Shown in pieces: positions 1-64,000 of a stretch of DNA of 64,000 bases. How positions within the stretch are numbered: position 1 is the first letter of the stretch; every line of letters starts with the position of its first letter. The position numbers and the translations under genes are program-made. The notes below the pieces were generated by a model, which searched no databases, had not been told where the DNA came from, and saw only the letters and a program-made list of their open reading frames with translations. Origin of the DNA: Halorubrum trapanicum. Lineage in GTDB: Archaea; Halobacteriota; Halobacteria; Halobacteriales; Haloferacaceae. The stretch spans positions 186,001 to 250,000 of the forward strand of contig NZ_AP017569.1 in assembly GCF_002355655.1 (NCBI RefSeq). Direction: 5' to 3'.

Positions 1-116
1 TCGACTGGGAGGGACGACTCGCGTGGGACGCGGACACCTGTCGGCTGTACGACGGGCGGGTCACGGTCGACGGCGAGACCGTCGAGGTCGCGGGCGAGTG
101 CGCCGACCTGCGATAG
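1..116 (+). CDS. C-terminal end of an unidentified protein (partial)
   Basis: An open frame enters from the left edge and ends at TAG 114-116. It gives about 37 residues, rich in Asp, Glu, Gly and Val with G/C third positions, as in the neighbouring genes. The end reads like a small beta-rich domain (two VTVDG/VEVAG-like strands). There is too little sequence to name a family. It lies 48 bases upstream of the acyl-CoA synthetase on the same strand, with a separate promoter-like AT-rich stretch between them. Confidence 0.6.
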   Translation, partial: DWEGRLAWDADTCRLYDGRVTVDGETVEVAGECADLR

Positions 117-125
117 ATCCTTCAG

Positions 126-138
126 GAAAATTACTTAC
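126..138 (+). promoter_or_regulatory. Promoter-like AT-rich box before the acyl-CoA synthetase gene
   Basis: The stretch around AAAATTACTTACT is the only AT-rich run between the preceding stop and the ATG at 165. It sits 27-39 bases upstream, the usual place of a haloarchaeal TATA element for a transcript with little or no leader. Confidence 0.45.
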
Positions 139-164
139 TGTCGCCGCGAAAATCACCGGACGAG

Positions 165-2273
165 ATGACCGAGTACGAGGGGATAGACGAGGTCGTACAC
201 GAACCGAGCGAGGCGTTCGCCGAGTCGACGAACGTCGCCGCGTTCATGCGGGAGTACGGGATCGACGACTACGAGGAACTGATCGAGCGCACCACATCGG
301 CGGTCGACGGCGAGCCCGCGTCCGGCGTCGACTGGTTCTGGGACGAGATCGTCGACTACCTCGACATCGAGTTTTACACGGACTACGACGCGGTCCGGGA
401 CGGCGCGGAGCGACGCTCCGCGGGCAACCGGACGCAGTCCGGTGACGACTCCGACGGCCCGCAGTTCTCCGACTGGTATCCCGGCGGCGAGATCAACGTC
501 TCGCACAACGTCGTCGACCGCCACGCCGCGGTCGACTCGCCGAACCGGAACCGCGTCGCGCTGATCTGGGAGGGCGAGCCCGGCGACGTCCGCGAGATCA
601 CCTTCCACGAGCTCCGCCGGCAGAGCGACCGCGTCGCGAACTACCTGACCGAGACGGGGATCGAGACGGGCGACACCGTCGGCCTGTACATGCCGATGGT
701 GCCGGAGGTCGTCGCGATCCTCTACGGCTGCCTGAAGGTCGGCGCGATCGCGGTGCCGATCTTCTCCGGGTTCGGGCGCGAGGCGACCGCGACGCGGATC
801 GACGACGCGGAGCCCTCGGTGCTTTTCACCGGCGACGGGTTCTACCGCCGGGGCGACGAGGTCCGCCTGAAGGCGACCGCGGACGACGCCATCGCTGACG
901 CGGGGCACGTCGAGGAGGTGGTCGTCTACGATCGACTGGGGACGACGCCCGCGAGCGACGGTGAGGACGGAGCCGACGGGAGCGACGACGCCGACGGGAG
1001 CGACGACGCCGACGCAGACCCCGTCCCGTGGGACGGCGATCGCGACCGGACGTGGGACGAGGCGGTCGGCTCCCAGCCCGCGACGTACGAGACGAAGCAC
1101 CTCCCGAGCGACCAGGAGTCGCTGCTGCTGTACTCCTCGGGCACCACCGGCGAGCCGAAGGGGATCGTCCACACCCACGCGGGCGTCCTCACGCAGTGCG
1201 CCAAGGAGATCCACTTCGGCTTCGACCAGAAGCCGGCGGACCGCTTCTTCTGGGTCTCCGACATCGGCTGGATGATGGGGCCGTGGACGCTGATCGGCAA
1301 CCACGCGTTCGGCGGGACGGTGGTGATGTACGAGGGCGCGCCCGACCACCCCGAGCCGGACCGCTTCTGGGAGATGATCGAGCGACACGGGATCACGCAG
1401 TTCGGCATCTCGCCGACCGCGATCCGCGCGCTCCGCAAGCACGGGGATGAGTGGGTCGAGGGTCACGACCTCTCTTCGCTCAGAATCCTGGGTTCCACCG
1501 GCGAGCCGTGGGACCCCGAGTCGTGGCGCTGGTTCTACGACGCGGTCGGCGGGGGCGAGTGCCCGATAATCAACATCTCCGGCGGCACGGAGATCTGCGG
1601 CTGCTTCCTGATGCCGATGCCGAACCAGCCGCTGAAGCCCTGTACGCTCGGCGGCCCGGGGCTGGGGATGGACATCGACATCGTCGACGAGACCGGTGAG
1701 TCGGTGAAAGAGTCAGGCGAGCGCGGCTATCTCGTCGCGCGCGACTCCTGCCCGTCGATGACGAAGTCGCTGTGGTCGGGCGACGAACGCTACCTCGACG
1801 AGTACTGGTCGACGTGGGAGGATCTCTGGGACCACGGCGACTTCGCGCAGAAGGACGAGGACGGCTTCTGGTTCCTCCACGGCCGCGCCGACGACGCCCT
1901 GAACGTCGCGGGCCGGAAGGTCGGTCCGGCCGAGATCGAGGGCGTCCTCATCGACCACGACGCCGTCAACCAGGCGGCGGCGGTCGGCGTCCCCGACGAC
2001 ACCACCGGCACCGCGGTCGTCGCGTACGTCGTCCTCGAACCGGGCGTCGACCCGAGCGACGACCTCCGCGAGGAGCTGCGGGCGCTGGTCGGCGACGAGC
2101 ACGGCAAGCCGTTCCGGCCGCGCGAGCTGCTGTTCGTCGACGCGTTCCCGAAGACGCAGTCGGGGAAGATCATCCGCCGCGCGATCGAGTCGGTGTACGT
2201 CGGCGAGGACCCGGGCGACCTCTCCTCGATGGAGAACCCGGAGGCGCTGGAGGCGCTTCGGGACCCGGCCTGA
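165..2273 (+). CDS. AMP-forming acyl-CoA synthetase (acetyl-CoA synthetase-like)
   Basis: A 702-residue member of the ANL (AMP-binding) superfamily. It is expected to activate acetate or another short acid with ATP and CoA in the cytoplasm. The P-loop-like motif YSSGTTGEPKG lies near residue 323, the ISGGTE motif near residue 471, the hinge and GRADDALNVAGRKVGPAEIE near residue 580, and the catalytic lysine motif PKTQSGKIIR near residue 663. The length fits acetyl-CoA synthetases. Residues 265-285 are an acidic linker encoded partly by a perfect 18-base tandem duplication (972-1007), absent from typical family members. Haloarchaea carry several paralogues, so the exact acid cannot be given. 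The gene appears to be monocistronic; the next gene is convergent. Confidence 0.9.
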   Translation: MTEYEGIDEVVHEPSEAFAESTNVAAFMREYGIDDYEELIERTTSAVDGEPASGVDWFWDEIVDYLDIEFYTDYDAVRDGAERRSAGNRTQSGDDSDGPQFSDWYPGGEINVSHNVVDRHAAVDSPNRNRVALIWEGEPGDVREITFHELRRQSDRVANYLTETGIETGDTVGLYMPMVPEVVAILYGCLKVGAIAVPIFSGFGREATATRIDDAEPSVLFTGDGFYRRGDEVRLKATADDAIADAGHVEEVVVYDRLGTTPASDGEDGADGSDDADGSDDADADPVPWDGDRDRTWDEAVGSQPATYETKHLPSDQESLLLYSSGTTGEPKGIVHTHAGVLTQCAKEIHFGFDQKPADRFFWVSDIGWMMGPWTLIGNHAFGGTVVMYEGAPDHPEPDRFWEMIERHGITQFGISPTAIRALRKHGDEWVEGHDLSSLRILGSTGEPWDPESWRWFYDAVGGGECPIINISGGTEICGCFLMPMPNQPLKPCTLGGPGLGMDIDIVDETGESVKESGERGYLVARDSCPSMTKSLWSGDERYLDEYWSTWEDLWDHGDFAQKDEDGFWFLHGRADDALNVAGRKVGPAEIEGVLIDHDAVNQAAAVGVPDDTTGTAVVAYVVLEPGVDPSDDLREELRALVGDEHGKPFRPRELLFVDAFPKTQSGKIIRRAIESVYVGEDPGDLSSMENPEALEALRDPA

Positions 2274-2306
2274 GCGGCGCGCCGCCCGGTCGAACCGACT
2301 CGCCCC

Positions 2307-2777
2307 TCAGGCGGCCGCGTCCGCCACCGCCTCGGCGAGCGCGTCGTAGTCCGGCTCTTTCCCGGCGCTCTCCGCGAGCCAGCGGTAGGTCACGGTCCCG
2401 TCCGCGTCGATCACGAAGACGGCGCGCTGTGCGACGGTTTCGACGCCGTAGTGTTCGAACGCCTCGATAACGTCGTACGCCTCGATGGCGCGGTGGTCTG
2501 GGTCGCCGACCAGCGCGAACGGGAGGTCGTACTGCGCGCGGTACGCGCCGAGCGCGTGCGGGAGGTCGGTACTCACCCCGAACAGCGTGCAGTCGTCGCG
2601 GTCGAACCCGTCCCGCAGCGCCTCCATCTCGTCGGTACAGGTGTTCGAGAAGGCGGCGGGGAAGAAGGCGAGCACGACCGGTTCGTCGCCGAGGTGGTCC
2701 GAGAGCGCGAACGGCTCGATGTCGCCGTCCACGAGCGATCCGGTGAAGTCGGAGGCGTCGTCGCCGACGTCTGGCAT
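2307..2777 (-). CDS. Peroxiredoxin (AhpC/TSA, redoxin family)
   Basis: A thioredoxin-fold thiol peroxidase of about 156 residues that should reduce peroxides in the cytoplasm. The peroxidatic site reads FFPAAFSNTCTDEM. It has the Pro and Cys of the PxxxTxxC motif, but with Ser at the Thr position. The following FGVSTD and FALVGDPD segments are typical of the BCP/AhpE-like group. I chose the ATG at 2777 (MPDVGDDASDF), where the domain begins; a GTG at 2807 would add ten residues. The gene is divergent from tatA across about 100 bases and convergent with the synthetase. No second conserved cysteine is seen, so it may be a 1-Cys enzyme. Confidence 0.88.
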   Translation of the reverse strand: MPDVGDDASDFTGSLVDGDIEPFALSDHLGDEPVVLAFFPAAFSNTCTDEMEALRDGFDRDDCTLFGVSTDLPHALGAYRAQYDLPFALVGDPDHRAIEAYDVIEAFEHYGVETVAQRAVFVIDADGTVTYRWLAESAGKEPDYDALAEAVADAAA

Positions 2778-2843
2778 GCCGAACACGTCGTCGGCCGCGC
2801 GTATCACCGTTTCGGCGGCGGCGGTCCGATCGAGGCAAAAAGA

Positions 2844-2850
2844 CTATAAT
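2844..2850 (+). promoter_or_regulatory. TATA-like box of tatA
   Basis: CTATAAT lies 27-33 bases before the tatA ATG, following an A-run. It is the only AT-rich block in the divergent region and well placed for a haloarchaeal promoter. Confidence 0.5.
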
Positions 2851-2876
2851 CGACACAGGGTTACTGCGAGACAGAG

Positions 2877-3152
2877 ATGGTAAGTGCGACACCACTAATC
2901 GGCGGCATTCCGGCGGGGCCGGAGCTCCTCATCATCCTGCTCGTGTTGGTCCTGCTGTTCGGGGCGAACAAGATCCCGAAGCTCGCTCGGTCGACCGGCC
3001 AGGCGATGGGAGAGTTCAAGAAAGGCCGCGAACAGGTCGAAGAGGAGCTGAAAGACATGCAGGACGGCGAGAAGGCGGACTCGACGCTCGACGACGAGGA
3101 CGACGACCTCGACGAACTCGAGACCGAGACCGACAAGGAAACCAGCACGTAA
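2877..3152 (+). CDS. tatA: Sec-independent (twin-arginine) translocase subunit TatA/E
   Basis: A 91-residue TatA-family protein that forms the protein-conducting part of the twin-arginine export system, the main export route in haloarchaea. One membrane helix (about residues 14-30, GPELLIILLVLVLLFGANK) is followed by the FGANKIPKLARSTG hinge and an amphipathic helix. It ends in a charged, acidic tail, as expected for the family. It is monocistronic, with its own promoter, and tRNA-Arg begins 54 bases downstream. Confidence 0.93.
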   Translation: MVSATPLIGGIPAGPELLIILLVLVLLFGANKIPKLARSTGQAMGEFKKGREQVEEELKDMQDGEKADSTLDDEDDDLDELETETDKETST

Positions 3153-3205
3153 GCCGGCCCCCTCCGCCGACCGATCCCCGCCGTTCCGTTTTCTCCACCC
3201 GTTCT

Positions 3206-3278
3206 GGGCGCGTGGCCTAGCGGACAGGGCGAGAGGTTCCTAACCTCTCGATCGCGGGTTCAAATCCCGCCGCGCCCG
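3206..3278 (+). tRNA. tRNA-Arg (anticodon CCT)
   Basis: The 73-base cloverleaf has acceptor arm GGGCGCG (3206-3212) pairing with CGCGCCC (3271-3277) and discriminator G3278. The anticodon stem GAGAGG/CCTCTC encloses the loop TTCCTAA, so the anticodon is CCT, reading the AGG Arg codon. The T-arm contains GGTTCAAATCC. There is no encoded CCA and no intron, both normal for this archaeal tRNA. Confidence 0.93.
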
Positions 3279-3516
3279 CTATCTGCGAACGAAGTGAGCA
3301 GTAGCGGCGCAAGCGGGATTTGAAGCAGGGAACGGAGCGAGCGAAGCGAGCGGAGTGACTGAGGTTCAAATCCCGTCGCGCCCGTTCCCTCGCTCCGCTC
3401 AGTCACGGGCGCGACTGGCTCCACGCTCACTCGCTCCGCTCGTTCGCGTGGATCCCGCCGCGCCCTTTTATGTAATTTAAATAGCGTTCGTCGGATTCGA
3501 CATCTCCGAGCGCGCC
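3279..3516. repeat. Intergenic region with partial tRNA-Arg 3'-end copies and inverted repeats
   Basis: No gene is seen. Segments of the tRNA T-arm and acceptor recur here. GGTTCAAATCCCGTCGCGCCCG at 3363-3384 differs from the tRNA by one base, and ATCCCGCCGCGCCC at 3452-3465 is exact. GCGGGATTTGAA at 3313-3324 is an inverted copy of the T-arm. GTGACTGAG (3355-3363) pairs with CTCAGTCAC (3398-3406). The arrangement resembles scars left by integration and excision at a tRNA 3' end. No integrase gene lies next to it. Confidence 0.6.
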
Positions 3517-4215
3517 TCAGTCCGGGTCTTCGCCCAACCGATCGAACGAGCGCGACGCGAGCGCGACCGACCCGACCGCGATCGCGAGCGTCGCGACCGC
3601 CAGTCCCGGCCCGGGCTCGTACAGCAGCGGCGGATGGAAGCCGAACACGTAGTCGACGACGACGTTCGCGACGCCGAGCGCGAGCGCCGCCGCGAGCGCG
3701 CCGCGCGTCGTCCGCCCGAAGGCGGGGAACAGCAGCGCGAGCCCCACGAACAGCAGGTGCGTGCCGATCACCCCCCAGTAGTAGATCCAGGCGTCGGGCG
3801 CGGCGACGTACTCGCCGAACGCGAGGTTGAGCGAGACCACCGGCCAGACGCCGAACTGGACCAGCCAGACGAACGCGAGCGTATGGAGGTACGCCAGCGG
3901 CCGCGACGCGGGGGCGTCCGCGGTGACGTCGCCGCCGCGCCGCACGGTCGCGACCAAGGTCGCGAGGACGGCACCGCCGAGCGCGACGGCGACCGCCGAG
4001 TCCGCGTACAGCGGCCAGAGGAGAATCGGTACCTCGCCCGCGGTCGGCGCGTAGTACCCGATCCCCACCGCGAGCATGAACGCCGTGAACGCGCAGACGA
4101 CGGCGAGGCTCCGCGGGGTCCCGAGCAGTTCCTCGGCGATCGCCGCCCTCACCCGCCGCCTGACCGCCTGTCGGCGGAGCCGTCGAAGCCGTCGGAGTCG
4201 CTCGGCGCGTGACAC
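3517..4215 (-). CDS. DUF1405-type multi-span membrane protein
   Basis: A 232-residue protein with a basic N-terminus (an Arg-rich RLRRLRR run) followed by about six or seven hydrophobic helices. Conserved-looking motifs are YYAPT near residue 55, LWPLYADSA near residue 65, WIYYWGVIGTHLLF near residue 143 and DYVFGFHPPLL near residue 193. They match my memory of the DUF1405/YpjA family, whose function is unknown. Translation probably starts at GTG 4215 on a leaderless transcript, since GGATTTTAGG lies 24-33 bases upstream. It is divergent from pilB. Confidence 0.72.
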   Translation of the reverse strand: MSRAERLRRLRRLRRQAVRRRVRAAIAEELLGTPRSLAVVCAFTAFMLAVGIGYYAPTAGEVPILLWPLYADSAVAVALGGAVLATLVATVRRGGDVTADAPASRPLAYLHTLAFVWLVQFGVWPVVSLNLAFGEYVAAPDAWIYYWGVIGTHLLFVGLALLFPAFGRTTRGALAAALALGVANVVVDYVFGFHPPLLYEPGPGLAVATLAIAVGSVALASRSFDRLGEDPD

Positions 4216-4238
4216 GGGTGGCGATCGGTGCGCGGGGG

Positions 4239-4248
4239 CCTAAAATCC
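4239..4248 (-). promoter_or_regulatory. TATA-like box of the DUF1405 gene
   Basis: On the minus strand this reads GGATTTTAGG, centred about 28 bases from the GTG at 4215. It supports that non-ATG start. Confidence 0.45.
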
Positions 4249-4291
4249 GCCCGTCGCCGACGATTATCAATCGCGGTGTTTTGCGAGACAC

Positions 4292-4300
4292 CTTTTTCAA
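4292..4300 (+). promoter_or_regulatory. TATA-like box of the pilus locus
   Basis: CTTTTTCAA is centred 27 bases upstream of the ATG at 4323. This favours that ATG over an earlier in-frame start at 4209, which would overlap the divergent gene. It is probably the single promoter for the overlapping genes 4323-13753. Confidence 0.5.
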
Positions 4301-4322
4301 CGGATGCGCCGTTCCCTCGACC

Positions 4323-7300
4323 ATGGCCAACGAGGACGCCGAGCGGTCCGCCCCCCGATCCGACCCCGAGGGCGATCGATCGGCGTCCAGCGCGGCGGAG
4401 TCCGTGGCGACCGACCCGGACGCGCCGGACTCGGACGCGGCGGAAGCGGACGCGGCGGACTCGGACGCGGCGACGGCGGACGGGGCGGAAACGGAGTCGG
4501 GAAATCGAGACGAGACAGACGACCCGGCCGACGGGGCATCCGACCTCTCGGAGGCCGCCGAGCGGGACGGAACGAGCGACGGCGCGCCGGTCGTCACCGA
4601 TCGGTATTCCTGGCGGTCGCTGCTCGCGGAGCACGGCCACGAGGACGCCGCGGAGCGCGTGTACGCCGACGTGCCGGACGCGCCGGCCGTCCCGGCGGAC
4701 GCCGTCGCGCTCCACCTTCCGAACGGCGCGGGCGAGATCGTTCGCGCCCCGGGCGTCGACGAGCCCTTCGAGGCGGACGGCGAGACCGAGGTGCCCGGCC
4801 ACGGCACCCCCGATCGGGGGACGCTCGTGGTCGGCACCGACGCCGTCGTCCTCGACGGGGCCGCCGTCGTGCCGACCGGCGAACGGGTAGCGGCGCCGGC
4901 GGCGCCCGACCGCGTCGAGAACGACGATGTTGGTGACGACGCTGCTCCCGAGGCCGACGCCGAGCTGGGATCGGCCGCGGAGTCCGCCGGAGACGCGGAC
5001 GAAACGGAAACAGAAGTACGGGAAGCGGTCGATACGAGCGACGAAACGGCTGCGAACGGGGAGACGGACGCGACCGAGCTAGACGCGCGTGGCGACGAGG
5101 GAGACGACGAGCGGAGCGACCACGACGAGGCCGAACGCCTCGACAGCGCCCCCGAGACCGTCTTCGACGTCCCGGTCGGCCGCGGCGGCGTCGCCGGCGT
5201 CGTCGTCGCGTCCGGCGGTAGCGTCGAGTCGGTCCCGTCGCGCGCGCCGACCCCGGAGGAGTGGGACCGAGTCGACTTCGATCCGGGGGCGCTCCTCGGG
5301 TTCGACCCGAGCGAGACCGACTACCGGTTCCGCGCGGCCGCCGCGGTCGGGGACGTCCTCTGGGACCTGTGCGCGGCCCGGTACGACCCCTACTCGGTCC
5401 CCGTGTTGAAGGGGTACTACACGTGGGACGACTACCGCGAGGAGTTCTTCCTCGACGAGGAGGGGAACCCGCCGACCGAGGAGAACGAGGAGGGGGAGGC
5501 GGTGCCGCTCGAGTTCACCCACGAGGACAAGACCGAGGCGCTCGGCTTCGATCCGGACCGGACCGAGGAGCTGCTCGGGGCGGGCGGGGGCGCCGCGGCC
5601 GACCTCGCCGACCTCGTCGAGGAGCGGACCGTGGACGTCAACCCCGAGGTCGACGAGGACGCGTTCTTCTCGACCGACGAGGGCCACACCACGCTGACGA
5701 ACCGGTACGACCTGGAGAAGGCGGTGCCGATGCCGAAGAAGACGCACTTCCAAGAAGAGGAGCGCTACTGGGTGAACAAGCCGTACGCGTTCGTGATCGT
5801 CTTCCGGTCGCGGAAGGAGAACGAGGCGAAGTACTACGCCGTCCAGCCGTACCGGACGGAGATCGAGACGGACCTCACGGAGTTCCTCACCGGCAAGCTC
5901 CGGACCTCGATCAAGTACGCCGACGAGTCGATCGCGGGCGGCGACGAGTCGTTCCGCGAGGAGGTGATAGTCGAGGAGACGCGCACGCTGCTCGACCGCT
6001 ACGGGCTCTACGAGGACGAGGGCGAGGAACGCGGCATCGCGGACACGCTGGTCGACCGGTTCGGCATCGACCCGACCGAGGGAATCGCCGGGCGGATCGC
6101 GGAGTCGCTGGGCTACGAGCCCCCGACCGAGGAGCCGGCCGACCCGCCGAAGATCAGCGCTCGGCCCGAGCCCGCGCTTCTTGCCGAGGACTCCCGGACG
6201 CTCTCCGCCCATCAGGTCGAAAAGCTGCTGTACTACCTGAAGCGGGACTTCGTCGGCTACGAGCGGATCGACCCGATCAAGTACGACATCAACGTCGAGG
6301 ACATCTCCTGTGACGGGTACGACTCCCCGGTCTTCGTCTACCACTCCGAGTACGAGCAGATCATCACCAACGTCTACCACGGCACCGACGAGCTCGACGA
6401 CTTCGTCGTGAAGCTCGCGCAGCGCTCGGGGAAGGGCATTTCGAAGCGCCGGCCGCAGGTGGACGCCACCCTCCCGGACGGCTCGCGGGCCCAGCTCACG
6501 CTCGGCCGTGAGGTGTCCGACCACGGGACCAACTACACGATCCGGCAGTTCAACGACGTCCCCTTCACCCCGATCGACCTCATCAACTGGAAGACGTTCT
6601 CGCTCGACGAGATGGCCTTTTTGTGGCTCTCGATCGAGAACCACAAGAGCCTGATCTTCGCGGGCGGCACCGCGTCCGGGAAGACGACGAGCCTGAACGC
6701 CGTCTCCCTCTTCATCCCCTCGAACGCGAAGATCGTCTCCATCGAGGACACCCGCGAGGTGGAGCTCCCCCAGCGCAACTGGATCGCCTCCGTCACGCGC
6801 CCCTCCTTCTCCGACGACGACAAGGGCGACATCGACGAGTTCGACTTACTGGAGGCCGCGCTCCGTCAGCGCCCCGACTACATCGTGATGGGCGAGATCC
6901 GCGGCGAGGAGGGTCGGACCGCCTTCCAGGTGATGTCCACCGGACACACCACCTACACCACGTTCCACGCGGACTCCGTCGGCGAGGTGCTCAAGCGGTT
7001 CACCACCGATCCGATCAACGTCTCGAAGACGATGTTCACGGCGCTGGACCTCGTCTCGATCCAGACCTCCACTCGGGTTCAGGGGAAGAAGGTCCGGCGG
7101 AACAAGTCGATCACCGAGATCAACCACTACGACGCCGAGAACGACGAGATCAACGTTCAGGACGTGTTCCAGTGGCAGGCGGAGACGGACGAGTTCCTCC
7201 AGATGGGCGACTCGAACACCCTCGAAGACATCATGTTCGACCGCGGCTGGAGCCGGGCGACCCTCGACGAGGAGCTGCGCAAGCGGCGGGTCGTGTTGGC

Positions 7301-8246
7301 GTACCTCATCGATCGCGGGCTCAACAGCTACGCACAGGTGGCGGCGACGTTCCAGGCGTTCATCAACGACCCGGAGACGGTCCTCGCGCTGATGGCCAAC
7401 GAGGAGCTGGAGCGTTCGCTGGAGGACCTCCGCGAGATGGAGTCGGTGCTGATCAACGTCGACCGCGAGAAGGAGGCGCTCGTCCCCCGGCCGAAGCCGG
7501 ACGCGGACGGCGAGACCGAGGCCGCGGAGATACTCGAGTCCGCCGAGGACCTGTTCGAGACGTACCGCGGCGAGGTGCCCGACTCGGTCGCCGACGCGCT
7601 CCTGGAGATGAACCACGCGGGCGACGTCGAAGCGACCCCGAGCGACCGCGAGGCGCTCGCCGAGACGGCCCGGGAGGCCGAGGCGGCCGACGACGATCCG
7701 GCCGGGCCGGAGCCGGCGACGAACGCGACGGACGCGGACGACGCGAGCGCGACGCCACCGGACGCCGAGGGGTCGGCCCCCTCGGGAACCCCGTCTCCGG
7801 ACCCCGCGCACGGCGACTTCGAGGGCGTCTCCGAGGCGGCCGGCGACGGCTCCGGCGGCCCGAACCGGATCGACTTCGGAGAGCCCTTCGACGAGGGGGT
7901 CGACGTGCTATCGTCGCCCGCGGGCCCGCCCGAGCGGGGCGCGGACCCCGGCCCGGACGCGGACCTCGACGTGAGCGAGGGGTTCGGCGCCGCGGACTCT
8001 GTCGCGGGCGAGCCCTCGGCCGAAACCGACGACGGAGATCCGGATCAGGACGGCGGAGAGTTTGTACAGGGAGCTGACGAGAGCGACGGCACCGAGGGCG
8101 AAGGTGAGATTGACAACTCTGAGGACGAAGGTGAGATCGACAACTCTGAGGACGAAGGCGAGAGCGGCGACGGTTTCGACGAGGGATCGGCCGACGACAT
8201 CGACGACTGGGGGTTCGACGCCGTCGAGCCCGCGGAGGACGGGTGA
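4323..8246 (+). CDS. pilB: Type II/IV secretion-system ATPase (PilB-type pilus assembly motor)
   Basis: A cytoplasmic hexameric ATPase expected to power assembly of type IV pilus-like filaments with PilC. Walker A GGTASGKTTS is near residue 782 and Walker B IVMGEIRGEEGR near residue 855. The Asp box SIEDTREVELPQRNW and the His box STGHTTYTTFHADS are also present. At 1307 residues it is far longer than the 500-900 usual for the family. A roughly 310-residue, very acidic, low-complexity N-terminus and a roughly 250-residue acidic C-terminal tail flank the ATPase core (about 312-1050). The tail ends in a 27-base tandem repeat (GEIDNSEDE). It heads an operon with pilC and pilin-like genes. Confidence 0.93.
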   Translation: MANEDAERSAPRSDPEGDRSASSAAESVATDPDAPDSDAAEADAADSDAATADGAETESGNRDETDDPADGASDLSEAAERDGTSDGAPVVTDRYSWRSLLAEHGHEDAAERVYADVPDAPAVPADAVALHLPNGAGEIVRAPGVDEPFEADGETEVPGHGTPDRGTLVVGTDAVVLDGAAVVPTGERVAAPAAPDRVENDDVGDDAAPEADAELGSAAESAGDADETETEVREAVDTSDETAANGETDATELDARGDEGDDERSDHDEAERLDSAPETVFDVPVGRGGVAGVVVASGGSVESVPSRAPTPEEWDRVDFDPGALLGFDPSETDYRFRAAAAVGDVLWDLCAARYDPYSVPVLKGYYTWDDYREEFFLDEEGNPPTEENEEGEAVPLEFTHEDKTEALGFDPDRTEELLGAGGGAAADLADLVEERTVDVNPEVDEDAFFSTDEGHTTLTNRYDLEKAVPMPKKTHFQEEERYWVNKPYAFVIVFRSRKENEAKYYAVQPYRTEIETDLTEFLTGKLRTSIKYADESIAGGDESFREEVIVEETRTLLDRYGLYEDEGEERGIADTLVDRFGIDPTEGIAGRIAESLGYEPPTEEPADPPKISARPEPALLAEDSRTLSAHQVEKLLYYLKRDFVGYERIDPIKYDINVEDISCDGYDSPVFVYHSEYEQIITNVYHGTDELDDFVVKLAQRSGKGISKRRPQVDATLPDGSRAQLTLGREVSDHGTNYTIRQFNDVPFTPIDLINWKTFSLDEMAFLWLSIENHKSLIFAGGTASGKTTSLNAVSLFIPSNAKIVSIEDTREVELPQRNWIASVTRPSFSDDDKGDIDEFDLLEAALRQRPDYIVMGEIRGEEGRTAFQVMSTGHTTYTTFHADSVGEVLKRFTTDPINVSKTMFTALDLVSIQTSTRVQGKKVRRNKSITEINHYDAENDEINVQDVFQWQAETDEFLQMGDSNTLEDIMFDRGWSRATLDEELRKRRVVLAYLIDRGLNSYAQVAATFQAFINDPETVLALMANEELERSLEDLREMESVLINVDREKEALVPRPKPDADGETEAAEILESAEDLFETYRGEVPDSVADALLEMNHAGDVEATPSDREALAETAREAEAADDDPAGPEPATNATDADDASATPPDAEGSAPSGTPSPDPAHGDFEGVSEAAGDGSGGPNRIDFGEPFDEGVDVLSSPAGPPERGADPGPDADLDVSEGFGAADSVAGEPSAETDDGDPDQDGGEFVQGADESDGTEGEGEIDNSEDEGEIDNSEDEGESGDGFDEGSADDIDDWGFDAVEPAEDG
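8103..8156 (+). repeat. 27-base tandem repeat inside the pilB 3' end
   Basis: Two units (8103-8129 and 8130-8156) differ by one base and encode GEIDNSEDE twice; a partial third unit follows. The bases are less GC-rich than the surrounding gene. The in-frame length suggests recent slippage in an acidic tail. Confidence 0.85.
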
Positions 8247-8271
8247 CTATGCCCGTCGCGAGGGCAGCGCC

Positions 8272-10299
8272 GTGAGCCTCGACGTGGACGCGGGCGACGG
8301 CGGCGTCGACGCGAACGTCCTCGCGGAGCTGTGTTACCCGGCCTTCGAGCTGCTGTTCGACCCCGAGGGCGATTTCGTCGCGGACGTCGAGCGCAAGCTC
8401 TCGGAGGCGCGGATGCCCGACCAGGTCGAGATGTACGTCTCGCTGGCGCTGGCGGTCGGCCTGCTGGTCGGCGGGGCGCTGTGGGCGCTCGGCACGCTGG
8501 TCGGCTACGGGGTGTTCTCGCTCGGGCTGATCGACCCGTCGTCGCTCTCGCTCGGTATGCCGGCGCCGACGCCGGCGATCAAGGAGCTGCTCCGGTCGCT
8601 CGTCGTGCCGACGGCGGTGCTTCTCAGCGGCCTGATCTTCGGATCGATCGGGTTCGCGATCGGGTTCGGCGGCCTCGTCGCGGTCCCGTACTCGCGGGCC
8701 TCCTCCCGGAAGCGGGAGATCAACCTCCTGCTGGCCGACTCGGTGTCGTTCATGTACGCGCTCTCCGTCGGCGGGCTCAACCAGCTGGAGATCCTGCGCG
8801 CGATGGCGACCGCCGAGGACACCTACGGCGAGGTGTCCCGCGAGTTCCAGAGCATCGTCAACGAGACCGAGTACTTCGGCACCGACTACCGGAACGCGAT
8901 CCGCCAGCAGTCGATGGAGACTCCCTCCGACGAGCTCTCGCAGTTCCTCGCCGACATGCTCTCCATCGTCAACTCCGGCGGCGACATGGAGAGCTTCCTG
9001 AAGGACAAAAAGGAGAAACACCTCCGCACGTCGAAACAGGAACGCGAGATGACGCTGGAAACGCTGGAGCTGTTCGGCGAGATGTACATGACGCTCTCGC
9101 TGTTTCCCCTGCTTCTCATCATCATCCTCGTCATCATGGGGATGATGGGCGAGGCCGACGACCGGCTGCTGTACGCGACCGTGTACGTCCTCATCCCCCT
9201 GGTCGGCGCCGGGTTCCTCGTGCTGGTCTCGACGGTGAAACAGGACGAGCCCGGCGACGGCTACCTCCAGCCGGACGGCGGCAGCGAACGGCTCCGACAG
9301 ACGAGCCAGGAGGGGCTCTTCCACTTCGGGCTCGTGGAGGCGTTCGTGGGGACCTTCTCCGTCTTCGACCGCATCCGCGACCGCGAGGGGACCCACAAGA
9401 CGATGGAAATCCTCTCCGCGCCGCATCTCTTCCTCCGCGAGAACCCGCTGTACACCCTCGCGTTGACCGTGCCCGCGGCGGTCGCGCTCGTCGTCGTCGC
9501 GGCCGCGGCCGGCTCGGCGCCGACGACGTTCGACGGCTGGGTCGCCCGCCCGGTGTGGTCGGCGTTCGTCTGGCTCTACGTCCCCGTCTACGTCGTCCTG
9601 ATCCCCCTCGGGTTCTTTTACGAGTGGCACCAGCGCTCGCGCCGGGCGGTGACCGGGAAGCTCTCGGAGACGCTCCGGAAGCTCTCCTCCGCGAACGACA
9701 CCGGACAGACGCTGTTGGAGTCCGTCCAGACCGTCTCGGAGACGTCGACCGGGAAGCTCGCCGAGGAGTTCGAGGTTATCCACGCGAAGGTGAACTACGG
9801 GATGAGCCTGCGGGACGCCCTCGTGGAGTTCAACAACTCGTACGCGGTGCCCCGGCTCGCGCGGACGGTGAAGCTTATCACCGAGGCGCAGGAGGCCTCC
9901 TCGCAGATCACGGACGTGCTGACGACGGCCGCGCAGGCCTCGGAGAACCAGGACGACATCGAGCGCGAGCGGAAGTCGCGGACCCGGATGCAGGTCGCGA
10001 TCATCGTGATGACGTACGTCACGCTGCTCGGCGTGATGGCCATCCTCCAGACGCAGTTCATCGACGTGATGGGCGACCTCGTGAGCCAGAGCGACGGCGG
10101 CGGCGGGGCGGGCTTCGGCGGCGGGGGCGGCGTCGACCCCGACGTGCTCTCCATGCTGTTCTTCCACGCGGTGACGATCCAGGCGATCCTCTCGGGATTC
10201 ATCAGCGGCTACATCCGCGACGCGGAACTGATCTCCGGCGTGAAGTTCGCCGTGATCCTGATGACGCTGGCGCTGGGGGTGTGGATCTATGTCGGGTGA
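8272..10299 (+). CDS. pilC: Type II secretion system F / PilC-type membrane platform protein
   Basis: A polytopic inner-membrane protein (675 residues) that anchors the PilB motor and the growing pilus. It has two T2SSF cytoplasmic domains, beginning near residue 149 (REINLLLADSVSFMYALSVGG) and near residue 465 (SETLRKLSSAND). Hydrophobic segments lie before, between and after them, including a strong pair near 285-330 and three at the C-terminus. A GGGG-rich loop lies near residue 615. The start chosen is GTG 8272, 25 bases after pilB, because the frame upstream overlaps pilB. An ATG at 8249 belongs to another frame and ends after eight codons. Confidence 0.9.
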   Translation: MSLDVDAGDGGVDANVLAELCYPAFELLFDPEGDFVADVERKLSEARMPDQVEMYVSLALAVGLLVGGALWALGTLVGYGVFSLGLIDPSSLSLGMPAPTPAIKELLRSLVVPTAVLLSGLIFGSIGFAIGFGGLVAVPYSRASSRKREINLLLADSVSFMYALSVGGLNQLEILRAMATAEDTYGEVSREFQSIVNETEYFGTDYRNAIRQQSMETPSDELSQFLADMLSIVNSGGDMESFLKDKKEKHLRTSKQEREMTLETLELFGEMYMTLSLFPLLLIIILVIMGMMGEADDRLLYATVYVLIPLVGAGFLVLVSTVKQDEPGDGYLQPDGGSERLRQTSQEGLFHFGLVEAFVGTFSVFDRIRDREGTHKTMEILSAPHLFLRENPLYTLALTVPAAVALVVVAAAAGSAPTTFDGWVARPVWSAFVWLYVPVYVVLIPLGFFYEWHQRSRRAVTGKLSETLRKLSSANDTGQTLLESVQTVSETSTGKLAEEFEVIHAKVNYGMSLRDALVEFNNSYAVPRLARTVKLITEAQEASSQITDVLTTAAQASENQDDIERERKSRTRMQVAIIVMTYVTLLGVMAILQTQFIDVMGDLVSQSDGGGGAGFGGGGGVDPDVLSMLFFHAVTIQAILSGFISGYIRDAELISGVKFAVILMTLALGVWIYVG

Positions 10300-10828
10300 C
10301 CGCGCGCAGACGGTCCTCGACTTCGTCGTCGGGATGTCCGTGTTCCTCGTCGCGGTCGGCTTCACCTTCGCGTTCGTCCCGTCCCTGTTGGAGCCGTACG
10401 CCGTCGGCGAGGGGGCGACCGTCATCGTCGCCGAGCGCGGCGCGGCGCGGCTCGCGGAGTCGTCGCTCGCGGAGCCGTCGGTCGCCGGCGGCACGACCGC
10501 GACGCTGTCGCACGCGTGTACCCTCGCGTTCTTCGACGGGACGGACCCCGACGCGGCGGCGGACGAGTCGGACTGCGCCTGGACGGCGAACGCCGATGAC
10601 CTCCACGCCGAGCTCGGCGTCGACGACCTCCGCGGGCTCAACCTCACGGTCACGCAGCACGGGGCGATAGAGACGCTGAACTCGACGGACGGCCCCGTCG
10701 CGATGCGCGCCGGGCCCGCGCCGCCCGGCGGAACGAGCGTCTCGTCGGCGAGTCGCATCGTCACCATCGACGACCCCGAGGACCCGCGGGGTCCCGAGAC
10801 GTACCGACTCACGCTGCGGGTGTGGTGA
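10289..10828 (+). CDS. Pilin-like membrane-anchored protein 1 of the pil operon
   Basis: A 179-residue protein with one N-terminal hydrophobic helix (about residues 10-33) directly after MSGDRAQ. The rest looks like a secreted, acidic, mainly beta domain with two cysteines (about residues 75 and 93). The Arg-Ala-Gln followed by a hydrophobic stretch resembles class III signal peptides cut by PibD. The ATG overlaps the pilC stop by 11 bases, so the genes are translationally coupled. It is probably a minor pilin or pseudopilin, inferred from context; haloarchaea have uncharacterised DUF families of this type. Confidence 0.7.
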   Translation: MSGDRAQTVLDFVVGMSVFLVAVGFTFAFVPSLLEPYAVGEGATVIVAERGAARLAESSLAEPSVAGGTTATLSHACTLAFFDGTDPDAAADESDCAWTANADDLHAELGVDDLRGLNLTVTQHGAIETLNSTDGPVAMRAGPAPPGGTSVSSASRIVTIDDPEDPRGPETYRLTLRVW

Positions 10829-10829
10829 G

Positions 10830-11441
10830 ATGTTCGTCGAACATCTCCCCGACGACCGGGGGCAGGCGCACACGCTGGAGGCGTTCACGGCGGCGCTGCT
10901 CCTCGTGACTGGGCTCATCTTCGCCACGCAGGCGACGGCCGTCACGCCGCTCTCGGCGAGCACGTCGAACCAGCACGTCGAGAACCAGGCTGGGATCGCC
11001 GCGCAGGACCTGCTGTCGACGACCGACGCGAGCGGCGACCTCGAGGCGGCGCTGCTGTACTACGACAACGGCAGCTTCGTCGGCGCCGCCAACGGGGAGG
11101 GGTACGCGGGGATGCCGCCGGAGTCGCACCCGCTTCATGACCCGCTGACGGAGGCGTTCGGCGACCGCCAGATCGCGTTCGACATCGACGTCTACTACCC
11201 CGAGGACGGGGGCAACGAGACCGGCGACGTCTCGATGGTCGACATGGGCTCGCCGACGGACAACGCGGCGACGGCGAGCGTCCGCGTGGCGCTGTACGGC
11301 GACGACCGGTTCGGCGCCGACGACCAGCACGTCCTCTCGACGGACGGCCCCGGCAGGGGGTACTTCGCCGATCCGGCCGACGGCGACGGTGAGGTCCTGT
11401 ACACGGTCGTGGAGGTGCGCATCACCGCATGGCAGATGTGA
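10830..11441 (+). CDS. Pilin-like membrane-anchored protein 2 of the pil operon
   Basis: A 203-residue protein beginning MFVEHLPDDRGQAH, with a single hydrophobic helix (about residues 14-35) and an exterior domain rich in Asp and Gly. The DDRGQ motif before the helix mirrors the other pilin-like genes here. It starts one base after the previous stop and overlaps the next gene by 13 bases. No enzymatic motif is visible. A role as a minor pilin or pilus-assembly partner is inferred from the operon. Confidence 0.68.
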   Translation: MFVEHLPDDRGQAHTLEAFTAALLLVTGLIFATQATAVTPLSASTSNQHVENQAGIAAQDLLSTTDASGDLEAALLYYDNGSFVGAANGEGYAGMPPESHPLHDPLTEAFGDRQIAFDIDVYYPEDGGNETGDVSMVDMGSPTDNAATASVRVALYGDDRFGADDQHVLSTDGPGRGYFADPADGDGEVLYTVVEVRITAWQM

Positions 11442-12472
11442 GCCTCCCTCGCCTCGGCGGCCGCGAGCGCGACCGCGACGATCGGGGCGATCGCGGACGT
11501 GAGCGCGACGGCGCCGACCGCGACGAGGACCGGGCGCAGATCATCCTCATCACGGGGCTGACGCTCGCGGTCCTCTTCGTCGCCGTCGTGCTCCTGTTGA
11601 ACACCGTCATCTACACGGAGAACCTCGCGACCCGGGGCGCCGACGCGGGCGGCGCGGAGGCGATCGAATTCCGCGACGGCGCCGTCGACGATCTCGCCGG
11701 AATCCTACACCGCGAACACCGGAACGGCTCCGCGAACGTCACCGAGTCCTTCGGCGCGAGCGCGGAGACGTACGGTCGGACGGTCGGCGACCTTCGCGCG
11801 CGCGACGGGGTGATCGCGGCGGTGCGGCCGAACCTCTCGACCGTCGAGGAGGGGTACTTCATCGCGCAGAACGAGACCGACGACGGCCTCCGGAACATGA
11901 CTGCGCCCGGCTCGAACGGCGCGGACTGGACCGTGGCCGGCAACGCGACCCGGACGCGGAACTACCGGCTGACGGTCGACCCCGATTCGCTGTCGGACTC
12001 GACGAGCGGCGCGTTCACCGTCGTGGCCGACGGGAGGACGGACGGGACCAACGAGACGTGGTCGGCGACGCTGACCCGGGAGACGGACGGCGACCTCACC
12101 GTGACGGTGGAGACCGCGAACGGGACGACGGCCGAGACGTTCGCGTCGCCCCCGGACGAGAACCACACCGTCGACTTCACCGCCGGCACCGTCAACGGCG
12201 AGCCGTTCGACGCGCTCGTCTGGGCCGAATGGGTCCAGACCGACGGCGACCCGTACGAGCCGTACGACGTCCGCTACGAGAACGGCGACCAGGCGCGGGG
12301 GACGTACCACCTCGTCGTCGACGACCGCGACGACGGCGCGAACCCGGGCCGCCCCTTGCGACCGTACGTCGACGAGGCGATATACAGCGTGGAAGTCGAT
12401 CTCCTCCATCGGACGCCGGAGCTGACCTACCGCGACACGGTCCGGCTCGCGCCGGGTGAGCGCGATGCGTGA
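11429..12472 (+). CDS. Pilin-like membrane-anchored protein 3 of the pil operon
   Basis: A 347-residue protein. An Arg/Asp-rich leader of about 35 residues ends in DEDRAQ and is followed by a hydrophobic helix (IILITGLTLAVLFVAVVLLL). A long extracellular-type region follows, rich in Thr, Asn and Asp with many N-x-S/T sites, consistent with a glycosylated surface protein. It overlaps both neighbours by a few bases. It belongs to the same architectural group as the genes before and after; no known catalytic domain is visible. Confidence 0.68.
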   Translation: MADVSLPRLGGRERDRDDRGDRGRERDGADRDEDRAQIILITGLTLAVLFVAVVLLLNTVIYTENLATRGADAGGAEAIEFRDGAVDDLAGILHREHRNGSANVTESFGASAETYGRTVGDLRARDGVIAAVRPNLSTVEEGYFIAQNETDDGLRNMTAPGSNGADWTVAGNATRTRNYRLTVDPDSLSDSTSGAFTVVADGRTDGTNETWSATLTRETDGDLTVTVETANGTTAETFASPPDENHTVDFTAGTVNGEPFDALVWAEWVQTDGDPYEPYDVRYENGDQARGTYHLVVDDRDDGANPGRPLRPYVDEAIYSVEVDLLHRTPELTYRDTVRLAPGERDA

Positions 12473-12956
12473 CGGCCCGGGCGGGACCGACCGGGCGGTG
12501 TCCGTCACCGTCGGCTACGTGATGACGCTCGCGATCTCGACGCTGCTGCTCTCCGGGCTGTTCGTCGCGGGCGGGTCGTTCGTCGACACGCAACGCGAGC
12601 GCGCGGCGCAGGGAGAGCTCACCGTCGTCGGCGAGCGGATCGCGGCCGACCTCGGCACCGTCGACAGGCTCGTCGCGACCGCGGAGTCCCGAGAGAACCT
12701 CACGGTCGACCGACCGCTGACGCTCCCGGACAGGGTGTCGGGGACCGGCTACCGGATACGGATCGCCGCGAACGGCACTCGGGGAACGATCGCCTTGGAG
12801 AGCGACGGAACCGACGCGAAAGTCGAGGTCCCGTTCCGCACGAGCGAGGGCGTCGCGGTCCGAAACGCGACCGTCGACGGCGGGAACCTCGAGATCCGGT
12901 GGGACTCGGACGCCGGCCCCGGCGGAGACGGCCAACTGGTGGTGAGCGAGCCGTGA
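12465..12956 (+). CDS. Pilin-like membrane-anchored protein 4 of the pil operon
   Basis: About 163 residues from ATG 12465; a GTG at 12456 would add three. The start MRDGPGGTDRAVSVTVGYV leads straight into a hydrophobic helix (about residues 11-33). The following domain has a predicted helix (RERAAQGELTVVGERIAADL) and then beta strands, as in pilins. It overlaps the upstream gene by 8 bases and the downstream gene by 4. Confidence 0.68.
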   Translation: MRDGPGGTDRAVSVTVGYVMTLAISTLLLSGLFVAGGSFVDTQRERAAQGELTVVGERIAADLGTVDRLVATAESRENLTVDRPLTLPDRVSGTGYRIRIAANGTRGTIALESDGTDAKVEVPFRTSEGVAVRNATVDGGNLEIRWDSDAGPGGDGQLVVSEP

Positions 12957-13753
12957 AGGGGGCCGATCGCAACGACAGTCCCCCGTGCGCCGACAGCGAC
13001 GGCGGGTTCTTGTCCGCCGACCGCGGCGTCAGCGAGACCGTCGGGTTCGTGCTGGTGTTCGCGCTGATCACCTCCACCATCGCCGTGACGTTCACCGTCG
13101 GGCTCGGGGGGCTGGAGGACGCTCAGCTCGCGGAGCGCGACAACAACGTCGAGCGCGCGTTCGACGTCCTCCACGACAACTTCAACGACCTCAGCCGCGA
13201 CGGCGTGCCCAGCCGGGCGACGGAGCTGCGGCTCGGCGGCGGCGAACTGGCGTTTGACGACGAGTCCGAGTTCCGGCTCAACGGGACGGGATTCGAGTCA
13301 CAGGTCATCGAGGGGGGATCCCTCACGTACCGTGGTGCCGGCGACACCCGGATCGTCTACGAGAACGGCGCGGTGTTCCGGATGGACGGCGACAACGGCG
13401 TGATGATCAGAGAGCCCGACCTGCTGATCGGCGAGACGATCGTCTACTCGCTGTACGGACTCGACGGACCCGCAGAACCGGTGAGCGGCGATCGGACGGT
13501 TCTCGTCGTCAGTGAGCGCACAGACCGGGAGGTCGCGGCCGATGACCGGACGGCCGCCGACAACATCACACTCGAGATCAACTCTACACAGGCGACCGTT
13601 TGGGAGCGGTACTACGGCAACCTCGCCGACGAGTACGAGCAGATATCGGTGTCGACGGCCGGCCCATCGGACCTTACGGTGACGTTCGAGGCCGATCACT
13701 ACGACCGGTTTATTGTCCACCGGACCGCCGCGCGGGTCGCGTTCTCGGACTGA
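12953..13753 (+). CDS. Pilin-like membrane-anchored protein 5 of the pil operon
   Basis: A 266-residue protein starting at GTG 12953 (MKGADRNDS), which overlaps the previous stop as GTGA. The motif SADRGVSETVGFVLVFALI marks the hydrophobic helix near residues 25-50. A helix (ERAFDVLHDNFNDLSRD) and a beta-rich domain with RLGGGEL, YENGAVFR and IVYSLYGLDG segments follow. A closely similar layout occurs in the first 250 residues of the convergent gene at 13790-15604, so the two may share a family. It is the last gene of the operon. Confidence 0.68.
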   Translation: MKGADRNDSPPCADSDGGFLSADRGVSETVGFVLVFALITSTIAVTFTVGLGGLEDAQLAERDNNVERAFDVLHDNFNDLSRDGVPSRATELRLGGGELAFDDESEFRLNGTGFESQVIEGGSLTYRGAGDTRIVYENGAVFRMDGDNGVMIREPDLLIGETIVYSLYGLDGPAEPVSGDRTVLVVSERTDREVAADDRTAADNITLEINSTQATVWERYYGNLADEYEQISVSTAGPSDLTVTFEADHYDRFIVHRTAARVAFSD

Positions 13754-13789
13754 GGTATGAGCGCCCGTGGTGTGAGGCGACTGCCGGGC

Positions 13790-15604
13790 TCAGTCGGACT
13801 CAACCACCACATTGTGTGTGGAGACGTGGAGGTGGCTCACGACGGGGACCGACCTGCCGTCGAACGGCTGATTGTCCCGCAGCGCCTCGTCGTAGTGAAG
13901 CTTCAATCGCGCCTCATTGAACTCGAACTCGTTCGCCGTGACCGACCCCGTGAACGTCATCGACCCATCGAGGGTCATCGCGCTCTCCGGCGCGTACAAC
14001 ACCCCTGTGAACCGGACGCGACCGTTGTTACCGTTGACGTCGATCGCGTCCTCGCCAGCGTAGAGCCAGAGGTTCTCCGTCCGGTCCCCGTCAGCCGAGA
14101 CGTTCGCGCCGTCGTCGAGGGTAACGCGGCCGAGCGTGAACAGTTCGAACCGTGTATCCTCCGCGGTCGATATCGACGCCGTCCCGCTGTCCGTCCCGTC
14201 GCCTCGGACGGTGACCGGTCCCCTGACGTGGAGATTCACCGGGTTGCCGCCCTCCGCTTGGACCCTGCCCGTTTCGTCGACGAACATCCCCCCGTCCACC
14301 AGCACGTCAATCTCGTCGCTGCGGGCGTCGAACTCGATGGACCCGCCGTCCTCGACGTCGAGGTCGCCGTCGACCGTGAGCGTCGTTCCGCTCTCGACGA
14401 TGAGCGTGTTCCCGCCGGAGACGACGAGGTCGCCGGTGAACTCTGTGTCTTCGTCCACCCGTTCTGTCCCGCCGTCGAACGCGAACGACCCCGTCTCACG
14501 CTCCGGTTCACGGTCACGCAACTCGTCGATCTGCTGTCTGATGGCCCCGGACACGGGATTCAACCCGGGAAAGTCGACGTTCGTCCGGGTCTCTCCGCTC
14601 ACGTATACTTTCTTTTCGAACTGTCCGGGCGGGAAATCGTCTGCCCCCATAAGCAGATCGCCGCGGATCCGGATCTCCTCCAACCTGCCGATCCCGCCCT
14701 CCCCCCTCCCGAACCCACCGTTGGTCCGCACCACCGCGTTGTCGTCGGCGGTGTCGGGGCCGTACGGACGGGGATCGGAATCGGTACCTGAATCGTAGCT
14801 GTCAGCTTCGAGCCGCCTGATTCCGCCCGCGGCGATGCTCGAGCTCCCCACCGACGAGGCGCTCGTCGTGAGCGTCGGGTGAACGGTCTTCGTCCGGATC
14901 TCGACTTGTACCTCGTCCGAGGACAGCTGCGTGACGTTCGCTTCGGTCCTAGACTCGAAGAAGCGTCCCCACGCCTCAGCGTATTCGCTCTCGACGGTGA
15001 TGGTGACATTTCCGCCCAAGAGGGGGTTCGAGATGTTTTCCGACGCGAACAGCTCCTCGGGGCGCCCGCCGCTCTCGCTGATTGTGACCGAGTCGGAGAG
15101 GTCCCCCTCGCCGGCGACCGTCACCAGCGGAAGTGTGAGGGTGTCGCCTCGGTAGTGAAACTCCGGCGGCGAGACCATCCGTGCGCCGTTCGCGTTCGCA
15201 CGCCAGACGCCGCCGCCCTGATAGGCGATCACGTCGTCGCCACGCTCGTAAATGATCGCTCCGAGCGTGGTCTCGTTCGTGTAGGTCCCGTTCTCGGTCT
15301 CGACCTCGATCCGCATCGATCCCGCCCCCTCGTCGACGCGCAGGTCCGCGTTCCGCCCCGGGTCGAGTTGAAGACGCTGCGAGGGCGACCCGCCGTGCGC
15401 GACGAGGCTCGCCTTGGAGTCCACCTGCGTCATCGCCCCCTCGACGCGCTGGAGGTCGGCGGTCCGCTGGGCGTCGTCGAGCGCGGCGCCGCCGAGCGCG
15501 ACCGTGATGCCGACGACGGCGACCGTCAGGCCCAGCAAAAGCACCGTGCCGAGCACCTCGCTCTGCGCGCGCTCGGCGGTCGCTCCGCGCCCTGCTCCGT
15601 TCAT
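13790..15604 (-). CDS. Large pilin-like surface protein with a repeat-strand C-terminal domain
   Basis: A 604-residue protein from ATG 15604. The start MNGAGRGATAERAQSEVLG is followed by a hydrophobic helix (residues 16-38), as in archaeal pilins and archaellins. Residues 40-250 resemble protein 5 of the pil operon (RLQLDPG, YERGDDVIAYQGGGVWR and FHYRGDTLTLP segments). Residues 330-570 consist of short beta-strand repeats (DLVVSGGNTLIVESGTTL, DLDVEDGGSIEF and similar), suggesting a right-handed beta-helix or polymer-forming domain for adhesion. The gene converges on the pil operon with a 36-base gap. An in-frame start at 15688 was judged too early. Confidence 0.7.
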   Translation of the reverse strand: MNGAGRGATAERAQSEVLGTVLLLGLTVAVVGITVALGGAALDDAQRTADLQRVEGAMTQVDSKASLVAHGGSPSQRLQLDPGRNADLRVDEGAGSMRIEVETENGTYTNETTLGAIIYERGDDVIAYQGGGVWRANANGARMVSPPEFHYRGDTLTLPLVTVAGEGDLSDSVTISESGGRPEELFASENISNPLLGGNVTITVESEYAEAWGRFFESRTEANVTQLSSDEVQVEIRTKTVHPTLTTSASSVGSSSIAAGGIRRLEADSYDSGTDSDPRPYGPDTADDNAVVRTNGGFGRGEGGIGRLEEIRIRGDLLMGADDFPPGQFEKKVYVSGETRTNVDFPGLNPVSGAIRQQIDELRDREPERETGSFAFDGGTERVDEDTEFTGDLVVSGGNTLIVESGTTLTVDGDLDVEDGGSIEFDARSDEIDVLVDGGMFVDETGRVQAEGGNPVNLHVRGPVTVRGDGTDSGTASISTAEDTRFELFTLGRVTLDDGANVSADGDRTENLWLYAGEDAIDVNGNNGRVRFTGVLYAPESAMTLDGSMTFTGSVTANEFEFNEARLKLHYDEALRDNQPFDGRSVPVVSHLHVSTHNVVVESD

Positions 15605-15759
15605 ACGGGCCAGTAGGTCGACCCCGCTGATAAACGTGGACACCCGGCTATCAGTCGCGATACCCCCGAGGCCGGGAAGACCGCTCACCGCGGCGGTTCG
15701 GCACCGCTGCGGCTCCGAAGAGCAGGGGATATATCTCGACGGCGCCCCTCTCAGCGCCC

Positions 15760-16614
15760 GTGACCGAGCGACTCTACCTCGCGGACGACACGGTGACGGC
15801 GTTCGAGGCGACCGTCGAACGCGTCCTCTCGGACCCCGATCGCCTCGTCCTCGACCGGACCCACTTCTACCCGACCGGCGGCGGCCAGCCGCACGACACC
15901 GGAACGATCCGGGTCGCCGACGGAGGCGACGCGGCGACGGACCGATCCGACGGCGGCGGAACCGCTCGCTGGCGCGTCGTCGACGTCCAGATGCGGGACA
16001 CGGTGTACCACGAGATCGAACCGCTCGGCGGGGAGAACGGCGAGAACGGCGAGAGCGACGGGGCGGCCGACGCGGCCGAGCCGCCTCCGCTCCCGGAGCC
16101 GGGCACCGACGTCGTCTGTGAGATCGACGCTGACCGCCGCGAGGCGCACTCGCGCTATCACACCGCGCAGCACCTACTGTCGGCGCTCCTGCTCGACGAG
16201 TTCGACGCGCGGACGACGGGCAACCAGCTGTACGCCGATCGCGCGCGCCTCGACGCCGAGTACGGCCGGTTCACGGACGACGACCTCGACCGGATCGAGG
16301 CCCGGCTCAACGAGCTCGTCGCCGACGGGCGACCGGTGTCGAGCTACACGATGGACCGCGAGACCGCGGAGGCGACGCTGGACACCGACCGGACGCGGAT
16401 CGACCTCCTCCCCGACTCGATCGAGGAGCTCCGGATCGTCGAGATAGCGGGGCAGGACGCCGAGGACGAGCCGTACGACCGCACCGCCTGCGCCGGGACC
16501 CACGTCGCGAACACCGCCGACGTCGGCGAGGTCGTCGTCACCGGCCGAGAGACGAAGGGGCCAGACGAGGAGCGCGTCCGGTTCGCGCTCGCCGAGCACG
16601 TCGACGCGGACTGA
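15760..16614 (+). CDS. alaX: Alanyl-tRNA editing protein AlaX (trans-editing deacylase)
   Basis: A 284-residue free-standing homologue of the AlaRS editing domain that hydrolyses mischarged Ser-tRNA(Ala) or Gly-tRNA(Ala). The zinc ligands are visible: HTAQH at residues 134-138 and CAGTH at 244-248. The N-terminal TGGGQPHDTG motif near residue 40 is typical of the family. An acidic, Gly-rich insertion of about 25 residues lies near residue 85-110. It starts at GTG 15760 and is divergent from the large pilin-like gene. Confidence 0.9.
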   Translation: MTERLYLADDTVTAFEATVERVLSDPDRLVLDRTHFYPTGGGQPHDTGTIRVADGGDAATDRSDGGGTARWRVVDVQMRDTVYHEIEPLGGENGENGESDGAADAAEPPPLPEPGTDVVCEIDADRREAHSRYHTAQHLLSALLLDEFDARTTGNQLYADRARLDAEYGRFTDDDLDRIEARLNELVADGRPVSSYTMDRETAEATLDTDRTRIDLLPDSIEELRIVEIAGQDAEDEPYDRTACAGTHVANTADVGEVVVTGRETKGPDEERVRFALAEHVDAD

Positions 16615-16667
16615 CGGGCGCGTCGGCGCCCCGAGCGCGCGTCCGCCCCTCGCCCGCGATCCCGCCG

Positions 16668-16675
16668 TTTAAATA
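16668..16675 (+). promoter_or_regulatory. TATA box of the transcription factor S gene
   Basis: TTTAAATA lies 22-29 bases before the ATG at 16697, a near-consensus haloarchaeal TATA element for a short-leader transcript. Confidence 0.6.
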
Positions 16676-16696
16676 CGATCCGCGGTAGGTTCGGGC

Positions 16697-17017
16697 ATGA
16701 AGTTCTGCGACGAGTGCGGATCCATGATGAAATCCGGCGAGGGCGAAGACCACTGGGTGTGCGACGCCTGCGGCTACGAGATCGGGCGCGAGGACGGCGA
16801 CGACGAGTGGACGACCGAGTCGCAGGTCGAGTCGGAGATCGTCGACGTGAGCGACGCCGAGGACAAGGGGCTCCCGACGACGACGGCTCAGTGTCCCAAC
16901 TGCGACAACGACCGGGCGTACTGGTACATGCAGCAGATCCGCGCGGCCGACGAGTCCGAGACCCGCTTTTTCGTCTGTACCGAGTGCGAACACAAGTGGC
17001 GCGAAGACGACCACTGA
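16697..17017 (+). CDS. tfs: Transcription factor S (TFS, TFIIS/RPB9-like)
   Basis: A 106-residue protein that restarts backtracked RNA polymerase by stimulating transcript cleavage. The N-terminal zinc ribbon has CDEC and CDAC (residues 4-7 and 22-25). The C-terminal ribbon has CPNC and CTEC. Between them lies the acidic tip ADESETRFF, matching the catalytic Asp-Glu hairpin of TFIIS. Length and layout are standard for archaeal TFS. Confidence 0.93.
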   Translation: MKFCDECGSMMKSGEGEDHWVCDACGYEIGREDGDDEWTTESQVESEIVDVSDAEDKGLPTTTAQCPNCDNDRAYWYMQQIRAADESETRFFVCTECEHKWREDDH

Positions 17018-17133
17018 CCGGGTCAGCGCGCGACCGACACCCTTCTCGGATCTTCTCCGTTGCCGCCCGGGCGTCCGGCTGACGCCACCCGAGCGCCCGT
17101 CCGTTTTATTCCCGTCCGGGGCGAGGCGGGACC

Positions 17134-17676
17134 ATGGAGCCACCGGTCGTCCCCCGCGACCGCCTCGACGGCTGGACGCTCGTCGAGGCGGCGACGGAAC
17201 GCCCGTTCGAGGCCGGCCCGGTCTCGATCACGGCGGGGACGGCCCGATACGAGCGCGAGACCGCCCCGCCGCGACCGTTCTTCTTCGCGAGCCGACTCCG
17301 GGTCTCCCCGGACGCCGGGCCGAACCCCGCCCTGACCCGACTCGTCGAGTCGCGGGCCCGCGAGGGGTTCCGCGACCGCCTCGCCGACCGGGACATCTCC
17401 GACCTCGCGCGGCGCGACGAGCGGCGCCTCGACGTCGACGACCCGGCCGCGTCGCGCGCGACGCTCACCGTGTTCCACGGCCGCTGCGCGGTCGACGGCG
17501 AACGGGTTCCCGTCGAAGCCCTGCTGGCGGTGTGGGAGGCCGGCGAGTACCTGCTCGCGGGCGGCGCCTATCCGATCGGCGACGGCTTCGAGGCGACGAG
17601 AGGGGACGTGCTGTCGCTGGTGCGCGGCGTTCGGCCGCCGGACGCCGAGGGCGGTGCCGTCGAGCGCTCGGAATAG
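17134..17676 (+). CDS. Conserved haloarchaeal-type hypothetical protein
   Basis: A 180-residue soluble protein, Arg- and Pro-rich but acidic overall, with no membrane segment and no signal peptide. The pattern (a short strand with VSITAGTARYERET, then FFFASRLRVSP, a central helix-rich ESRAREGFRDRLADRD segment, and VDGERVPVEALLAVWEAGEYLLAGGAYP) suggests a single alpha/beta domain. I do not recognise a family. It sits between TFS and a convergent secreted protein, so context gives no role. Confidence 0.6.
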   Translation: MEPPVVPRDRLDGWTLVEAATERPFEAGPVSITAGTARYERETAPPRPFFFASRLRVSPDAGPNPALTRLVESRAREGFRDRLADRDISDLARRDERRLDVDDPAASRATLTVFHGRCAVDGERVPVEALLAVWEAGEYLLAGGAYPIGDGFEATRGDVLSLVRGVRPPDAEGGAVERSE

Positions 17677-17680
17677 CCGA

Positions 17681-18274
17681 TCAGCAGTCGACCGCGCCGG
17701 CGCTCGACTCGATCGGCGACCCGTCGTCTTCGTAGTCGGCGTCGCCGACCGCGCCGGCGAACATCGGGAGCTGGAGTTCGTAGGTGTACAGCACGTCGAA
17801 CGCCGCGAACGGGTCGATCCCGTCGGCGATCGCCTGCCGGGCGGTCAGCCTGACGCCCGCAGCGAGGACCACGATCGGTTCGCCGTCGAGTCGCCCGGCG
17901 GTCTCGACGCCGAACTCGTTGCCCGCGCCGGGGTCGGTCAGCACGGAGAGGTGGACCACCGCCTCCATCTTCGCGCCCCCCTCGCCGTCACCGATCGATA
18001 TCGGGTACCCCGTTCCAGTGAAACACCGCGTGATCGGGGGGGCCTCGCCCCGGTCCGCGTCGACGTCGGGCCCGGCGGTCGCGGGACTCTCCGCGGGCCC
18101 GTCGACGGACGAGTGGACCGACGTTCCCGACGCGTGGGCCACCGCTCCCGACGCGTGGGGCGCCGCTCCCGACGCCGCGGCCTGGCCCGCGACCGCGCCG
18201 GCGCCGAGGCTCGCCGCGAGGAGCAGCAGCGCGAGCGCGAGGGCGCGGACGCGTGTCCGTTGCGGGCGCGTCAT
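17681..18274 (-). CDS. Secreted hypothetical protein with Sec-type signal
   Basis: A 197-residue protein. The basic N-terminus (MTRPQRTRVR) is followed by an Ala/Leu-rich hydrophobic stretch and a probable cleavage near GAVAGQAAA. Next comes a low-complexity Ala/His/Ser region with HASG repeats (residues 40-55), then a domain with CFTGTGYPISIGDGEGGAKMEAVVHLSVL and an acidic end finishing in Cys. The two cysteines could form a disulfide outside the cell. The family is not recognised; it is probably an extracellular protein. Confidence 0.6.
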   Translation of the reverse strand: MTRPQRTRVRALALALLLLAASLGAGAVAGQAAASGAAPHASGAVAHASGTSVHSSVDGPAESPATAGPDVDADRGEAPPITRCFTGTGYPISIGDGEGGAKMEAVVHLSVLTDPGAGNEFGVETAGRLDGEPIVVLAAGVRLTARQAIADGIDPFAAFDVLYTYELQLPMFAGAVGDADYEDDGSPIESSAGAVDC

Positions 18275-18321
18275 CGACCGTCCGTTCGTCGGCCCGGTTT
18301 AAATCACCGCGGTCGACGGTA

Positions 18322-18702
18322 TCAGTCGAGAGAATCGCCGCCGAGAAGCCCCTCGACGAGCAGCTCCGCGGACGCGACGTTCGTCGCCAGCGGCACGTCC
18401 TTCACGTCACAGACCCGCAGTAGCGCCGAGATGTCGGGCTCGTGCGCCTGCGCGGTCAGGGGATCGCGGAGGAAGACGACGCCGTCGATCCGGTCGCTCG
18501 CGATCATCCCCCCGATCTGGAGGTCGCCGCCGTACGGCCCCGAGGCCTGTCGGTTCACGGCGAGTCCGGTCGCGTCCACGATGCGCTTGCCCGTCGTCCC
18601 GGTGGTGACCAGTTCGCACTCGTCGAGGACGGCCGTGTGCGACTCGACGAACGCGACCATCTCGTCTTTCAATTCGTCGTGAGCGATGAGCGCGATGCGC
18701 AT
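18322..18702 (-). CDS. mgsA: Methylglyoxal synthase
   Basis: A 126-residue enzyme converting dihydroxyacetone phosphate to methylglyoxal and phosphate, a bypass of lower glycolysis. The phosphate-binding TGTTGKR is at residues 34-40, and [12 protein letters not shown] carries the catalytic Asp60. [13 protein letters not shown] contains His87, and His8 is in AHDELK. These correspond to Asp71, His98 and His19 of the E. coli enzyme. The length is slightly shorter than the bacterial form. Confidence 0.92.
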
Positions 18703-18751
18703 ACGTGGCGGTCGCTCCGGCGTCGCTTAAGCGCTCGCCTCGCCGCGGTGT

Positions 18752-20179
18752 TCACTCCACCGCTGCGGGTCCGTCGCCCGGACCGTCGCCGTCGCCCGGG
18801 GCGTCCCCGTCGCCCGGACCGTCGCCGTCGCCCGGGGCGTCCCCGTCGCCGCCGTCGGTTCCTCTGGACGCCGAGCGCGCCCCGAACCGGCCGAGCGCGA
18901 CGCGTGCCAGCGTCCCGGGGCTGTGTCGGCGGATCACCCGAACCGCGTTGACCGCGAAGACGGCGACGCCGAGCGTCACCAGGGACATCCCGGCGAGCGC
19001 CGGTCCCCGGGCGCCGCCCCCGAGCGTCGTCCCGGACGCCCCCGCGAGGAGGTCGGCGGCGACGACGAGCGCGGTCCCGACGAACAGCAGCGTCCCGTCC
19101 GCGGCCGCGAGGCGGTCGTCGTAGAGGTCGTCGACCATCGGCACCGCCTCGAAGCCGAGGCGGTCGCTGTACCGCTCGACCCAGACGACGAACGGGACGA
19201 CGTGATACAGCGTCCCGAGGATCACGAACCCGACCACGCCGAGCAGCAGCAGCGGTGCGCCCCCGGGCCCGCCGAGGACGTGTTCCCGGGCGGTCGGCGA
19301 CCGCAGCCACGCCGGCGCGGCGGTCGCGGCCCACGCGGCCAGCGCGAGCGCGACGACCGCGTACCGCGTGTGCATCGGCGTGCGCTCGACGCGCATCTCG
19401 AAGAGCCGGCGAGCGAGGACGACCGCGAACGCGAGGGCAGCGAGCGGGATCAGGGCGGCGCCGAGGCGGGCGAGGGCGGTCGATCCGATCAGTCGCCCCG
19501 CCGCAAGTGCGACGACGCCCACCGGGTGGCCGACCTCCTCGACCGCGCGGAGGCGATGGTCGACCCCGTGGAGCTCCGTCTGCGTGAACATCGTTCCGAG
19601 CTGGTACAGGGCGCCGTAGATCGTGGTGAGCACCGCGCCGAAGACGGCGAGGGTGACGTGGGCGCCGCGGACGCCTCCGTGCGAGACGCCGAAGCCCGCG
19701 AGGAACCCGGAGCCGAGGTCCGCCGCGAGCAGGACGCCGAGCGCGGTCAGGACGACGAAGAACGCGAGCGCGACGGCGAAGTGGCGCTCGGTCACGTCGA
19801 GCTCCTCGACCGTTCCGAGGGTCCGTCCGACGTTGTAGACGAACGTCCAGAACCCTACAAGCATGACGGTGCCGAACACCGCGAGCAAGGCGAGCCGGCC
19901 CAGCGCGAGCGCGGCCGCGAACCCGACCAGCCCGCCGACGACCAGCGCGAGCTGCGCGCTCGCGAGTCGACGCGAGTGGAGCGTCGTCCCCGACCACACC
20001 GGGACGAACTGCGTCATCGCGCCCATGATCGTCACGCACACCCACCCGATCAGGAACAGGTGGACGTGGACGAGGCCGCCGAGCCCCGGCACCGCGTCGA
20101 CGATCAGCCCGATCCCGGCGAGCAGGGCGCCGCCGAGGAGGGTCAGCCCGACGAGGAAGTGCCGAAGCGGGACCGTCAT
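18752..20179 (-). CDS. Multi-span membrane protein resembling oxidase subunit I / NnrS-type proteins
   Basis: About 475 residues with 12 or so hydrophobic helices and membrane histidines: HVHLFLIGW near residue 38, HGGVRGAHVTLAVFG near 165, and LYHVVPFVVWVERY near 345. This pattern recalls heme-copper oxidase subunit I and NnrS-like proteins, which bind heme or copper, but I cannot assign a reaction. The C-terminus is a Gly/Asp/Pro tail built from a perfect 36-base tandem duplication. ATG 20179 is preferred to ATG 20224, because the extra 15 codons lack the usual G/C third positions. Confidence 0.62.
   Translation of the reverse strand: MTVPLRHFLVGLTLLGGALLAGIGLIVDAVPGLGGLVHVHLFLIGWVCVTIMGAMTQFVPVWSGTTLHSRRLASAQLALVVGGLVGFAAALALGRLALLAVFGTVMLVGFWTFVYNVGRTLGTVEELDVTERHFAVALAFFVVLTALGVLLAADLGSGFLAGFGVSHGGVRGAHVTLAVFGAVLTTIYGALYQLGTMFTQTELHGVDHRLRAVEEVGHPVGVVALAAGRLIGSTALARLGAALIPLAALAFAVVLARRLFEMRVERTPMHTRYAVVALALAAWAATAAPAWLRSPTAREHVLGGPGGAPLLLLGVVGFVILGTLYHVVPFVVWVERYSDRLGFEAVPMVDDLYDDRLAAADGTLLFVGTALVVAADLLAGASGTTLGGGARGPALAGMSLVTLGVAVFAVNAVRVIRRHSPGTLARVALGRFGARSASRGTDGGDGDAPGDGDGPGDGDAPGDGDGPGDGPAAVE
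18773..18844 (-). repeat. Perfect 36-base tandem duplication in a coding 3' end
   Basis: 18773-18808 and 18809-18844 are identical. On the minus strand they encode repeated GDGDAPGDGDGP units at the C-terminus of the oxidase-like membrane protein. Identity with no synonymous changes points to recent duplication. Confidence 0.9.
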
Positions 20180-20358
20180 CGGCGGCCCCTGCGCCGTGTC
20201 GATTCCGCCCGGAACTGCTCCCATATTCGGATCACCGACCGCCGCCCCCCTCCGACTGTTCCCGAAGATGTTCGCGGGATCGTCGGGTCGCGGGGACGCG
20301 GCTCCCGGCCGGCGGGCGCCGGGGCGCGCGAGGCGGCCGCATCCCCGAACGGGGCGGT

Positions 20359-20364
20359 CTTAAG
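20359..20364 (+). promoter_or_regulatory. TATA-like box upstream of the hyu genes
   Basis: CTTAAG is the only AT-rich hexamer in the 278-base gap between the divergent membrane-protein gene and hyuA. It lies 25-30 bases before an ATG at 20389, which opens a 22-codon frame, rather than before the hyuA ATG. Confidence 0.4.
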
Positions 20365-20388
20365 TCCGTCCGGTAACGAGGGGGCTCC

Positions 20389-20457
20389 ATGCCACGCGAC
20401 CGAGACACCGCGCCGCTCGGCGTCCGGAGCCACCGCGACGCCGCGGGGGTGTCGTAG
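20389..20457 (+). CDS. Possible 22-codon leader ORF ahead of hyuA
   Basis: ATG 20389 opens 22 codons (MPRDRDTAPLGVRSHRDAA...) ending in TAG 20455-20457, immediately followed by the hyuA ATG at 20458. The distance from the CTTAAG box fits a leaderless start at 20389, so hyuA may be translated by reinitiation. Sequence evidence for coding is weak; it could be untranslated leader instead. Confidence 0.3.
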   Translation: MPRDRDTAPLGVRSHRDAAGVS

Positions 20458-22521
20458 ATGGGCGGGAATTCGGCGGACGGCGATTCGGCGGACGGCGATT
20501 CGACGGACGACCGACGGGCAGGCGGCCGAGCGATCGGCGTCGACGTGGGGGGCACGTTCACCGACGTGGCGCTCTCGCTCGACGGCGACCTCGTCACCGC
20601 GAAGGTGCCGAGCACCGACGACCAGAGCGAGGGCGTCGCGGCCGGGATCGAGAAGGCCTGCGAGGCGGCCGAGATCGACCCCGAGACCGTGACCGAGTTC
20701 TCCCACGCGATGACGGTCTCCGTCAACGCGCTGCTGGAGGGCGACGGGGCGAAGACCGCCCTCGTGACGACCGAGGGGTTCCGCGACGTGCTGGAGATCG
20801 GCCGGCAGACCCGGCCGTCGCTGTACGACCTCGACGCCGAGAAACCGGCGCCGCTCGTCCCCAGGCGCCGCCGGTTCGAGGTCCCCGAGCGCGCGACGGC
20901 CGACGGGATAGAGCGACCGGTCGACGACGAGGCGATCGAGTCGCTCGTCGCCGACCTCCGCGACGCGGACGTCGAGTCCGTCGCGGTCTGCCTGCTCCAC
21001 GCGTACGCGCACCCCGAGAACGAACGGCGACTGGCGGGCGCGCTGCGCGGCGCGCTCGACGCCCCGGTGTCGGCCTCCCACGAGGTGCTCCCGGAGTTCC
21101 GCGAGTACGAGCGCACCTCGACGACCGTCGTCGACGCGTACGTTCGCCCGGCGATCGACGGCTACGTCGGGCGACTCACAGAGCGGGCGCGGGACCTCGG
21201 CCTGCCGCAACCGCGGATCATGCAGGCCAACGGCGGCGTCACCGACGCCGACACGGTCAGGCGGAACGCCGTGACGACGGTCCTCTCGGGGCCGGCGGCG
21301 GGCGTCGTGGGCGCGAGCGCGACGGCCGGGACCGACGCCGACCGAGAGGGGCTGATCACCTTCGACATGGGCGGGACCTCCAGCGACGTGAGCCTCGTCC
21401 GCGACGGCGAGGTCGAGCGGACGACGGAGGCGACCGTCGCGGACCGACCGATCGGCACGCCGATGGTCGACGTCGAGACGGTCGGCGCGGGCGGCGGGTC
21501 GATCGCGTGGGTCGACGCCGGCGGCGCGCTCCGGATCGGCCCCCGCTCGGCCGGCGCCGACCCCGGTCCGGCCTGCTACGGCAAGGGCGGCACGGAGCCG
21601 ACCGTCACGGACGCGGACCTCGTGTTGGGGTACGTCAGCGCGGACACCGACCTCGGCGGCGACCTGTCGCTGGACCCGGACGCGGCCCGCGACGCGCTCG
21701 CCGACCTCGCCGACGAGGCGGGGATGGAGGGGCCGGTCGAGACCGCGCTGGGCGTCCACCGCGTCGCGAACGCCGACATGACGCGCGCGATCCGCTCCGT
21801 CACCGTCGAGCGCGGCCACGACCCGCGCGGGTTCGGGCTCGTCGCCTTCGGCGGCGCCGGCCCGATGCACGCGGTCCAGATCGCCGACGGCCTCGACGTC
21901 GAGCGCGTTATCATTCCGCACGCCTCCGGTGTCCTCTCGGCCTACGGGCTGCTCGCGGCCGACGAGACGCGGGACGCCGTGCGGACCCGTCAGGGGCCGC
22001 TCGCCGAGGTCGACTCCGACGCGGTCGACGCGCTCTACGGTGAGATCGCCGACGACCTGCTCGACGAGGTCAGCGACCGGGACGCGGCGCGCGTCGAGTA
22101 CGCCGCGGACCTGCGGTACGCGGGGCAGAGCTTCGAGCTCACCGTCGGCGTGGCGCGCCCGTTCGACCCGGCCGCCGTCGGCGAGCGGTTCGCCGCGGCC
22201 CACGAGTCGGCGTACGGCTACCGGGCGGACGAGCCCGTCGAGCTGGTGAACTGCCGCGCGACGGCGACGGTCCCCCGGAGCGCGCCGGCGATCGAGTCCG
22301 TCGGCGCCCCCGACGCGGGGCCGCGGACCACCCGCGAGGCGGTGTTTCCCGACGGGGCCCGCGAGACCCCCGTCTACGACCGGGATCGCTTCCCGGCCGA
22401 CGAGCGCGTGGCGGGCCCGGTCGTCGTCGAGGGCCCCGAGAGCACGGTCGTCGTCCCGCCGGCGTGGAGCGTCCGACTGCGCGACGACGGGGCGCTGGTC
22501 GCGGAGGTGAGCGACTCGTGA
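20458..22521 (+). CDS. hyuA: Hydantoinase/oxoprolinase family protein, subunit A
   Basis: A 687-residue ATP-dependent hydrolase or carboxylase subunit of the HyuA/oxoprolinase family. After a low-complexity N-terminus (repeated SADGD), the ASKHA nucleotide-binding fold begins with AIGVDVGGTFTDVALS near residue 25. FSHAMTVSVNALLEG, the VLSGPAAGVVGA motif near residue 280, TFDMGGTSSDVS near residue 301 and VGAGGGSIAWVD near residue 342 are all family hallmarks. It acts with HyuB; the substrate (hydantoin, 5-oxoproline, acetone or acetophenone-like) cannot be told from sequence. Confidence 0.9.
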   Translation: MGGNSADGDSADGDSTDDRRAGGRAIGVDVGGTFTDVALSLDGDLVTAKVPSTDDQSEGVAAGIEKACEAAEIDPETVTEFSHAMTVSVNALLEGDGAKTALVTTEGFRDVLEIGRQTRPSLYDLDAEKPAPLVPRRRRFEVPERATADGIERPVDDEAIESLVADLRDADVESVAVCLLHAYAHPENERRLAGALRGALDAPVSASHEVLPEFREYERTSTTVVDAYVRPAIDGYVGRLTERARDLGLPQPRIMQANGGVTDADTVRRNAVTTVLSGPAAGVVGASATAGTDADREGLITFDMGGTSSDVSLVRDGEVERTTEATVADRPIGTPMVDVETVGAGGGSIAWVDAGGALRIGPRSAGADPGPACYGKGGTEPTVTDADLVLGYVSADTDLGGDLSLDPDAARDALADLADEAGMEGPVETALGVHRVANADMTRAIRSVTVERGHDPRGFGLVAFGGAGPMHAVQIADGLDVERVIIPHASGVLSAYGLLAADETRDAVRTRQGPLAEVDSDAVDALYGEIADDLLDEVSDRDAARVEYAADLRYAGQSFELTVGVARPFDPAAVGERFAAAHESAYGYRADEPVELVNCRATATVPRSAPAIESVGAPDAGPRTTREAVFPDGARETPVYDRDRFPADERVAGPVVVEGPESTVVVPPAWSVRLRDDGALVAEVSDS

Positions 22522-24158
22522 CCGACGCGGAGCCGGGAGCGGGCCTCGACCCGGTCACGCTGGAGATCCTCCGGAACCAGCTGGAGAGCGTCGCGAGCGA
22601 GATGGGCCACGTGCTGATCCGCGGCGCGTACTCGCCGAACATCAAGGAGCGACAGGACTGCTCGACGGCGCTGTTCGACGCCGACGGCCGGATGGTCGCG
22701 CAGGCCGAACACATCCCGGTCCACCTCGGCGCGATGCCCGACGCGGTCGACGTCGTCCTGGAGAAGGACCCGAAGCCGGGGGACGTGTTCGTCGTCAACG
22801 ACCCGTTCGCCGGGGGGACCCACCTCCCGGACGTGACGCTCGTCTCGCCGATCGCGCCCGACGGCGAGATCGTGGGCTACGCGGTGTCGCGCGCGCACCA
22901 CGCCGACGTGGGCGGGAGCGCGCCGGGGAGCATGCCGCCGGGGGCGCGGGAGATCTACGAGGAGGGGCTCCGGCTCCCGGCGGTCCGGCTCGTCGACGGC
23001 GGCGAGCCGAACGAGGCCGTCCGCGACCTGATCCTCGCCAACGTCCGCACGCCGGACGAGCGCGAGGCGGACCTCCGCGCGCAGCGCGCGGCGAACGCGC
23101 GCGCCGAGGAGCGGATCGGCGAACTGCTCGACGAACACGGCGAGACGCTGCTCGACGCGTTCGACGCCGTCATCGACTACTCGCGCGAGCGCGTCGAGAG
23201 CGAGATACGCGAGCTCCCGGACGGCACCTACCGCGCGGCCGACGTCCTCGAAGGCGACGGCGTGACGGACGCGGACGTCCCGGTCGAGGTCGCCGTCACC
23301 GTCGACGGCGCCCGGATCGACGTCGACTTCGCCGGCACCGCCGACCAGGTGGACGGCAACCTGAACGCCCCGTTCTCGGTCGCGAAGAGCGCGGTGTACT
23401 TCGTCGTCCGCGCAGTCACCGACCCGGAGATCCCGCCGAACCACGGCTGCTACGAGCCGGTCTCGATATCCGCGCCCGAGGGGTCGCTGCTCGACCCCCG
23501 ACCGCCGGCCGCCGTCGTCGGCGGCAACGTCGAGACGAGCCAGCGCGTCACCGACGTGACGCTGGAGGCGCTCGCGGAGGCGGTGCCGGACGCCGTCCCC
23601 GCCGGCGGACAGGGGACGATGAACAACCTGATCGTCGGCGACCGCGGCGGCGAGTTCACCTACTACGAGACGATCGCCGGCGGGTTCGGCGCCCGGCCGA
23701 CCAAGGACGGGATGGACGGCGTTCAGGTCGGGATGACGAACACGCTCAACACGCCGGTCGAGGCGCTGGAGACGGCGTACCCGCTGCGGGTCGAGCGCTA
23801 CGCGCTCCGTCCGTCGAGCGGCGGCGACGGCCGGTATCGCGGCGGGCTCGGCGTCGAGCGGACGCTCACCGTCGAGCGGGACGCGACCGTCTCGCTTCTG
23901 ACCGAGCGTCGGCGGACCGCGCCGCGCGGGCTCGCGGGCGGCGAGGACGGCGCGCTCGGCGAGAACCTGATCGACGGCGAGCCGGTCCCGGCGAAGGCGT
24001 CCGTCGACGTCGCGGCCGGGTCGACCGTCTCGATCCGCACCCCGGGCGGCGGCGGGCACGGCGACCCCGCCGAGCGCGACGAAAAAGCACGGGAGCGCGA
24101 CCGACGCGACGGGAAAGTCGACGACCGAGAGGACGAGTCGACCGACGATCGTTTATAA
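22518..24158 (+). CDS. hyuB: Hydantoinase/oxoprolinase family protein, subunit B
   Basis: A 546-residue partner of HyuA. The family motifs DPVTLEILRNQLESVASEMG at the start, SPNIKERQDCSTALFD, NDPFAGGTHLPDVTL near residue 95 and HHADVGGSAPGSMPP are present, along with a C-terminal GGDGRYRGGLGVER and RTPGGGGHGDP. It starts at GTG 22518, overlapping the hyuA stop by four bases. The last 25 or so residues are a charged Arg/Asp tail, and the stop codon lies inside the TTTATAA box that begins repeat element A, so the element sets the protein's end. Confidence 0.9.
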   Translation: MTDAEPGAGLDPVTLEILRNQLESVASEMGHVLIRGAYSPNIKERQDCSTALFDADGRMVAQAEHIPVHLGAMPDAVDVVLEKDPKPGDVFVVNDPFAGGTHLPDVTLVSPIAPDGEIVGYAVSRAHHADVGGSAPGSMPPGAREIYEEGLRLPAVRLVDGGEPNEAVRDLILANVRTPDEREADLRAQRAANARAEERIGELLDEHGETLLDAFDAVIDYSRERVESEIRELPDGTYRAADVLEGDGVTDADVPVEVAVTVDGARIDVDFAGTADQVDGNLNAPFSVAKSAVYFVVRAVTDPEIPPNHGCYEPVSISAPEGSLLDPRPPAAVVGGNVETSQRVTDVTLEALAEAVPDAVPAGGQGTMNNLIVGDRGGEFTYYETIAGGFGARPTKDGMDGVQVGMTNTLNTPVEALETAYPLRVERYALRPSSGGDGRYRGGLGVERTLTVERDATVSLLTERRRTAPRGLAGGEDGALGENLIDGEPVPAKASVDVAAGSTVSIRTPGGGGHGDPAERDEKARERDRRDGKVDDREDESTDDRL

Positions 24159-24321
24159 ATAGAGTTGGCGGTGGCGCGCCTCCGAGCGGCCGCCCCCGGC
24201 GGCCGCGAGGAGTCCGCGAGGGAGGCGGCGGTCCGGCGCGGCTCTGCCCGCGCCGGGCCGGCCGCCGAGGCTGGGGAGGCGTGAGGTGCGGTGCTGTGCG
24301 GGGCGGGACTCAAAGGGGCAG
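24152..24321 (+). repeat. Repeat element copy A: conserved core
   Basis: TTTATAAAT (24152-24160) is followed by GGCGGTGGCGCGCC, then a perfect hairpin GCGGCCGCC/GGCGGCCGC (24186-24206, 3-base loop). A copy-specific hairpin CCGGCGCGG/CCGCGCCGG (24233-24256) follows. Next comes a conserved block starting GGCTGGGGAGGCGTGAGG and ending GGGACTCAAAGGGGCAG (24305-24321). The same blocks occur in the same order on the minus strand at 61057-61270. No credible reading frame is present. Confidence 0.85.
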
Positions 24322-24322
24322 T

Positions 24323-24539
24323 CACCGGCGGCGGAGCCGCCGGTTGCCCGTGGCGCTACGCGCCATGCTGCCGGGAGGCGGACGCAGGCGTTCACGAGAG
24401 CTTTGCTCTCGTGAGCCAATCAGAACGCTTCGCGTTCTGATGACGACGGAAGCACCGCAGCGAGCGAGCGAAGTGAGCGAGGAGCGTGGTTCGAGAGAGC
24501 GAAGCTCTCTCGTCATCCCGAAAATCGGAGATTTTCGGG
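24323..24539 (+). repeat. Repeat element copy A: array of six perfect hairpins with 3-base loops
   Basis: Consecutive perfect inverted repeats each enclose three bases: 24324-24344 (9 bp, loop GGA), 24351-24365 (6 bp, TAC), 24392-24414 (10 bp, TTT), 24420-24440 (9 bp, TTC), 24493-24511 (8 bp, GAA) and 24517-24539 (10 bp, GGA). They differ from each other in sequence, so the shared property is structure. They are absent from copy B, which carries its own set. Confidence 0.85.
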
Positions 24540-24568
24540 CGACAACGAGCGTGCGCCCGCCTCCCGGC
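24370..24568 (+). ncRNA. Candidate structured RNA: long-range stem of element A
   Basis: GCCGGGAGGCGG (24370-24381) is perfectly complementary to CCGCCTCCCGGC (24557-24568) and encloses four of the hairpins. In copy B the corresponding arms read CAGCCGGGAGGAC and GTCCTCCCGGCTG and are also perfectly complementary over 13 bp. The inner base pairs differ between copies but pairing is kept, as expected for a conserved RNA (or DNA) structure. Transcription has not been shown; a TTTATAA box precedes the core by a suitable distance. Confidence 0.5.
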
Positions 24569-24790
24569 TGGGACTTCGGAGCTGTTCTCCGCGGATTCGT
24601 TTTCGACCATTTATAAATGAGCGGCTGGGACCTTGGTAGCCGTCACCGCGCGATCAACGATTTATAACCGACCGACCGGAGATTTGGAAGCGATTTCCGC
24701 CGCTCCGCTATCGTCTATTTATAAGTGAGCAGCTGGGCTTTGGAAGCCGTCACCGCGCCAGCAACCACTTATAAATAAACAGCCGAACCC
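24561..24790 (+). repeat. Repeat element copy A: tandem TTTATAA-headed units
   Basis: After CTCCCGGCTGGGACTTCGGAG come degenerate units headed by TTATAA boxes at 24610, 24661, 24718 and 24768, spaced 51, 57 and about 51 bases apart. Units 1 and 3 are clearly homologous (GCRGCTGGG..TTGGWAGCCGTCACCGCG). Copy B has the same kind of unit. The boxes match haloarchaeal TATA elements, so this may be a promoter array or simply repeat units. The gap to 24851 otherwise holds nothing recognisable. Confidence 0.75.
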
Positions 24791-24851
24791 AGAGCGTCAG
24801 ACACCGCGCAGACAACGACGGATACCCGAACACCCCGTCAGAGTCAGCGTC

Positions 24852-26777
24852 CTATTTAAACCGGAACGTCTCTAGATTCTTCGGCGCGAACGTCCGCATG
24901 TTGTAGTCGTGGTACAGCGCGGACGAGAGGTCCTGAACGGAGCCCTCGTCGCCGTGGACGCAAAGCACCTTCTCCGGGCGCGGGTTCATCGTCTTCACGA
25001 AGTTCTCTAACCCCTGTCGGTCGGCGTGGCCGGAGAAGCCGTCGACGACCTCCGTGCCCATCTCCAGGGTGAGCGTGTCGCCGCGGCTCCCGCCGCCCCA
25101 GCCGTCGACCGGGATCTCGTCCCAGCCGTTCTGGATGCGGCGGCCGAGCGTCCCCTGCGCCTGGTAGCCGACGAACACGAGGTTCGAGTCCGGGTCGGGG
25201 CCGATGTGGCGGAGCCACGACATGATCGGCCCGCCCTCGATCATCCCGGAGGTGGAGACGATGATACATTGGTCGCCGTCGGCGACCTCCTGCCGCTCGT
25301 CCTCGCCGGCGTCGATGTGGTTGAACTGGTCGGCGAGGAACGGGTTCTCGTCCTCGTGGAAGATCCGGTCGCGGAGGTCGTCGCGGAGGTACTCGGGGTA
25401 GGTGGTGTGGATCGCGGTCGCCTCCCAGATCATCCCGTCGAGGTGGACGGGCATCTCGGGGATCTCGCCCTCGCGCATCGCCTCCTCCAGCACGAGCATG
25501 ATCTCCTGTGACCGCCCGACGGCGAAGGCGGGGATGACGACCTTCCCGCCCTGCTCGTACGTCTCGTTGATGACTTCCTTGAGCGCCTCCTCGGAGTCCT
25601 CCTGGTCGGTCTGGTAGTCGTTGCGGCCGCCGTAGGTGGACTCCAACACGAGCGTCTCGACGCGCGGGAAGTCGTTGACCGCGCCGTTGAACAGGCGGGT
25701 GTCCTCGTAGTGGATGTCGCCCGAGAACGCGACGTTGTAGAGGCCGTCGCCGATGTGGAAGTGGGTGACCGCGCTGCCGAGGATGTGGCCCGCGTTGTGG
25801 AACGTGAGCTTCACGTCCGGCGCGACGTCGGTCACGTCGCCGTACTCCAGCGGGATGGTGTGTTTGATCGCGTCGCGGACCTGCGCGGACTCGTAGGGGG
25901 GCGTCCGGCCGTCCTTCGCCGCGACGTCGAGGTAGTCGAGCGTGAGCAGGCCCATCAGGTCGCGGGTCGGCTCCGTCGTGTAAATCGGGCCGTCGTAGCC
26001 GTACTTGTACAGCAGCGGGACCAGCGCCGAGTGGTCGAGGTGGGCGTGGGTCAACACGACCGCGTCGAGGGTCGCCGCGCCCGCGCCGAGCGCCTCGGGG
26101 ACCTGGAGGTACGGCACCTCGCCCTCCGCGCCGGGCTTGTCGCCGCAGTCGATGAGGATCCGCGTCTCGGGCGTCGAGAGGATGAAGGCCGCGCGGCCGA
26201 CCTCGCGGCAGCAGCCGAGCGTCGTGATCCGGACCCACTCGTCGTCGGACATCTCCTCGCGGTGGATCTGTCGGCCGACGCGTTCGAGGATGTCGCGGCG
26301 CTCCTCGCGCTCGTTCTTCAGGAAGCCGCGGACGTTCGAGACGGTCGAGGACTCTATCGGCGGCGTCCGGACGACCTCGGGCGTCCAGCCGACCTCTTGG
26401 GTGATCTCGCGGAGCGTCGAGCCGCGGCGGCCGATCACCATCCCGGGCTTCTCGGCCTCGATGACCACCTCACCGGTGTCCTCGTGGAAGTCGAGGTCGG
26501 TCACGCCGGCCTCCTCCGGGATCACCTCGCGGACCTGGTCCTCGGCCCGCGCCGGCGGCGAGAGGGCGCTCGGGTCCGGGCGGACCGTGATCCGCTTGCG
26601 GAGCTTCGAGGCGAGCCGGCGGATCAGGTCGCCGTCGCCCGCGAACCGCTTCGGGTCGCGCGTGTACACGACCAGCTCCGGCCCCTCGTATTTCACGTCG
26701 GTGACCGTGATGTCGTTCGGAATCTCCTGTTCGATCTCGGATTTCAACGTATCGAGTTGCTTGTCGACTTGACTCAT
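24852..26777 (-). CDS. fttA: aCPSF1/FttA: KH-domain beta-CASP ribonuclease, transcription termination factor
   Basis: A 641-residue ribonuclease that cleaves nascent RNA at U-rich 3' ends and terminates archaeal transcription. Two N-terminal KH-type domains (residues 1-145, including EKPGMVIGRRGSTLREI) are followed by a metallo-beta-lactamase fold with THAHLDHSALVP near residue 242, and then the beta-CASP domain. The later metal sites FSGDIH, FSGHADRQGL near residue 585 and CVHGDEG near 610 are all present. The length is typical. Repeat element A lies 60 bases beyond its 3' end. Confidence 0.95.
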   Translation of the reverse strand: MSQVDKQLDTLKSEIEQEIPNDITVTDVKYEGPELVVYTRDPKRFAGDGDLIRRLASKLRKRITVRPDPSALSPPARAEDQVREVIPEEAGVTDLDFHEDTGEVVIEAEKPGMVIGRRGSTLREITQEVGWTPEVVRTPPIESSTVSNVRGFLKNEREERRDILERVGRQIHREEMSDDEWVRITTLGCCREVGRAAFILSTPETRILIDCGDKPGAEGEVPYLQVPEALGAGAATLDAVVLTHAHLDHSALVPLLYKYGYDGPIYTTEPTRDLMGLLTLDYLDVAAKDGRTPPYESAQVRDAIKHTIPLEYGDVTDVAPDVKLTFHNAGHILGSAVTHFHIGDGLYNVAFSGDIHYEDTRLFNGAVNDFPRVETLVLESTYGGRNDYQTDQEDSEEALKEVINETYEQGGKVVIPAFAVGRSQEIMLVLEEAMREGEIPEMPVHLDGMIWEATAIHTTYPEYLRDDLRDRIFHEDENPFLADQFNHIDAGEDERQEVADGDQCIIVSTSGMIEGGPIMSWLRHIGPDPDSNLVFVGYQAQGTLGRRIQNGWDEIPVDGWGGGSRGDTLTLEMGTEVVDGFSGHADRQGLENFVKTMNPRPEKVLCVHGDEGSVQDLSSALYHDYNMRTFAPKNLETFRFK

Positions 26778-27005
26778 ATCTCACTGCGGGTCGTCGGGGC
26801 CGTCGTCGTCGTCGAATCGCGTCGCGCGTCGCGCGGCGACTCGCCGCCGATCGATCGACCGTGACGGGGTAGGCATAGTGGAAGTACTGTCCGTACTGGT
26901 TCCGTACGCGGGAACAGCCAGCGAAAACCCGCTTGGATCGGACTACTGCCCCGCCGTTATAAAAGCCTTCGCAAAGGGCAAGCCGCAGGCGACACAATCC
27001 GGTCC
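26778..27005. promoter_or_regulatory. Divergent promoter region between fttA and the 27006 gene
   Basis: The 228 bases hold no gene. GTTATAAAAG at 26954-26963 is a good TATA-like box for the plus-strand gene starting at 27006. Three GTAC-containing repeats (GTACTG, GTACTG and GTACG) lie at 26885-26911 and could be an operator or the fttA promoter flank; their role is unknown. Confidence 0.4.
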
Positions 27006-27560
27006 ATGCGCGTCACGCCGCAGACGGTCCGCGACGAACACGCCTGGGTCCGCGACCGCGCCGACGTCGTCGTGCCGATACTCAACGACACCCGCGACCG
27101 CCTCGGCCGGCTCTTCGAGACGGACGTCGACTCGGTGGCGCCCGACGCGTACCGCCGCGAGGTCGACGCCGTCTTCGCCGACGGCGAGGTCGCGGTCAAC
27201 GTCGCGGCCTGCGTCGCGCTCCTGCGCGACCTCGACGTGGCGGGCGACTACCCCGGGTTCGTCGTCGACGAGGTCCTCGGCCGGGAGCTGGCCGCGACGA
27301 TAGCCGGCGGGCGTCCGCTCTCGCTGCTCGCGCAGGCGACGTTCCACGTCGCCGACCTCTACGTGGACCGGGATGCCACGGCCGAGGCCGACCGGGACGC
27401 GGCGGCCGACGCGGACCGGGCCGGCGCCGGCACCGCCGGCGCGGACGACCTCGACGCCGCGCTCGCGGCGGGGTTCCAGACGCGGCTGCCCGGATGGGAC
27501 TGGCGAGAGGGAGAGAGTCCGTTCGCGGTCGACGCGGTGGACCGGGGCGAGACCGAGTGA
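27006..27560 (+). CDS. Conserved haloarchaeal-type hypothetical protein
   Basis: A 184-residue soluble acidic protein. The first 115 residues look alpha-helical (MRVTPQTVRDEHAWVRDRADVVVPILNDTRDRLGRLFETDVD, then VNVAACVALLRDLDVAGDYPGFVVDEVLGRELAATIAGGRPLSLLAQATFHVADLYVD). A low-complexity Ala/Asp region (about 120-150) and a short conserved-looking end LPGWDWREGESPF follow. There is no signal peptide and no catalytic motif. I do not recognise the family. Confidence 0.6.
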   Translation: MRVTPQTVRDEHAWVRDRADVVVPILNDTRDRLGRLFETDVDSVAPDAYRREVDAVFADGEVAVNVAACVALLRDLDVAGDYPGFVVDEVLGRELAATIAGGRPLSLLAQATFHVADLYVDRDATAEADRDAAADADRAGAGTAGADDLDAALAAGFQTRLPGWDWREGESPFAVDAVDRGETE

Positions 27561-27575
27561 ACGGGCGTCGGCCGC

Positions 27576-28442
27576 CTACGAGGTGAAGTTCCGAACGAGC
27601 CCGTACGCCTTGTCTAGCAGCGCGTCGGGGAGGAACCGCGCGAGGACGCCGACCCGCGCGACGGGGCCCGGCTGGACCCGCGCCGGGGGCTGGGTCGCGC
27701 TCGCGGCGTCGTAGATGGCGTTCGCGACGAGCTCCGGCTCGACCGCGCCGGGGCCGTCGCCGCCGATCAGCTTCGCGTCCTCGAAGGTCGCGTAGAACTC
27801 GTCGTAGGCGTCGGTCCGATCGATCCCCTCGCGCTCGTCGGGGTCGGCCTCCCGCTCCGCGCGCTTCGAGAAGTTCGTCTTCACGGGGCCGGGTTCGACG
27901 ACGACCACGTCGATTCCGAGGTCCGCGACCTCGTTGCGGAGCGCGTCCGACATCGCCTCCAGCGCGAACTTCGACCCGCTGTACACGCCGCCGCCGGGCA
28001 TCGACACCCGCCCCGCGACCGAGGAGACGTTCACGATGGTCCCGTCGCGCTCGCGGCGCATCGCGGGCAGGACCGCCCGAATGAGTCGGTGGGGCCCGTA
28101 CACGTTCACGTCGAACTGGTCGTGGACGCGGTCCGTGGTGACGTCCTCGATCGGCCCGAACTGCCCGTAGCCGGCGTTGTTGATCAGCGCGTCGATCGCG
28201 CCCTCCTCGTCTAGGACCCGCTCGACGACGCGGTCGACGTCGTCCTGATCGGTGACGTCGAGCGTGGCGAGCTCGCAGCCCGCCTCGCCGAGCGCCTCGA
28301 CGTCCGCGGGGTTCCGCGCGGTGGCGTACACGGTCCATCCCTCGTCGAGGAACGCGTGCGCCGCGGCGCGACCGATGCCCGAGGAACAGCCGGTGATGAG
28401 TGCCGTCTTCTGCACGCCTCTCCGGTCGCTCTCCGAGGGCAT
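27576..28442 (-). CDS. Short-chain dehydrogenase/reductase (SDR) family oxidoreductase
   Basis: A 288-residue classical SDR with a Rossmann fold. It has the cofactor motif TGCSSGIGRA near residue 17, NNAGYG near residue 87, the active-site Ser in VSSVAGRVSMPGG, and the YSGSK pair near residue 155. The hydrophobic C-terminus (VGVLARFLPDALLDKAYGLVRNF) suggests a lipid-like or membrane-associated substrate. The substrate is not predictable. It converges with the 27006 gene. Confidence 0.88.
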   Translation of the reverse strand: MPSESDRRGVQKTALITGCSSGIGRAAAHAFLDEGWTVYATARNPADVEALGEAGCELATLDVTDQDDVDRVVERVLDEEGAIDALINNAGYGQFGPIEDVTTDRVHDQFDVNVYGPHRLIRAVLPAMRRERDGTIVNVSSVAGRVSMPGGGVYSGSKFALEAMSDALRNEVADLGIDVVVVEPGPVKTNFSKRAEREADPDEREGIDRTDAYDEFYATFEDAKLIGGDGPGAVEPELVANAIYDAASATQPPARVQPGPVARVGVLARFLPDALLDKAYGLVRNFTS

Positions 28443-28544
28443 AACTCTCCCGACCGAAGCGTCGAAAAGGGGACGACCCGGCCGTCGCGGCCGCGTCCGC
28501 GTCGACGTGGCGTTCGCAGCACGGCACGCTGCGGCGACGACGAC

Positions 28545-29351
28545 TTACTCCTCGTCGGTGTCGCCGTCCGCCGCGTCCTCGCCGTCAGCCGCGTCCTCGC
28601 CGTCCGCCGCGTCCTCGTCGCTCGCGAGCAGGTCGCGCTCGGCGAGGATCGCCTCGATCTCGTCGGTCGACCGCTCCGCGTACTCGGGGTCGTCGACGGT
28701 GATCGTGGCGACGCCGACGCCGTCGGGGGTCAGCTCGCCGTCGTTCGACTGCGCGAGGGTGTCGAGCGCGAGCCCGATCGCCTCCTCGGTCGAGATCCCC
28801 TCCTCGTACTCCGTCTCGAGGTAGTCGCGGAGGTCGCTGCGGTCCGAGCCGATGGAGAGCGCCTGCCACTCGTAGGGGGTCCCCGAGGGGTCGGTCTCGA
28901 ACAGGCGCGGCTCGCCGTTCTCGATGCCGCCGACGATGAGCGCGACGCCGAACGGGCGCGCGCCGCCGACCTGCGTGTACTGCTGGATGTGGTCGGTGAT
29001 GTTCTTCGTCAGCGTCTCGATGCCGACGGGCTCGCCGTACCGGAGCTGGTTCACCTGCGCCTGCCGGCGCGCGAAGTCGATGAGCTGGCGGGCGTCGGCG
29101 ACGTGGCCCGCGCTCGCGACGCCGACGTGGTCGTCGGCCTTGTGGAGCTTCTCGATGCTCTCCGGCTCCATGAGGGGGGAGCGGGCGCGCTTGTCGGCCG
29201 CGAGGACGACCCCGTCCTCGGCGCGGATCCCGACGCTCGCCGTCCCTCGTTTCACCGCCTCCCGGGCGTACTCGACCTGGTAGAGTCGGCCGTCCGGAGA
29301 GAAGATTGTGATGCCGCGGTCGTACGCCTGCTGTTGGGATTGTCCCTGCAT
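28545..29351 (-). CDS. psmA: 20S proteasome alpha subunit
   Basis: A 268-residue alpha-ring subunit of the archaeal proteasome, which gates entry of proteins into the chamber. The N-terminal gate motif YDRGITIFSPDGRLYQVEYAREAVKRG and the lysine of ADKR are typical. No catalytic Thr is expected or seen. ATG 29351 (MQGQSQQQAYDRG) is the family start. The C-terminus is an extra acidic tail with three EDAADG repeats encoded by near-identical 18-base units (28560-28615). It is the last gene of the RNase P-proteasome operon, 4 bases after rnp2. Confidence 0.95.
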   Translation of the reverse strand: MQGQSQQQAYDRGITIFSPDGRLYQVEYAREAVKRGTASVGIRAEDGVVLAADKRARSPLMEPESIEKLHKADDHVGVASAGHVADARQLIDFARRQAQVNQLRYGEPVGIETLTKNITDHIQQYTQVGGARPFGVALIVGGIENGEPRLFETDPSGTPYEWQALSIGSDRSDLRDYLETEYEEGISTEEAIGLALDTLAQSNDGELTPDGVGVATITVDDPEYAERSTDEIEAILAERDLLASDEDAADGEDAADGEDAADGDTDEE

Positions 29352-29355
29352 GATA

Positions 29356-29835
29356 TCACTCGGTGTCGAACGCCGTCGCGCCGACGCGACCCGACTCGGT
29401 CCGCACGTCGCGCGCGTCTCCGCGCACGGTCGCGGCCCGCTCGGCGCCCTCGAACGCGACGTCTCGCTGTGTCGAACTGGCGGTCGCGCGACCCATATAT
29501 CTTTCCTCACAGGCACGTACCGTCCCCGAAATCCCCCTAACGAGGATTCCGACCGGCTCGCCGTCGACCTCGCTCACGCAGGCGATCGCGGCGCGCGCCT
29601 CGGCGACGTGGCCGTGTCTGACGCGGACGACGGCCTCGCCGGTCCCGTCCGCGTGCGCGAACGACAGCAGCGTGAGGTCGGCGTCGGCGCTGCCGGCGTC
29701 GCCGAGGAGGTTGCCGGCGCTGTACCACAGCGCGCGCTGGAACGCCCGCCGGCCAATCTCGGCGTCCGCCCACGACTCGATCCCGACCGCGAGGTAGCGC
29801 CACCGCGGCCGGAGGTGTTTGGGGAGGTGCTTCAC
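29356..29835 (-). CDS. rnp2: Ribonuclease P protein component 2 (Pop5)
   Basis: A 159-residue Rpp14/Pop5 family protein, a subunit of RNase P that helps position the RNA for tRNA 5'-end maturation. MKHLPKHLRPRWRYLAVGIES at the N-terminus and the later RVRHGHVAEARAAIACVSEVDGEPVGILVRGISGT are characteristic. It starts at GTG 29835, ten bases after the methyltransferase gene. The C-terminal 35 residues are a low-conservation tail. Confidence 0.9.
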   Translation of the reverse strand: MKHLPKHLRPRWRYLAVGIESWADAEIGRRAFQRALWYSAGNLLGDAGSADADLTLLSFAHADGTGEAVVRVRHGHVAEARAAIACVSEVDGEPVGILVRGISGTVRACEERYMGRATASSTQRDVAFEGAERAATVRGDARDVRTESGRVGATAFDTE

Positions 29836-29845
29836 TGCGAACTCC

Positions 29846-30469
29846 TCACGCCGGGAGCTCCCGGATCCGCTCCGCGACGATCACCGCCACCTGGTCGTGG
29901 ACGCGCTCGACGGCGGTCACCGCGAACCCCTCGTCGGTGAACGCCTCGACCAGCGTGCCGACGGTCGCCGGGTCGTCCACCTCGGGGCTGTAGAACGGCT
30001 CCTCGGGGTCGGGCTCCTCGAAGAACGCCACGTCGCCGAGGACGATCCGCCGCGCGCCCGTCTCGGCCATCACACTGATCGCCTCGCGCTTCTCGTCGTC
30101 CGCGAGGTGGTGGAGCGCGAAGTTCGAGGTGACGATATCGACCCGCTGGTCCGCGTCGAGGCCGGGATCGCGGAACTCGCCGTACGCGAACTCGACGTCG
30201 TCGAGCCCGCGCTCGGCCGCCTTCTCGCGCCCCTCCTCCATCATCCCCTCGCTAACGTCTCGCGCGAGGACGCGCTCGGCATTTCCGGCGACCTCCAGCG
30301 CGATGGCGCCCGTCCCGGCGCCCAAGTCGAGGACGACGTCGTCCGCCTCGGGCGCGGCGTGCTCGATCACGAGGCTCGCGCAGGCGTGGTACTCGTCGCT
30401 CTTCGAGTCGTCGTACGCGGCCGCCTTCTCGGAGAACCGCTCGGCGTGTTCAGCAACCGTCTTCTTCAT
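29846..30469 (-). CDS. Class I SAM-dependent methyltransferase
   Basis: About 207 residues with the Rossmann-like SAM site VVLDLGAGTGAIALEVA near residue 47, the acidic residue ARDVSEGMM, and the post-II motif DIVTSNFALHHL near residue 112. It overlaps the 3' end of rnp3 and lies ten bases before rnp2, so it is embedded between two RNase P genes. That suggests an RNA or translation-related target, but the sequence alone does not prove it. GTG 30478 is an alternative start. Confidence 0.85.
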   Translation of the reverse strand: MKKTVAEHAERFSEKAAAYDDSKSDEYHACASLVIEHAAPEADDVVLDLGAGTGAIALEVAGNAERVLARDVSEGMMEEGREKAAERGLDDVEFAYGEFRDPGLDADQRVDIVTSNFALHHLADDEKREAISVMAETGARRIVLGDVAFFEEPDPEEPFYSPEVDDPATVGTLVEAFTDEGFAVTAVERVHDQVAVIVAERIRELPA

Positions 30470-31220
30470 GCCTACCACGTCGGACCCCCGGCTCTATGAA
30501 GCCCTCGGAGCGGCGCTCCCGGTTGCGCTCGACGAGGTCGCCCCACGCCCGAAGCCCCTCGCGGACGGCTTCCGGGTCGAACCCGATCGCCTCGCCGACC
30601 GCGACGAGCTCGCGCGGCGCCCGGAGTTCGAGGTGCGAGCGCGCGTTCGCGCTCACGACGTACGGCGCGTCGTAGTGGTCGACGATCTCGCGGAGCTTCC
30701 GGAGGTCCGCGAGCGCCCGGACGCGCTTCCCGCCCGTCTCGCGCAGCGCCGGCCCGAAGTCGAACTCGACGTGGACCCCGTTGTCGCGCGCCGCCTTCGC
30801 GAGGACGTGGTTGACGTCGCCGCCGCCCGTCATCGGGCGGACGAGGGCGTCGACGCGCGCCTGCTCGACCGCGAACCGGTTCAGGGCGTCGTCGCCCCCG
30901 ACGACGCAGACCACGGTCCGGTCGGACCGGTAGTTCCCGACCGCGCCCGACGCGCTCGTCGGGTCGTCGGCGTCGATCTCGACCGCGTCGACGACGTCGA
31001 TCCCGTACTCCTGGCGGAGCGCGTCCGGGTCGCGGACGGGGCTCTCGTCGCGGTCCGCCGCGGCCGAGCCGCCGTCGCCGGGTCCACCGCCGCCATCGAC
31101 CGGATCCAGCGCGTCGCGCGACCGCACCACGATCCCGTCGTAGCCGTGCCGAGCCGCGGTCGCGGCGTGGCGCGCGGCGGTCGCCTCCCCGTCGGGGTAG
31201 GCGTGAACGGCCTCGTACAT
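30450..31220 (-). CDS. rnp3: Ribonuclease P protein component 3 (Rpp30)
   Basis: A 256-residue TIM-barrel (PHP-like) subunit of RNase P, partner of Pop5. MYEAVHAYPDGEATAARHAATAARHGYDGIVVRS, then VDAVEIDADD, the VVGGDDALNRFAVEQARVDAL segment, HVEFDFGPAL, and YVVSANARSHLELRAPREL fit the family. A Gly/Asp insertion of about 20 residues (around 42-62) is extra. It overlaps the next gene by about 20 bases and heads the rnp3-methyltransferase-rnp2-psmA operon. Confidence 0.9.
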   Translation of the reverse strand: MYEAVHAYPDGEATAARHAATAARHGYDGIVVRSRDALDPVDGGGGPGDGGSAAADRDESPVRDPDALRQEYGIDVVDAVEIDADDPTSASGAVGNYRSDRTVVCVVGGDDALNRFAVEQARVDALVRPMTGGGDVNHVLAKAARDNGVHVEFDFGPALRETGGKRVRALADLRKLREIVDHYDAPYVVSANARSHLELRAPRELVAVGEAIGFDPEAVREGLRAWGDLVERNRERRSEGFIEPGVRRGRHEEDGC

Positions 31221-31286
31221 GGCCGCTCGTTTCGCGGCCGGGCGTATCGGCGTTGCGCTTTCGCCGCCGACCGCGCCTCGCCCGGA

Positions 31287-32153
31287 TCAGTCTTCCCCCG
31301 CGGTTTCCTCCGTCTGCTTCCACTCCCGGCGCGGGTCCTCGCCCGTGAACCACGTCGCGATTCCGTCCGGATCGTCTTCGCGGAAGGCCCGCCGTCGACT
31401 CCACTCGACGAGCGTCTTCGCGAGCGTGATCGGCACGAGGAACGGAAGCAGGACGGCCTGCGGTCCGACGGCCGCCGCGACCGCGTCGAGCGTCCCGGCG
31501 CCGACGAGTCCCTGAACCACGAGCAGCGCCACCGCGACGGCGGGCACGGAGAACAGTCCGATGACGAGGTAGAAGAGGACGACCCGCTGGGCGGCTTCGA
31601 CGACCATGTACGGCGACTGCTCCTCGTAGGCCCGCTCCGCGAAGAACTCGCGGCGCACCTCCGCGATCTGTGCGAGACAGACGCCGAGGGCCGCGACCCC
31701 GACGCTCGGAGTCGCGTACGAGAGAATGTCGCCGCCGACCCACGCGAGGGGGAACGCGACGAAGTAGAAGACGCCGAGCGACCGGACGACGACGCTCGCG
31801 TTCCGACGGTACACGGGCGGGAGCCACGAGGCGAGGTGGATCGGCTCGGGCGTCGTTTCCCACCGCTCCTCGTCGAGTTCGGTGTCCTCGGAGTAGCCGA
31901 TGACGTAGAACGCGCGGTCGTCCAGGTCGATCGGTCGCTCGGCGAACAGCGCGGCGGCGCTGTACGCCAACACCATCGCGACCACCTCGATCCAGTACAC
32001 CGCGAGCAGTTCGCCGACCCGCCAGTCGAACGCGACGACGCCGGCGAGCGGGAGGAGGTTCGTCGCGAGCACGAGCGCGAGCGCCCCGCGACCGGTGGGG
32101 TCCAGCGGGTGCGACGGGCCGCGACCGACCTCGGGCGGTCCATCGGAGGGCAT
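31287..32153 (-). CDS. DUF6498-type integral membrane protein
   Basis: A 288-residue protein with about six or seven hydrophobic helices. Signatures that I associate with haloarchaeal DUF6498 proteins include ALALVLATNLLPLAGVVAFDW and LLAVYWIEVVAMVLAYS. A soluble loop follows (residues 75-125), and the C-terminus is a charged cytoplasmic tail. Function is unknown. The minus-strand box TTTATG at 32179-32184 lies 26-31 bases before the ATG. Confidence 0.75.
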   Translation of the reverse strand: MPSDGPPEVGRGPSHPLDPTGRGALALVLATNLLPLAGVVAFDWRVGELLAVYWIEVVAMVLAYSAAALFAERPIDLDDRAFYVIGYSEDTELDEERWETTPEPIHLASWLPPVYRRNASVVVRSLGVFYFVAFPLAWVGGDILSYATPSVGVAALGVCLAQIAEVRREFFAERAYEEQSPYMVVEAAQRVVLFYLVIGLFSVPAVAVALLVVQGLVGAGTLDAVAAAVGPQAVLLPFLVPITLAKTLVEWSRRRAFREDDPDGIATWFTGEDPRREWKQTEETAGED

Positions 32154-32202
32154 CGTCTCGTCTCCCGGCCGCGTCGAACATAAACCTCGCTACCCGACGA
32201 CC

Positions 32203-32209
32203 TTTTTGT
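32203..32209 (+). promoter_or_regulatory. TATA-like box of the DUF357 gene
   Basis: TTTTTGT lies 23-29 bases before the ATG at 32232, in the short divergent gap shared with the DUF6498 gene. Confidence 0.45.
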
Positions 32210-32231
32210 TCGCTCGCGGGAACCACGTCGC

Positions 32232-32516
32232 ATGCCCGCCGACCTTGCGGAGAAGACGGACCGCTACGAGCGGATGCTCGCGGACGCGCTCGCCGTCGCG
32301 GAGCCGCGTCCCCCGGCCGACACGCCGCTCGGCGAGGCCGCCGCCGACGTGACCGAGATGGCCGAGTCGTACCTCGACGACGGCCGGCACTTCCGCGACG
32401 ACGGCGACCCGGTGAACGCGCTCGCCTCGTACTCGTACGGCTACGGCTGGCTCGACGCCGGCGTCAGGCTCGGGCTGTTCGCGGTGCCCGACGACACCGA
32501 GCTGTTCACCACGTGA
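32232..32516 (+). CDS. DUF357 domain protein
   Basis: A 94-residue, entirely helical cytoplasmic protein: LAEKTDRYERMLADALAVAE, then MAESYLDDGRHFRDDGDPVNALASYSYGYGWLDAGVRLGLF. The YLDDGRHF and NALASYSYGYGWLDAG stretch is the hallmark of the archaeal DUF357 family, whose biochemical role is unknown. It is a stand-alone gene ahead of an M20 peptidase with its own promoter. Confidence 0.85.
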   Translation: MPADLAEKTDRYERMLADALAVAEPRPPADTPLGEAAADVTEMAESYLDDGRHFRDDGDPVNALASYSYGYGWLDAGVRLGLFAVPDDTELFTT

Positions 32517-32566
32517 GGCGGGTCGCCCGCCGCCGCGGTCGTTCCTGTCGACCTCCGAGGGACGCG

Positions 32567-32572
32567 CTTAAG
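32567..32572 (+). promoter_or_regulatory. TATA-like box of the M20 peptidase gene
   Basis: CTTAAG lies 24-29 bases before the ATG at 32596. It favours that start over GTG 32575, which overlaps the box region. Confidence 0.45.
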
Positions 32573-32595
32573 CGGTGACGGCCGCCACTGGCGTC

Positions 32596-33714
32596 ATGGA
32601 CGAACTCGCGGACCTGACCGAGCGGCTCGTCTCCATCCCCTCCCACGAGGACGAGACGGCCGCGGGCGACGCGATCGAGGAGTGGCTGCGCGCGGAGACG
32701 GACGCGACGGTCGAGCGCGACGACGCCGGCAACGTCCTCGCGTTCGCGGGCGCGACCGACGACCCGGACGCCGACTCGCTCGCCCTCGTCGGCCACCACG
32801 ACGTGGTGCCCCCGGCGCCCGAGCAGACGACCGGCGAGGGCCTCGACGGCGAGTACGTCGTCGAGCGGCGCGACGGCCGGATCTACGGCCGCGGGACCGC
32901 CGACATGAAGGGCTCGGTCGCGGCCGCAATGTGCGCCTTCCGCGACGCGACGCCGCCCGCGGGCCGGGAGCTGATCTTCGCGTCGTTCGTCGGCGAGGAG
33001 GTCGGCGGCGAGGGGGCGCGACACGCGATCGACGCCGGGTTCGCGCCGGACCGAGCGGTCGTCGCGGAGGGCTCGACGAACTACTCGAAGCCGGGCGTCA
33101 CGGACGTCGTCGTCGCGCACCGCGGGCGCCGCGGGTCGCGGCTCGTGGCCCGTGGGGAGGCCGCGCACGCGTCGGAGCCGGAGGCGGGCGAGAACGCGAT
33201 CTACCGCGCCTGCGACGCGATCGACGCGGTCCGCGACCTCGACGTCCCGGACGCGACGGTCCTCGGGAACGAGGTGTCGGGGTCGCTCGCGGTCACGATC
33301 GTCGACGGGGGCGAGACGTGGAACGTCATCCCGGAGCGCTGCGAGGCGACGGTCGACGAGCGCACGGTTCCCGGCGGCCGCGCCGACCTCGCGGGCGTCG
33401 CCGACGCGACGCCGGGCGTCGAGCTCGTCGTCGACCAGGACCTCCCGCCGATGGCCTGCGGCGACGCGGCGTTCGCCGACGCCGCGCTCGACGCCGCTCG
33501 CGCGGTCCACGACGAGCGCGGCCTCGACGCGCCCGAACACGTCACGAAGCCGCACGCGACCGACGCGGGGTGGCTGGCGCAGGCGGGCACCGAGTGCCTG
33601 GTCTGCGGCGCCTCCGAGCCCGGCGAGGCGCACACCGACACCGAGAGCGCGAGCCTCGATGTCCTCGACCGCTGTTACCGGATTTATACTGGGATCGCTG
33701 AGCGGGAACGGTAG
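32596..33714 (+). CDS. M20-family zinc metallopeptidase / deacylase (ArgE/DapE type)
   Basis: About 372 residues of a two-zinc hydrolase that removes N-terminal acyl groups or cleaves small peptides. The metal ligands appear in LVGHHDVVP near residue 71, GRGTADMKG near residue 100, and the catalytic Glu pair in SFVGEEVGGEG near residue 133. A lid (dimerisation) domain follows at about 170-285. A late His lies in ASEPGEAHTDTESA. The family covers desuccinylases, aminoacylases and carboxypeptidases, so the substrate is open. Confidence 0.88.
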   Translation: MDELADLTERLVSIPSHEDETAAGDAIEEWLRAETDATVERDDAGNVLAFAGATDDPDADSLALVGHHDVVPPAPEQTTGEGLDGEYVVERRDGRIYGRGTADMKGSVAAAMCAFRDATPPAGRELIFASFVGEEVGGEGARHAIDAGFAPDRAVVAEGSTNYSKPGVTDVVVAHRGRRGSRLVARGEAAHASEPEAGENAIYRACDAIDAVRDLDVPDATVLGNEVSGSLAVTIVDGGETWNVIPERCEATVDERTVPGGRADLAGVADATPGVELVVDQDLPPMACGDAAFADAALDAARAVHDERGLDAPEHVTKPHATDAGWLAQAGTECLVCGASEPGEAHTDTESASLDVLDRCYRIYTGIAERER

Positions 33715-33799
33715 CAGACGGAAGTTGGGTCCCTGCGCGCGCAGCGCGGCGGTCAAGCGACGGTTGGCGGCCGCCTCGCCCGACCCCGTATGGAAGGGG

Positions 33800-33806
33800 T
33801 TTTATG
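33800..33806 (+). promoter_or_regulatory. TATA-like box of the L39e-L31e-IF-6 operon
   Basis: TTTTATG lies 26-32 bases before the ATG at 33832. The 117-base gap after the M20 gene holds no other feature. Confidence 0.5.
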
Positions 33807-33831
33807 CGCTCCGCGGAAAGTGTGCGCCACT

Positions 33832-33984
33832 ATGGGAGACAAGTCGAAGGCTCAAAAGAAGCGTCTGGCGAAGGCGGAGCGCCAGAACACCCGCGTCCCC
33901 GCGTGGGTCATGATGAAGACGGACATGAACGTGACGCGAAACCCCAAGCGGCGCAACTGGCGCCGGAACGACCTGGACGAGTAA
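33832..33984 (+). CDS. rpl39e: Large-subunit ribosomal protein L39e
   Basis: A 50-residue, very basic protein ([19 protein letters not shown]..., [15 protein letters not shown]) that lies near the peptide exit tunnel. The end, with RRNWRR, is typical. The start at 33832 matches family length; an upstream in-frame ATG at 33790 would add a non-conserved stretch across the promoter. It is directly followed by L31e with no gap. Confidence 0.95.
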
Positions 33985-34263
33985 ATGTCGACGAACGACT
34001 TCGAGGAGCGCGTCGTCACCGTCCCGCTCCGCGACGCCAAGGAGAAGCCCGTCCAGCAGCGCGCCGACTACGCCATGAAGATCACCCGTCAGCACCTCGC
34101 CAAGCACTTCTCCGTCGACGAGGACGACGTGATCATCGACGGCTCCGTCAACGAGGCCGTCTGGGAGAACGGGCGACAGAACCCGCCCAGCACGGTGCGG
34201 GTCCGCGCGGCTCGGTTCGTCGAGGACGGCGAGCCGGTCGTCGAGGCCGAACACGCCGAGTAA
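33985..34263 (+). CDS. rpl31e: Large-subunit ribosomal protein L31e
   Basis: A 92-residue protein of the archaeal/eukaryotic large subunit, located around the tunnel exit. [35 protein letters not shown] is the conserved core. The acidic tail [13 protein letters not shown] is a halophilic feature. The ATG abuts the L39e stop, and the stop is followed one base later by the IF-6 start. Confidence 0.95.
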
Positions 34264-34264
34264 C

Positions 34265-34930
34265 GTGTTACGGGCGACCTTCACCGGCTCGTCGTACGTG
34301 GGCGTGTTCGCCCGCGCCGTCGACGACCTCCTGTTAGTCCGGCCGGACGTCGACGAGGAACTCGCCGAGGACCTCGGCGCGGAGCTCGGCGCGGAGCCGC
34401 TGCCGACGACGGTCGGTCGGTCCAACACGGTCGGCGCGCTCGCGACGGGCAACGAGCACGGCGTGCTCGTCTCCTCGCGCGCGACCGAGCGCGAGAAGGA
34501 CCGGATCGCGGACGCCGCCGGCGCCCCGGTCCACGAGCTCCCGGGCGAGATCAACGCCGCCGGCAACGTCGTCCTCGCGAACGACTACGGCGCGTACGTC
34601 CACCCGGACCTCTCGCGCGAGGCGATTCAGACGGTCAAGGACGCGCTCGACGTCCCCGTGACCCGCGGCGACCTCGGCGACGTCCGCACCGTCGGCACCG
34701 CCGCGGTCGCCAACGACACGGGCGTGCTCTGTCACCCCCAGTCGACGGAGTCGGAGCTTCAGGCGGTCGAGGAGGCGCTCGACGTCCGCGCCGACCTCGG
34801 CACCGTCAACTACGGCGCGCCGCTCGTCGGCTCCGGCCTCGTCGCCACCGACGAGGGGTACGTCGTCGGCGAGGACACGACCGGCCCGGAGCTGGGCCGG
34901 ATCGAGGAGACGCTCGGCTTCATCGACTGA
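34265..34930 (+). CDS. eif6: Translation initiation factor aIF-6
   Basis: A 221-residue anti-association factor that binds the large ribosomal subunit. It shows the fivefold pseudo-repeat of the family ([97 protein letters not shown]). It begins at GTG 34265. The L39e-L31e-IF-6 order is the common archaeal operon. Confidence 0.95.
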
Positions 34931-34974
34931 GCCGCTCGCCGCCGCTTCCGCCTCCCGCTCGCCGACACTCCCAC

Positions 34975-34981
34975 ATTTAAG
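34975..34981 (+). promoter_or_regulatory. TATA box of the ABC exporter operon
   Basis: ATTTAAG lies 25-31 bases before the ATG at 35006, close to the haloarchaeal consensus. Confidence 0.55.
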
Positions 34982-35005
34982 AGTCGAAGCGGAGTTAGGG
35001 ACGGT

Positions 35006-35989
35006 ATGCCCGCCATCGAGTGTCGGAAGCTCTCCAAGTACTACGGCGACGTCCGGGGGATCGAAGACGTCTCCTTCGCCGTCGAGGACGGCGAGGTGTT
35101 CGGCTTCCTCGGCCCGAACGGCGCGGGGAAGACGACCGCGATCCGCACCCTGCTCGGGTTCCTGTCGCCGACGAGCGGCGGCGCGGCGCTGCTCGGTCAC
35201 GACGCGACCGACCCGATCGAGTCGCGGCGCGCCCGCGAGCGGATCGGGTACCTCCCCGGCGACCCCGGACTCGACCGCGACCGGACCGCGAAGGCCTTCC
35301 TCGACCACCAGGCGGCGCTCCGGGGCGCGTCGAGCCGCGACGACCTCGTGGACCGATTCGATCTCGACGAGTCCCGCCGCATCGCCGACCTCTCGCGTGG
35401 GAACCGGCAGAAGGTTGCGCTGGTGGCCGCGTTCATGCACGACCCCGACCTGCTGCTGCTCGACGAGCCGACCTCCGGGCTCGACCCGCTCCTTCAGGAG
35501 GAGTTCGCCGCCCTCGTGCGCGAGCGCGTCGACGACGGGGCCAGCGTCCTCCTCTCGTCGCACGTCCTCGGCGAGGTAGCAGCGCTCTGCGACCGCGTGG
35601 GCGTCCTCCGAGAGGGCCACCTCGTCGCGGTCGAGTCCGTCTCCGAACTGCGGTCCCGGGGCGGGAAGCAGGTCCGCGTCCGCGTCGCTGAGGAGGTCGA
35701 GCGCGCCGACTTCGAGGTCCGCGGAATCTTGAACCTCCGCGTCGGCGAGACCGTCTCGTTCACGTGGACGGGCGAGTACGACGCGCTGATCGACCTGCTC
35801 TCGGGATACACCGTGCTGGACCTCGACGTCGTCGACGCGCCGCTCGAAGAGGCGTTCATGACCTTCTACGACGGCGACGTACCGGGGCCGACCGGAGGTG
35901 GCGGCGCGGCACGCCGCGGAGCCGGTGGAGCACCCGGCAGCGACGCGGAGCGAGACGCGCCCGCGGAGTCGGGGGGTGACGGTCGGTGA
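35006..35989 (+). CDS. ABC transporter ATP-binding protein
   Basis: A 327-residue ATPase subunit. Walker A GPNGAGKTTA is near residue 35, the Q-loop region FLSPTSGG follows, and the signature LSRGNRQKVALVAAFMHDPD is near residue 130. Walker B LLLLDEPTSGLDP and the switch SSHVLGEV follow. It belongs to the ABC-2/NosF-like exporter class, often linked to drug or lipid efflux. The C-terminal 40 residues are a Gly-rich acidic tail. It overlaps the permease gene by four bases. Confidence 0.92.
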   Translation: MPAIECRKLSKYYGDVRGIEDVSFAVEDGEVFGFLGPNGAGKTTAIRTLLGFLSPTSGGAALLGHDATDPIESRRARERIGYLPGDPGLDRDRTAKAFLDHQAALRGASSRDDLVDRFDLDESRRIADLSRGNRQKVALVAAFMHDPDLLLLDEPTSGLDPLLQEEFAALVRERVDDGASVLLSSHVLGEVAALCDRVGVLREGHLVAVESVSELRSRGGKQVRVRVAEEVERADFEVRGILNLRVGETVSFTWTGEYDALIDLLSGYTVLDLDVVDAPLEEAFMTFYDGDVPGPTGGGGAARRGAGGAPGSDAERDAPAESGGDGR

Positions 35990-36801
35990 GCGACCGCCCC
36001 GCTCCGTGGCTCGCGATCGCGCGGTACGACGCCGCCGGCCGCGTTCGCGGCTCGCTCGCGGCGACCGGGCTCCTATCCGCGTTCCTCCTGCTCTTCTTAG
36101 CCTTCTTCCCGTCGCTGTCGACCGCCGGGATCGACCTCGACGCGTACGTCGAGGCGTTCCCGCCGGCGTTTCAGGAGGCGTTCGGGATCATCGCCATCTC
36201 CTCCATCGAGGGGTTCCTCGCGGTGGAGTTCTACCAGTTCGCGTGGCTGCTCCTCGTCGGGCTCTACCTCGCGTACCTCGCCGGGGGAACGATCGCGGGC
36301 GACGTCGCCTCCGGCAGAATGGACCTCACACTGTCGGCACCGGTCGCCCGTCGCGACGTCGTGATCGGGCGGTTCCTCGGGCTGGTCCCGCTCGTCGCCC
36401 TGTTGAACCTCGTCCTACCGGTCGTCGCGTACGTCGGCGTCGTCGCGGTGGGGGAGACGATCGCGGTCGAGCGGCTCGTCGCGGTCCACGCGCTCGCGGT
36501 GCCGTACCACCTGACCTGCGTCGCGGTCGGGATCGCCGTGTCGACGCTCGTCTCGCGCCCGGGGATCGCCCAGCGGGTCGCGCTCGGCGCGCTGTTCGCG
36601 CTGTTCATGTTCGAGTCCGTCGCCGCGAGCACCGACTACGCCGAGGCGGGAGACCTCAGCCCGACGGCGCATTACGACCCCTCCGCGGTCCTCGTCCTGG
36701 GCGAGTACGACCTCACGGGCGCGGCGGTCCTGCTCGCGGCGACGACCGTCCTCGTCGCCCTCGCCGTCGTCCGGTTCCGCCGCGCGGATCTCTCGGGATG
36801 A
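35986..36801 (+). CDS. ABC-2-type transporter permease subunit
   Basis: A 271-residue membrane protein with six hydrophobic helices, partner of the preceding ATPase. The layout (cytoplasmic start ARYDAAGRVRGSL, helix 1, long loop around DAYVEAFPPAFQEAFGI, GGTIAGDVASGRMDLTLSAPVARRDVVIGRF) is typical of ABC-2 permeases. It starts at GTG 35986. The substrate is unknown. Confidence 0.88.
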   Translation: MSDRPAPWLAIARYDAAGRVRGSLAATGLLSAFLLLFLAFFPSLSTAGIDLDAYVEAFPPAFQEAFGIIAISSIEGFLAVEFYQFAWLLLVGLYLAYLAGGTIAGDVASGRMDLTLSAPVARRDVVIGRFLGLVPLVALLNLVLPVVAYVGVVAVGETIAVERLVAVHALAVPYHLTCVAVGIAVSTLVSRPGIAQRVALGALFALFMFESVAASTDYAEAGDLSPTAHYDPSAVLVLGEYDLTGAAVLLAATTVLVALAVVRFRRADLSG

Positions 36802-36877
36802 AACCCACGTTTCGGGACCGCTCCGCCGTCGTTCGAGGCCGATTCGTTCCGACCCCGGCCGCCTCGCCGCCTGTCCC

Positions 36878-36885
36878 TTTTTAGG
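36878..36885 (+). promoter_or_regulatory. TATA-like box of the L20e-prefoldin-ftsY operon
   Basis: TTTTTAGG lies 35-42 bases before the ATG at 36920. That would leave a short leader of about 10-15 bases, unlike the leaderless spacing of neighbouring genes. Confidence 0.4.
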
Positions 36886-36919
36886 AAGATACTTCCCTGT
36901 CCCTGCCGGATCGGGGAAC

Positions 36920-37096
36920 ATGAGTACCTACACGGTGAGTGGACGGTTCCAGAGCCGAGACGGCGACCAGCCGTTCACGAAGGACGTTGAGGCGGAAAAC
37001 GAGGATCTCGCCCGCGAGCGGATCTACACCACGGTCGGGAGTCAGCACAACCGCAAGCGTACCCAGATCGACATCGAGGAGGTGTCCGAGGCATGA
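36920..37096 (+). CDS. rpl20e: Large-subunit ribosomal protein L20e (L18a/LX)
   Basis: A 58-residue ribosomal protein. The sequence starts MSTYTVSGRFQSRDGDQPF and continues with a KDVEAENEDLARERIYTTVGSQH segment and RKRTQIDIEEV. It matches the short archaeal L18a/LX family. The stop overlaps the start of prefoldin alpha (ATGATG), the classical archaeal arrangement with prefoldin and ftsY downstream. It is easily missed because of its small size. Confidence 0.93.
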   Translation: MSTYTVSGRFQSRDGDQPFTKDVEAENEDLARERIYTTVGSQHNRKRTQIDIEEVSEA

Positions 37097-37554
37097 TGGG
37101 TGGCGGACAACAGCAGCTCCAGCAGCTCTCCCAGGAACTGCAGGAACTCGACGAGGAGATCGAGGCGCTCGAAGCCGAGATCGCGGACTACCGCGAGGAG
37201 AAGGCCGACATCGACGACGCGGTCGAGGCCATCGAGACGCTCGACACGGGCGCGACCGTTCAGGTCCCGCTCGGCGGCGGCGCCTACCTCCGCGCGGAGG
37301 TCCAGGACATCGACGAGGTCATCGTCTCCCTCGGCGGCAACTACTCCGCGGAGCAGGAGCAGGACGACGCCATCGACGTCCTCCGGCGCAAGCAGGAGGC
37401 ACTCGACGACCGCATCGAAGAGACCGAGGAAGAGGTCGAAGAGCTGGAGTCCGAGAGCGACGAGCTCGAACAGCAGGCCCAGCAGATGCAACAGCAGATG
37501 CAACAGCAGCAGATGCAGCAGATGCAGCAGGGCGAGGAAGGCGACGGGGAGTAA
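37093..37554 (+). CDS. pfdA: Prefoldin alpha subunit
   Basis: A 153-residue chaperone subunit; two alpha and four beta subunits form a jellyfish-shaped holdase that passes unfolded proteins to the thermosome. Two long coiled coils (residues 4-50 and 90-135) flank the beta hairpin TVQVPLGGGAYLRAEV. The C-terminus is a Gln/Met-rich run (QQMQQQMQQQQMQQMQQ) that extends the coil beyond the usual length. It is translationally coupled to L20e. Confidence 0.93.
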   Translation: MMGGGQQQLQQLSQELQELDEEIEALEAEIADYREEKADIDDAVEAIETLDTGATVQVPLGGGAYLRAEVQDIDEVIVSLGGNYSAEQEQDDAIDVLRRKQEALDDRIEETEEEVEELESESDELEQQAQQMQQQMQQQQMQQMQQGEEGDGE

Positions 37555-37569
37555 CGGAGGACCCCGACC

Positions 37570-38688
37570 GTGTTCGACGGACTGAAAGACAAGCTCTCCG
37601 GCTTCCGCGAGGACGTCGAGGAGTCGGCCGAGGTCGAGGAAGAAGCGGGCGAGTCGCCCGACGAGGCGACCGCCGAGAGCGACGCGAGCGACTCTTCGAC
37701 CGGGGACGCCAGAGCCACCGCTGAGACCGCCGGAGTCGAGGCCGAGACCGCCTCCGACGAACCGACCGCGGACGACGACTCGGCGTCTGACGACGACGAG
37801 CCGAGCACCTTCCAGCGCGCGAAGGCGTTCGCAACCGGTCGGATCATCATCGAGGAAGAGGACCTCGAGGAGCCGCTGTGGAACCTCGAGATGGCGCTGT
37901 TGGAGAGCGACGTGGAGATGAGCGTCGCCGAGCAGATCCTCGACAGCGTCCGCGAGAGCATGCTCGGCGAGTCCCGCAAGCAGGTCGAGACGACCGGCGA
38001 GCTCGTCGAGTCAGCGCTTCACGACGCCCTGCTCGACGTGATCGCGGTCGGGCAGTTCGACTTCGAGGAGCGGATCGCCGAGGCCGACAAGCCGGTCACC
38101 ATCGTCTTCACGGGCGTCAACGGCGTCGGGAAGACGACGAGCATCGCGAAGCTCTCCGAGTGGCTCGCCGACCGCGGCTACTCGTCGGTCCTCGCGAACG
38201 GCGACACCTACCGGGCGGGCGCCAACGAGCAGATCCGCGAGCACGCGGACCGGCTCGGCCGCGACCTGATCAGCCACGACCAGGGCGGCGACCCGGCGGC
38301 CGTCATCTACGACGGCGTCGAGTACGCCGCGGCGAACGACATCGACGTCGTCCTCGGCGACACGGCGGGCCGGCTTCACACGAGCGACGACCTGATGGCC
38401 CAGTTGGAGAAGATCGACCGCGTCGTCGACCCGGACATGACGCTGTTCGTCGACGAGGCGGTCGCGGGCCAGGACGCGGTCAACCGCGCGAAGGAGTTCG
38501 ACGACGCCGCCGCGATCGACGGCGCGATACTGACGAAGGCCGACGCGGACTCCTCGGGCGGCGCCGCCATCTCGGTCGCGTACGTCACCGGGAAGCCGAT
38601 CCTCTTCCTCGGCACCGGACAGGGGTACGACGACATCACTCGGTTCGACCCCGAGGCCCTCGTCGAGAGCCTGCTCGACGAGGAGTAG
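37570..38688 (+). CDS. ftsY: Signal recognition particle receptor FtsY
   Basis: A 372-residue SRP-GTPase that docks ribosome-SRP complexes at the membrane. The acidic N-terminal A domain (residues 1-85) is followed by the NG domain: ALLESDVEMSVAEQIL; the G1 motif FTGVNGVGKTTSIAK near residue 180; NGDTYRAGANEQ; DTAGRLHTSDDLM; and TKADADSSGGAAISVAY. It starts at GTG 37570, 15 bases after prefoldin. Co-transcription with a ribosomal protein and a chaperone couples protein synthesis, folding and targeting. Confidence 0.95.
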   Translation: MFDGLKDKLSGFREDVEESAEVEEEAGESPDEATAESDASDSSTGDARATAETAGVEAETASDEPTADDDSASDDDEPSTFQRAKAFATGRIIIEEEDLEEPLWNLEMALLESDVEMSVAEQILDSVRESMLGESRKQVETTGELVESALHDALLDVIAVGQFDFEERIAEADKPVTIVFTGVNGVGKTTSIAKLSEWLADRGYSSVLANGDTYRAGANEQIREHADRLGRDLISHDQGGDPAAVIYDGVEYAAANDIDVVLGDTAGRLHTSDDLMAQLEKIDRVVDPDMTLFVDEAVAGQDAVNRAKEFDDAAAIDGAILTKADADSSGGAAISVAYVTGKPILFLGTGQGYDDITRFDPEALVESLLDEE

Positions 38689-38801
38689 CGGACGCTCGAA
38701 CCGGACTCTACGGGCTTCCTCTCTCGCCGCGCCGCGAGCGGCGGCTCCCGGACGCTCGCGTCGCTTCGACCCGTCGACGGGAACCCGGCTCGTCGACTCC
38801 A

Positions 38802-39200
38802 TCAGTCGTCGCCCGGCTTGGGATCCGCCGTCGGGCCGTCGAGCGGGTCGGGCGCTTCGCCGGGCGACCGCCCCTCGACGCGAGTCACGATCCGCGCTCC
38901 GACCGCCGCCGACCCGACGTCAAGGGGGGCGCCCGCGACGACGTCGGTCGCCCAGTGGATCCCGAGGTACATCGTCGAGTAGACGACGCCGGCCGCGAGC
39001 GCACCAGAGACCGCGGTCCACCGGGGGAGGCTCGCCGCGAGCGCCACGCGACGGCGAACGCGGCTATCGAGAGCGAGACGTGGAGCGAGGGGAAGACGTT
39101 CGTGTTCGACGTCACCGCGGTCGCCGAGGTCGTTCGCCGCGCGGGAGTCTCGTCGCGCTCGCGCGCGCCGCCTCGATCGGCCTCCCAGCCCGAATCGCGA
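38802..39200 (-). pseudogene. Truncated, frameshifted PAP2-superfamily phosphatase
   Basis: Two frames together carry the end of a membrane PAP2 phosphatase. SNTNVFPSLHVSLSIAAFAVAW, with the FPSLHVS motif, ends near 39045. One base out of frame, VALAASLPRWTAVSGALAAGVVYSTMYLGIHWATDVVAG continues, with the second catalytic His. The first helices and the first PAP2 motif are missing. A single-base loss near 39045 plus 5' truncation explains it. The intact product would dephosphorylate lipid phosphates. Confidence 0.75.
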
Positions 39201-39256
39201 TAAAGGGATTTCTCACGCTTTTTTATCATTGGTAGCGCCGGTGAGTATAGTAGACA

Positions 39257-39266
39257 ATTATTTATG
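39257..39266 (+). promoter_or_regulatory. Probable promoter of the BMP-type ABC importer operon
   Basis: ATTATTTATG lies 35-44 bases before the ATG at 39301, in the most AT-rich stretch of this region (39220-39295). GAGGCGGAAG just before the ATG could serve as a ribosome-binding site. TrmB-type control from the last gene of the cluster is plausible. Confidence 0.45.
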
Positions 39267-39300
39267 TTATTCAGGGGCCGGTTAATTTGAGGCGGAAGTT

Positions 39301-40500
39301 ATGACTGACAGCGATAACAACGGGAACGGGTCGACGCACAGCCCAGAGACAACCGAGTCGGATCGCGGATCGCAGCGCCGCGACGTTCTGAAGGCGGGAG
39401 TCGGGGCGGTGGGAATCGCCGGGCTCGCAGGGTGTCTCACCGATGACGGTTCGGACGGGTCGGACGGCTCAGATGGTTCGGACGGCTCAGACGGTTCGGA
39501 CGGCTCAGATGGTTCGGACGGGGGAGACGAGACGACGAACGTCGCCATCGTCTCTAGCCCGGCGGGGTTCGGCGACCAAGCGTTCAACGACTTGGCGCTC
39601 GACGGGCTCCAGAACGCGGCCGAGGAGTACGACATCGAGATTCAGCAGGTCGAAGAGACCAACCAGTCGAACTACCAGACGGTCCAGTCGCAGCTCGCCG
39701 AGAGCGGCGACCCGGACTACGACCTCATCGTTCTGGTCAGTTACAACCACACGCAGGCGCTCCAGACGAACGCCGAGGAGTACCCGGACCAGAACTGGAT
39801 GCTGATCAACGCGTCCGTCGACCAGCCCAACGTGGCGGGGTACACGTGGGCGAACCACCAGATGTCCTTCCAAGCGGGCGTGCTGGCCGGGACGATGACC
39901 ACGCGCGAGCTCTCTCACGAGGGTAACTCCCTCGACCCCGACGAGAGCGTCGTCGGGTTCGTCGGCGGCGTCGACGGCTCGCTCATCAACGCGTTCGAGC
40001 GCGCCTACCGTGCCGGCGTGGAGTGGGTCGACGAGGGGATCGAGGTCAACGTCGGCTACATCGGAAACTACACCGACACCCAGACCGCGAACAACATCGC
40101 CACCTCCCAGTACGACGCGGGCGCCGACATCGTGTACCACGCCGCCGCGGCGGCCGGGCAAGGCGTGTTCCAGGCCGCACAGGAGGCCGATCGGTTCGCG
40201 ATCGGCGTCGACGCCGACCAGTCGGTGACCCTCCCGGACTACCAGGACGTCATCATGGCGTCGGCGGTGAAGTACATCAACGAGGGGACCTACGAGGTCG
40301 CCGAGGCGGTCGTCGAAGACGACTGGTCCAGCGTTCAGGGGGCCAACGTCCTCGGCCTCGAGTCCGAGGCGGTCGAGGTCGTGTTCGGGCAGGCGGTCGG
40401 CGACAGCCTCCCGGACGTCGCCGCAGAGAACCTCGAAGAGAGCAGGCAGGCGATCATCGACGGGGAGGTCACGGTCCCCTGTAGCGCCGGCGGTTGCTGA
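39301..40500 (+). CDS. BMP-family substrate-binding lipoprotein of an ABC importer
   Basis: A 399-residue periplasmic-type binding protein, probably for nucleosides (PnrA/TmpC/BMP family). The signal is a twin-arginine lipoprotein type: RRDVLKAGVGAVGIAGLAGC, with Arg26-Arg27 and lipobox Cys45. A linker of eight DGS-like repeats (about residues 48-75) separates the lipid anchor from the domain. The domain begins TNVAIVSSPAGFGDQAFND and includes FVGGVDGSLINAFERAYRAGVEW and YHAAAAAGQGVFQAA. It heads the operon with its ATPase and two permeases. Confidence 0.92.
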   Translation: MTDSDNNGNGSTHSPETTESDRGSQRRDVLKAGVGAVGIAGLAGCLTDDGSDGSDGSDGSDGSDGSDGSDGSDGGDETTNVAIVSSPAGFGDQAFNDLALDGLQNAAEEYDIEIQQVEETNQSNYQTVQSQLAESGDPDYDLIVLVSYNHTQALQTNAEEYPDQNWMLINASVDQPNVAGYTWANHQMSFQAGVLAGTMTTRELSHEGNSLDPDESVVGFVGGVDGSLINAFERAYRAGVEWVDEGIEVNVGYIGNYTDTQTANNIATSQYDAGADIVYHAAAAAGQGVFQAAQEADRFAIGVDADQSVTLPDYQDVIMASAVKYINEGTYEVAEAVVEDDWSSVQGANVLGLESEAVEVVFGQAVGDSLPDVAAENLEESRQAIIDGEVTVPCSAGGC

Positions 40501-40532
40501 CAGCGGGCGGTGCCCGCGAGTATTTCTCCACT

Positions 40533-42107
40533 ATGCCAGAACCCACAGACAACGCGCCCGCCGTCGAGCTCACCGACATCACGAAACGGTTCGGCGACGT
40601 CGTCGCGAACGACGGCGTCGACTTCACCCTGCGGAAGGGGTCGGTCCACGCCGTGGTCGGCGAGAACGGCGCCGGGAAGACGACCCTGATGAAGGTGTTG
40701 TACGGTCTCTACGATCCCGACGAGGGGACGGTGACCGTCGACGGCGAGCCGCGGACGTTCGGGTCGCCGCGCGACGCGATCGACGCCGGGGTCGGGATGA
40801 TCCATCAGCACTTCCAGCTGGTGGACACTATGACAGTCCTTCAGAACATCGTCTTAGGCCACGAGCCGTCGAGGAACGGGCTCGTCGACGACCGCGAGGC
40901 GCGCGAACGCGTCCGGGAGATTTGCGACGCCTACGGGTTCTCCGTCGACGAACACCTCGACACGGACGTCGAGGACCTCGGCCTCGGCGTCCAGCAGCAC
41001 GTCGAGATCGTCAAGAGCCTCTACCGCGGCGCGGAGACGCTCATCTTCGACGAGCCCACGGCGGTGTTGACCCCGCAGGAGGTCGAGGGCCTGTTCGACG
41101 TCATGGGCGCGCTCACCGACGACGGGCGGTCGCTCGTCTTCATCACGCACAAGCTCGACGAGGCGATGACGGCGGCCGACGAGATAACGGTTCTCAGGGA
41201 CGGCAGCGCGGTCGGGACGGTCGACGCCGACGCGACGTCTCGGAACGACCTCGCCCGGATGATGGTCGGTCGCGAGGTGCTCTTCGACGCCGAAGCGCGG
41301 GAGCGGTCTCCCGGGGGCGTCGCCCTCTCCGTCGACGGCGTCTGCGCGGACGACGAGCGGGGGATCCGCCAAGTCGACGGCGTGAGCTTCGCCGTCAGGG
41401 AGGGCGAGATCCTCGGCATCGCCGGCGTCGAGGGCAACGGACAGCGGGAGCTGATCGAGGCGATAACCGGCATGCGGACCGCCGAACGCGGCGCCGTAGC
41501 GCTGTCCGGCGACGACATCACGGGGCTGAGCCGGCGGGAGCGCATCGAGTCCGGGATCGCGTACGTTCCCGGTGACCGGACGCGAGAGGGGCTCGTCCAG
41601 GAGTACAGCCTCGTCAAGAACGCGCTGCTCGGCAACCAGACCGTCGAACCGTTCGCGGAGGGCGCGTTCCTCGACTGGCGGGCGATCACCGACCACGCGA
41701 ACGACATCGTCGAGGAGTACGACGTCCGTCCGCCGGACGCGGACGCGACCGCCGAGTCGCTGTCCGGCGGGAACCAACAGAAGTTCGTCGTGGGTCGCGA
41801 GCTCGAGCGGGACCCGTCGCTGCTCGTCGCCGCGCATCCGACGCGGGGCGTCGACATCGGGTCGATCGAGTTCATCCACGAGCGGCTCCGCGAGATGCGC
41901 GACGAGGGGGTCGCCGTGATCCTGGTCTCCTCGAAGCTCGACGAGGTCAAGCGGCTCTCCGACCGGACCGCCGTCATGTACGAGGGGGAGTTCGTCGACG
42001 TGGTCGACCCCGGCGACGTGACCGAGGAGGAGCTCGGACTGATGATGGCCGGACGGTCGCTGGACGGGCCCGACACCGTCGCGCTCGATGCGGGGGGAGA
42101 CGCGTGA
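40533..42107 (+). CDS. ABC importer ATP-binding protein (two-domain, BMP/sugar class)
   Basis: A 524-residue protein with two fused nucleotide-binding domains. The first has Walker A GENGAGKTTLMK near residue 47 and Walker B LIFDEPTAVLTP. The second has a degenerate Walker A (GVEGNGQRELIEAI) near residue 300, with signature LSGGNQQKFVVGREL. Asymmetric sites are normal for ribose/nucleoside importers. ATG 40533 is chosen, 33 bases after the lipoprotein gene. It overlaps the first permease by four bases. Confidence 0.92.
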   Translation: MPEPTDNAPAVELTDITKRFGDVVANDGVDFTLRKGSVHAVVGENGAGKTTLMKVLYGLYDPDEGTVTVDGEPRTFGSPRDAIDAGVGMIHQHFQLVDTMTVLQNIVLGHEPSRNGLVDDREARERVREICDAYGFSVDEHLDTDVEDLGLGVQQHVEIVKSLYRGAETLIFDEPTAVLTPQEVEGLFDVMGALTDDGRSLVFITHKLDEAMTAADEITVLRDGSAVGTVDADATSRNDLARMMVGREVLFDAEARERSPGGVALSVDGVCADDERGIRQVDGVSFAVREGEILGIAGVEGNGQRELIEAITGMRTAERGAVALSGDDITGLSRRERIESGIAYVPGDRTREGLVQEYSLVKNALLGNQTVEPFAEGAFLDWRAITDHANDIVEEYDVRPPDADATAESLSGGNQQKFVVGRELERDPSLLVAAHPTRGVDIGSIEFIHERLREMRDEGVAVILVSSKLDEVKRLSDRTAVMYEGEFVDVVDPGDVTEEELGLMMAGRSLDGPDTVALDAGGDA

Positions 42108-43237
42108 GCGACGTCGGTCCCTCGCACGTCCGGGCCGCGCTCGACCGGATCGTCGACCGCATGCTCCGGGCGTCCGTGCTGGAGCGGATCGCCATCGCGA
42201 TCGTCTCGACGACCCTCGCGCTCGTCATCGGCGCCGGCATCGTGGCCCTGTCGGGATACGACGCCGTCGAGTTCGTCTACTCGCTCGTGTACGGGGCTGT
42301 CGGCGAACTCTCGAACGTCGCCTTCACGCTCCGCCAGTCGACGATGCTCATCCTGGCCGGCGTCGCCGTCGCGGTCGCGTTCCGCGCCGGCGTGCTGAAC
42401 ATCGGCGTTCAGGGGCAGTTCGTCGTCGGCGGGTTCGCCGCCACCCTCGCGATCCTGTTCCTGGCGCCGCTGCTTCCAGGGAACGCCCTCGTCGGCGTCG
42501 CCCTGATGATCGTCGCCGGAGGGGCCGCCGTCGCCGCCGGCGGGGCGTACGCCGCGCTGCCCGGGCTGATGAAGGCGTACGCCGACGCGAACGAGGTCAT
42601 CACGACGATCATGTTGAACTTCATCGCCTCCGGCGTCGTCTACTTCCTGTTGGACGCGTACCTGCGTCCGCCGGGGGCGGCGGCGCCGAACACGGAGGCG
42701 TTCCCCGACTACGTCGACCTGCCGGGGTTCGCATTCGGGAGCCCGTCGTTCTCGGTCATCGGGTTCGCGATCGCGCTGCTGACCGTCGCCGTCGTGTACG
42801 TGTACATGACGCAGACGGGGTCCGGCTACGACCTCGTCACCAGCGGCTACCAGGAGCCCGCCGCGAAGTACTCCGGCGTCGATCCGAACCGGATGATCGT
42901 CCGGACGATGACCCTCTCCGGGATGATCGCCGGGCTCGCCGGTGCGCTGTTCGCCGTGATGATCCTGGGGTACTACAGCGACCCGAACACGTTCCCGACG
43001 TTCGGCTTCGACGCCATCGCCGTGAGCCTCTTGGCCGCGAACAACCCGCTCGGAGTGATCCCCGCCGGGCTCCTCTTCGGCGGGCTCGACGCGGGCGGGC
43101 AGTACATCGGCTTCACGCTCGACGTGCCCAGCGAGCTGGTCGACGGCGTGATCGGGCTGATCGTCCTGTTCGTCGCGGCGCCGGAGCTGTTTCGCGCCGC
43201 CGGACGGTACACCGGCCTCGGGGGTGACGACGGATGA
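42104..43237 (+). CDS. ABC importer permease 1 (nucleoside/BMP class)
   Basis: A 377-residue membrane protein with about ten helices of the branched-chain amino acid/ribose permease fold. FRAGVLNIGVQGQFVVGG near residue 87, the motif ANEVITTIMLNFIASG near residue 165 and LLAANNPLGVIPAGLLFGGLDAGG near 305 match nucleoside permease subunits. It starts at GTG 42104 and overlaps the next gene by four bases. Confidence 0.9.
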   Translation: MSDVGPSHVRAALDRIVDRMLRASVLERIAIAIVSTTLALVIGAGIVALSGYDAVEFVYSLVYGAVGELSNVAFTLRQSTMLILAGVAVAVAFRAGVLNIGVQGQFVVGGFAATLAILFLAPLLPGNALVGVALMIVAGGAAVAAGGAYAALPGLMKAYADANEVITTIMLNFIASGVVYFLLDAYLRPPGAAAPNTEAFPDYVDLPGFAFGSPSFSVIGFAIALLTVAVVYVYMTQTGSGYDLVTSGYQEPAAKYSGVDPNRMIVRTMTLSGMIAGLAGALFAVMILGYYSDPNTFPTFGFDAIAVSLLAANNPLGVIPAGLLFGGLDAGGQYIGFTLDVPSELVDGVIGLIVLFVAAPELFRAAGRYTGLGGDDG

Positions 43238-44289
43238 GCGCCGTCCGCGACGCGCTGGCGGACCGCGCGGCGTTCGTCGGCGGTCTCGCGCTGCTCGCGG
43301 CCGTCCTGCTCGCGTTCCTCGTCGCCGATATCCCCGGTAGCGACCTCGTGACGGTCGGCGCGATGGAGCGGGCGCTTCAGGCCGCGACGCCGATCGCGTT
43401 GGCCGGAATCGGCGGGCTCTACGCCGAGAAGAGCGGCGTGTTCAACATCGGGCTTGAGGGGTTCATGATATTCGGCGCGCTGTTCGGAGCGGTCGCGGCC
43501 TGGACGGTCTCCGGCGGCGACGCCGTCGGCCAAGCGGATCTCTGGGTCGGCGTGTTGGCCGCGACGCTCGTCTGCGGCCTGCTGGCGGCGCTGTTCGCGG
43601 TCCTCCTGATCCGTTACGAGGCCGACCAGATCGTCGCCGGGCTCGCGGTGTGGTTCGTCGGGCTGGGCTTCGGACCGTTCATCTCCACGATCGTCTGGGG
43701 CGGCGTTTCGAGCCCGTCGCTGCCGAACATCGACAACGTCGCCGTGCCGGTCCTCTCCGAGGTTCCGATCGCGGGACGGCTGTTCTTCGACGCGTCGCCG
43801 CTGGTCCTGTTCACGGTCCTCCTCGCGGTCGGCGCGTGGGTCGTGCTGTTCCGGACCCGGTACGGCTACTGGGTTCAGGCCGCGGGAGAGAACCCGGAGG
43901 CGCTCGACACGGCCGGCGTCGACGTGAACCGCGTCCGTTACGCCACCCTCGTCTTCTCTGGACTCGCGGCCGGCCTCGGCGGCGCGGTGCTGTCGATAGG
44001 CATCGGGAGCGGCTTCACCGGGACGGGAGTGACGATGGTCGACGGCCGCGGCTGGATCGCGATCGTCGCGTACCTGTTCGGCAACTACAATCCGCTCGGG
44101 ACGTACGGGGCGTCCCTGTTGTTCGGCGCGATGGACATGCTCCAGATCCAGCTACAGACCGCCGGCATCTCGCTTCCCGGGAGCATCACGGGGCTGTTCC
44201 CGTACGTCGCCGTCCTCGTCGTGCTCGTCGCGGTCGGATACACGCGGGTGCCGGCGGCCGTCGGGGAGCCGTACGCGAAGGAAGACTGA
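43234..44289 (+). CDS. ABC importer permease 2 (nucleoside/BMP class)
   Basis: A 351-residue partner permease with about nine helices. TPIALAGIGGLYAEKSGVFNIGLEGFMIFGALFGA near residue 48 is the family signature. YEADQIVAGLAVWFVGLGF and GRGWIAIVAYLFGNYNPLGTYGASLLFGAMDMLQIQLQ are also conserved in guanosine/ribonucleoside permeases. It would form a heterodimer with permease 1. It is the last structural gene before the TrmB regulator. Confidence 0.9.
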   Translation: MSAVRDALADRAAFVGGLALLAAVLLAFLVADIPGSDLVTVGAMERALQAATPIALAGIGGLYAEKSGVFNIGLEGFMIFGALFGAVAAWTVSGGDAVGQADLWVGVLAATLVCGLLAALFAVLLIRYEADQIVAGLAVWFVGLGFGPFISTIVWGGVSSPSLPNIDNVAVPVLSEVPIAGRLFFDASPLVLFTVLLAVGAWVVLFRTRYGYWVQAAGENPEALDTAGVDVNRVRYATLVFSGLAAGLGGAVLSIGIGSGFTGTGVTMVDGRGWIAIVAYLFGNYNPLGTYGASLLFGAMDMLQIQLQTAGISLPGSITGLFPYVAVLVVLVAVGYTRVPAAVGEPYAKED

Positions 44290-44322
44290 CCGGCGGACCG
44301 AACTCCCGGCCCGTCCGGGTAC

Positions 44323-44330
44323 TTCATTAT
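44323..44330 (+). promoter_or_regulatory. TATA-like box of the TrmB-family regulator
   Basis: TTCATTAT is 24-31 bases before the ATG at 44354. It gives the regulator its own promoter, separate from the transporter operon. Confidence 0.45.
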
Positions 44331-44353
44331 CCGTCCCGTGAAAGGACGGCGTC

Positions 44354-45469
44354 ATGAGCGGAGCCGATCCCGGCCTCCGGGACCAACTGAAGTCGTTCGG
44401 GTTCTCCGACAAGGAGATCGACACGTACACCACGATCCTGACCCTCGGCGAGGCGAAGGCGAGCGCTATCGCCGAGGGGGCCGACGTATCAAAGCGATAC
44501 GTCTACAACGTGTTGGGCGAGTTCGAGGACCGCGGGCTCGTCGAGATACACGACCATGAGACGCCGACGACCGTCCGGGCGACGGATCCATCGACCGTCG
44601 TCGACCGGCTTTCCGATACCCTCTCCGCGCTCGAAGGGAACCTGGACGCGCTCTACGAGCCCGACCCGAAGGTCGACCGGCGATACGAGGTCCTCAAGTC
44701 GGACTCGACCGTCAGAAACCGCATTGCGCGGCTGCTCCGGGAGGCGGAAAACGAGGTGAGCCTCTCGGTCCACGCGTCGATCGTCTCCGACCTCGCCGAC
44801 GACCTCAGGTCCGCGGTCGACCGCGGCGTGCTCACCCTCGTGTTGGTCAATGACGACGACGGAACCGACGGGGTCGACAGGGACCGCTTCGACGGGCTGG
44901 GCAGCGCGGTACGCGTCTGGGACCACACCGGGCCGATGATCCTCAGCGTCGACCGGACCCACGGCCTGTTCTCCCCGCCCGAGGTCGTCGTCGGGCCCCC
45001 CACCGACCAGCAGGCGATCGGCTTCACCGAAGACCGGCTCTCGCCGGCGCTGGTCGGCTCGTTCCTCGGGAACTACTGGCCGCTCGCGACGGAGGTCTAC
45101 GTCGACGGGCCGAGCGACCCCCCGGTGACGTACGACCGGTTCAGGCACGCGGTGTTGGACGCGACGCTCCACCGCCGCCGCGACCGCGAACTGATCGCGG
45201 AGGTGTCCGTGCGTCCCTCCCGGTCCTCTGAGCCGTTCGAGACGCGGCGCGGGCGGGTAACTGAGGTGCGACAGGGGCTCGTCGAACCGACGACGAACGA
45301 GATCCCGATCGAGAACGCGCTGGTGCTCGACGACGGAACCGAGGAGTTCACCGTCGGCGGACCGGGCGCAATCATGGAGACGTACGAGGCCGAGCGGGTC
45401 ACCCTCGAGATCCCCGACGCCACCGGTCAGTCGGTCCCCGACCTGCTCGCCGCCTCCTCGAAAGTGTAG
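44354..45469 (+). CDS. TrmB-family transcriptional regulator
   Basis: A 371-residue regulator. The N-terminal winged helix (LKSFGFSDKEIDTYTTILTLGEAKASAIAEGADVSKRYVYNVLGEFEDRGLVEI) is the TrmB DNA-binding domain. A coiled linker and a PLD-like effector domain (residues 115-240) and C-terminal ligand domain follow. It directly follows the BMP importer genes, so it likely senses the imported nucleoside or its sugar and controls that operon. This is inferred from position. Confidence 0.88.
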   Translation: MSGADPGLRDQLKSFGFSDKEIDTYTTILTLGEAKASAIAEGADVSKRYVYNVLGEFEDRGLVEIHDHETPTTVRATDPSTVVDRLSDTLSALEGNLDALYEPDPKVDRRYEVLKSDSTVRNRIARLLREAENEVSLSVHASIVSDLADDLRSAVDRGVLTLVLVNDDDGTDGVDRDRFDGLGSAVRVWDHTGPMILSVDRTHGLFSPPEVVVGPPTDQQAIGFTEDRLSPALVGSFLGNYWPLATEVYVDGPSDPPVTYDRFRHAVLDATLHRRRDRELIAEVSVRPSRSSEPFETRRGRVTEVRQGLVEPTTNEIPIENALVLDDGTEEFTVGGPGAIMETYEAERVTLEIPDATGQSVPDLLAASSKV

Positions 45470-45554
45470 TCGGGGTCGACCCGTCTCACGGTCCGTCCCG
45501 CAGTCCGACCACTCGGAGCGGGGTTCCCGGTCTGCGCCGCGCGACCCCGAATTG

Positions 45555-45568
45555 TATATCGCGATATA
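45555..45568. repeat. 14-base perfect palindrome between convergent genes
   Basis: TATATCGCGATATA lies in the 175-base gap between the TrmB gene and the recombinase gene, in an AT-rich patch. It could be a protein-binding or recombination site, or part of a bidirectional terminator. No other feature is visible in the gap. Confidence 0.5.
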
Positions 45569-45644
45569 AGATTTATCAGTCTCGCGTCGAACAGATTCCT
45601 GACCGACCGAAGTCAACTGAATACGACCAAACCGGCTCGGTCGC

Positions 45645-46676
45645 TCAGACGAGGAGCCGATAGACGTTCGCCTCGTACGTCTCCCGGACCTGGTCGCCCC
45701 AGTTGTGGGTGTAGGTGTCGATCACGTCGTCGGCGACGTCACCGCGCAGGTACTTGACCACGCCGCGGTCACCGGTCCGGTCCCGGAGATGTGTCGTGAA
45801 GAAGTGCCTGAAGTAGTGGGGCGTCACGTTCTCGTCGGCGCCGCCGCCGGTCCGGTACCACCCCTCCTCGCGGGCGTACCGCTCGACGACGTGTCTGACG
45901 GCCTGCGGCGCCAGCCGCTCGCCCCACCCCTCCGCGGTACCGACGAACAGCGGCTCAGCGGGCGACGGCGAGTCCGGCCGCACTGCGAGCCACGCCTTCA
46001 TCGTCCGGCGCAGCTCGTCGTCGACCGGGATTACCGTCCCGCGCTTCCGCTTGTTCGCCGCCGTCCGGACCTCGCCGTTCAGCTCCTCGCCGACGGTCGC
46101 GTCGGCGGTCACGTACAGCGAATTCGGTCGCTCGGACAGCGCCGGCCGGTTCCCCAACGAGTAGGCCTCTTCGAGGTCCGGGTCCTCGACGGCCAGATCG
46201 CGTAGATCGAGGTTACAGAGCTCGCCGACACGCATCCCGGTCTTCAGGAGCGTTACCACGAGTGCGCGGTGGAGCGGGTGGCGAATCTCGGCGACGAACG
46301 ACCGCATCGCCGGAATCGAGATGTCGCGACGCGCCGGGTCCTTGTCGACGGTCTCGTCCATCTCCTCCATCACCAGCGTCATCGGATTGCCGTCGAAGGC
46401 GCCCACCTCCGTCATGTACCCGTAGAACCGGTGGAGGTACGCCGCGTACGTCGCGACCGTGCTGTCGGTGACGTCGCCCCGCAGCGAGTGGACGAACGAC
46501 ATACAGTCCCGATGGGTCGCCGCCCTCGGTTCCGTGCCGTCGAGAAACTCCTCGAACCGCCTGAGGACGCGCTCGTACGCCGCTCTGGTCCGATCGGTCT
46601 TGCCGTGGTAGGTGAGATCTTCGAGGAAGTAACCGATCGGGTCGTCGGGATCGGGGGCCGCGCGGGTGCTACTCAT
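45645..46676 (-). CDS. Tyrosine-type site-specific recombinase/integrase (XerC/D-like)
   Basis: A 343-residue recombinase. An N-terminal SAM-like domain (residues 15-110) precedes the catalytic domain. The first catalytic Arg is in LLKTGMRVGELCNLDLRDL near residue 170. The His-x-x-Arg box is HYFRHFFTTHLRDR near residue 290, and the Tyr nucleophile is in VIDTYTHNWG near residue 323. ATG 46676 overlaps the upstream DUF5805 gene by 8 bases, so the two are co-translated. It looks like a chromosomal Xer-type enzyme rather than a phage integrase because no element surrounds it. Confidence 0.88.
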   Translation of the reverse strand: MSSTRAAPDPDDPIGYFLEDLTYHGKTDRTRAAYERVLRRFEEFLDGTEPRAATHRDCMSFVHSLRGDVTDSTVATYAAYLHRFYGYMTEVGAFDGNPMTLVMEEMDETVDKDPARRDISIPAMRSFVAEIRHPLHRALVVTLLKTGMRVGELCNLDLRDLAVEDPDLEEAYSLGNRPALSERPNSLYVTADATVGEELNGEVRTAANKRKRGTVIPVDDELRRTMKAWLAVRPDSPSPAEPLFVGTAEGWGERLAPQAVRHVVERYAREEGWYRTGGGADENVTPHYFRHFFTTHLRDRTGDRGVVKYLRGDVADDVIDTYTHNWGDQVRETYEANVYRLLV

Positions 46677-47049
46677 CGGCCAAAACGTACCCCCCATCCC
46701 GCCCGCTGTACCGAATCCGGTTTCGTTCCTGGAGGTCGTCGAGGGTCGACTCCAGCTCGTCCTCCACGTCGCCGACCACCGCCTCGACGAGTTCGTCCCA
46801 CGAGCAGGGTCCGGATTCGAGAGCCGTCCGGACGGCCCTTTCGAGGTCGTGACCCCCGGGGTTGGCGGCCTCGGACGGGGGTTCCTCGCGGTCTCCCGAG
46901 TCGGCCGGGGCGAATCCCCGGCGCCCGGCCTGTACCATCGTCCTGACGAACTCGCTCAGCGACATGTCAAGCTCGTCGGCGTGGTCGCGCCACACCTCCT
47001 TCTGTTCCGTCGGCACGTACGTCTTCACCGACTGTCGATCGCCTCCCAT
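46669..47049 (-). CDS. DUF5805 protein with ribbon-helix-helix-like N-terminus
   Basis: A 126-residue protein beginning MGGDRQSVKTYVPTEQKEVWRDHADELDMSLSEFVRTMVQAGRRGF, a pattern like RHH DNA-binding proteins (strand followed by two helices). The C-terminal part (SWDELVEAVVGDVEDELESTLDDLQERNRIRYSGRDGGYVLAD) resembles a winged helix. I associate this with DUF5805, which often neighbours recombinases. It is probably an accessory or regulatory protein for the recombinase gene it overlaps. Confidence 0.78.
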   Translation of the reverse strand: MGGDRQSVKTYVPTEQKEVWRDHADELDMSLSEFVRTMVQAGRRGFAPADSGDREEPPSEAANPGGHDLERAVRTALESGPCSWDELVEAVVGDVEDELESTLDDLQERNRIRYSGRDGGYVLADE

Positions 47050-47470
47050 CGTTCTCGGACGACGGTTCTCACGGCCGCGCCTTCAATCTATCCCAGATTT
47101 CTGGATAAGTGACCTTATCTCGGCAAGTGGTACTCTATTTCCGCCGCCGCGAAAGTAATATCTCGAATTCTAGCACTCTCAATCGGGACTTCGGGGTCCA
47201 GATATTCGAATATCTCTTGGAGTCGCAAACCTCACCCAAACGCCTCCCGAAGTCTACCGCCCTCGGATCCCTACCAACCGGCTCGGCCAACGGTCCCGGG
47301 TATCCGGGCACGGCCCGCGGTGCGTCGTCGGCAGTAGTTCGAAACGGTCGCGTGGATCGCAGATCGTTTGGCTACTCCGCGGTACTCGCGACGAGTCGAT
47401 CGCGCGCGTCGGGCCGAAGCCCATCTGAGTCCGCACATGTATATTTCATGCCGCTATACGATACGCGGAC
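47050..47470. other. 421-base AT-richer intergenic region upstream of DUF5805
   Basis: No credible gene is seen. The base composition is less GC-rich than the surroundings. An imperfect palindrome TATCCCAG-ATTT-CTGGATA lies at 47089-47107, about 40 bases before the DUF5805 start, followed by a smaller ATATTCGAATAT palindrome at 47202-47213. Plus-strand frames through it are Ser/Arg-rich and not convincing. It may hold the promoter and operator of the recombinase operon and the 3' region of the HisG-like gene. Confidence 0.5.
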
Positions 47471-48376
47471 TCAGACGCGGATCTCGGAGTCGGCCGCCTC
47501 GCGTTCGAGCGCCCGGAGGACGCTGGAGACGGAACCGTCTGTCTCGGCCGCGTTACGCATCAGAACCGTCTCGCTCGGGAAGAGGTGTTCGCCCACGGAG
47601 AGCCCGTGTTCGCGCGCCGTGGAGCCGGTGACGGTGAGGTACACGCCGAGGCCGACCCGGGCGATCGCGGCCTCTTCCTCCTCGTCCGCGTCGGGATAGA
47701 CGAACTCGATGCCGTCGAGCGCGTCGGTGCCCAACACGGCGGTGACGAGGCGCTCGTACCGCGGCGAGATACACAGCGGGCCGTCGTAGTCGGCGAGGTA
47801 CCCGCGGTCGAAGGTCGTGTTCGGGGCACGTCGGTCCTCGCGTCCCATCAGAGTGTGGTACACCGTGTCGCCGAGCCCGGTCACGACGCGCACGTCGGTG
47901 TCGACCGGGTCGATGCGGTCGTTGATGTCGGAGATGTTGCCGAGCCCGGCGTCTCGAATCCCGACCACCTCCTCTAAGACGAGGTCCGCGGAGTCGAATC
48001 CGAGCGCGAACTCGTGGGTTCGAAGCGCGCGGAACGGCTCCTCGCGACCGACGAGCTTGACCGTCACGTCGCCCAGATCGACCGTCGCGGCGTCGAAGAC
48101 GATCCGACGCGGCTTCCCGTTCCGATCGTCGCGCAGCAGCGTGAACTCCGGCTCGGCGGGTGTCTCCGGGTCCGAGTACTCGGCGAGCCGCTCGTACGGG
48201 CCAGCGTCGGCGTCGACCGACCCCTTCGTGACGGCCTTCTCGTACCGGAGCGTGTTGCTCACGCCGTCCGCGAGCCGGTCGAGGCGGTCGTCGTCCGCGA
48301 CGGCCGCGATCCGCTCTAACACCGCTTCGAGCGGGCGTCCCTTACGGGGGACGGCGACCGGAACCGGATCTGTCAT
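47471..48376 (-). CDS. HisG-like protein (ATP phosphoribosyltransferase fold), function uncertain
   Basis: A 301-residue protein starting at ATG 48376. The start VPVAVPRKGRPLEAVLERI resembles the HisG beginning. HEFALGFDSADLVLEEV, CISPRYERLVTAVLG (compare the ATRYP motif), and VGLGVYLTVTGSTAREHGLSVGEHLFPSETVLMRNAA (compare the phosphate-loop TGxTLxxN) follow the same order. Several catalytic residues of true HisG are changed (for example ADAIVDIV to GVYLTVTG). I infer a paralogue with another role. No other histidine genes are nearby. Confidence 0.55.
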   Translation of the reverse strand: MTDPVPVAVPRKGRPLEAVLERIAAVADDDRLDRLADGVSNTLRYEKAVTKGSVDADAGPYERLAEYSDPETPAEPEFTLLRDDRNGKPRRIVFDAATVDLGDVTVKLVGREEPFRALRTHEFALGFDSADLVLEEVVGIRDAGLGNISDINDRIDPVDTDVRVVTGLGDTVYHTLMGREDRRAPNTTFDRGYLADYDGPLCISPRYERLVTAVLGTDALDGIEFVYPDADEEEEAAIARVGLGVYLTVTGSTAREHGLSVGEHLFPSETVLMRNAAETDGSVSSVLRALEREAADSEIRV

Positions 48377-48484
48377 TGATCGATCTGCGGCCGGGCGCGT
48401 AAAACGGGTTGCGTTTTTGAACCGGTGCGGCGGGACGCGATTGCGCCGTTCCACGGCGGCGCCGCAGCGTCAGGAATAGTCGGT

Positions 48485-50302
48485 TTAGGGGCCGAAAGCC
48501 TCGTTGAGCCGGCTGCGGAACTCGTCGAGCTCTTCGAGGTGGTCGTTGATCTCGTCCAGCTCGGCCGACACGTCGTCGAGGTCCTCGCCGAGCCGGTCCT
48601 CGACCTCGGTCAGCCGGGCGTCGACCTCCGCGAGGTCGTTCCACAGGTCGTCGAACTCCTCGTCGAAGCGGTCGAGCGTGGACTCCACGTCGTCGACGCG
48701 TTCGGCGGCGTCCGCGGCGCGCTCATCCGCATCTTCGGCCAGATCCTCGGCGTTCTCCGCGCGTCCGGCCGCTCTGTCGACCTCCTCGTACAGCGTCTCG
48801 ACGTCGTCGCCCAAGTCGTCGACGGTACTTTCGACCGCGTCGGCCCGCCCTTCCATCCGCTCGACGTCGGCGACGAGGTCGTCGACGTCGTTCTCGACGG
48901 TCGAGACGGCGTCTTGAACCGACTCGACGGCCTCGTCGACGGACGCGACCTCGTCTTCGACCGCCCGCACGTCCGCTTCCACGCCACGGACGTCCCCCTC
49001 GACCGCCTCAACGTCGTCCTCGACGGTGTCCACCCGCTCGCCGACCGCGTCGACCGCCTCGGAGGCGGAGTCGACCGCGGAGTCGACGCGGTCGACGTCC
49101 GACGCGATCTCCTCGCGCTCGTCGTCGGCCGCGTCGAGGCGGTCGTCGAGGGCGTCGACCTCGGACTCGACGGCGTCGACGCGCTCGTCGATCCCGTCGA
49201 GGATCTCGCGCGCCGTCCCCTCGCCGTCGATGAACTCCGCGAGCGCGTCCGCGTACGCCTCGATGTCGGCCACGCTCGACTGGAGGCGGGCGATCCGCAC
49301 GTCGACGCTGCGCGGCACGCCGCCCTCGAACGCCTCCTCGATCGTGGCGATGTCCTCCTCGGCGGCCGCCCCGGTGCGGATCTCGGCCGCCAGCGCCGCC
49401 GCGAGGCCGCCCTCGCCGGGCAGCTTCGCGGGTTCGTCCGCTTCGGTCTCGTCGCCTTCGGCGACCTGCCGTTCGTCATCATCGGACTTCTCAGCGCCCG
49501 TCTCGTCGGTTTCAGGCGTTTTGTCGGGACCCTCGTCGTCCGCCGGTTCGGGTTCGACCTCGGTCTCCGTCGCGGCACCGACCGGGTCGCCCTCGTGTGC
49601 GGTCACGGCGGCCGTGCCCTCGTCGACCGCGCGAGATTCGGGAGCGTCGGGTTCCTCGTCGTCGAGTTTCGGTTCCTTATCGTCGAGTTCCGGCGCTTCG
49701 GCGTCGAACTCCGGCTCCTCGGTGTCAGCGTCCGGTTCCGCACGGTCTTCCCCCGCCTCGTCCTCGGCGGACTCCGCGTCGGACTCCTTGGTTTCGGACG
49801 CCTCGTCGGACCCTTCCGCGGGATCCTCCGGCAACAGCCCGTCGTCTTCCGCCATTCCGGGGAGGGTCGCGCGGTCGCCGGAGAGCACCTCTCGCACCGC
49901 GTCCGTGTCGCCGGCGCCGAGGACGTCCTCTATCTCCTCGCCGACGGGCACGTGTTCGATCACCGGCGTCCCGAGGAACCCGTCGAGATCCGGGTCCTCG
50001 TCGCGGATCCCGAACACCGTCTCGACGCTCTCGTCGGGGTCGATGACGCGTTCGAACTCCACCCGGTGGTCCTTGTACGCCGTCCAGTTCTCGCTCTCGT
50101 ACTCCGGGTGGAACCCCACCCGGTCCATCGGGAACGACTCCGGGATCCGGTCGACGATACGCACCCGTACGGGGTCCTCGCGGTGCGAAGAGAGGGTGTA
50201 CATCACCGCGGGCACGGGGAACGCGTCGTCCGTGAAGGATTTCTCGACGCGGATGCCGTCCTCGTCGACGGTCGTGGCCGCCTCCGCCGTCCGTTCGCTC
50301 AT
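48485..50302 (-). CDS. Long acidic coiled-coil protein
   Basis: A 605-residue cytoplasmic protein in three parts. Residues 1-125 form a compact domain (VEKSFTDDAFPVPAVMYTLSSHREDPVRVRIVDRIPESFPMDRVGFHPEYESENWTAYKDHRVEFERVI). Residues 130-290 are an Asp/Glu/Pro-rich disordered linker. Residues 300-600 are nearly continuous heptad repeats (DDVEAVEGDVRGVEADVRAVEDEVASVDEAV and so on) predicted to form a coiled coil. There is no membrane helix and no ATPase domain. It looks structural, as in cytoskeletal or chromosome-organising proteins. I do not recognise the family. Confidence 0.7.
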   Translation of the reverse strand: MSERTAEAATTVDEDGIRVEKSFTDDAFPVPAVMYTLSSHREDPVRVRIVDRIPESFPMDRVGFHPEYESENWTAYKDHRVEFERVIDPDESVETVFGIRDEDPDLDGFLGTPVIEHVPVGEEIEDVLGAGDTDAVREVLSGDRATLPGMAEDDGLLPEDPAEGSDEASETKESDAESAEDEAGEDRAEPDADTEEPEFDAEAPELDDKEPKLDDEEPDAPESRAVDEGTAAVTAHEGDPVGAATETEVEPEPADDEGPDKTPETDETGAEKSDDDERQVAEGDETEADEPAKLPGEGGLAAALAAEIRTGAAAEEDIATIEEAFEGGVPRSVDVRIARLQSSVADIEAYADALAEFIDGEGTAREILDGIDERVDAVESEVDALDDRLDAADDEREEIASDVDRVDSAVDSASEAVDAVGERVDTVEDDVEAVEGDVRGVEADVRAVEDEVASVDEAVESVQDAVSTVENDVDDLVADVERMEGRADAVESTVDDLGDDVETLYEEVDRAAGRAENAEDLAEDADERAADAAERVDDVESTLDRFDEEFDDLWNDLAEVDARLTEVEDRLGEDLDDVSAELDEINDHLEELDEFRSRLNEAFGP

Positions 50303-50395
50303 ATCCGCACGTCCCGGAGCAGGGGCTTAAATTCCACGGGCCGGGTTTCGTGGTTGATAACCGAAACGCCGGGAAAACGCCCGCTCGACTGCCGT

Positions 50396-51229
50396 CTACA
50401 GGTCGATCCGATCGCCGATCTCGACTATCTCCAACCGCTCCGGCGACTCGTAGCTCCGCACGTGGTCGTGGAGCGCGGTCGGGTCGGCGGTCAGTCCCTT
50501 CCACATGTCCCAGTGGGTCGGCACCAGCCGGTCGAGTCCGAGGTCGTTCGCGGCCGTCGCGATCTCGTTCTCGTCGCTGTACCACTTCGTCCGGACCGGC
50601 TCGCCCGTCTCCTTGTCGGGGACCGTTCCCTCGGAGCCGAACGCGAGGACGCCAATGTCGATGTCGAACCGCTCCGCGAGCCCGGTAAAGGACGGCGAGG
50701 GCTTGCTGTCGCCGGCGTGGAACACCGTGCCGGCGTCGTGTTCGATCACGTAGCCGACCGGATGGGTGGCGTCGGCGTCGCGCGTCTCGACGACGTGGAC
50801 GGTGAACTCGCCGATCCGCAGCTCGTCGCCCTCCCGAACCTCGGTGAAGGCGGCCTCCTCGACCGCGTACTCCTCGGTCCACGCCTCCTCCTCGCGCGCG
50901 ACCGCGAGCGAGTCGTCGGGCGCGACGAGGTCGGCGTCGGTGTTCGCTAAGATCGGCGCCTGCGAGGGGCCGTGGACGTGGTCCGTGTGCTCGTGGGTGG
51001 CGAGCACGGCGTCCGCGGCCTCCACGTCCTCGGGATCGAACGGAATCGGTATCATGCGTATCGTGCGCGGCGGGTCGCCCGTGCCGACGTACGGGTCGAT
51101 CCAGAGGACGGTCCCCTCGCTCCCCTTGATCGCGAAGCCGTTACAGCCCAGGTACCACAGCGCCACCGTGTCGGGGTCGGCGTCCGCGACCGCGCGCGGC
51201 AGCCAGTCGCCCCAGTCGGAGTCGACCAT
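50396..51229 (-). CDS. MBL-fold metal-dependent hydrolase (UlaG/UPF0173-like)
   Basis: A 277-residue metallo-beta-lactamase-fold protein. LWYLGCNGFAIKG at the start and the metal motif LATHEHTDHVHG near residue 80 are followed by FHAGDSKPSP near residue 172 and a final PTHWDMW near 242. These form a pattern like the L-ascorbate-6-phosphate lactonase group. The natural substrate is unknown. The gene stands alone. Confidence 0.85.
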   Translation of the reverse strand: MVDSDWGDWLPRAVADADPDTVALWYLGCNGFAIKGSEGTVLWIDPYVGTGDPPRTIRMIPIPFDPEDVEAADAVLATHEHTDHVHGPSQAPILANTDADLVAPDDSLAVAREEEAWTEEYAVEEAAFTEVREGDELRIGEFTVHVVETRDADATHPVGYVIEHDAGTVFHAGDSKPSPSFTGLAERFDIDIGVLAFGSEGTVPDKETGEPVRTKWYSDENEIATAANDLGLDRLVPTHWDMWKGLTADPTALHDHVRSYESPERLEIVEIGDRIDL

Positions 51230-51446
51230 GGGCGTCGATGCGGATGCGGCGGGGGTAATTATTCCGAAGTGCGTCCGGACCGGCGGCGAGACTTACTATT
51301 CGTTGTTCTCGAAGCGACGGAAATCAGTTCGAACCCGAACAAATAAATCGTATCTCGCTATATCGAATAGTGTGGCGTTGGGGCGACGGGCGGTCACCGG
51401 CGATCCAGCGAAACCCGGTCACGGCGTCCGGTGGGGGACGACGAGA

Positions 51447-52100
51447 TCAGCCTCGAAAGAGGTTGACGACCTCGTCGACGACGTCGGACTCCACCGCGAG
51501 GATGTACCGTTCGGAGGCCTCCAGCTTCGTCTCGGGGCCGGCGAGACCGTCCCGGTCCGCGGTGGAGATGAGAAGGCTGCCCGCCGGGAGGGCGACCTCG
51601 TCGAGCCGTCGTCCGGCGACTGGGGCCGACTCGGCGACCGTCACCTCGATGATGTCGAGGTCGGCGGTGGGGTACACGAGCGTCCGAATCCCCTCGCCCG
51701 TGAGCATGTCGGCCGCGTGGTCGCCGCCGAGCGACTGCGGGAGGAGCGTCGCGTCGACGACCTCGTCGTGGTCCGGCTCCGTGGCCGTCTCCGACCGGGC
51801 GAGCGTCCGGATCGACGGCTCGAGGTAGTGGGCCGTCAGGCAGATCTCCGTGTTCGTCTCCGTCTCGTCGGTGAGCGCGGCGATCGCGTCGGCGTCGCCG
51901 AGGTCAGCCTGCCTGAGGATCGACTGCTCCGTGGCGTCGCCGTGGATCACCGGTCCGAGGTACTCGTCGGCCAGTTCCTCGACGCGGTCCCCGTCGACCT
52001 CGATCAGCAGCACCTCGTGCCCCTGTTCCGTGAGGTTCTTCGCGGTCTGTAGCCCGACCCGACCCCCGCCGGCGATGACGAACCGCTTCGTTCGGGTCAT
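51447..52100 (-). CDS. TrkA-type NAD-binding regulatory protein (RCK N and C domains)
   Basis: A 217-residue cytoplasmic regulator. It has an RCK_N Rossmann domain (FVIAGGGRVGLQTAKNL, then LIEVDGDRVEELAD, VIHGDATEQSILRQADLGDADAIAALTDET) and a C-terminal RCK_C/TrkA_C domain (VTVAESAPVAGRRLDEVALPAGSLLISTADRDG). Such proteins gate K+ channels or other transporters on nucleotide binding. It is divergent from the APC permease; a paralogue of the same length follows that permease. Confidence 0.87.
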   Translation of the reverse strand: MTRTKRFVIAGGGRVGLQTAKNLTEQGHEVLLIEVDGDRVEELADEYLGPVIHGDATEQSILRQADLGDADAIAALTDETETNTEICLTAHYLEPSIRTLARSETATEPDHDEVVDATLLPQSLGGDHAADMLTGEGIRTLVYPTADLDIIEVTVAESAPVAGRRLDEVALPAGSLLISTADRDGLAGPETKLEASERYILAVESDVVDEVVNLFRG

Positions 52101-52304
52101 CGTGCCGCGTCTCGGCCCGCGTCGTCTTCAATCCGGCCGACGTTCCTACACGCTCGGAACGCCGGGCACGGGCGCCGCGGATAAACCGTTATCAGCCCAC
52201 GACACGATTCCCAGGTCGGGGAAACTCTCATCGGATATGAAGTGGTCGAGACCGCTCGAATCCGAGCGTACGATGGACGAATTCGGACGGAACGTTCCCG
52301 AGCG

Positions 52305-53759
52305 ATGAGCGGGGAACAGACCCGATCCCCCGAGGCCGAACTGGGGCTGCTCGACGCGACGATGATCGGTATGGGAGCGATGATCGGCGCCGGCATCTTC
52401 GTGTTGACCGGATTGGCCGCCGAGATCGCTGGCCCGGCGGCGATCGCTGTCTTCGCGTTGAACGGCGTCGTCACCGCCTTCACCGGGCTCTCGTACGCCG
52501 AACTCGCCAGCTCGATCCCCAAGAGCGGCGGCGGGTACGCGTTCGTCCGCGAGATCTTCGACGACCTCTCGTCGTTCATCATGGGGTGGATGCTCTGGTT
52601 CGCCTACATGATCGCGGGGGCGTTGTACGCGCTCGGGTTCGCCCCGAACTTCCTCGAACTGCTCCACGTGTACGGGGTCGTCCGGCCGCCGGAGGAGGTC
52701 GGCGCCCTCGCCCTGCCGGTCGTCGACGCGGCGGTCCCGGTGGGGTTCCTGCTGGCGTTCGCCGCGGTGTTCGGGCTCGTCGCGCTCAACGCCGTCTCGA
52801 CCGCCGCCAGCGGAAGCGCCGAGACAGTGTTCACGATCATCAAGGTGGCGATCCTGCTGGTGTTCGTCGCCTTCGGACTGGCGTCGCCGATGTTCTCCGG
52901 CGCCGAGTTCCAGCCGCTGTTCCCCGAGGGCAGCGGCGCGGCCGCCGTGCTGCCGGCGATGGGGCTCACCTTCATCGCCTTCGAGGGGTACGACCTCATC
53001 ACCACCGTCACCGAGGAGGTGAAGAACCCTCGCGAGAACATCCCGAAGGCGATCTTCGCGAGCCTCGCGGTCACCGTGGTCGTCTACTTGGCGGTCGTCG
53101 CCGTCGCCGTCGGGACGCTCGGCGCGAGCGGACTCGCCGAGGCGGGAGAGGCGGGCATCGCCGAGGCGGCGACCTCGTTCATGCCGACCGGCCTGCCGAT
53201 CATTCAAAACGGCGGTGCGCTCGTCGTCTTCGGCGCGGTGTTCTCGACGCTGACGGCGCTGAACGCGGTCGTGATCGCCTCCTCTCGGGTCGCGTTCTCG
53301 ATGGGACGCGAGGGACAGCTGCTCCCCTCCTTCGGGCAGATCCACCACCGCTACGGGACGCCGTTCGTCGCGATCCTCGCCAGCGCGGTGGTGATGCTCG
53401 GCTCGGTCGCCCTGCCGACCCAGAGCGCCGGCAACATGTCGAGCCTCTTTTTCCTGCTGTCGTTCGTCATCGTCAACGTCGCCGCGATCAGGCTGCGCCG
53501 CGAGCGCCCGAACATGCACCGCCCCTACGAGATGCCGTTCTACCCCGCCCCGCCGCTGATCGGAATCGCGCTCAACCTGATCCTGACGGGGGTGCTCGTG
53601 GAGTACCTGCTGCGGACGGACCCGCTGGCGCTGGGGCTCAGCGCCGGGTGGATCCTGCTCGGCGGGGCCGCGTACCTCACACTCAACAGGCTGCGCGCGG
53701 AGCCGGACTCCGGGCCGGCGGCCGCCGAGGCAGAGATGGCCCCGGAGACGGAGGACTGA
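52305..53759 (+). CDS. APC-family amino acid/polyamine permease
   Basis: A 484-residue secondary transporter with 12 predicted helices. The hallmark first helix GMGAMIGAGIFVLTGLAAEIAGPAA and SGGGYAFVREIF are present. The middle EGYDLITTVTEEVKNPRENIPKAI near residue 225 is typical of the cationic amino acid branch. ATG 52305 is chosen; the earlier in-frame start at 52242 has poor codon use. It is coupled to a downstream TrkA-like gene five bases later, implying regulation of transport by that protein. Confidence 0.9.
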   Translation: MSGEQTRSPEAELGLLDATMIGMGAMIGAGIFVLTGLAAEIAGPAAIAVFALNGVVTAFTGLSYAELASSIPKSGGGYAFVREIFDDLSSFIMGWMLWFAYMIAGALYALGFAPNFLELLHVYGVVRPPEEVGALALPVVDAAVPVGFLLAFAAVFGLVALNAVSTAASGSAETVFTIIKVAILLVFVAFGLASPMFSGAEFQPLFPEGSGAAAVLPAMGLTFIAFEGYDLITTVTEEVKNPRENIPKAIFASLAVTVVVYLAVVAVAVGTLGASGLAEAGEAGIAEAATSFMPTGLPIIQNGGALVVFGAVFSTLTALNAVVIASSRVAFSMGREGQLLPSFGQIHHRYGTPFVAILASAVVMLGSVALPTQSAGNMSSLFFLLSFVIVNVAAIRLRRERPNMHRPYEMPFYPAPPLIGIALNLILTGVLVEYLLRTDPLALGLSAGWILLGGAAYLTLNRLRAEPDSGPAAAEAEMAPETED

Positions 53760-53763
53760 ACCC

Positions 53764-54417
53764 ATGCCAAGCGCACTCGACATCGTGATCGCGGGCGGCG
53801 GACGCGTCGGCTTCCAGACGGCTGAGATCCTCGCGGACCGCGGCCACGAGGTGACGATCGTCGAACGCGACGAGGCGGTCGTCTCCGAGATCGCCGACGA
53901 GTGGATCGCGACGGTGATCCGCGGCGACGCGACGGACCCCGACATCATCGAACAGGCGGGCATCGAGGACGCCGACGCGATCGCCGCGCTCACCGGCGAG
54001 ACTGGGCTGAACCTCGCCGTCTGTCTGGCCGCCACGGAGCTTTCCCCGGGGGTCCGGACGGTCGCCCGGATCGACCGCACCGCCGGCGAGGCGTACACGC
54101 GGTTCGTCGACGCCGTGCTGTTCCCCGAGCGGGCCGGGGCCCGGGTGGCGGCGAACGAGGTCCTCGGCAGCGACGTCCAGACGCTGGCCGACGTGACGGG
54201 CAACCTCGACATCATGCTCGTCCGGGTCGCGGAGGGGGCGCCGGCGGCCGGGAAGTCGCTCACCGAGGTCCGCTTCCCGGCGGGCGCGGTGGTCGTCTCC
54301 GACGCCGACGGCTACCGGATCGCTCGCTCCGACACGTCGCTGACCCCGGGCGAGCGCTACGTCGTCGCCGTCGAGCCCGAGGTCGCCGACGAAGTCATGA
54401 ACCTGTTACAGGGGTGA
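53764..54417 (+). CDS. TrkA-type NAD-binding regulator paired with the APC permease
   Basis: A 217-residue RCK-like protein (IVIAGGGRVGFQTAEIL, VIRGDATDPDIIEQAGIEDADAIAALTGETG, VRVAEGAPAAGKSLTEVRFPAGAVVVSDADG). It is a paralogue of the divergent 51447-52100 gene with the same domain order and exactly the same length. Position directly after the permease, four bases apart, suggests it controls that transporter, as TrkA does for K+ uptake. Confidence 0.87.
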   Translation: MPSALDIVIAGGGRVGFQTAEILADRGHEVTIVERDEAVVSEIADEWIATVIRGDATDPDIIEQAGIEDADAIAALTGETGLNLAVCLAATELSPGVRTVARIDRTAGEAYTRFVDAVLFPERAGARVAANEVLGSDVQTLADVTGNLDIMLVRVAEGAPAAGKSLTEVRFPAGAVVVSDADGYRIARSDTSLTPGERYVVAVEPEVADEVMNLLQG

Positions 54418-54447
54418 GCGGCGACCGTTCCCACGGGTCCGCCTCGG

Positions 54448-55803
54448 CTACCGCCCGCCCGGCGTCCACTCGGCGCCGTCGAGCTCGCGGTGCGTGAACG
54501 GGACCGCGTCCTCGCCGCTGTAGCTCGCGACGAGGTGGCCGTCTCCCTCGAGGTAGTACTTGTACGTCGTGAGCCCCTCCAGCCCGACCGGGCCGCGGGC
54601 GTGAATCTTCCCGGTCGAGATGCCGACCTCGGCGCCGAGGCCGTAGCGGTAGCCGTCCGCGAACCGCGTCGAAGCGTTGTGGAAGACGCTCGCGGCGTCG
54701 ACGCCGGTCATGAACGTCTCGGCCGTCTCGGAGTCCTCGGTGAGGATCGACTCGGTGTGTTTCGAGCCGTGGTCGTTGACGTGGTCGATCGCGGCGTACG
54801 CGTCGCCGACGACCTTGATCGACAGTTCGAGGTCGCCGTACTCCGTGTCCCAGTCCGCCTCGGTCGCGGGGTCGACGTCGACGACCTCGCGGGTCCGCTC
54901 GTCGCCGCGCAGTTCGACGCCGCTTTCCTCGTAGCGCGCGACGAGGTCCGGGAGGAACGCGTCCGCGACCGACTCGTGGACCAGCAGGGTTTCGACCGCG
55001 TTACACACCGCCGGGTACTGGACCTTCGCGTCGAAGGCGACGTCTTCCGCCATCTCCAGGTCGGCGTCGGCGTCGACGTACACGTGACAGATTCCCTCGG
55101 TGTGGCCCAACACGGGGATCTGGGTGTTCTCCTGGATGTAGGAGACGAACTCCGAGGAGCCGCGCGGCATCACGAGGTCGACGCGGTCGTCGAGTTCGAG
55201 CAGGCGGTCGACCTCCTCGTGGGCCTCGATGAGCGCGGCCCAGCCGTCGGGCAGGTCCGCGGTCGCGTCGACGATCGCCTCGTACAGGACGCGGTTCGAC
55301 TCGCTGGCCTCGCTGCCGCCCTTGAGGACGACGGCGTTGCCGGACTTCAGCGCGAGCGCCGCGATCTGGACCAGGGCGTCGGGCCGCGACTCGAAGACGG
55401 TCGCGACGACGCCGATCGGCACGGCGACCCGGTACAGCTCCAAGTCCTCGTCGAGCTCGCGCGCCGCGAGCGTCTCGCCGAGCGGGTCGTCCTGTTCGGC
55501 GACCGACTCGACCATCGACGCGATCTCTTCGACCTTCGTCGCGTCGAGCTTCAGCCGGTCGACCAACGCCTGCGTGTACTCGCCGTCCGCGAGGAGTTCC
55601 TCCGCGGCCTCGACGTCCTCCGCGTTGGCCGCCAGTATCTCCGCCTCCCGCTCGCGGATCGCGTCGGCGATCGACCGGAGCGCCTCGTTCCGGGTGGCCT
55701 GGTCCGCATTCGCGAGGCGCAGGGCGGCGCGCTCGGCTCGGCGTGCCAGTTCGTCGGTGTCGGCCTCGACGTCGGTGTCCGGTTCGGTGTGGCTCTCACT
55801 CAT
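54448..55803 (-). CDS. proA: Glutamate-5-semialdehyde dehydrogenase (gamma-glutamyl phosphate reductase)
   Basis: A 451-residue NADPH enzyme for the second step of proline synthesis, working directly on the ProB product. The aldehyde-dehydrogenase fold is evident, with [34 protein letters not shown] near residue 130 and the catalytic Cys in [16 protein letters not shown] near residue 267. The end [13 protein letters not shown]-type motif appears as [22 protein letters not shown] 55803 is chosen over GTG 55812; it overlaps proB by 8 bases. Confidence 0.94.
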
Positions 55804-56695
55804 AATCGTCACCCGTCTTCGGCACGAATAGCGTGCCCGTCGGCTTACCCGCTGCGATCCGCGCTAATACGTCGCGCTCGGCGGAGCCCGCGATGATCGC
55901 GGGGATCCCGTTCCGGCTCACGTCGTGGGCCCCCTCCACCTTCGTGCGGATCCCGCCGAAGTCGGTCTCGGTGCCGTCGCCGACGATCTCCCGCAGCCGC
56001 TCGTACCCGTCGTCGACCGCCTCGATCAGCTCCGCGTCGTCGTCGCGCTTCGGGTTCCCGGTGTAGACGCCGTCGACGTCGGTGAGCGTCACGAGGAGGT
56101 CGGCGTCGAGCCCGATCGCGATCGACGCCGACAGCATGTCGTTGTCGCCGATCCGCAGCTCGTCGGTCGCCACCGCGTCGTTCTCGTTGACGACCGGGAC
56201 GACTCCCCACGACAGCAGCGTCTCGACGGTGTTCGTGAAGTTGTCGAACCGTTCGGGCGCGTCGAGGTCGGTCCCCGTCACGAGGATCTGCGCGACGTCC
56301 TGGTCGAACCGCTCGAAGCTCTGCGTGTAGTGGCGCATCAGGAGTCCCTGTCCGACCGTCGAGAGCGCCTGACTCTCCGCGATCGAGTCGACGCCGTCGC
56401 GCGATTCCGGCCCCTCGTCGAGCCGACCTGTCCCGGCGCCGACGGCGCCCGACGAGACCAGCACGACCTCCGTGCCGCGCTCGCGGAGGTCCATCACGTC
56501 CGCGACGAGCTTGTCGAGCTTCACGCGGTCGAGCCGCGAGTCGTCGTCGGTCAGCGAGTTCGTCCCGGCCTTGACGATCACGCGGTCGGCCGCGGCCGCC
56601 TCCTGCCGAGCGGCCGCGACCCGCTCGCCGTCGGTCGCGCCCACGCGGTCGGCGTCGGCCGCGGCTACGCGCTCGGCGCCCGAGTCCTCAGCCAT
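55796..56695 (-). CDS. proB: Glutamate 5-kinase
   Basis: A 299-residue amino acid kinase, first step of proline synthesis. [12 protein letters not shown] near residue 40, [16 protein letters not shown] near residue 75, [24 protein letters not shown] near residue 165 and [23 protein letters not shown] near 250 are typical. It lacks the C-terminal PUA domain of the E. coli enzyme. An Ala/Asp/Arg-rich, repetitive N-terminus of about 38 residues is extra and may be mis-started. It overlaps proC by 8 bases. Confidence 0.93.
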
Positions 56696-57464
56696 CGTCG
56701 AACTCCGCGGCGAGCTCGCGGGACCGGCGCTCGGCGGCCGCGACCGCGTCCTCGACCGCCGCGTCGGCGTCGCTGTCCCACAACACGTCCATCCCCTCGA
56801 TCGTCGTGCCGTTGGGCGAGCAGACCGCCTCGATCAGCTCGTCGACGCTCCGGTCGTCGCGTAACACCGTCTCGGCGGCTCCCTTGAACGTCTGCGCGGC
56901 CAGCGTCTCCGCCTGCTCGGGGTCGAGCCCGCCGTCGATCCCGCCCTGCTTCATCGCGTCGATCAGGTAGAAGGCGAAGGCGGGCCCGCTGCCGTTGACC
57001 GCGGTCGAGACGTGCATCAGCGACTCGTCGACCTCGACGAACTCGCCGACCGCGTCGAGCATGGCGCGGACCTCGTCGGTGAGGCCCTCGTTCGTCGCCG
57101 CCGCGGCCATGTCACCCGTCTCCGCCGCGAGGTTGGGCATGATCCGGACGACGGGCGCATCGGTGCGCTCGGCGACGAACTCTCGGGGGAGCCCCGCGGC
57201 CAGCGTCACGATCTGCTGGTCCGCGCGGAGGTCGAGGTCGTCGAGGACCGCCGGCGCCACGTCCGGCTTCACCGCGAGGACGACGATGTCGGCGTCGCGC
57301 GCCGCCGCCACGTCGTCGGTCGTCTCGTCGACGGCGTCTTCGATCGCGGCGAGCGCCTCGGGGTCGAGGTCGATCGCCGTCAGGTGGTACCCCTCCGCGC
57401 GGGCGAGCCCCCGAAGCAGGGCGCCCCCCATGTTGCCGCAGCCGATAACGCTCACTCGGGTCAT
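56688..57464 (-). CDS. proC: Pyrroline-5-carboxylate reductase
   Basis: A 258-residue NAD(P)H enzyme, last step of proline synthesis. The start [15 protein letters not shown] is the cofactor motif. [41 protein letters not shown] and the C-terminal domain with ALDVVGEF-type and [14 protein letters not shown] segments are characteristic. It is the first gene of a complete proC-proB-proA operon in which each gene overlaps the next by eight bases. Confidence 0.95.
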
Positions 57465-57552
57465 TTGCCTCTACGGAGTCGGTCGGCGGACATACCAACT
57501 GCGGTTTTCGCAAAAATCCGCGATCGGTCGTGAGTCGGCCGCTCGGCGACCG

Positions 57553-58584
57553 CTACACCAGATCCGCGTACAGCGAGCGGTACCGGTCGGCGATCGCGTC
57601 GAGCGAGAATTCCTCGCTGCGCTCGGCGGCGGTCGCGCCGAGCTCCGCCCGCCGCTCGGGGTCGCGGAGCTCGTCGATCGCGTCGACGAACCCCTCGACG
57701 TTGTCGCCGCGGGCGTCGTCGTCTCCGCCGGGTGCGCTCCCCTCGTCGCCCTCGCTGCCCACCTTCAGACACGCCTCGCCGTCTTCGAGCCACGAGAACG
57801 TCTCGATGTCGCGCACGACGAGGGGTTTCCCGGCCGCCATCGCCTCCAGCAACGCGATCCCCTCGTTCTCCTCGTGGGTCGGGAAACAGAACACGTCGCC
57901 CGCCGCGTACGCGCCGCGGATGTCCTCGACGAAGCCGGTGAACGTGCAGTTCGACGGCGACTCGTCGATGAGCCGCGTCGTCTCGCGCCCCTTCAGCGAG
58001 CGGTCGACGTGGCCGAACCAGACGAAGTCGACGTCCGGCATGCGGTGGGCGGTCTCGACGAACGTCTCCAACCCCTTCCGCTTGATAACGTGGCCGACCA
58101 TGAACACCGTCGGCGGGTCGAGGTCGTAGCGGTCGCGGTACTCGGCCTCCAGCGACTCGAACCCGTCGAGCTTCTCGCGGTCGACGCCGTTCGAGATCAC
58201 CGTCGTCGGCACGTCCGCGTACCCGCGGATCACGTCGCGGTTGTACTCGGAGGGGCAGACGAGCCGGTCCGCCAGTCCGTACGCGCGCCGGAGGTACGGC
58301 TTCAGCGGGCGAGCGAGCGCGTTCGTGAACCGGAAGCTGTCGCCGAAGTCCTCGGCGGTGACGTGGGTGTGCGCGACGACGGGAATTCCGGCCTTCCGGG
58401 CGCGGCGCGCGTACCAGACCGAGCGCGGCCCCATCAGGTTCAGGTGGAGCACGTCGGCGTCCAGCGTCGGCTCGGTGGTGTAGTCGATGCCAGTTCGGTC
58501 GAACATCTTCCGCTGGTGGTCGACGGACGCCGCCATCCCGCCGGTGACGTGCTCCTCGAACTCGAAGTAGTGGCTGACCTTCAT
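57553..58584 (-). CDS. Glycosyltransferase family 4 protein
   Basis: A 343-residue GT-B fold enzyme. The N-terminal domain ends near VVAHTHVTAEDFGDSFRF. The nucleotide-sugar domain shows VISNGVDREKLDGF, VFMVGHVIKRKGLETFVE and FPTHEENEGIALLEAMAAGKPLVV near residue 245, the EX7E motif of GT4. An acidic insertion (EGDEGSAPGGDDDARGD, about residues 280-296) is unusual. It likely contributes to glycolipid or surface-glycan synthesis together with the adjacent genes. Confidence 0.88.
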   Translation of the reverse strand: MKVSHYFEFEEHVTGGMAASVDHQRKMFDRTGIDYTTEPTLDADVLHLNLMGPRSVWYARRARKAGIPVVAHTHVTAEDFGDSFRFTNALARPLKPYLRRAYGLADRLVCPSEYNRDVIRGYADVPTTVISNGVDREKLDGFESLEAEYRDRYDLDPPTVFMVGHVIKRKGLETFVETAHRMPDVDFVWFGHVDRSLKGRETTRLIDESPSNCTFTGFVEDIRGAYAAGDVFCFPTHEENEGIALLEAMAAGKPLVVRDIETFSWLEDGEACLKVGSEGDEGSAPGGDDDARGDNVEGFVDAIDELRDPERRAELGATAAERSEEFSLDAIADRYRSLYADLV

Positions 58585-58642
58585 CGGTGGAGCGGCGCTC
58601 GCGGCCGCGCGGCGCTCGCGTCTCTGGACCCGTCGCGGCCGG

Positions 58643-59509
58643 TCACTCGACTTCCAGCCACGGGACCTCCATCAGCGCGGGGATGTACGTCTCGATGTGG
58701 TGCTCCCAGACGCCCTCCTCGCCGAACGCCTCGCCGTGGTCGGCGGTGACGACCACGTCGCCGTCGAGCTCCTCGACGAGCTCCGAGACGCTCTCTAAGG
58801 CGATCCGGAGGTTCTCCTCGTACATCGACAGCGCCGTCACGCGCGTGCCGTCCGTCACGAGGTCCTTCGGGTCGAGTTCGAGCCACAGGCCGGCCTTCTG
58901 TGCGAACTCGCTGTCGTCGAGCCGGCTCTCGATCTTCGGGCGGACGGAGTCGCTGAGCGAGGAGAGCAGCCCGCCGTCGTCGTCGTTGCCCTCGCTCTCT
59001 TCTTCCTCCTCCTGGCGTTTGATCCCCTTCTGGATCTGTTTGAGCTTCTGTCCCTTGCCCCGCGAGAGGTACGGCGCGTGCGGCTGCATGTAGTGGAGGA
59101 CGGTGCGGTCGGCGCGCTCGACGGCGTCCCGATTGCGGTGGAACGCGTCCGCGAGCCCCTCCGGCGGGACGGTCCCGAGGTCGTCGTCCCAGTCGGTCTT
59201 CCACACGTCGTGGATGTCGCTGATGTGTTCGGAGGCGGTCCACTCGTAGTCGCAGCTGGCGCCCCACTTCAGCTCGTTCAGCGGGATCCCCAGGTCGTTG
59301 ATGAACGGGTTCCCGGAGAAGTACGCGATGTCGTGGTCGCCGGTGAACGTGCGGTAGGCCCACTCCGGTGTCGACGAACCGATGCTCCGGCGCTTCTCGA
59401 GCGTGCCGTCGAGGTACTCGTCATACACGTCCGCGAACACGTCGTACCGGCACGCGTCGAGCACCAGGCAGTAGTCCCAGTCCGACTCGAGGAACCGCTG
59501 ATCTTCCAT
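58643..59509 (-). CDS. Alkaline-phosphatase/sulfatase-superfamily protein
   Basis: A 288-residue protein with AlkP-superfamily metal motifs: YCLVLDACRYDVFADVY near residue 14 (Asp ligand and possible Cys nucleophile), HYMQPHAPYLS near residue 142, and VVVTADHGEAFGEEGVWEHH near residue 250. There is no signal peptide and no membrane helix. An acidic, Glu/Asp-rich loop lies at 165-180. Related archaeal proteins sit in glycan clusters, where they may transfer or remove phosphate or sulfate groups. It is followed by a glycosyltransferase on the same strand. Confidence 0.78.
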   Translation of the reverse strand: MEDQRFLESDWDYCLVLDACRYDVFADVYDEYLDGTLEKRRSIGSSTPEWAYRTFTGDHDIAYFSGNPFINDLGIPLNELKWGASCDYEWTASEHISDIHDVWKTDWDDDLGTVPPEGLADAFHRNRDAVERADRTVLHYMQPHAPYLSRGKGQKLKQIQKGIKRQEEEEESEGNDDDGGLLSSLSDSVRPKIESRLDDSEFAQKAGLWLELDPKDLVTDGTRVTALSMYEENLRIALESVSELVEELDGDVVVTADHGEAFGEEGVWEHHIETYIPALMEVPWLEVE

Positions 59510-59658
59510 TGGGTGGGTCGTCGGCCCGCCGGTACGTATGTATTCTCATTCCCGGCCCGGGAGCAGGGTCCCGACGGCGGAACCGAGACGCGGGAAGGCC
59601 CGTCGTCCCGGCGGACGCGAAGCAGACGTTTCAAGTTCGCTACGGCGTCACCTGTTCT

Positions 59659-60672
59659 ATGGAAGGCCCACAACGGCGCGCGCTGATCCTCGGGTCGGCC
59701 GGCGCCGTCCTCCTCTTCGCGGTGCTGTTCGTCGTCGTCGGGGTCGACCGCGTGGTCGACGCGCTCGCGGCCGCCGCCCCGGCCCTCGTCGCCGCGGCCG
59801 CGGGCCTCGGCCTCTGCTGGCTCGCGGCGTGGAGCCTCATGCTCCGCGCCGTGCTGGGCGCGCTCGACGTCGAGATGTCGGTCTGGACCGCCTTTTTGGT
59901 CTACAGCGGCGCCGCCTTCGCGAACAACGTCACCCCGTTCGGGCAGGCGGGCGGCGAGCCCGTCGCCGCGGCGCTCATCTCGAAGGTCGGCGAAGCCAGA
60001 TACGAGACCGGCCTCGTCGGCATCGCGAGCGTCGACGTACTCAACGTCGTCCCCTCCGCGTCGCTCGTGTTCCTCGGCGTGGGGTCGTACGCGGCCACCA
60101 CCGCGGTCGGTGACCGCGTCGGGTTCGCCGTCGCGAGCGCGGTCGCGCTGATCGCCGCGATCGTCTCGGCGATCGCGTTCGTCTGGCGCTACCGCGTGGC
60201 GGTCGTCGACCGCGTGCCGGGCGCGGTCGGCCCGTTCCTCGGTCGGTTCGACCGGTTCGACGCCGAGGCGGTCGAGGCCGGTCTCGCCGACCGACTGGGG
60301 AACTTCTTCGCCGACATCGAGCGGGTCGGCACCGACCGCCCGCGGCTCCTCGGGATCGTCGCGCTCTCGCTCCTCGGCTGGCTCTTCCAGGCCGCCGCGC
60401 TCACCGTCGCGTTCGCCGCGGTCGGGCACCCGATCTCGCCGCTGGTCCCCGTCTTCGTCGTCCCGCTGTCGTACGTCGCGGGCGCGACGCCGCTGCCCGG
60501 CGGACTCGGCGGTATCGAGGCCGCGCTCGTCGGCCTGCTCGTCCCGACGACCGGCGTCGCCGCCCCCGCGATCACCGCCGCGGTCTTAGTCTTCCGCGGC
60601 GCCGTCTACTGGCTCCCGATGGTGATCGGCGGCGCGTCGGCCTCCACGCTGGGCGTCAAGGCGTTCGAGTAG
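59659..60672 (+). CDS. AglD-like / flippase-like membrane protein (UPF0104 family)
   Basis: A 337-residue integral membrane protein with about eight helices, starting MEGPQRRALILGSAGAVLL. FANNVTPFGQAGGEPVAAALIS near residue 95 and the C-terminal VPLSYVAGATPLPGGLGGIEAALVGLL near residue 275 mark the LPG-synthase-type transmembrane domain (also in haloarchaeal AglD N-linked glycosylation proteins). There is no glycosyltransferase domain. It may handle polyprenol-linked sugars. It starts at ATG 59659; upstream in-frame sequence overlaps the divergent gene. Confidence 0.8.
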   Translation: MEGPQRRALILGSAGAVLLFAVLFVVVGVDRVVDALAAAAPALVAAAAGLGLCWLAAWSLMLRAVLGALDVEMSVWTAFLVYSGAAFANNVTPFGQAGGEPVAAALISKVGEARYETGLVGIASVDVLNVVPSASLVFLGVGSYAATTAVGDRVGFAVASAVALIAAIVSAIAFVWRYRVAVVDRVPGAVGPFLGRFDRFDAEAVEAGLADRLGNFFADIERVGTDRPRLLGIVALSLLGWLFQAAALTVAFAAVGHPISPLVPVFVVPLSYVAGATPLPGGLGGIEAALVGLLVPTTGVAAPAITAAVLVFRGAVYWLPMVIGGASASTLGVKAFE

Positions 60673-60713
60673 GGCGGCTCCGTCGGAATCCCTCTCTTTA
60701 GATGTATTCCCGT

Positions 60714-60729
60714 GGCTCTGTTGAAACCC
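60714..60729. other. Possible remnant of an insertion-sequence end
   Basis: GGCTCTGTTGAAACCC resembles the terminal inverted repeat of IS6-family elements as I remember them. No second end and no transposase is seen. The surrounding 110 bases (60720-60825) are AT-richer than the neighbours and contain no gene. Weak evidence. Confidence 0.25.
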
Positions 60730-60961
60730 TATTCTTCAGACATATTCTTGCCTGAAACAGCCGGTCGATGAGAGTTGCTTCTCGATCGGTTTCGGGAGTG
60801 GGTGTAGTACGTTGTGAGTGGGGCCGTTTATAAGGAGGATCGCGGTGTTGCTGTCGGCTATTTATAAGTGATCACCGCTGCTGGGATGCCAGTCTCCAAA
60901 GCCCCAGTCGCTTGCTTATAAATGGTTGACTGTGGATCGACCACAAACGGCTTCAAAGCCC

Positions 60962-61059
60962 CAGCCGGGAGGACTCGATGCGCTCGCTGTGGTCCTCGGT
61001 CGGTCGCTATCGCTCCCTCCCTGTGGTCCTTGCGTCGCGCGTCTTCGTCCTCCCGGCTG
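60962..61059 (-). ncRNA. Candidate structured RNA: long-range stem of element B
   Basis: On the minus strand, CAGCCGGGAGGAC (61059-61047) pairs perfectly over 13 bp with GTCCTCCCGGCTG (60974-60962), enclosing a 72-base loop that contains no hairpin array like that of copy A. Compared with copy A, the inner pairs have changed on both sides together. Transcription is not shown. Confidence 0.45.
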
Positions 61060-61119
61060 CCCCTTTGAGTCCCACCCCGCACGGCACCGCAGCCTCACGC
61101 CTCCCCAGCCTCGCGGTTC

Positions 61120-61193
61120 GCGCTCTCCGAGCGCTCACCGCGTCCAGCGAGGGACCTTCGGTCCCTCTGGCCGCCGGCGGCTTCGCCGCCGGC
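61120..61193 (-). repeat. Copy-specific hairpins of element B
   Basis: Three perfect inverted repeats with 3-base loops: GCGCTC/GAGCGC at 61120-61134, GAGGGACC/GGTCCCTC at 61149-61167, and GCCGGCGGC/GCCGCCGGC at 61173-61193. They lie between the conserved P1 hairpin and the conserved core block. Copy A has a single different hairpin there. Confidence 0.8.
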
Positions 61194-61289
61194 GACCTCG
61201 CGGGCTGGCTCGCGGCCGCCGATGGCGGCCGCTCGCAGGCGCGCCACCGCACCGCCTGCCATTTATAAGCGGTTGTCGCCGTCGCTCAC

Positions 61290-61412
61290 GGTTATTTAAA
61301 TACTATATCCCTGCTACCGATCTGCGATACTCACTCCCGCTATCGCTCACCGCCACCTCCGTACTGAGCGATTCAGAGCGCAAACCCGGCGATTGCTGAG
61401 AATTTAAATACT
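61290..61412 (-). promoter_or_regulatory. Two TTTAAAT boxes upstream of element B
   Basis: AGTATTTAAATAA at 61291-61303 and AGTATTTAAATT at 61400-61411 (minus strand) share the sequence AGTATTTAAAT. The nearer box would start transcription near 61267, the first base of element B, in the orientation of the element. No gene lies between these boxes and 61460. Confidence 0.45.
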
Positions 61413-61460
61413 GTCCGGAGAGCGGGAGCGTCCGAGCGGGGCGAGGAGTCGGGCGTCGAG

Positions 61461-61925
61461 TCACCGCACCGAGCGCCGACGCAGTCCCGCCCCCAGCGCG
61501 AACGCCGCGCTCCCGAGCGTGAGCGCGACCAGGAGCGCGACGATCGGCCCGATCCGAAGCCCGGTCAGCAGTTCGGCGCGAGGACGCAGCGCGACGATCG
61601 ACGGGCGCGGGACCGCGTAGCCGCCGTCGCCGAGCGTATCGCCGCGGACGAGCGCCGCGAGCGGCGGGACGACGAAGATCCAGACGGTCGCGAGAAACGA
61701 CGCTCCCCACCCCGCGACGAGGCCGCCGCGGTGGCGGCCGGCGTACCCGGCGCCCGCGAGGCCGACCGCGACGAGGGCGGCCCAGATCGGGTACCGCCCG
61801 GTGGTCCGTATCGGCTCCCACGGGAGGGCGACGAGGAGCGACGCGGCGACGAACGCGGCCGCGACGGCGCCGAGCGCGCGCTTCGGGGACCGGCCGGTGC
61901 CGAGGAGGAGGGCTCGCGAGACCAT
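61461..61925 (-). CDS. Small integral membrane protein of unknown function
   Basis: A 154-residue protein starting MVSRALLLGTGRSPKRALG, with four predicted helices (about residues 18-38, 48-65, 75-95 and 125-148). The basic C-terminus (LRRRSVR) should be cytoplasmic. There is no recognisable domain. It lies downstream of the DUF2070 gene on the same strand, 64 bases away, and could be co-transcribed with it. Confidence 0.6.
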   Translation of the reverse strand: MVSRALLLGTGRSPKRALGAVAAAFVAASLLVALPWEPIRTTGRYPIWAALVAVGLAGAGYAGRHRGGLVAGWGASFLATVWIFVVPPLAALVRGDTLGDGGYAVPRPSIVALRPRAELLTGLRIGPIVALLVALTLGSAAFALGAGLRRRSVR

Positions 61926-61989
61926 GGGGACGCGTCGACAGGAGCGCACAAAAAAGACGGGGGACCGCTCGCTCGGGAGCGACCCCGCC

Positions 61990-63762
61990 TCAGAAGAAGA
62001 GCCACAACACGAGCAGCACGTACAGCGTCACGAGCGAGATGAGCGTCAGCCGGATGAGGATGTTGACGCTGAACACGAGCCCGTTGTAGTCGTTCTTCAG
62101 CAGCTTCACCGGCTCCGTGCGGCGGCTCTCGAACCCGACCGTCGCGGGCGCGACGTCGTCGACGGCGCGGTCGACCGCGCGCTCGATGGCGTCGGTGTCG
62201 GACTCGCGCATGTTCGCCAGCTCGTGGATCGACGCGTGGGTGTCCGTCGAGAAGGGGATCACGGCGTCGAACTCGTCGCGGTACGCGTCGGCGGTCGCCC
62301 GCACGTCCGGGGTGAGCCCGTTCGTGTCGACGCCGATCCACAGCACTTCTTGGTCGCCGACGGACTCGACCATCGCCAGGGCATCCTGCCCGGTCCGCGT
62401 CAGGGCGAACCCGGCGGCGTAGTCGTCGGTGAGGGGTGCGTCGGCGAGCCGATCGCGGAAGTCGTCGAACGCGCGCTTGAGGCGGTCGGCCTCGGCGGAG
62501 CCGTACTGGATCTCGGCGTCGGGGCCGTTCTGGATGTCGTGTCTGTGCTGGTCGATCAAAAGCACGTCGTCGTGGTCGACGTCGCGCATGAACACGCCGG
62601 TGTCGTAGTCGTCGATCCCCTCGCCGTGGAGGACGATCACCTCCTTGTCGCCGATTCGACGGCCGTGGAATCGCACGTCCGCGTACCCCTCGCGCTCGCC
62701 GTACGACTCCGTGACGAGCCGCGACGCGCGCTCGGTCAGCTCCGGCTCGGCGACCGCGTCGAGGATCCGCTCCGCGTCAGCCGGGTTCGAGAGGTCCTCC
62801 TTGTGGGTACACGGGACGTGGAAGAAGAACCCGGCGTCGCCGTCCGAGGCCGCGCCGGTCCCGCCGTCGATCGCAGCGGCCTCGGTACCGCCGTCGGCGG
62901 CGGCCGCGGCCCCGGAGGGGTCGCGCCCCGCGACGTCCCCTCGACCCCCGTTCAGCGCGTCGATCAGGTTCCCGCTCAGCTGACCGCCGCCGAACCCCCC
63001 GAGCGGGCCGGGGTGGACCCACGGGGCCGCGACCGTGAGGCGGCTCCCGTTGTCGACGGCGAACGTCTCCACGGACGGTCGGGCCTCGACGCCCAGGTCG
63101 AGCGACTCGCGGTCGTTCCGGAGCAGTCCGGAGGTGAGCGCGAACGCCGAGACGTCGGTGTTGCTCTTGATCAGGTAGTCGACGACGAGGAGGACCAAGA
63201 CGAGGAACCCCGCCGCGATGAGCAGCGAGGCGAACGCGAACACGTGACGGTACGTCGAGAACCCGAACTCGCTGCCGCCCAGCGCGTAGAACGCCGCGAT
63301 GAGCAGTCCCGGCTCGACCAGCGAGGCGAGCAGGATCCGGTCGGAGCGGTCGATGCCCGTCGAGACGACGAGCACTAAGATGTTGACCAGGTACAGCGTG
63401 ATGAAGCTCAGCCAGATGATACTCCAGGCGTTCCCGACGTTGTTCGCGCCGGTGAGCACCAGCGCGTACACGAACAGGACGAACTGCGAGGTGAGCGCGA
63501 GGAAGTAGCTCCACGGCCGCGGGTAGCCGTCGAGGACGCGGGGGAACAGCTCCGCGGCGACGACGAACGGAACTAAGAAGATGAGGGCGGCCACCGGCAC
63601 GATCCGAGACGGGTCCGGCGCGAACGGCGTGAAGAGCCAGATTCCGCCGAACGTGCCGACGGCGTACACGGCGCTGAGCACGACGAGCGCGGCCGCCTGA
63701 ACCCTGAGGGGTGGGACCGAAAAAATGAACCGCTGGAAGGCGTCGACGTTGTCCGCGCCCAT
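61990..63762 (-). CDS. DUF2070 family membrane protein
   Basis: A 590-residue archaeal protein. Six or seven N-terminal helices (residues 15-200) are followed by a large soluble domain with VAAPWVHPGPLGGFGGGQL near residue 245, FHVPCTHKEDLSNP near residue 315, VVIVLHGEG-like KEVIVLHGEGIDDYDTG, LLIDQHRHDIQNGP near 402 and VIPFSTDTHASIH near residue 498. Two final helices (about 560-588) end the protein. The His/Asp clusters suggest a metal-dependent hydrolase, but none is proven. It includes a low-complexity Ala/Gly/Asp insert near 275-310. It starts directly after the stop of the glycosyltransferase upstream. Confidence 0.88.
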   Translation of the reverse strand: MGADNVDAFQRFIFSVPPLRVQAAALVVLSAVYAVGTFGGIWLFTPFAPDPSRIVPVAALIFLVPFVVAAELFPRVLDGYPRPWSYFLALTSQFVLFVYALVLTGANNVGNAWSIIWLSFITLYLVNILVLVVSTGIDRSDRILLASLVEPGLLIAAFYALGGSEFGFSTYRHVFAFASLLIAAGFLVLVLLVVDYLIKSNTDVSAFALTSGLLRNDRESLDLGVEARPSVETFAVDNGSRLTVAAPWVHPGPLGGFGGGQLSGNLIDALNGGRGDVAGRDPSGAAAAADGGTEAAAIDGGTGAASDGDAGFFFHVPCTHKEDLSNPADAERILDAVAEPELTERASRLVTESYGEREGYADVRFHGRRIGDKEVIVLHGEGIDDYDTGVFMRDVDHDDVLLIDQHRHDIQNGPDAEIQYGSAEADRLKRAFDDFRDRLADAPLTDDYAAGFALTRTGQDALAMVESVGDQEVLWIGVDTNGLTPDVRATADAYRDEFDAVIPFSTDTHASIHELANMRESDTDAIERAVDRAVDDVAPATVGFESRRTEPVKLLKNDYNGLVFSVNILIRLTLISLVTLYVLLVLWLFF

Positions 63763-64000
63763 CTACGCGGTCACCCCGTATATCGATTCGAGCTCGTCTA
63801 TCGTCTGTTCCACCGAGAACTGCTGGACGGCCGCGCGGGTGTCCCTGTCGCCGTCGAGGCAGTCGCGGACCGCGCGCTCCATGTCGTCGAGGTCGCCGAG
63901 CGCGAAGCGGGCCCCGTTCTCGGGGCCGATCGTCTCGTCGAACGGCGCCACGTCCGCGGCGGCCACCGGGGTGCCGCAGGCGTTCGCCTCCAGCGTCGAG
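63763..64000 (-). CDS. Glycosyltransferase family 4 protein (partial, C-terminal end)
   Basis: The last 78 residues of a gene cut by the right edge. STLEANACGTPVAAADVAPFDETIGPENGARFALGDLDDMERAV is the C-terminal region of GT4 enzymes; the EANACGTPVAA segment is part of the EX7E sugar-nucleotide site. The stop (63763-63765) immediately precedes the DUF2070 start, so the genes form one transcription unit. Confidence 0.8.
   Translation of the reverse strand, partial: STLEANACGTPVAAADVAPFDETIGPENGARFALGDLDDMERAVRDCLDGDRDTRAAVQQFSVEQTIDELESIYGVTA

Follow-up and report, generated by a model that had tools for sequence, protein, structure and literature searches.

The stretch of Halorubrum trapanicum DNA analysed here (64,000 nucleotides, hereafter the window) encodes a real and widely conserved protein of haloarchaea, to which the libraries searched assign no family name. 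We propose that it is a haloarchaea-specific, cytosolic, self-associating coiled-coil scaffold carrying a binding head, a reading for which we find belief and doubt about evenly balanced. The initial annotation had described a 605-residue protein at 48485-50302; the coordinates and the length stood, and the strand has to be set as minus. The gene and the parts of its product, in order from the N-terminus, are the following:

48485..50302 (stop codon included), minus strand: gene of the coiled-coil protein, 605 aa from an ATG start (orthologues, third-position-biased divergence).
49943..50302, minus strand: predicted Ig-like beta-sandwich head, residues 1-120 (AlphaFold2, alignment).
49853..49942, minus strand: short conserved segment DAVREVLSGDRATLPGM, residues 121-150 (conservation 0.86; pLDDT 44-60).
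49418..49852, minus strand: disordered acidic linker, free in length, residues 151-295 (composition, pLDDT, lengths).
49187..49417, minus strand: conserved helical block, here called the collar and forming the N-terminal end of the rod, residues 296-372 (conservation, helices).
48599..49186, minus strand: coiled coil in one unbroken heptad register with a Val-rich core, residues 373-568 (periodicity, core residues, heptad length changes).
48485..48598, minus strand: C-terminal end of the rod with the conserved tip [FW]RxxLxxxF, residues 569-605 plus the stop codon (conservation, invariants).

The closest named loci to the window gene are those of Halorubrum. When the 150 N-terminal codons were compared with those of four close orthologues, 13-25 differences fell in third positions and 0-3 in the first and second positions together; change in the head is almost confined to third codon positions, whereas the linker changes in all three, which is the pattern expected of a real gene with a free linker. 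A chance frame is thus ruled out by conservation and third-position bias. The plus strand opposite the gene harbors only an overlapping antisense frame (48425-50950), and a scan of the locus for promoters and terminators, run with a bacterial model on the DNA of an archaeal host, found none.

The initial annotation had counted a lack of conservation of the N-terminal domain among the findings that would speak against its proposal; this domain turned out to be nearly universal in the class: a profile of the head matched in 271 of the 292 Halobacteria genomes and in 71 of 77 genera, mostly once and in some genomes up to six times. Since the remaining 21 genomes gave no match, the gene is probably dispensable. 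Out of 148 genomes drawn from the phylum, 21 match the head profile, all of them from the order of the window or closer.

The same domain had been described as compact and of unknown type; it is compact according to the AlphaFold2 model (alignment of 26), in which it forms a beta-sandwich of nine strands with pLDDT block means of 82-93 for residues 11-120 (82-95 when the full-length model is included), and it matches none of the families searched. Its mean conservation over 53 sequences is 0.86, equal to that of residues 121-150, and the residues invariant in the alignment of relatives include GFHP and WTAY.D.RV. Probing Pfam with residues 1-155, 121-372, and 151-295 (E <= 5 or 1) did not retrieve any family for the head, the linker, or the collar; neither the head sequence nor its profile matched PDB sequences at E < 0.2, and Foldseek returned no match to the head model at E <= 0.001. 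The best fold match is the mu-homology domain of the COPI delta subunit (Z 8.4, 3.2 A, 102 residues), and AP2 mu2 chains reach Z 6.6-7.4, values to be read against the background stated for the tool, where models without a clear match typically have a best Z of 7 to 8. GAE and MSP domains also appear in Foldseek. The eukaryotic adaptin-type and MSP members bind short peptides, and several of the matched PDB titles are peptide complexes; the presence of binding modules among the best of these weak matches was counted in favor of a binding head. Against it, the matches lie at or near background, and scores like those of the adaptin-type domains are also reached by carbohydrate-binding modules, a chitinase, and topoisomerase VI-B.

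The acidic linker noticed previously was borne out, Asp and Glu making up 44% of residues 151-290. It is disordered in the full-length AlphaFold2 model (pLDDT 34-49), and its mean conservation in the 53 sequences falls to 0.37.

In the rod, the hydrophobic periodicity of 3.5 residues over positions 373-600 reaches 10.3, versus a maximum of 1.5 in 2000 shuffles, and the same test on residues 1-150, 151-290, and 291-372 was unremarkable. Valine is the commonest residue at both core positions of the coil. The heptad phase shifts near residue 569 and the helix continues to residue 603; hence, the heptads reported by the initial annotation are real, and their extent is about 200-230 residues rather than the approximately 300 claimed. 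Both ends of the rod are conserved and its middle is variable: in the 53 sequences the mean conservation is 0.81 for the collar, 0.54 and 0.53 for residues 373-495 and 496-540, and 0.76 for residues 541-604. Nine collar residues (A301, L304, E307, R309, R336, Q341, Y350, F357, and G362) and two residues of the tip (R596 and F603) are invariant in 31 rows. The collar and the tip are two conserved blocks that the initial annotation had not mentioned. The full-length AlphaFold2 model (alignment of 31; pTM 0.33) places helices at 300-309, 315-325, and 332-360 in the collar and long helices at 365-480 and 494-603.

The length of the coil, measured between the tip and an anchor placed where the collar ends, evolves almost only by whole heptads. 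The first anchor patterns missed 23 rows and a looser version missed two (L140 and L164). The 38 Halorubrum coils (one of these rows carrying the label Halobellus) show 13 different lengths, from 126 to 266, and all 38 fall in one class modulo seven, while the linkers, measurable in 31 Halorubrum rows, span all seven classes. On a tree of the two neighbouring genes, the 38 coils require at least 20 length changes and no change of class; for the 31 linkers, the length must have changed at least 25 times and the class 17 times. Pairwise gaps relative to the window protein, which share history and are hence not independent, are multiples of seven in 54 of 63 cases in the coil and in 13 of 296 in the linker.

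Beyond Halorubrum, we considered the nine genera with two or more rows (two having only two rows, and one of these two, Halohasta, a single length), single-row genera being uninformative on the constancy of the class; 88 of 91 coils belong to the modal class of their own genus. The exceptions are L196 in genus g22 and L048 and L153 in genus g29, the latter two probably representing one species taken twice, which would give 88 of 90. L196 was mis-anchored by the looser patterns, yet it is off by one residue under the first anchors, too; the coil of this protein, which lies off the length class of its genus, contains His-rich heptads of the HDGRLDD type. The class differs between genera, so that phase breaks do get fixed, but rarely.

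A pattern of this kind might arise from mutation alone, through slippage between 21-bp repeats in a low-complexity coil and with no functional demand on phase. Within the DNA of the coil, TRF did detect short arrays of 21-bp units (48883-48961, 48955-49007, and 49121-49200), but they match at just 65-75%, and the linker also has such an array (49653-49721, 72% match) without the heptad-sized gaps that characterize the coil. Even though the whole-heptad indels could partly reflect slippage of this type, we consider it very doubtful that slippage is the entire explanation. Whatever the function of the protein, the coil offers an uncommonly clear example from nature of evolution by whole heptads, and could serve as a system in which selection on helical phase is separated from repeat slippage.

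The unbroken register, the heptad-quantised lengths, and the conserved ends flanking a variable middle were all counted in favor of the rod of a scaffold. According to this reading, which draws on models and sequence, residues 296-603 would self-associate in register as a homo-oligomer, most likely a parallel one, with the collar and the C-terminal tip acting as docking or assembly sites and the variable coil between them as a stiff spacer, whose helical phase would matter and whose length would not. Since a flexible linker separates the head from the rod, only the collar and the tip can be coupled in phase. The Ig-like head, on its disordered acidic tether, would make contact with a partner, for which a short peptide or the edge of a strand is the probable candidate; the partner-binding role assigned to the head and the tip is a guess on our part. 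The protein would lie in the cytosol: it lacks a strongly hydrophobic stretch (the best 19-residue mean is 0.67), and this was counted together with the architecture of a relative described below (L139). The rod might instead form an intrachain hairpin, because the single-chain model interrupts the helix at 481-493, leaving two nearly equal helices; some of the coil length steps consist of a single heptad, which argues against it.

The genes flanking the coiled-coil gene were then considered:

50396..51229, minus strand: MBL-fold hydrolase, UlaG-like, 277 aa, upstream neighbour (PF12706, 9.1e-18; PDB 3bv6 and 2wyl).
47471..48376, minus strand: 301-aa conserved protein with weak HisG-like similarity in its C-terminal part, downstream neighbour (profiles, conservation).

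The gaps separating them from the coiled-coil gene are 93 bp and 108 bp, respectively; other genes nearby in the window encode TrkA, DUF5805, and integrase-like proteins. The 301-aa protein looks like an unnamed HisG-related paralogue. Its members share 62-91% identity with that of the window over 18 rows; the window member scores 15.2 bits with PF01634 (HisG), under the cut-off of 25.5, and 16 of the 18 match this family at E <= 1, the best at 0.00024. The alignment of the family and that of true HisG proteins matched by hhalign over 47 columns at 24%, and a true HisG is encoded elsewhere in the host genome. Neither the reading frame nor its profile retrieved a PDB sequence at E < 0.2. At E <= 1e-20, the gene occurs in 266 of the 292 Halobacteria genomes.

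We examined 49 named loci, 47 of them with a complete gene, and took as adjacent those genes lying on the same strand within 400 bp. By this measure, 39 of the 47 loci have the MBL gene as their upstream neighbour and 45 have the HisG-like gene downstream, an order maintained also on a Natrinema plasmid. In a class-wide set of 24 stretches (L143-L166, among which L153 repeats a named locus), the HisG-like gene was found in 20 and the MBL gene in 19; three further stretches excluded from this count (L140, L141, and the truncated L142) contain no HisG-like gene. Moreover, 13 stretches surrounding the HisG-like gene were drawn from genomes in which the coiled-coil gene has no listed copy (11), is represented by a weak one (G291), or lies elsewhere (G210); the absence of the coiled-coil gene can leave the MBL and HisG-like genes as direct neighbours with 35-88 bp between them (L230, L232, and L233), and by coordinates this holds for L231, too. 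These data are in agreement with a scaffold or activator dedicated to the two neighbouring proteins, for which both the conserved order and the joining of the flanking genes in the absence of the middle one may be invoked. We nevertheless regard this as rather unlikely, given that the coiled-coil gene and the HisG-like gene are each found without the other, that eight of the 47 loci have the MBL gene in a non-adjacent position or do not show it, and that in two the HisG-like gene lies about 1.1 kb away. On a Salinibaculum plasmid carrying a more distant relative, neither neighbour was found.

Divergent relatives show which parts of the protein travel together. The collar and the tip recur jointly in L134, L136, and L137, and in L138 with a degenerate tip, which was counted in favor of the scaffold reading; L132, having a collar-like segment and no tip, the relatives consisting of the head alone, and the 21 genomes without a match count against it. 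L127 and L132 combine the head with a coil and a hydrophobic segment. In L139 (5953-7869), a Tat-like start, a PQQ propeller, and a hydrophobic segment precede the head, apparently a membrane-spanning, sensor-like arrangement, and in L130 (4731-7502, genome G027) a gene identified by Pfam as FtsZ is followed, after about 150 bp and on the same strand, by a head with hydrophobic segments. The variety of these settings suggests that the head has been recruited by several proteins as a cytosolic binding module. Finally, L136 is composed of a head, a CheA P2 domain scoring over the Pfam cut-off, a collar, a short coil, and a tip; L138 has a similar layout with the P2 domain under the cut-off (0.0016), and in L128 and L131 the middle region is comparable but escapes recognition by Pfam. 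The four P2-type segments matched their own CheA by hhalign at 47.9%. Judging from these sequences, the P2-type region of L136 and L138, and also of L128 and L131, might serve as a CheY-binding scaffold.

The coiled-coil gene is also associated with CheF: it is present in 179 of the 181 CheF-bearing genomes (180 of which score over the family cut-off) and in 92 of the 111 without CheF (Fisher p 3.6e-7, a value uncorrected for phylogeny, the absences being clumped by lineage). The two CheF-bearing genomes that lack the gene are G030 and G032. Within genus g18, G046 has neither the gene match nor CheF, and the other eight genomes have both. As a control, CheF is present in nine of the 20 listed genomes that lack the HisG-like gene (Fisher 0.15, with six unlisted absences counted with the rest). 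A tie to the archaellum itself is unsupported, since 12 of the 21 genomes lacking the gene do have an archaellin match, in one case below the cut-off.

As to function, for which the initial annotation had named cell shape, chromosome organisation, and motility, the association with CheF and the P2-bearing relative are the only leads, and they fall short of proof. They might indicate an adaptor linked to chemotaxis or motility, in which the coil would transmit or position signals, in the manner of the phase-conserved coiled-coil linkers of sensor-effector proteins, and the protein would work with the CheY, CheF, or archaellum side. In the PadC signalling proteins, 54% of the linker lengths differ by multiples of seven (excerpt of PMC9587094); the distribution in g18, the control, and the P2-type segments also speak for it. 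CheY and CheF have been described at haloarchaeal poles (excerpt of PMC6509185). However, 92 genomes retain the gene without CheF, the 21 absences are confined to few lineages and amount to a much smaller number of independent events, no P2 domain was found in the window protein (Pfam; residues 1-155, 121-372, and 151-295), neither che nor arl genes lie immediately beside the gene, and the archaellin distribution just mentioned does not tie the gene to the archaellum. On balance, we regard an adaptor of this type as unlikely.

The whole-protein hits in Pfam and NCBIfam are at the level of the coil and spread over many unrelated families (106 Pfam families at E <= 1), several above the Pfam cut-off. 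The top Pfam hit is FlaC_arch (PF05377), with 47.9 bits versus a cut-off of 27.8; its best stretch (374-410) covers 37 residues of the repeated heptads, and this repeat scores above the thresholds of Laminin_II, DUF1664, COG6_N, and Alanine_zipper as well. FlaC_arch/ArlCE proteins are likewise archaeal, but the head, linker, and collar match nothing and the immediate neighbours are not arl genes; since the match is no better than that of a generic coil, membership was rejected. The highest NCBIfam score is that of SMC, 61 bits versus a cut-off of 567. An SMC/Rad50 ATPase was also rejected, because the protein lacks the Walker A motif G....GK[ST] and scores far below the cut-offs of both families, in keeping with the long free coil described initially. 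Since this motif is missing from the window protein, the label "AAA family ATPase" of the Natrinema plasmid orthologue (L070, 4965-7154) seems to be a coil-driven misannotation and was not adopted. Among the open-access literature in PMC, no paper was recognised as being on this protein family. The claim that long coils are rare in archaea is only roughly right: within the excerpt available of a survey of 22 proteomes, coiled-coil proteins represent 2-3% of the genes in four archaea from outside the haloarchaea, and coils of over 250 residues do occur (PMC1322226).

The protein does have the long rod, conserved ends, and continuous heptads of the intermediate-filament type, and one might therefore think of a cytoskeletal protein whose rods polymerise by way of these ends, giving the cell its shape or stiffness. 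The variable middle, the whole-heptad changes, the Ig-like domain, the disordered linker, and weak coil-level scores to Filament and to the crescentin rod would agree with it. Coiled-coil-rich and SMC-like proteins have been discussed as possible cell-shape elements in Haloferax, where the shape determinants named are RdfA, Sph3, DdfA, and volactin (excerpt of PMC10869688). Both profile scores are, however, under their cut-offs (23.0 versus 40 for Filament, 21.4 versus 100 for Rod_CreS) and unspecific in view of the many families matched, and 21 of 292 genomes have no match. We hold such a filament to be quite improbable. A bolder combination, in which the protein would be the haloarchaea's own intermediate-filament- or lamin-like scaffold, polymerising via its conserved ends, evolving by heptads, and organising chemosensory or motility complexes, is a long shot.

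The protein behind the preferred reading, that of a cytosolic scaffold with a binding head, is nearly universal in haloarchaea, has no Pfam match in its head, linker, or collar, and gives coil-level hits only when searched as a whole. This makes it well suited to addressing a gap in the cell biology of archaea, namely, what organises the cytoplasm, the poles, and the shape of haloarchaeal cells.

Compared with known systems, the window coil shares with the PadC linkers the length differences in multiples of seven (excerpt of PMC9587094); unlike PadC, the window protein is without a sensor or enzyme domain. Adaptin appendage, mu-homology, and MSP domains share the general beta-sandwich arrangement with the predicted head, but with Z values of 6.6-8.4, near the stated background, and a sequence identity of 5-15%. 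SMC, Rad50, ASRP, and Sph3-type proteins are long haloarchaeal coils, as is the window protein, which is set apart from SMC and Rad50 by the curated cut-offs and by its lack of the ATPase motif. Lamins and intermediate filaments have conserved rod ends, a heptad-quantised length, and an Ig-like domain on a flexible linker. The window protein differs from intermediate filaments, lamins, and crescentin in having the Ig-like domain at the N-terminus and profile scores under the cut-off, and shares with them the conserved ends of the rod, the heptad-quantised length, and the Ig-like domain carried on a linker.
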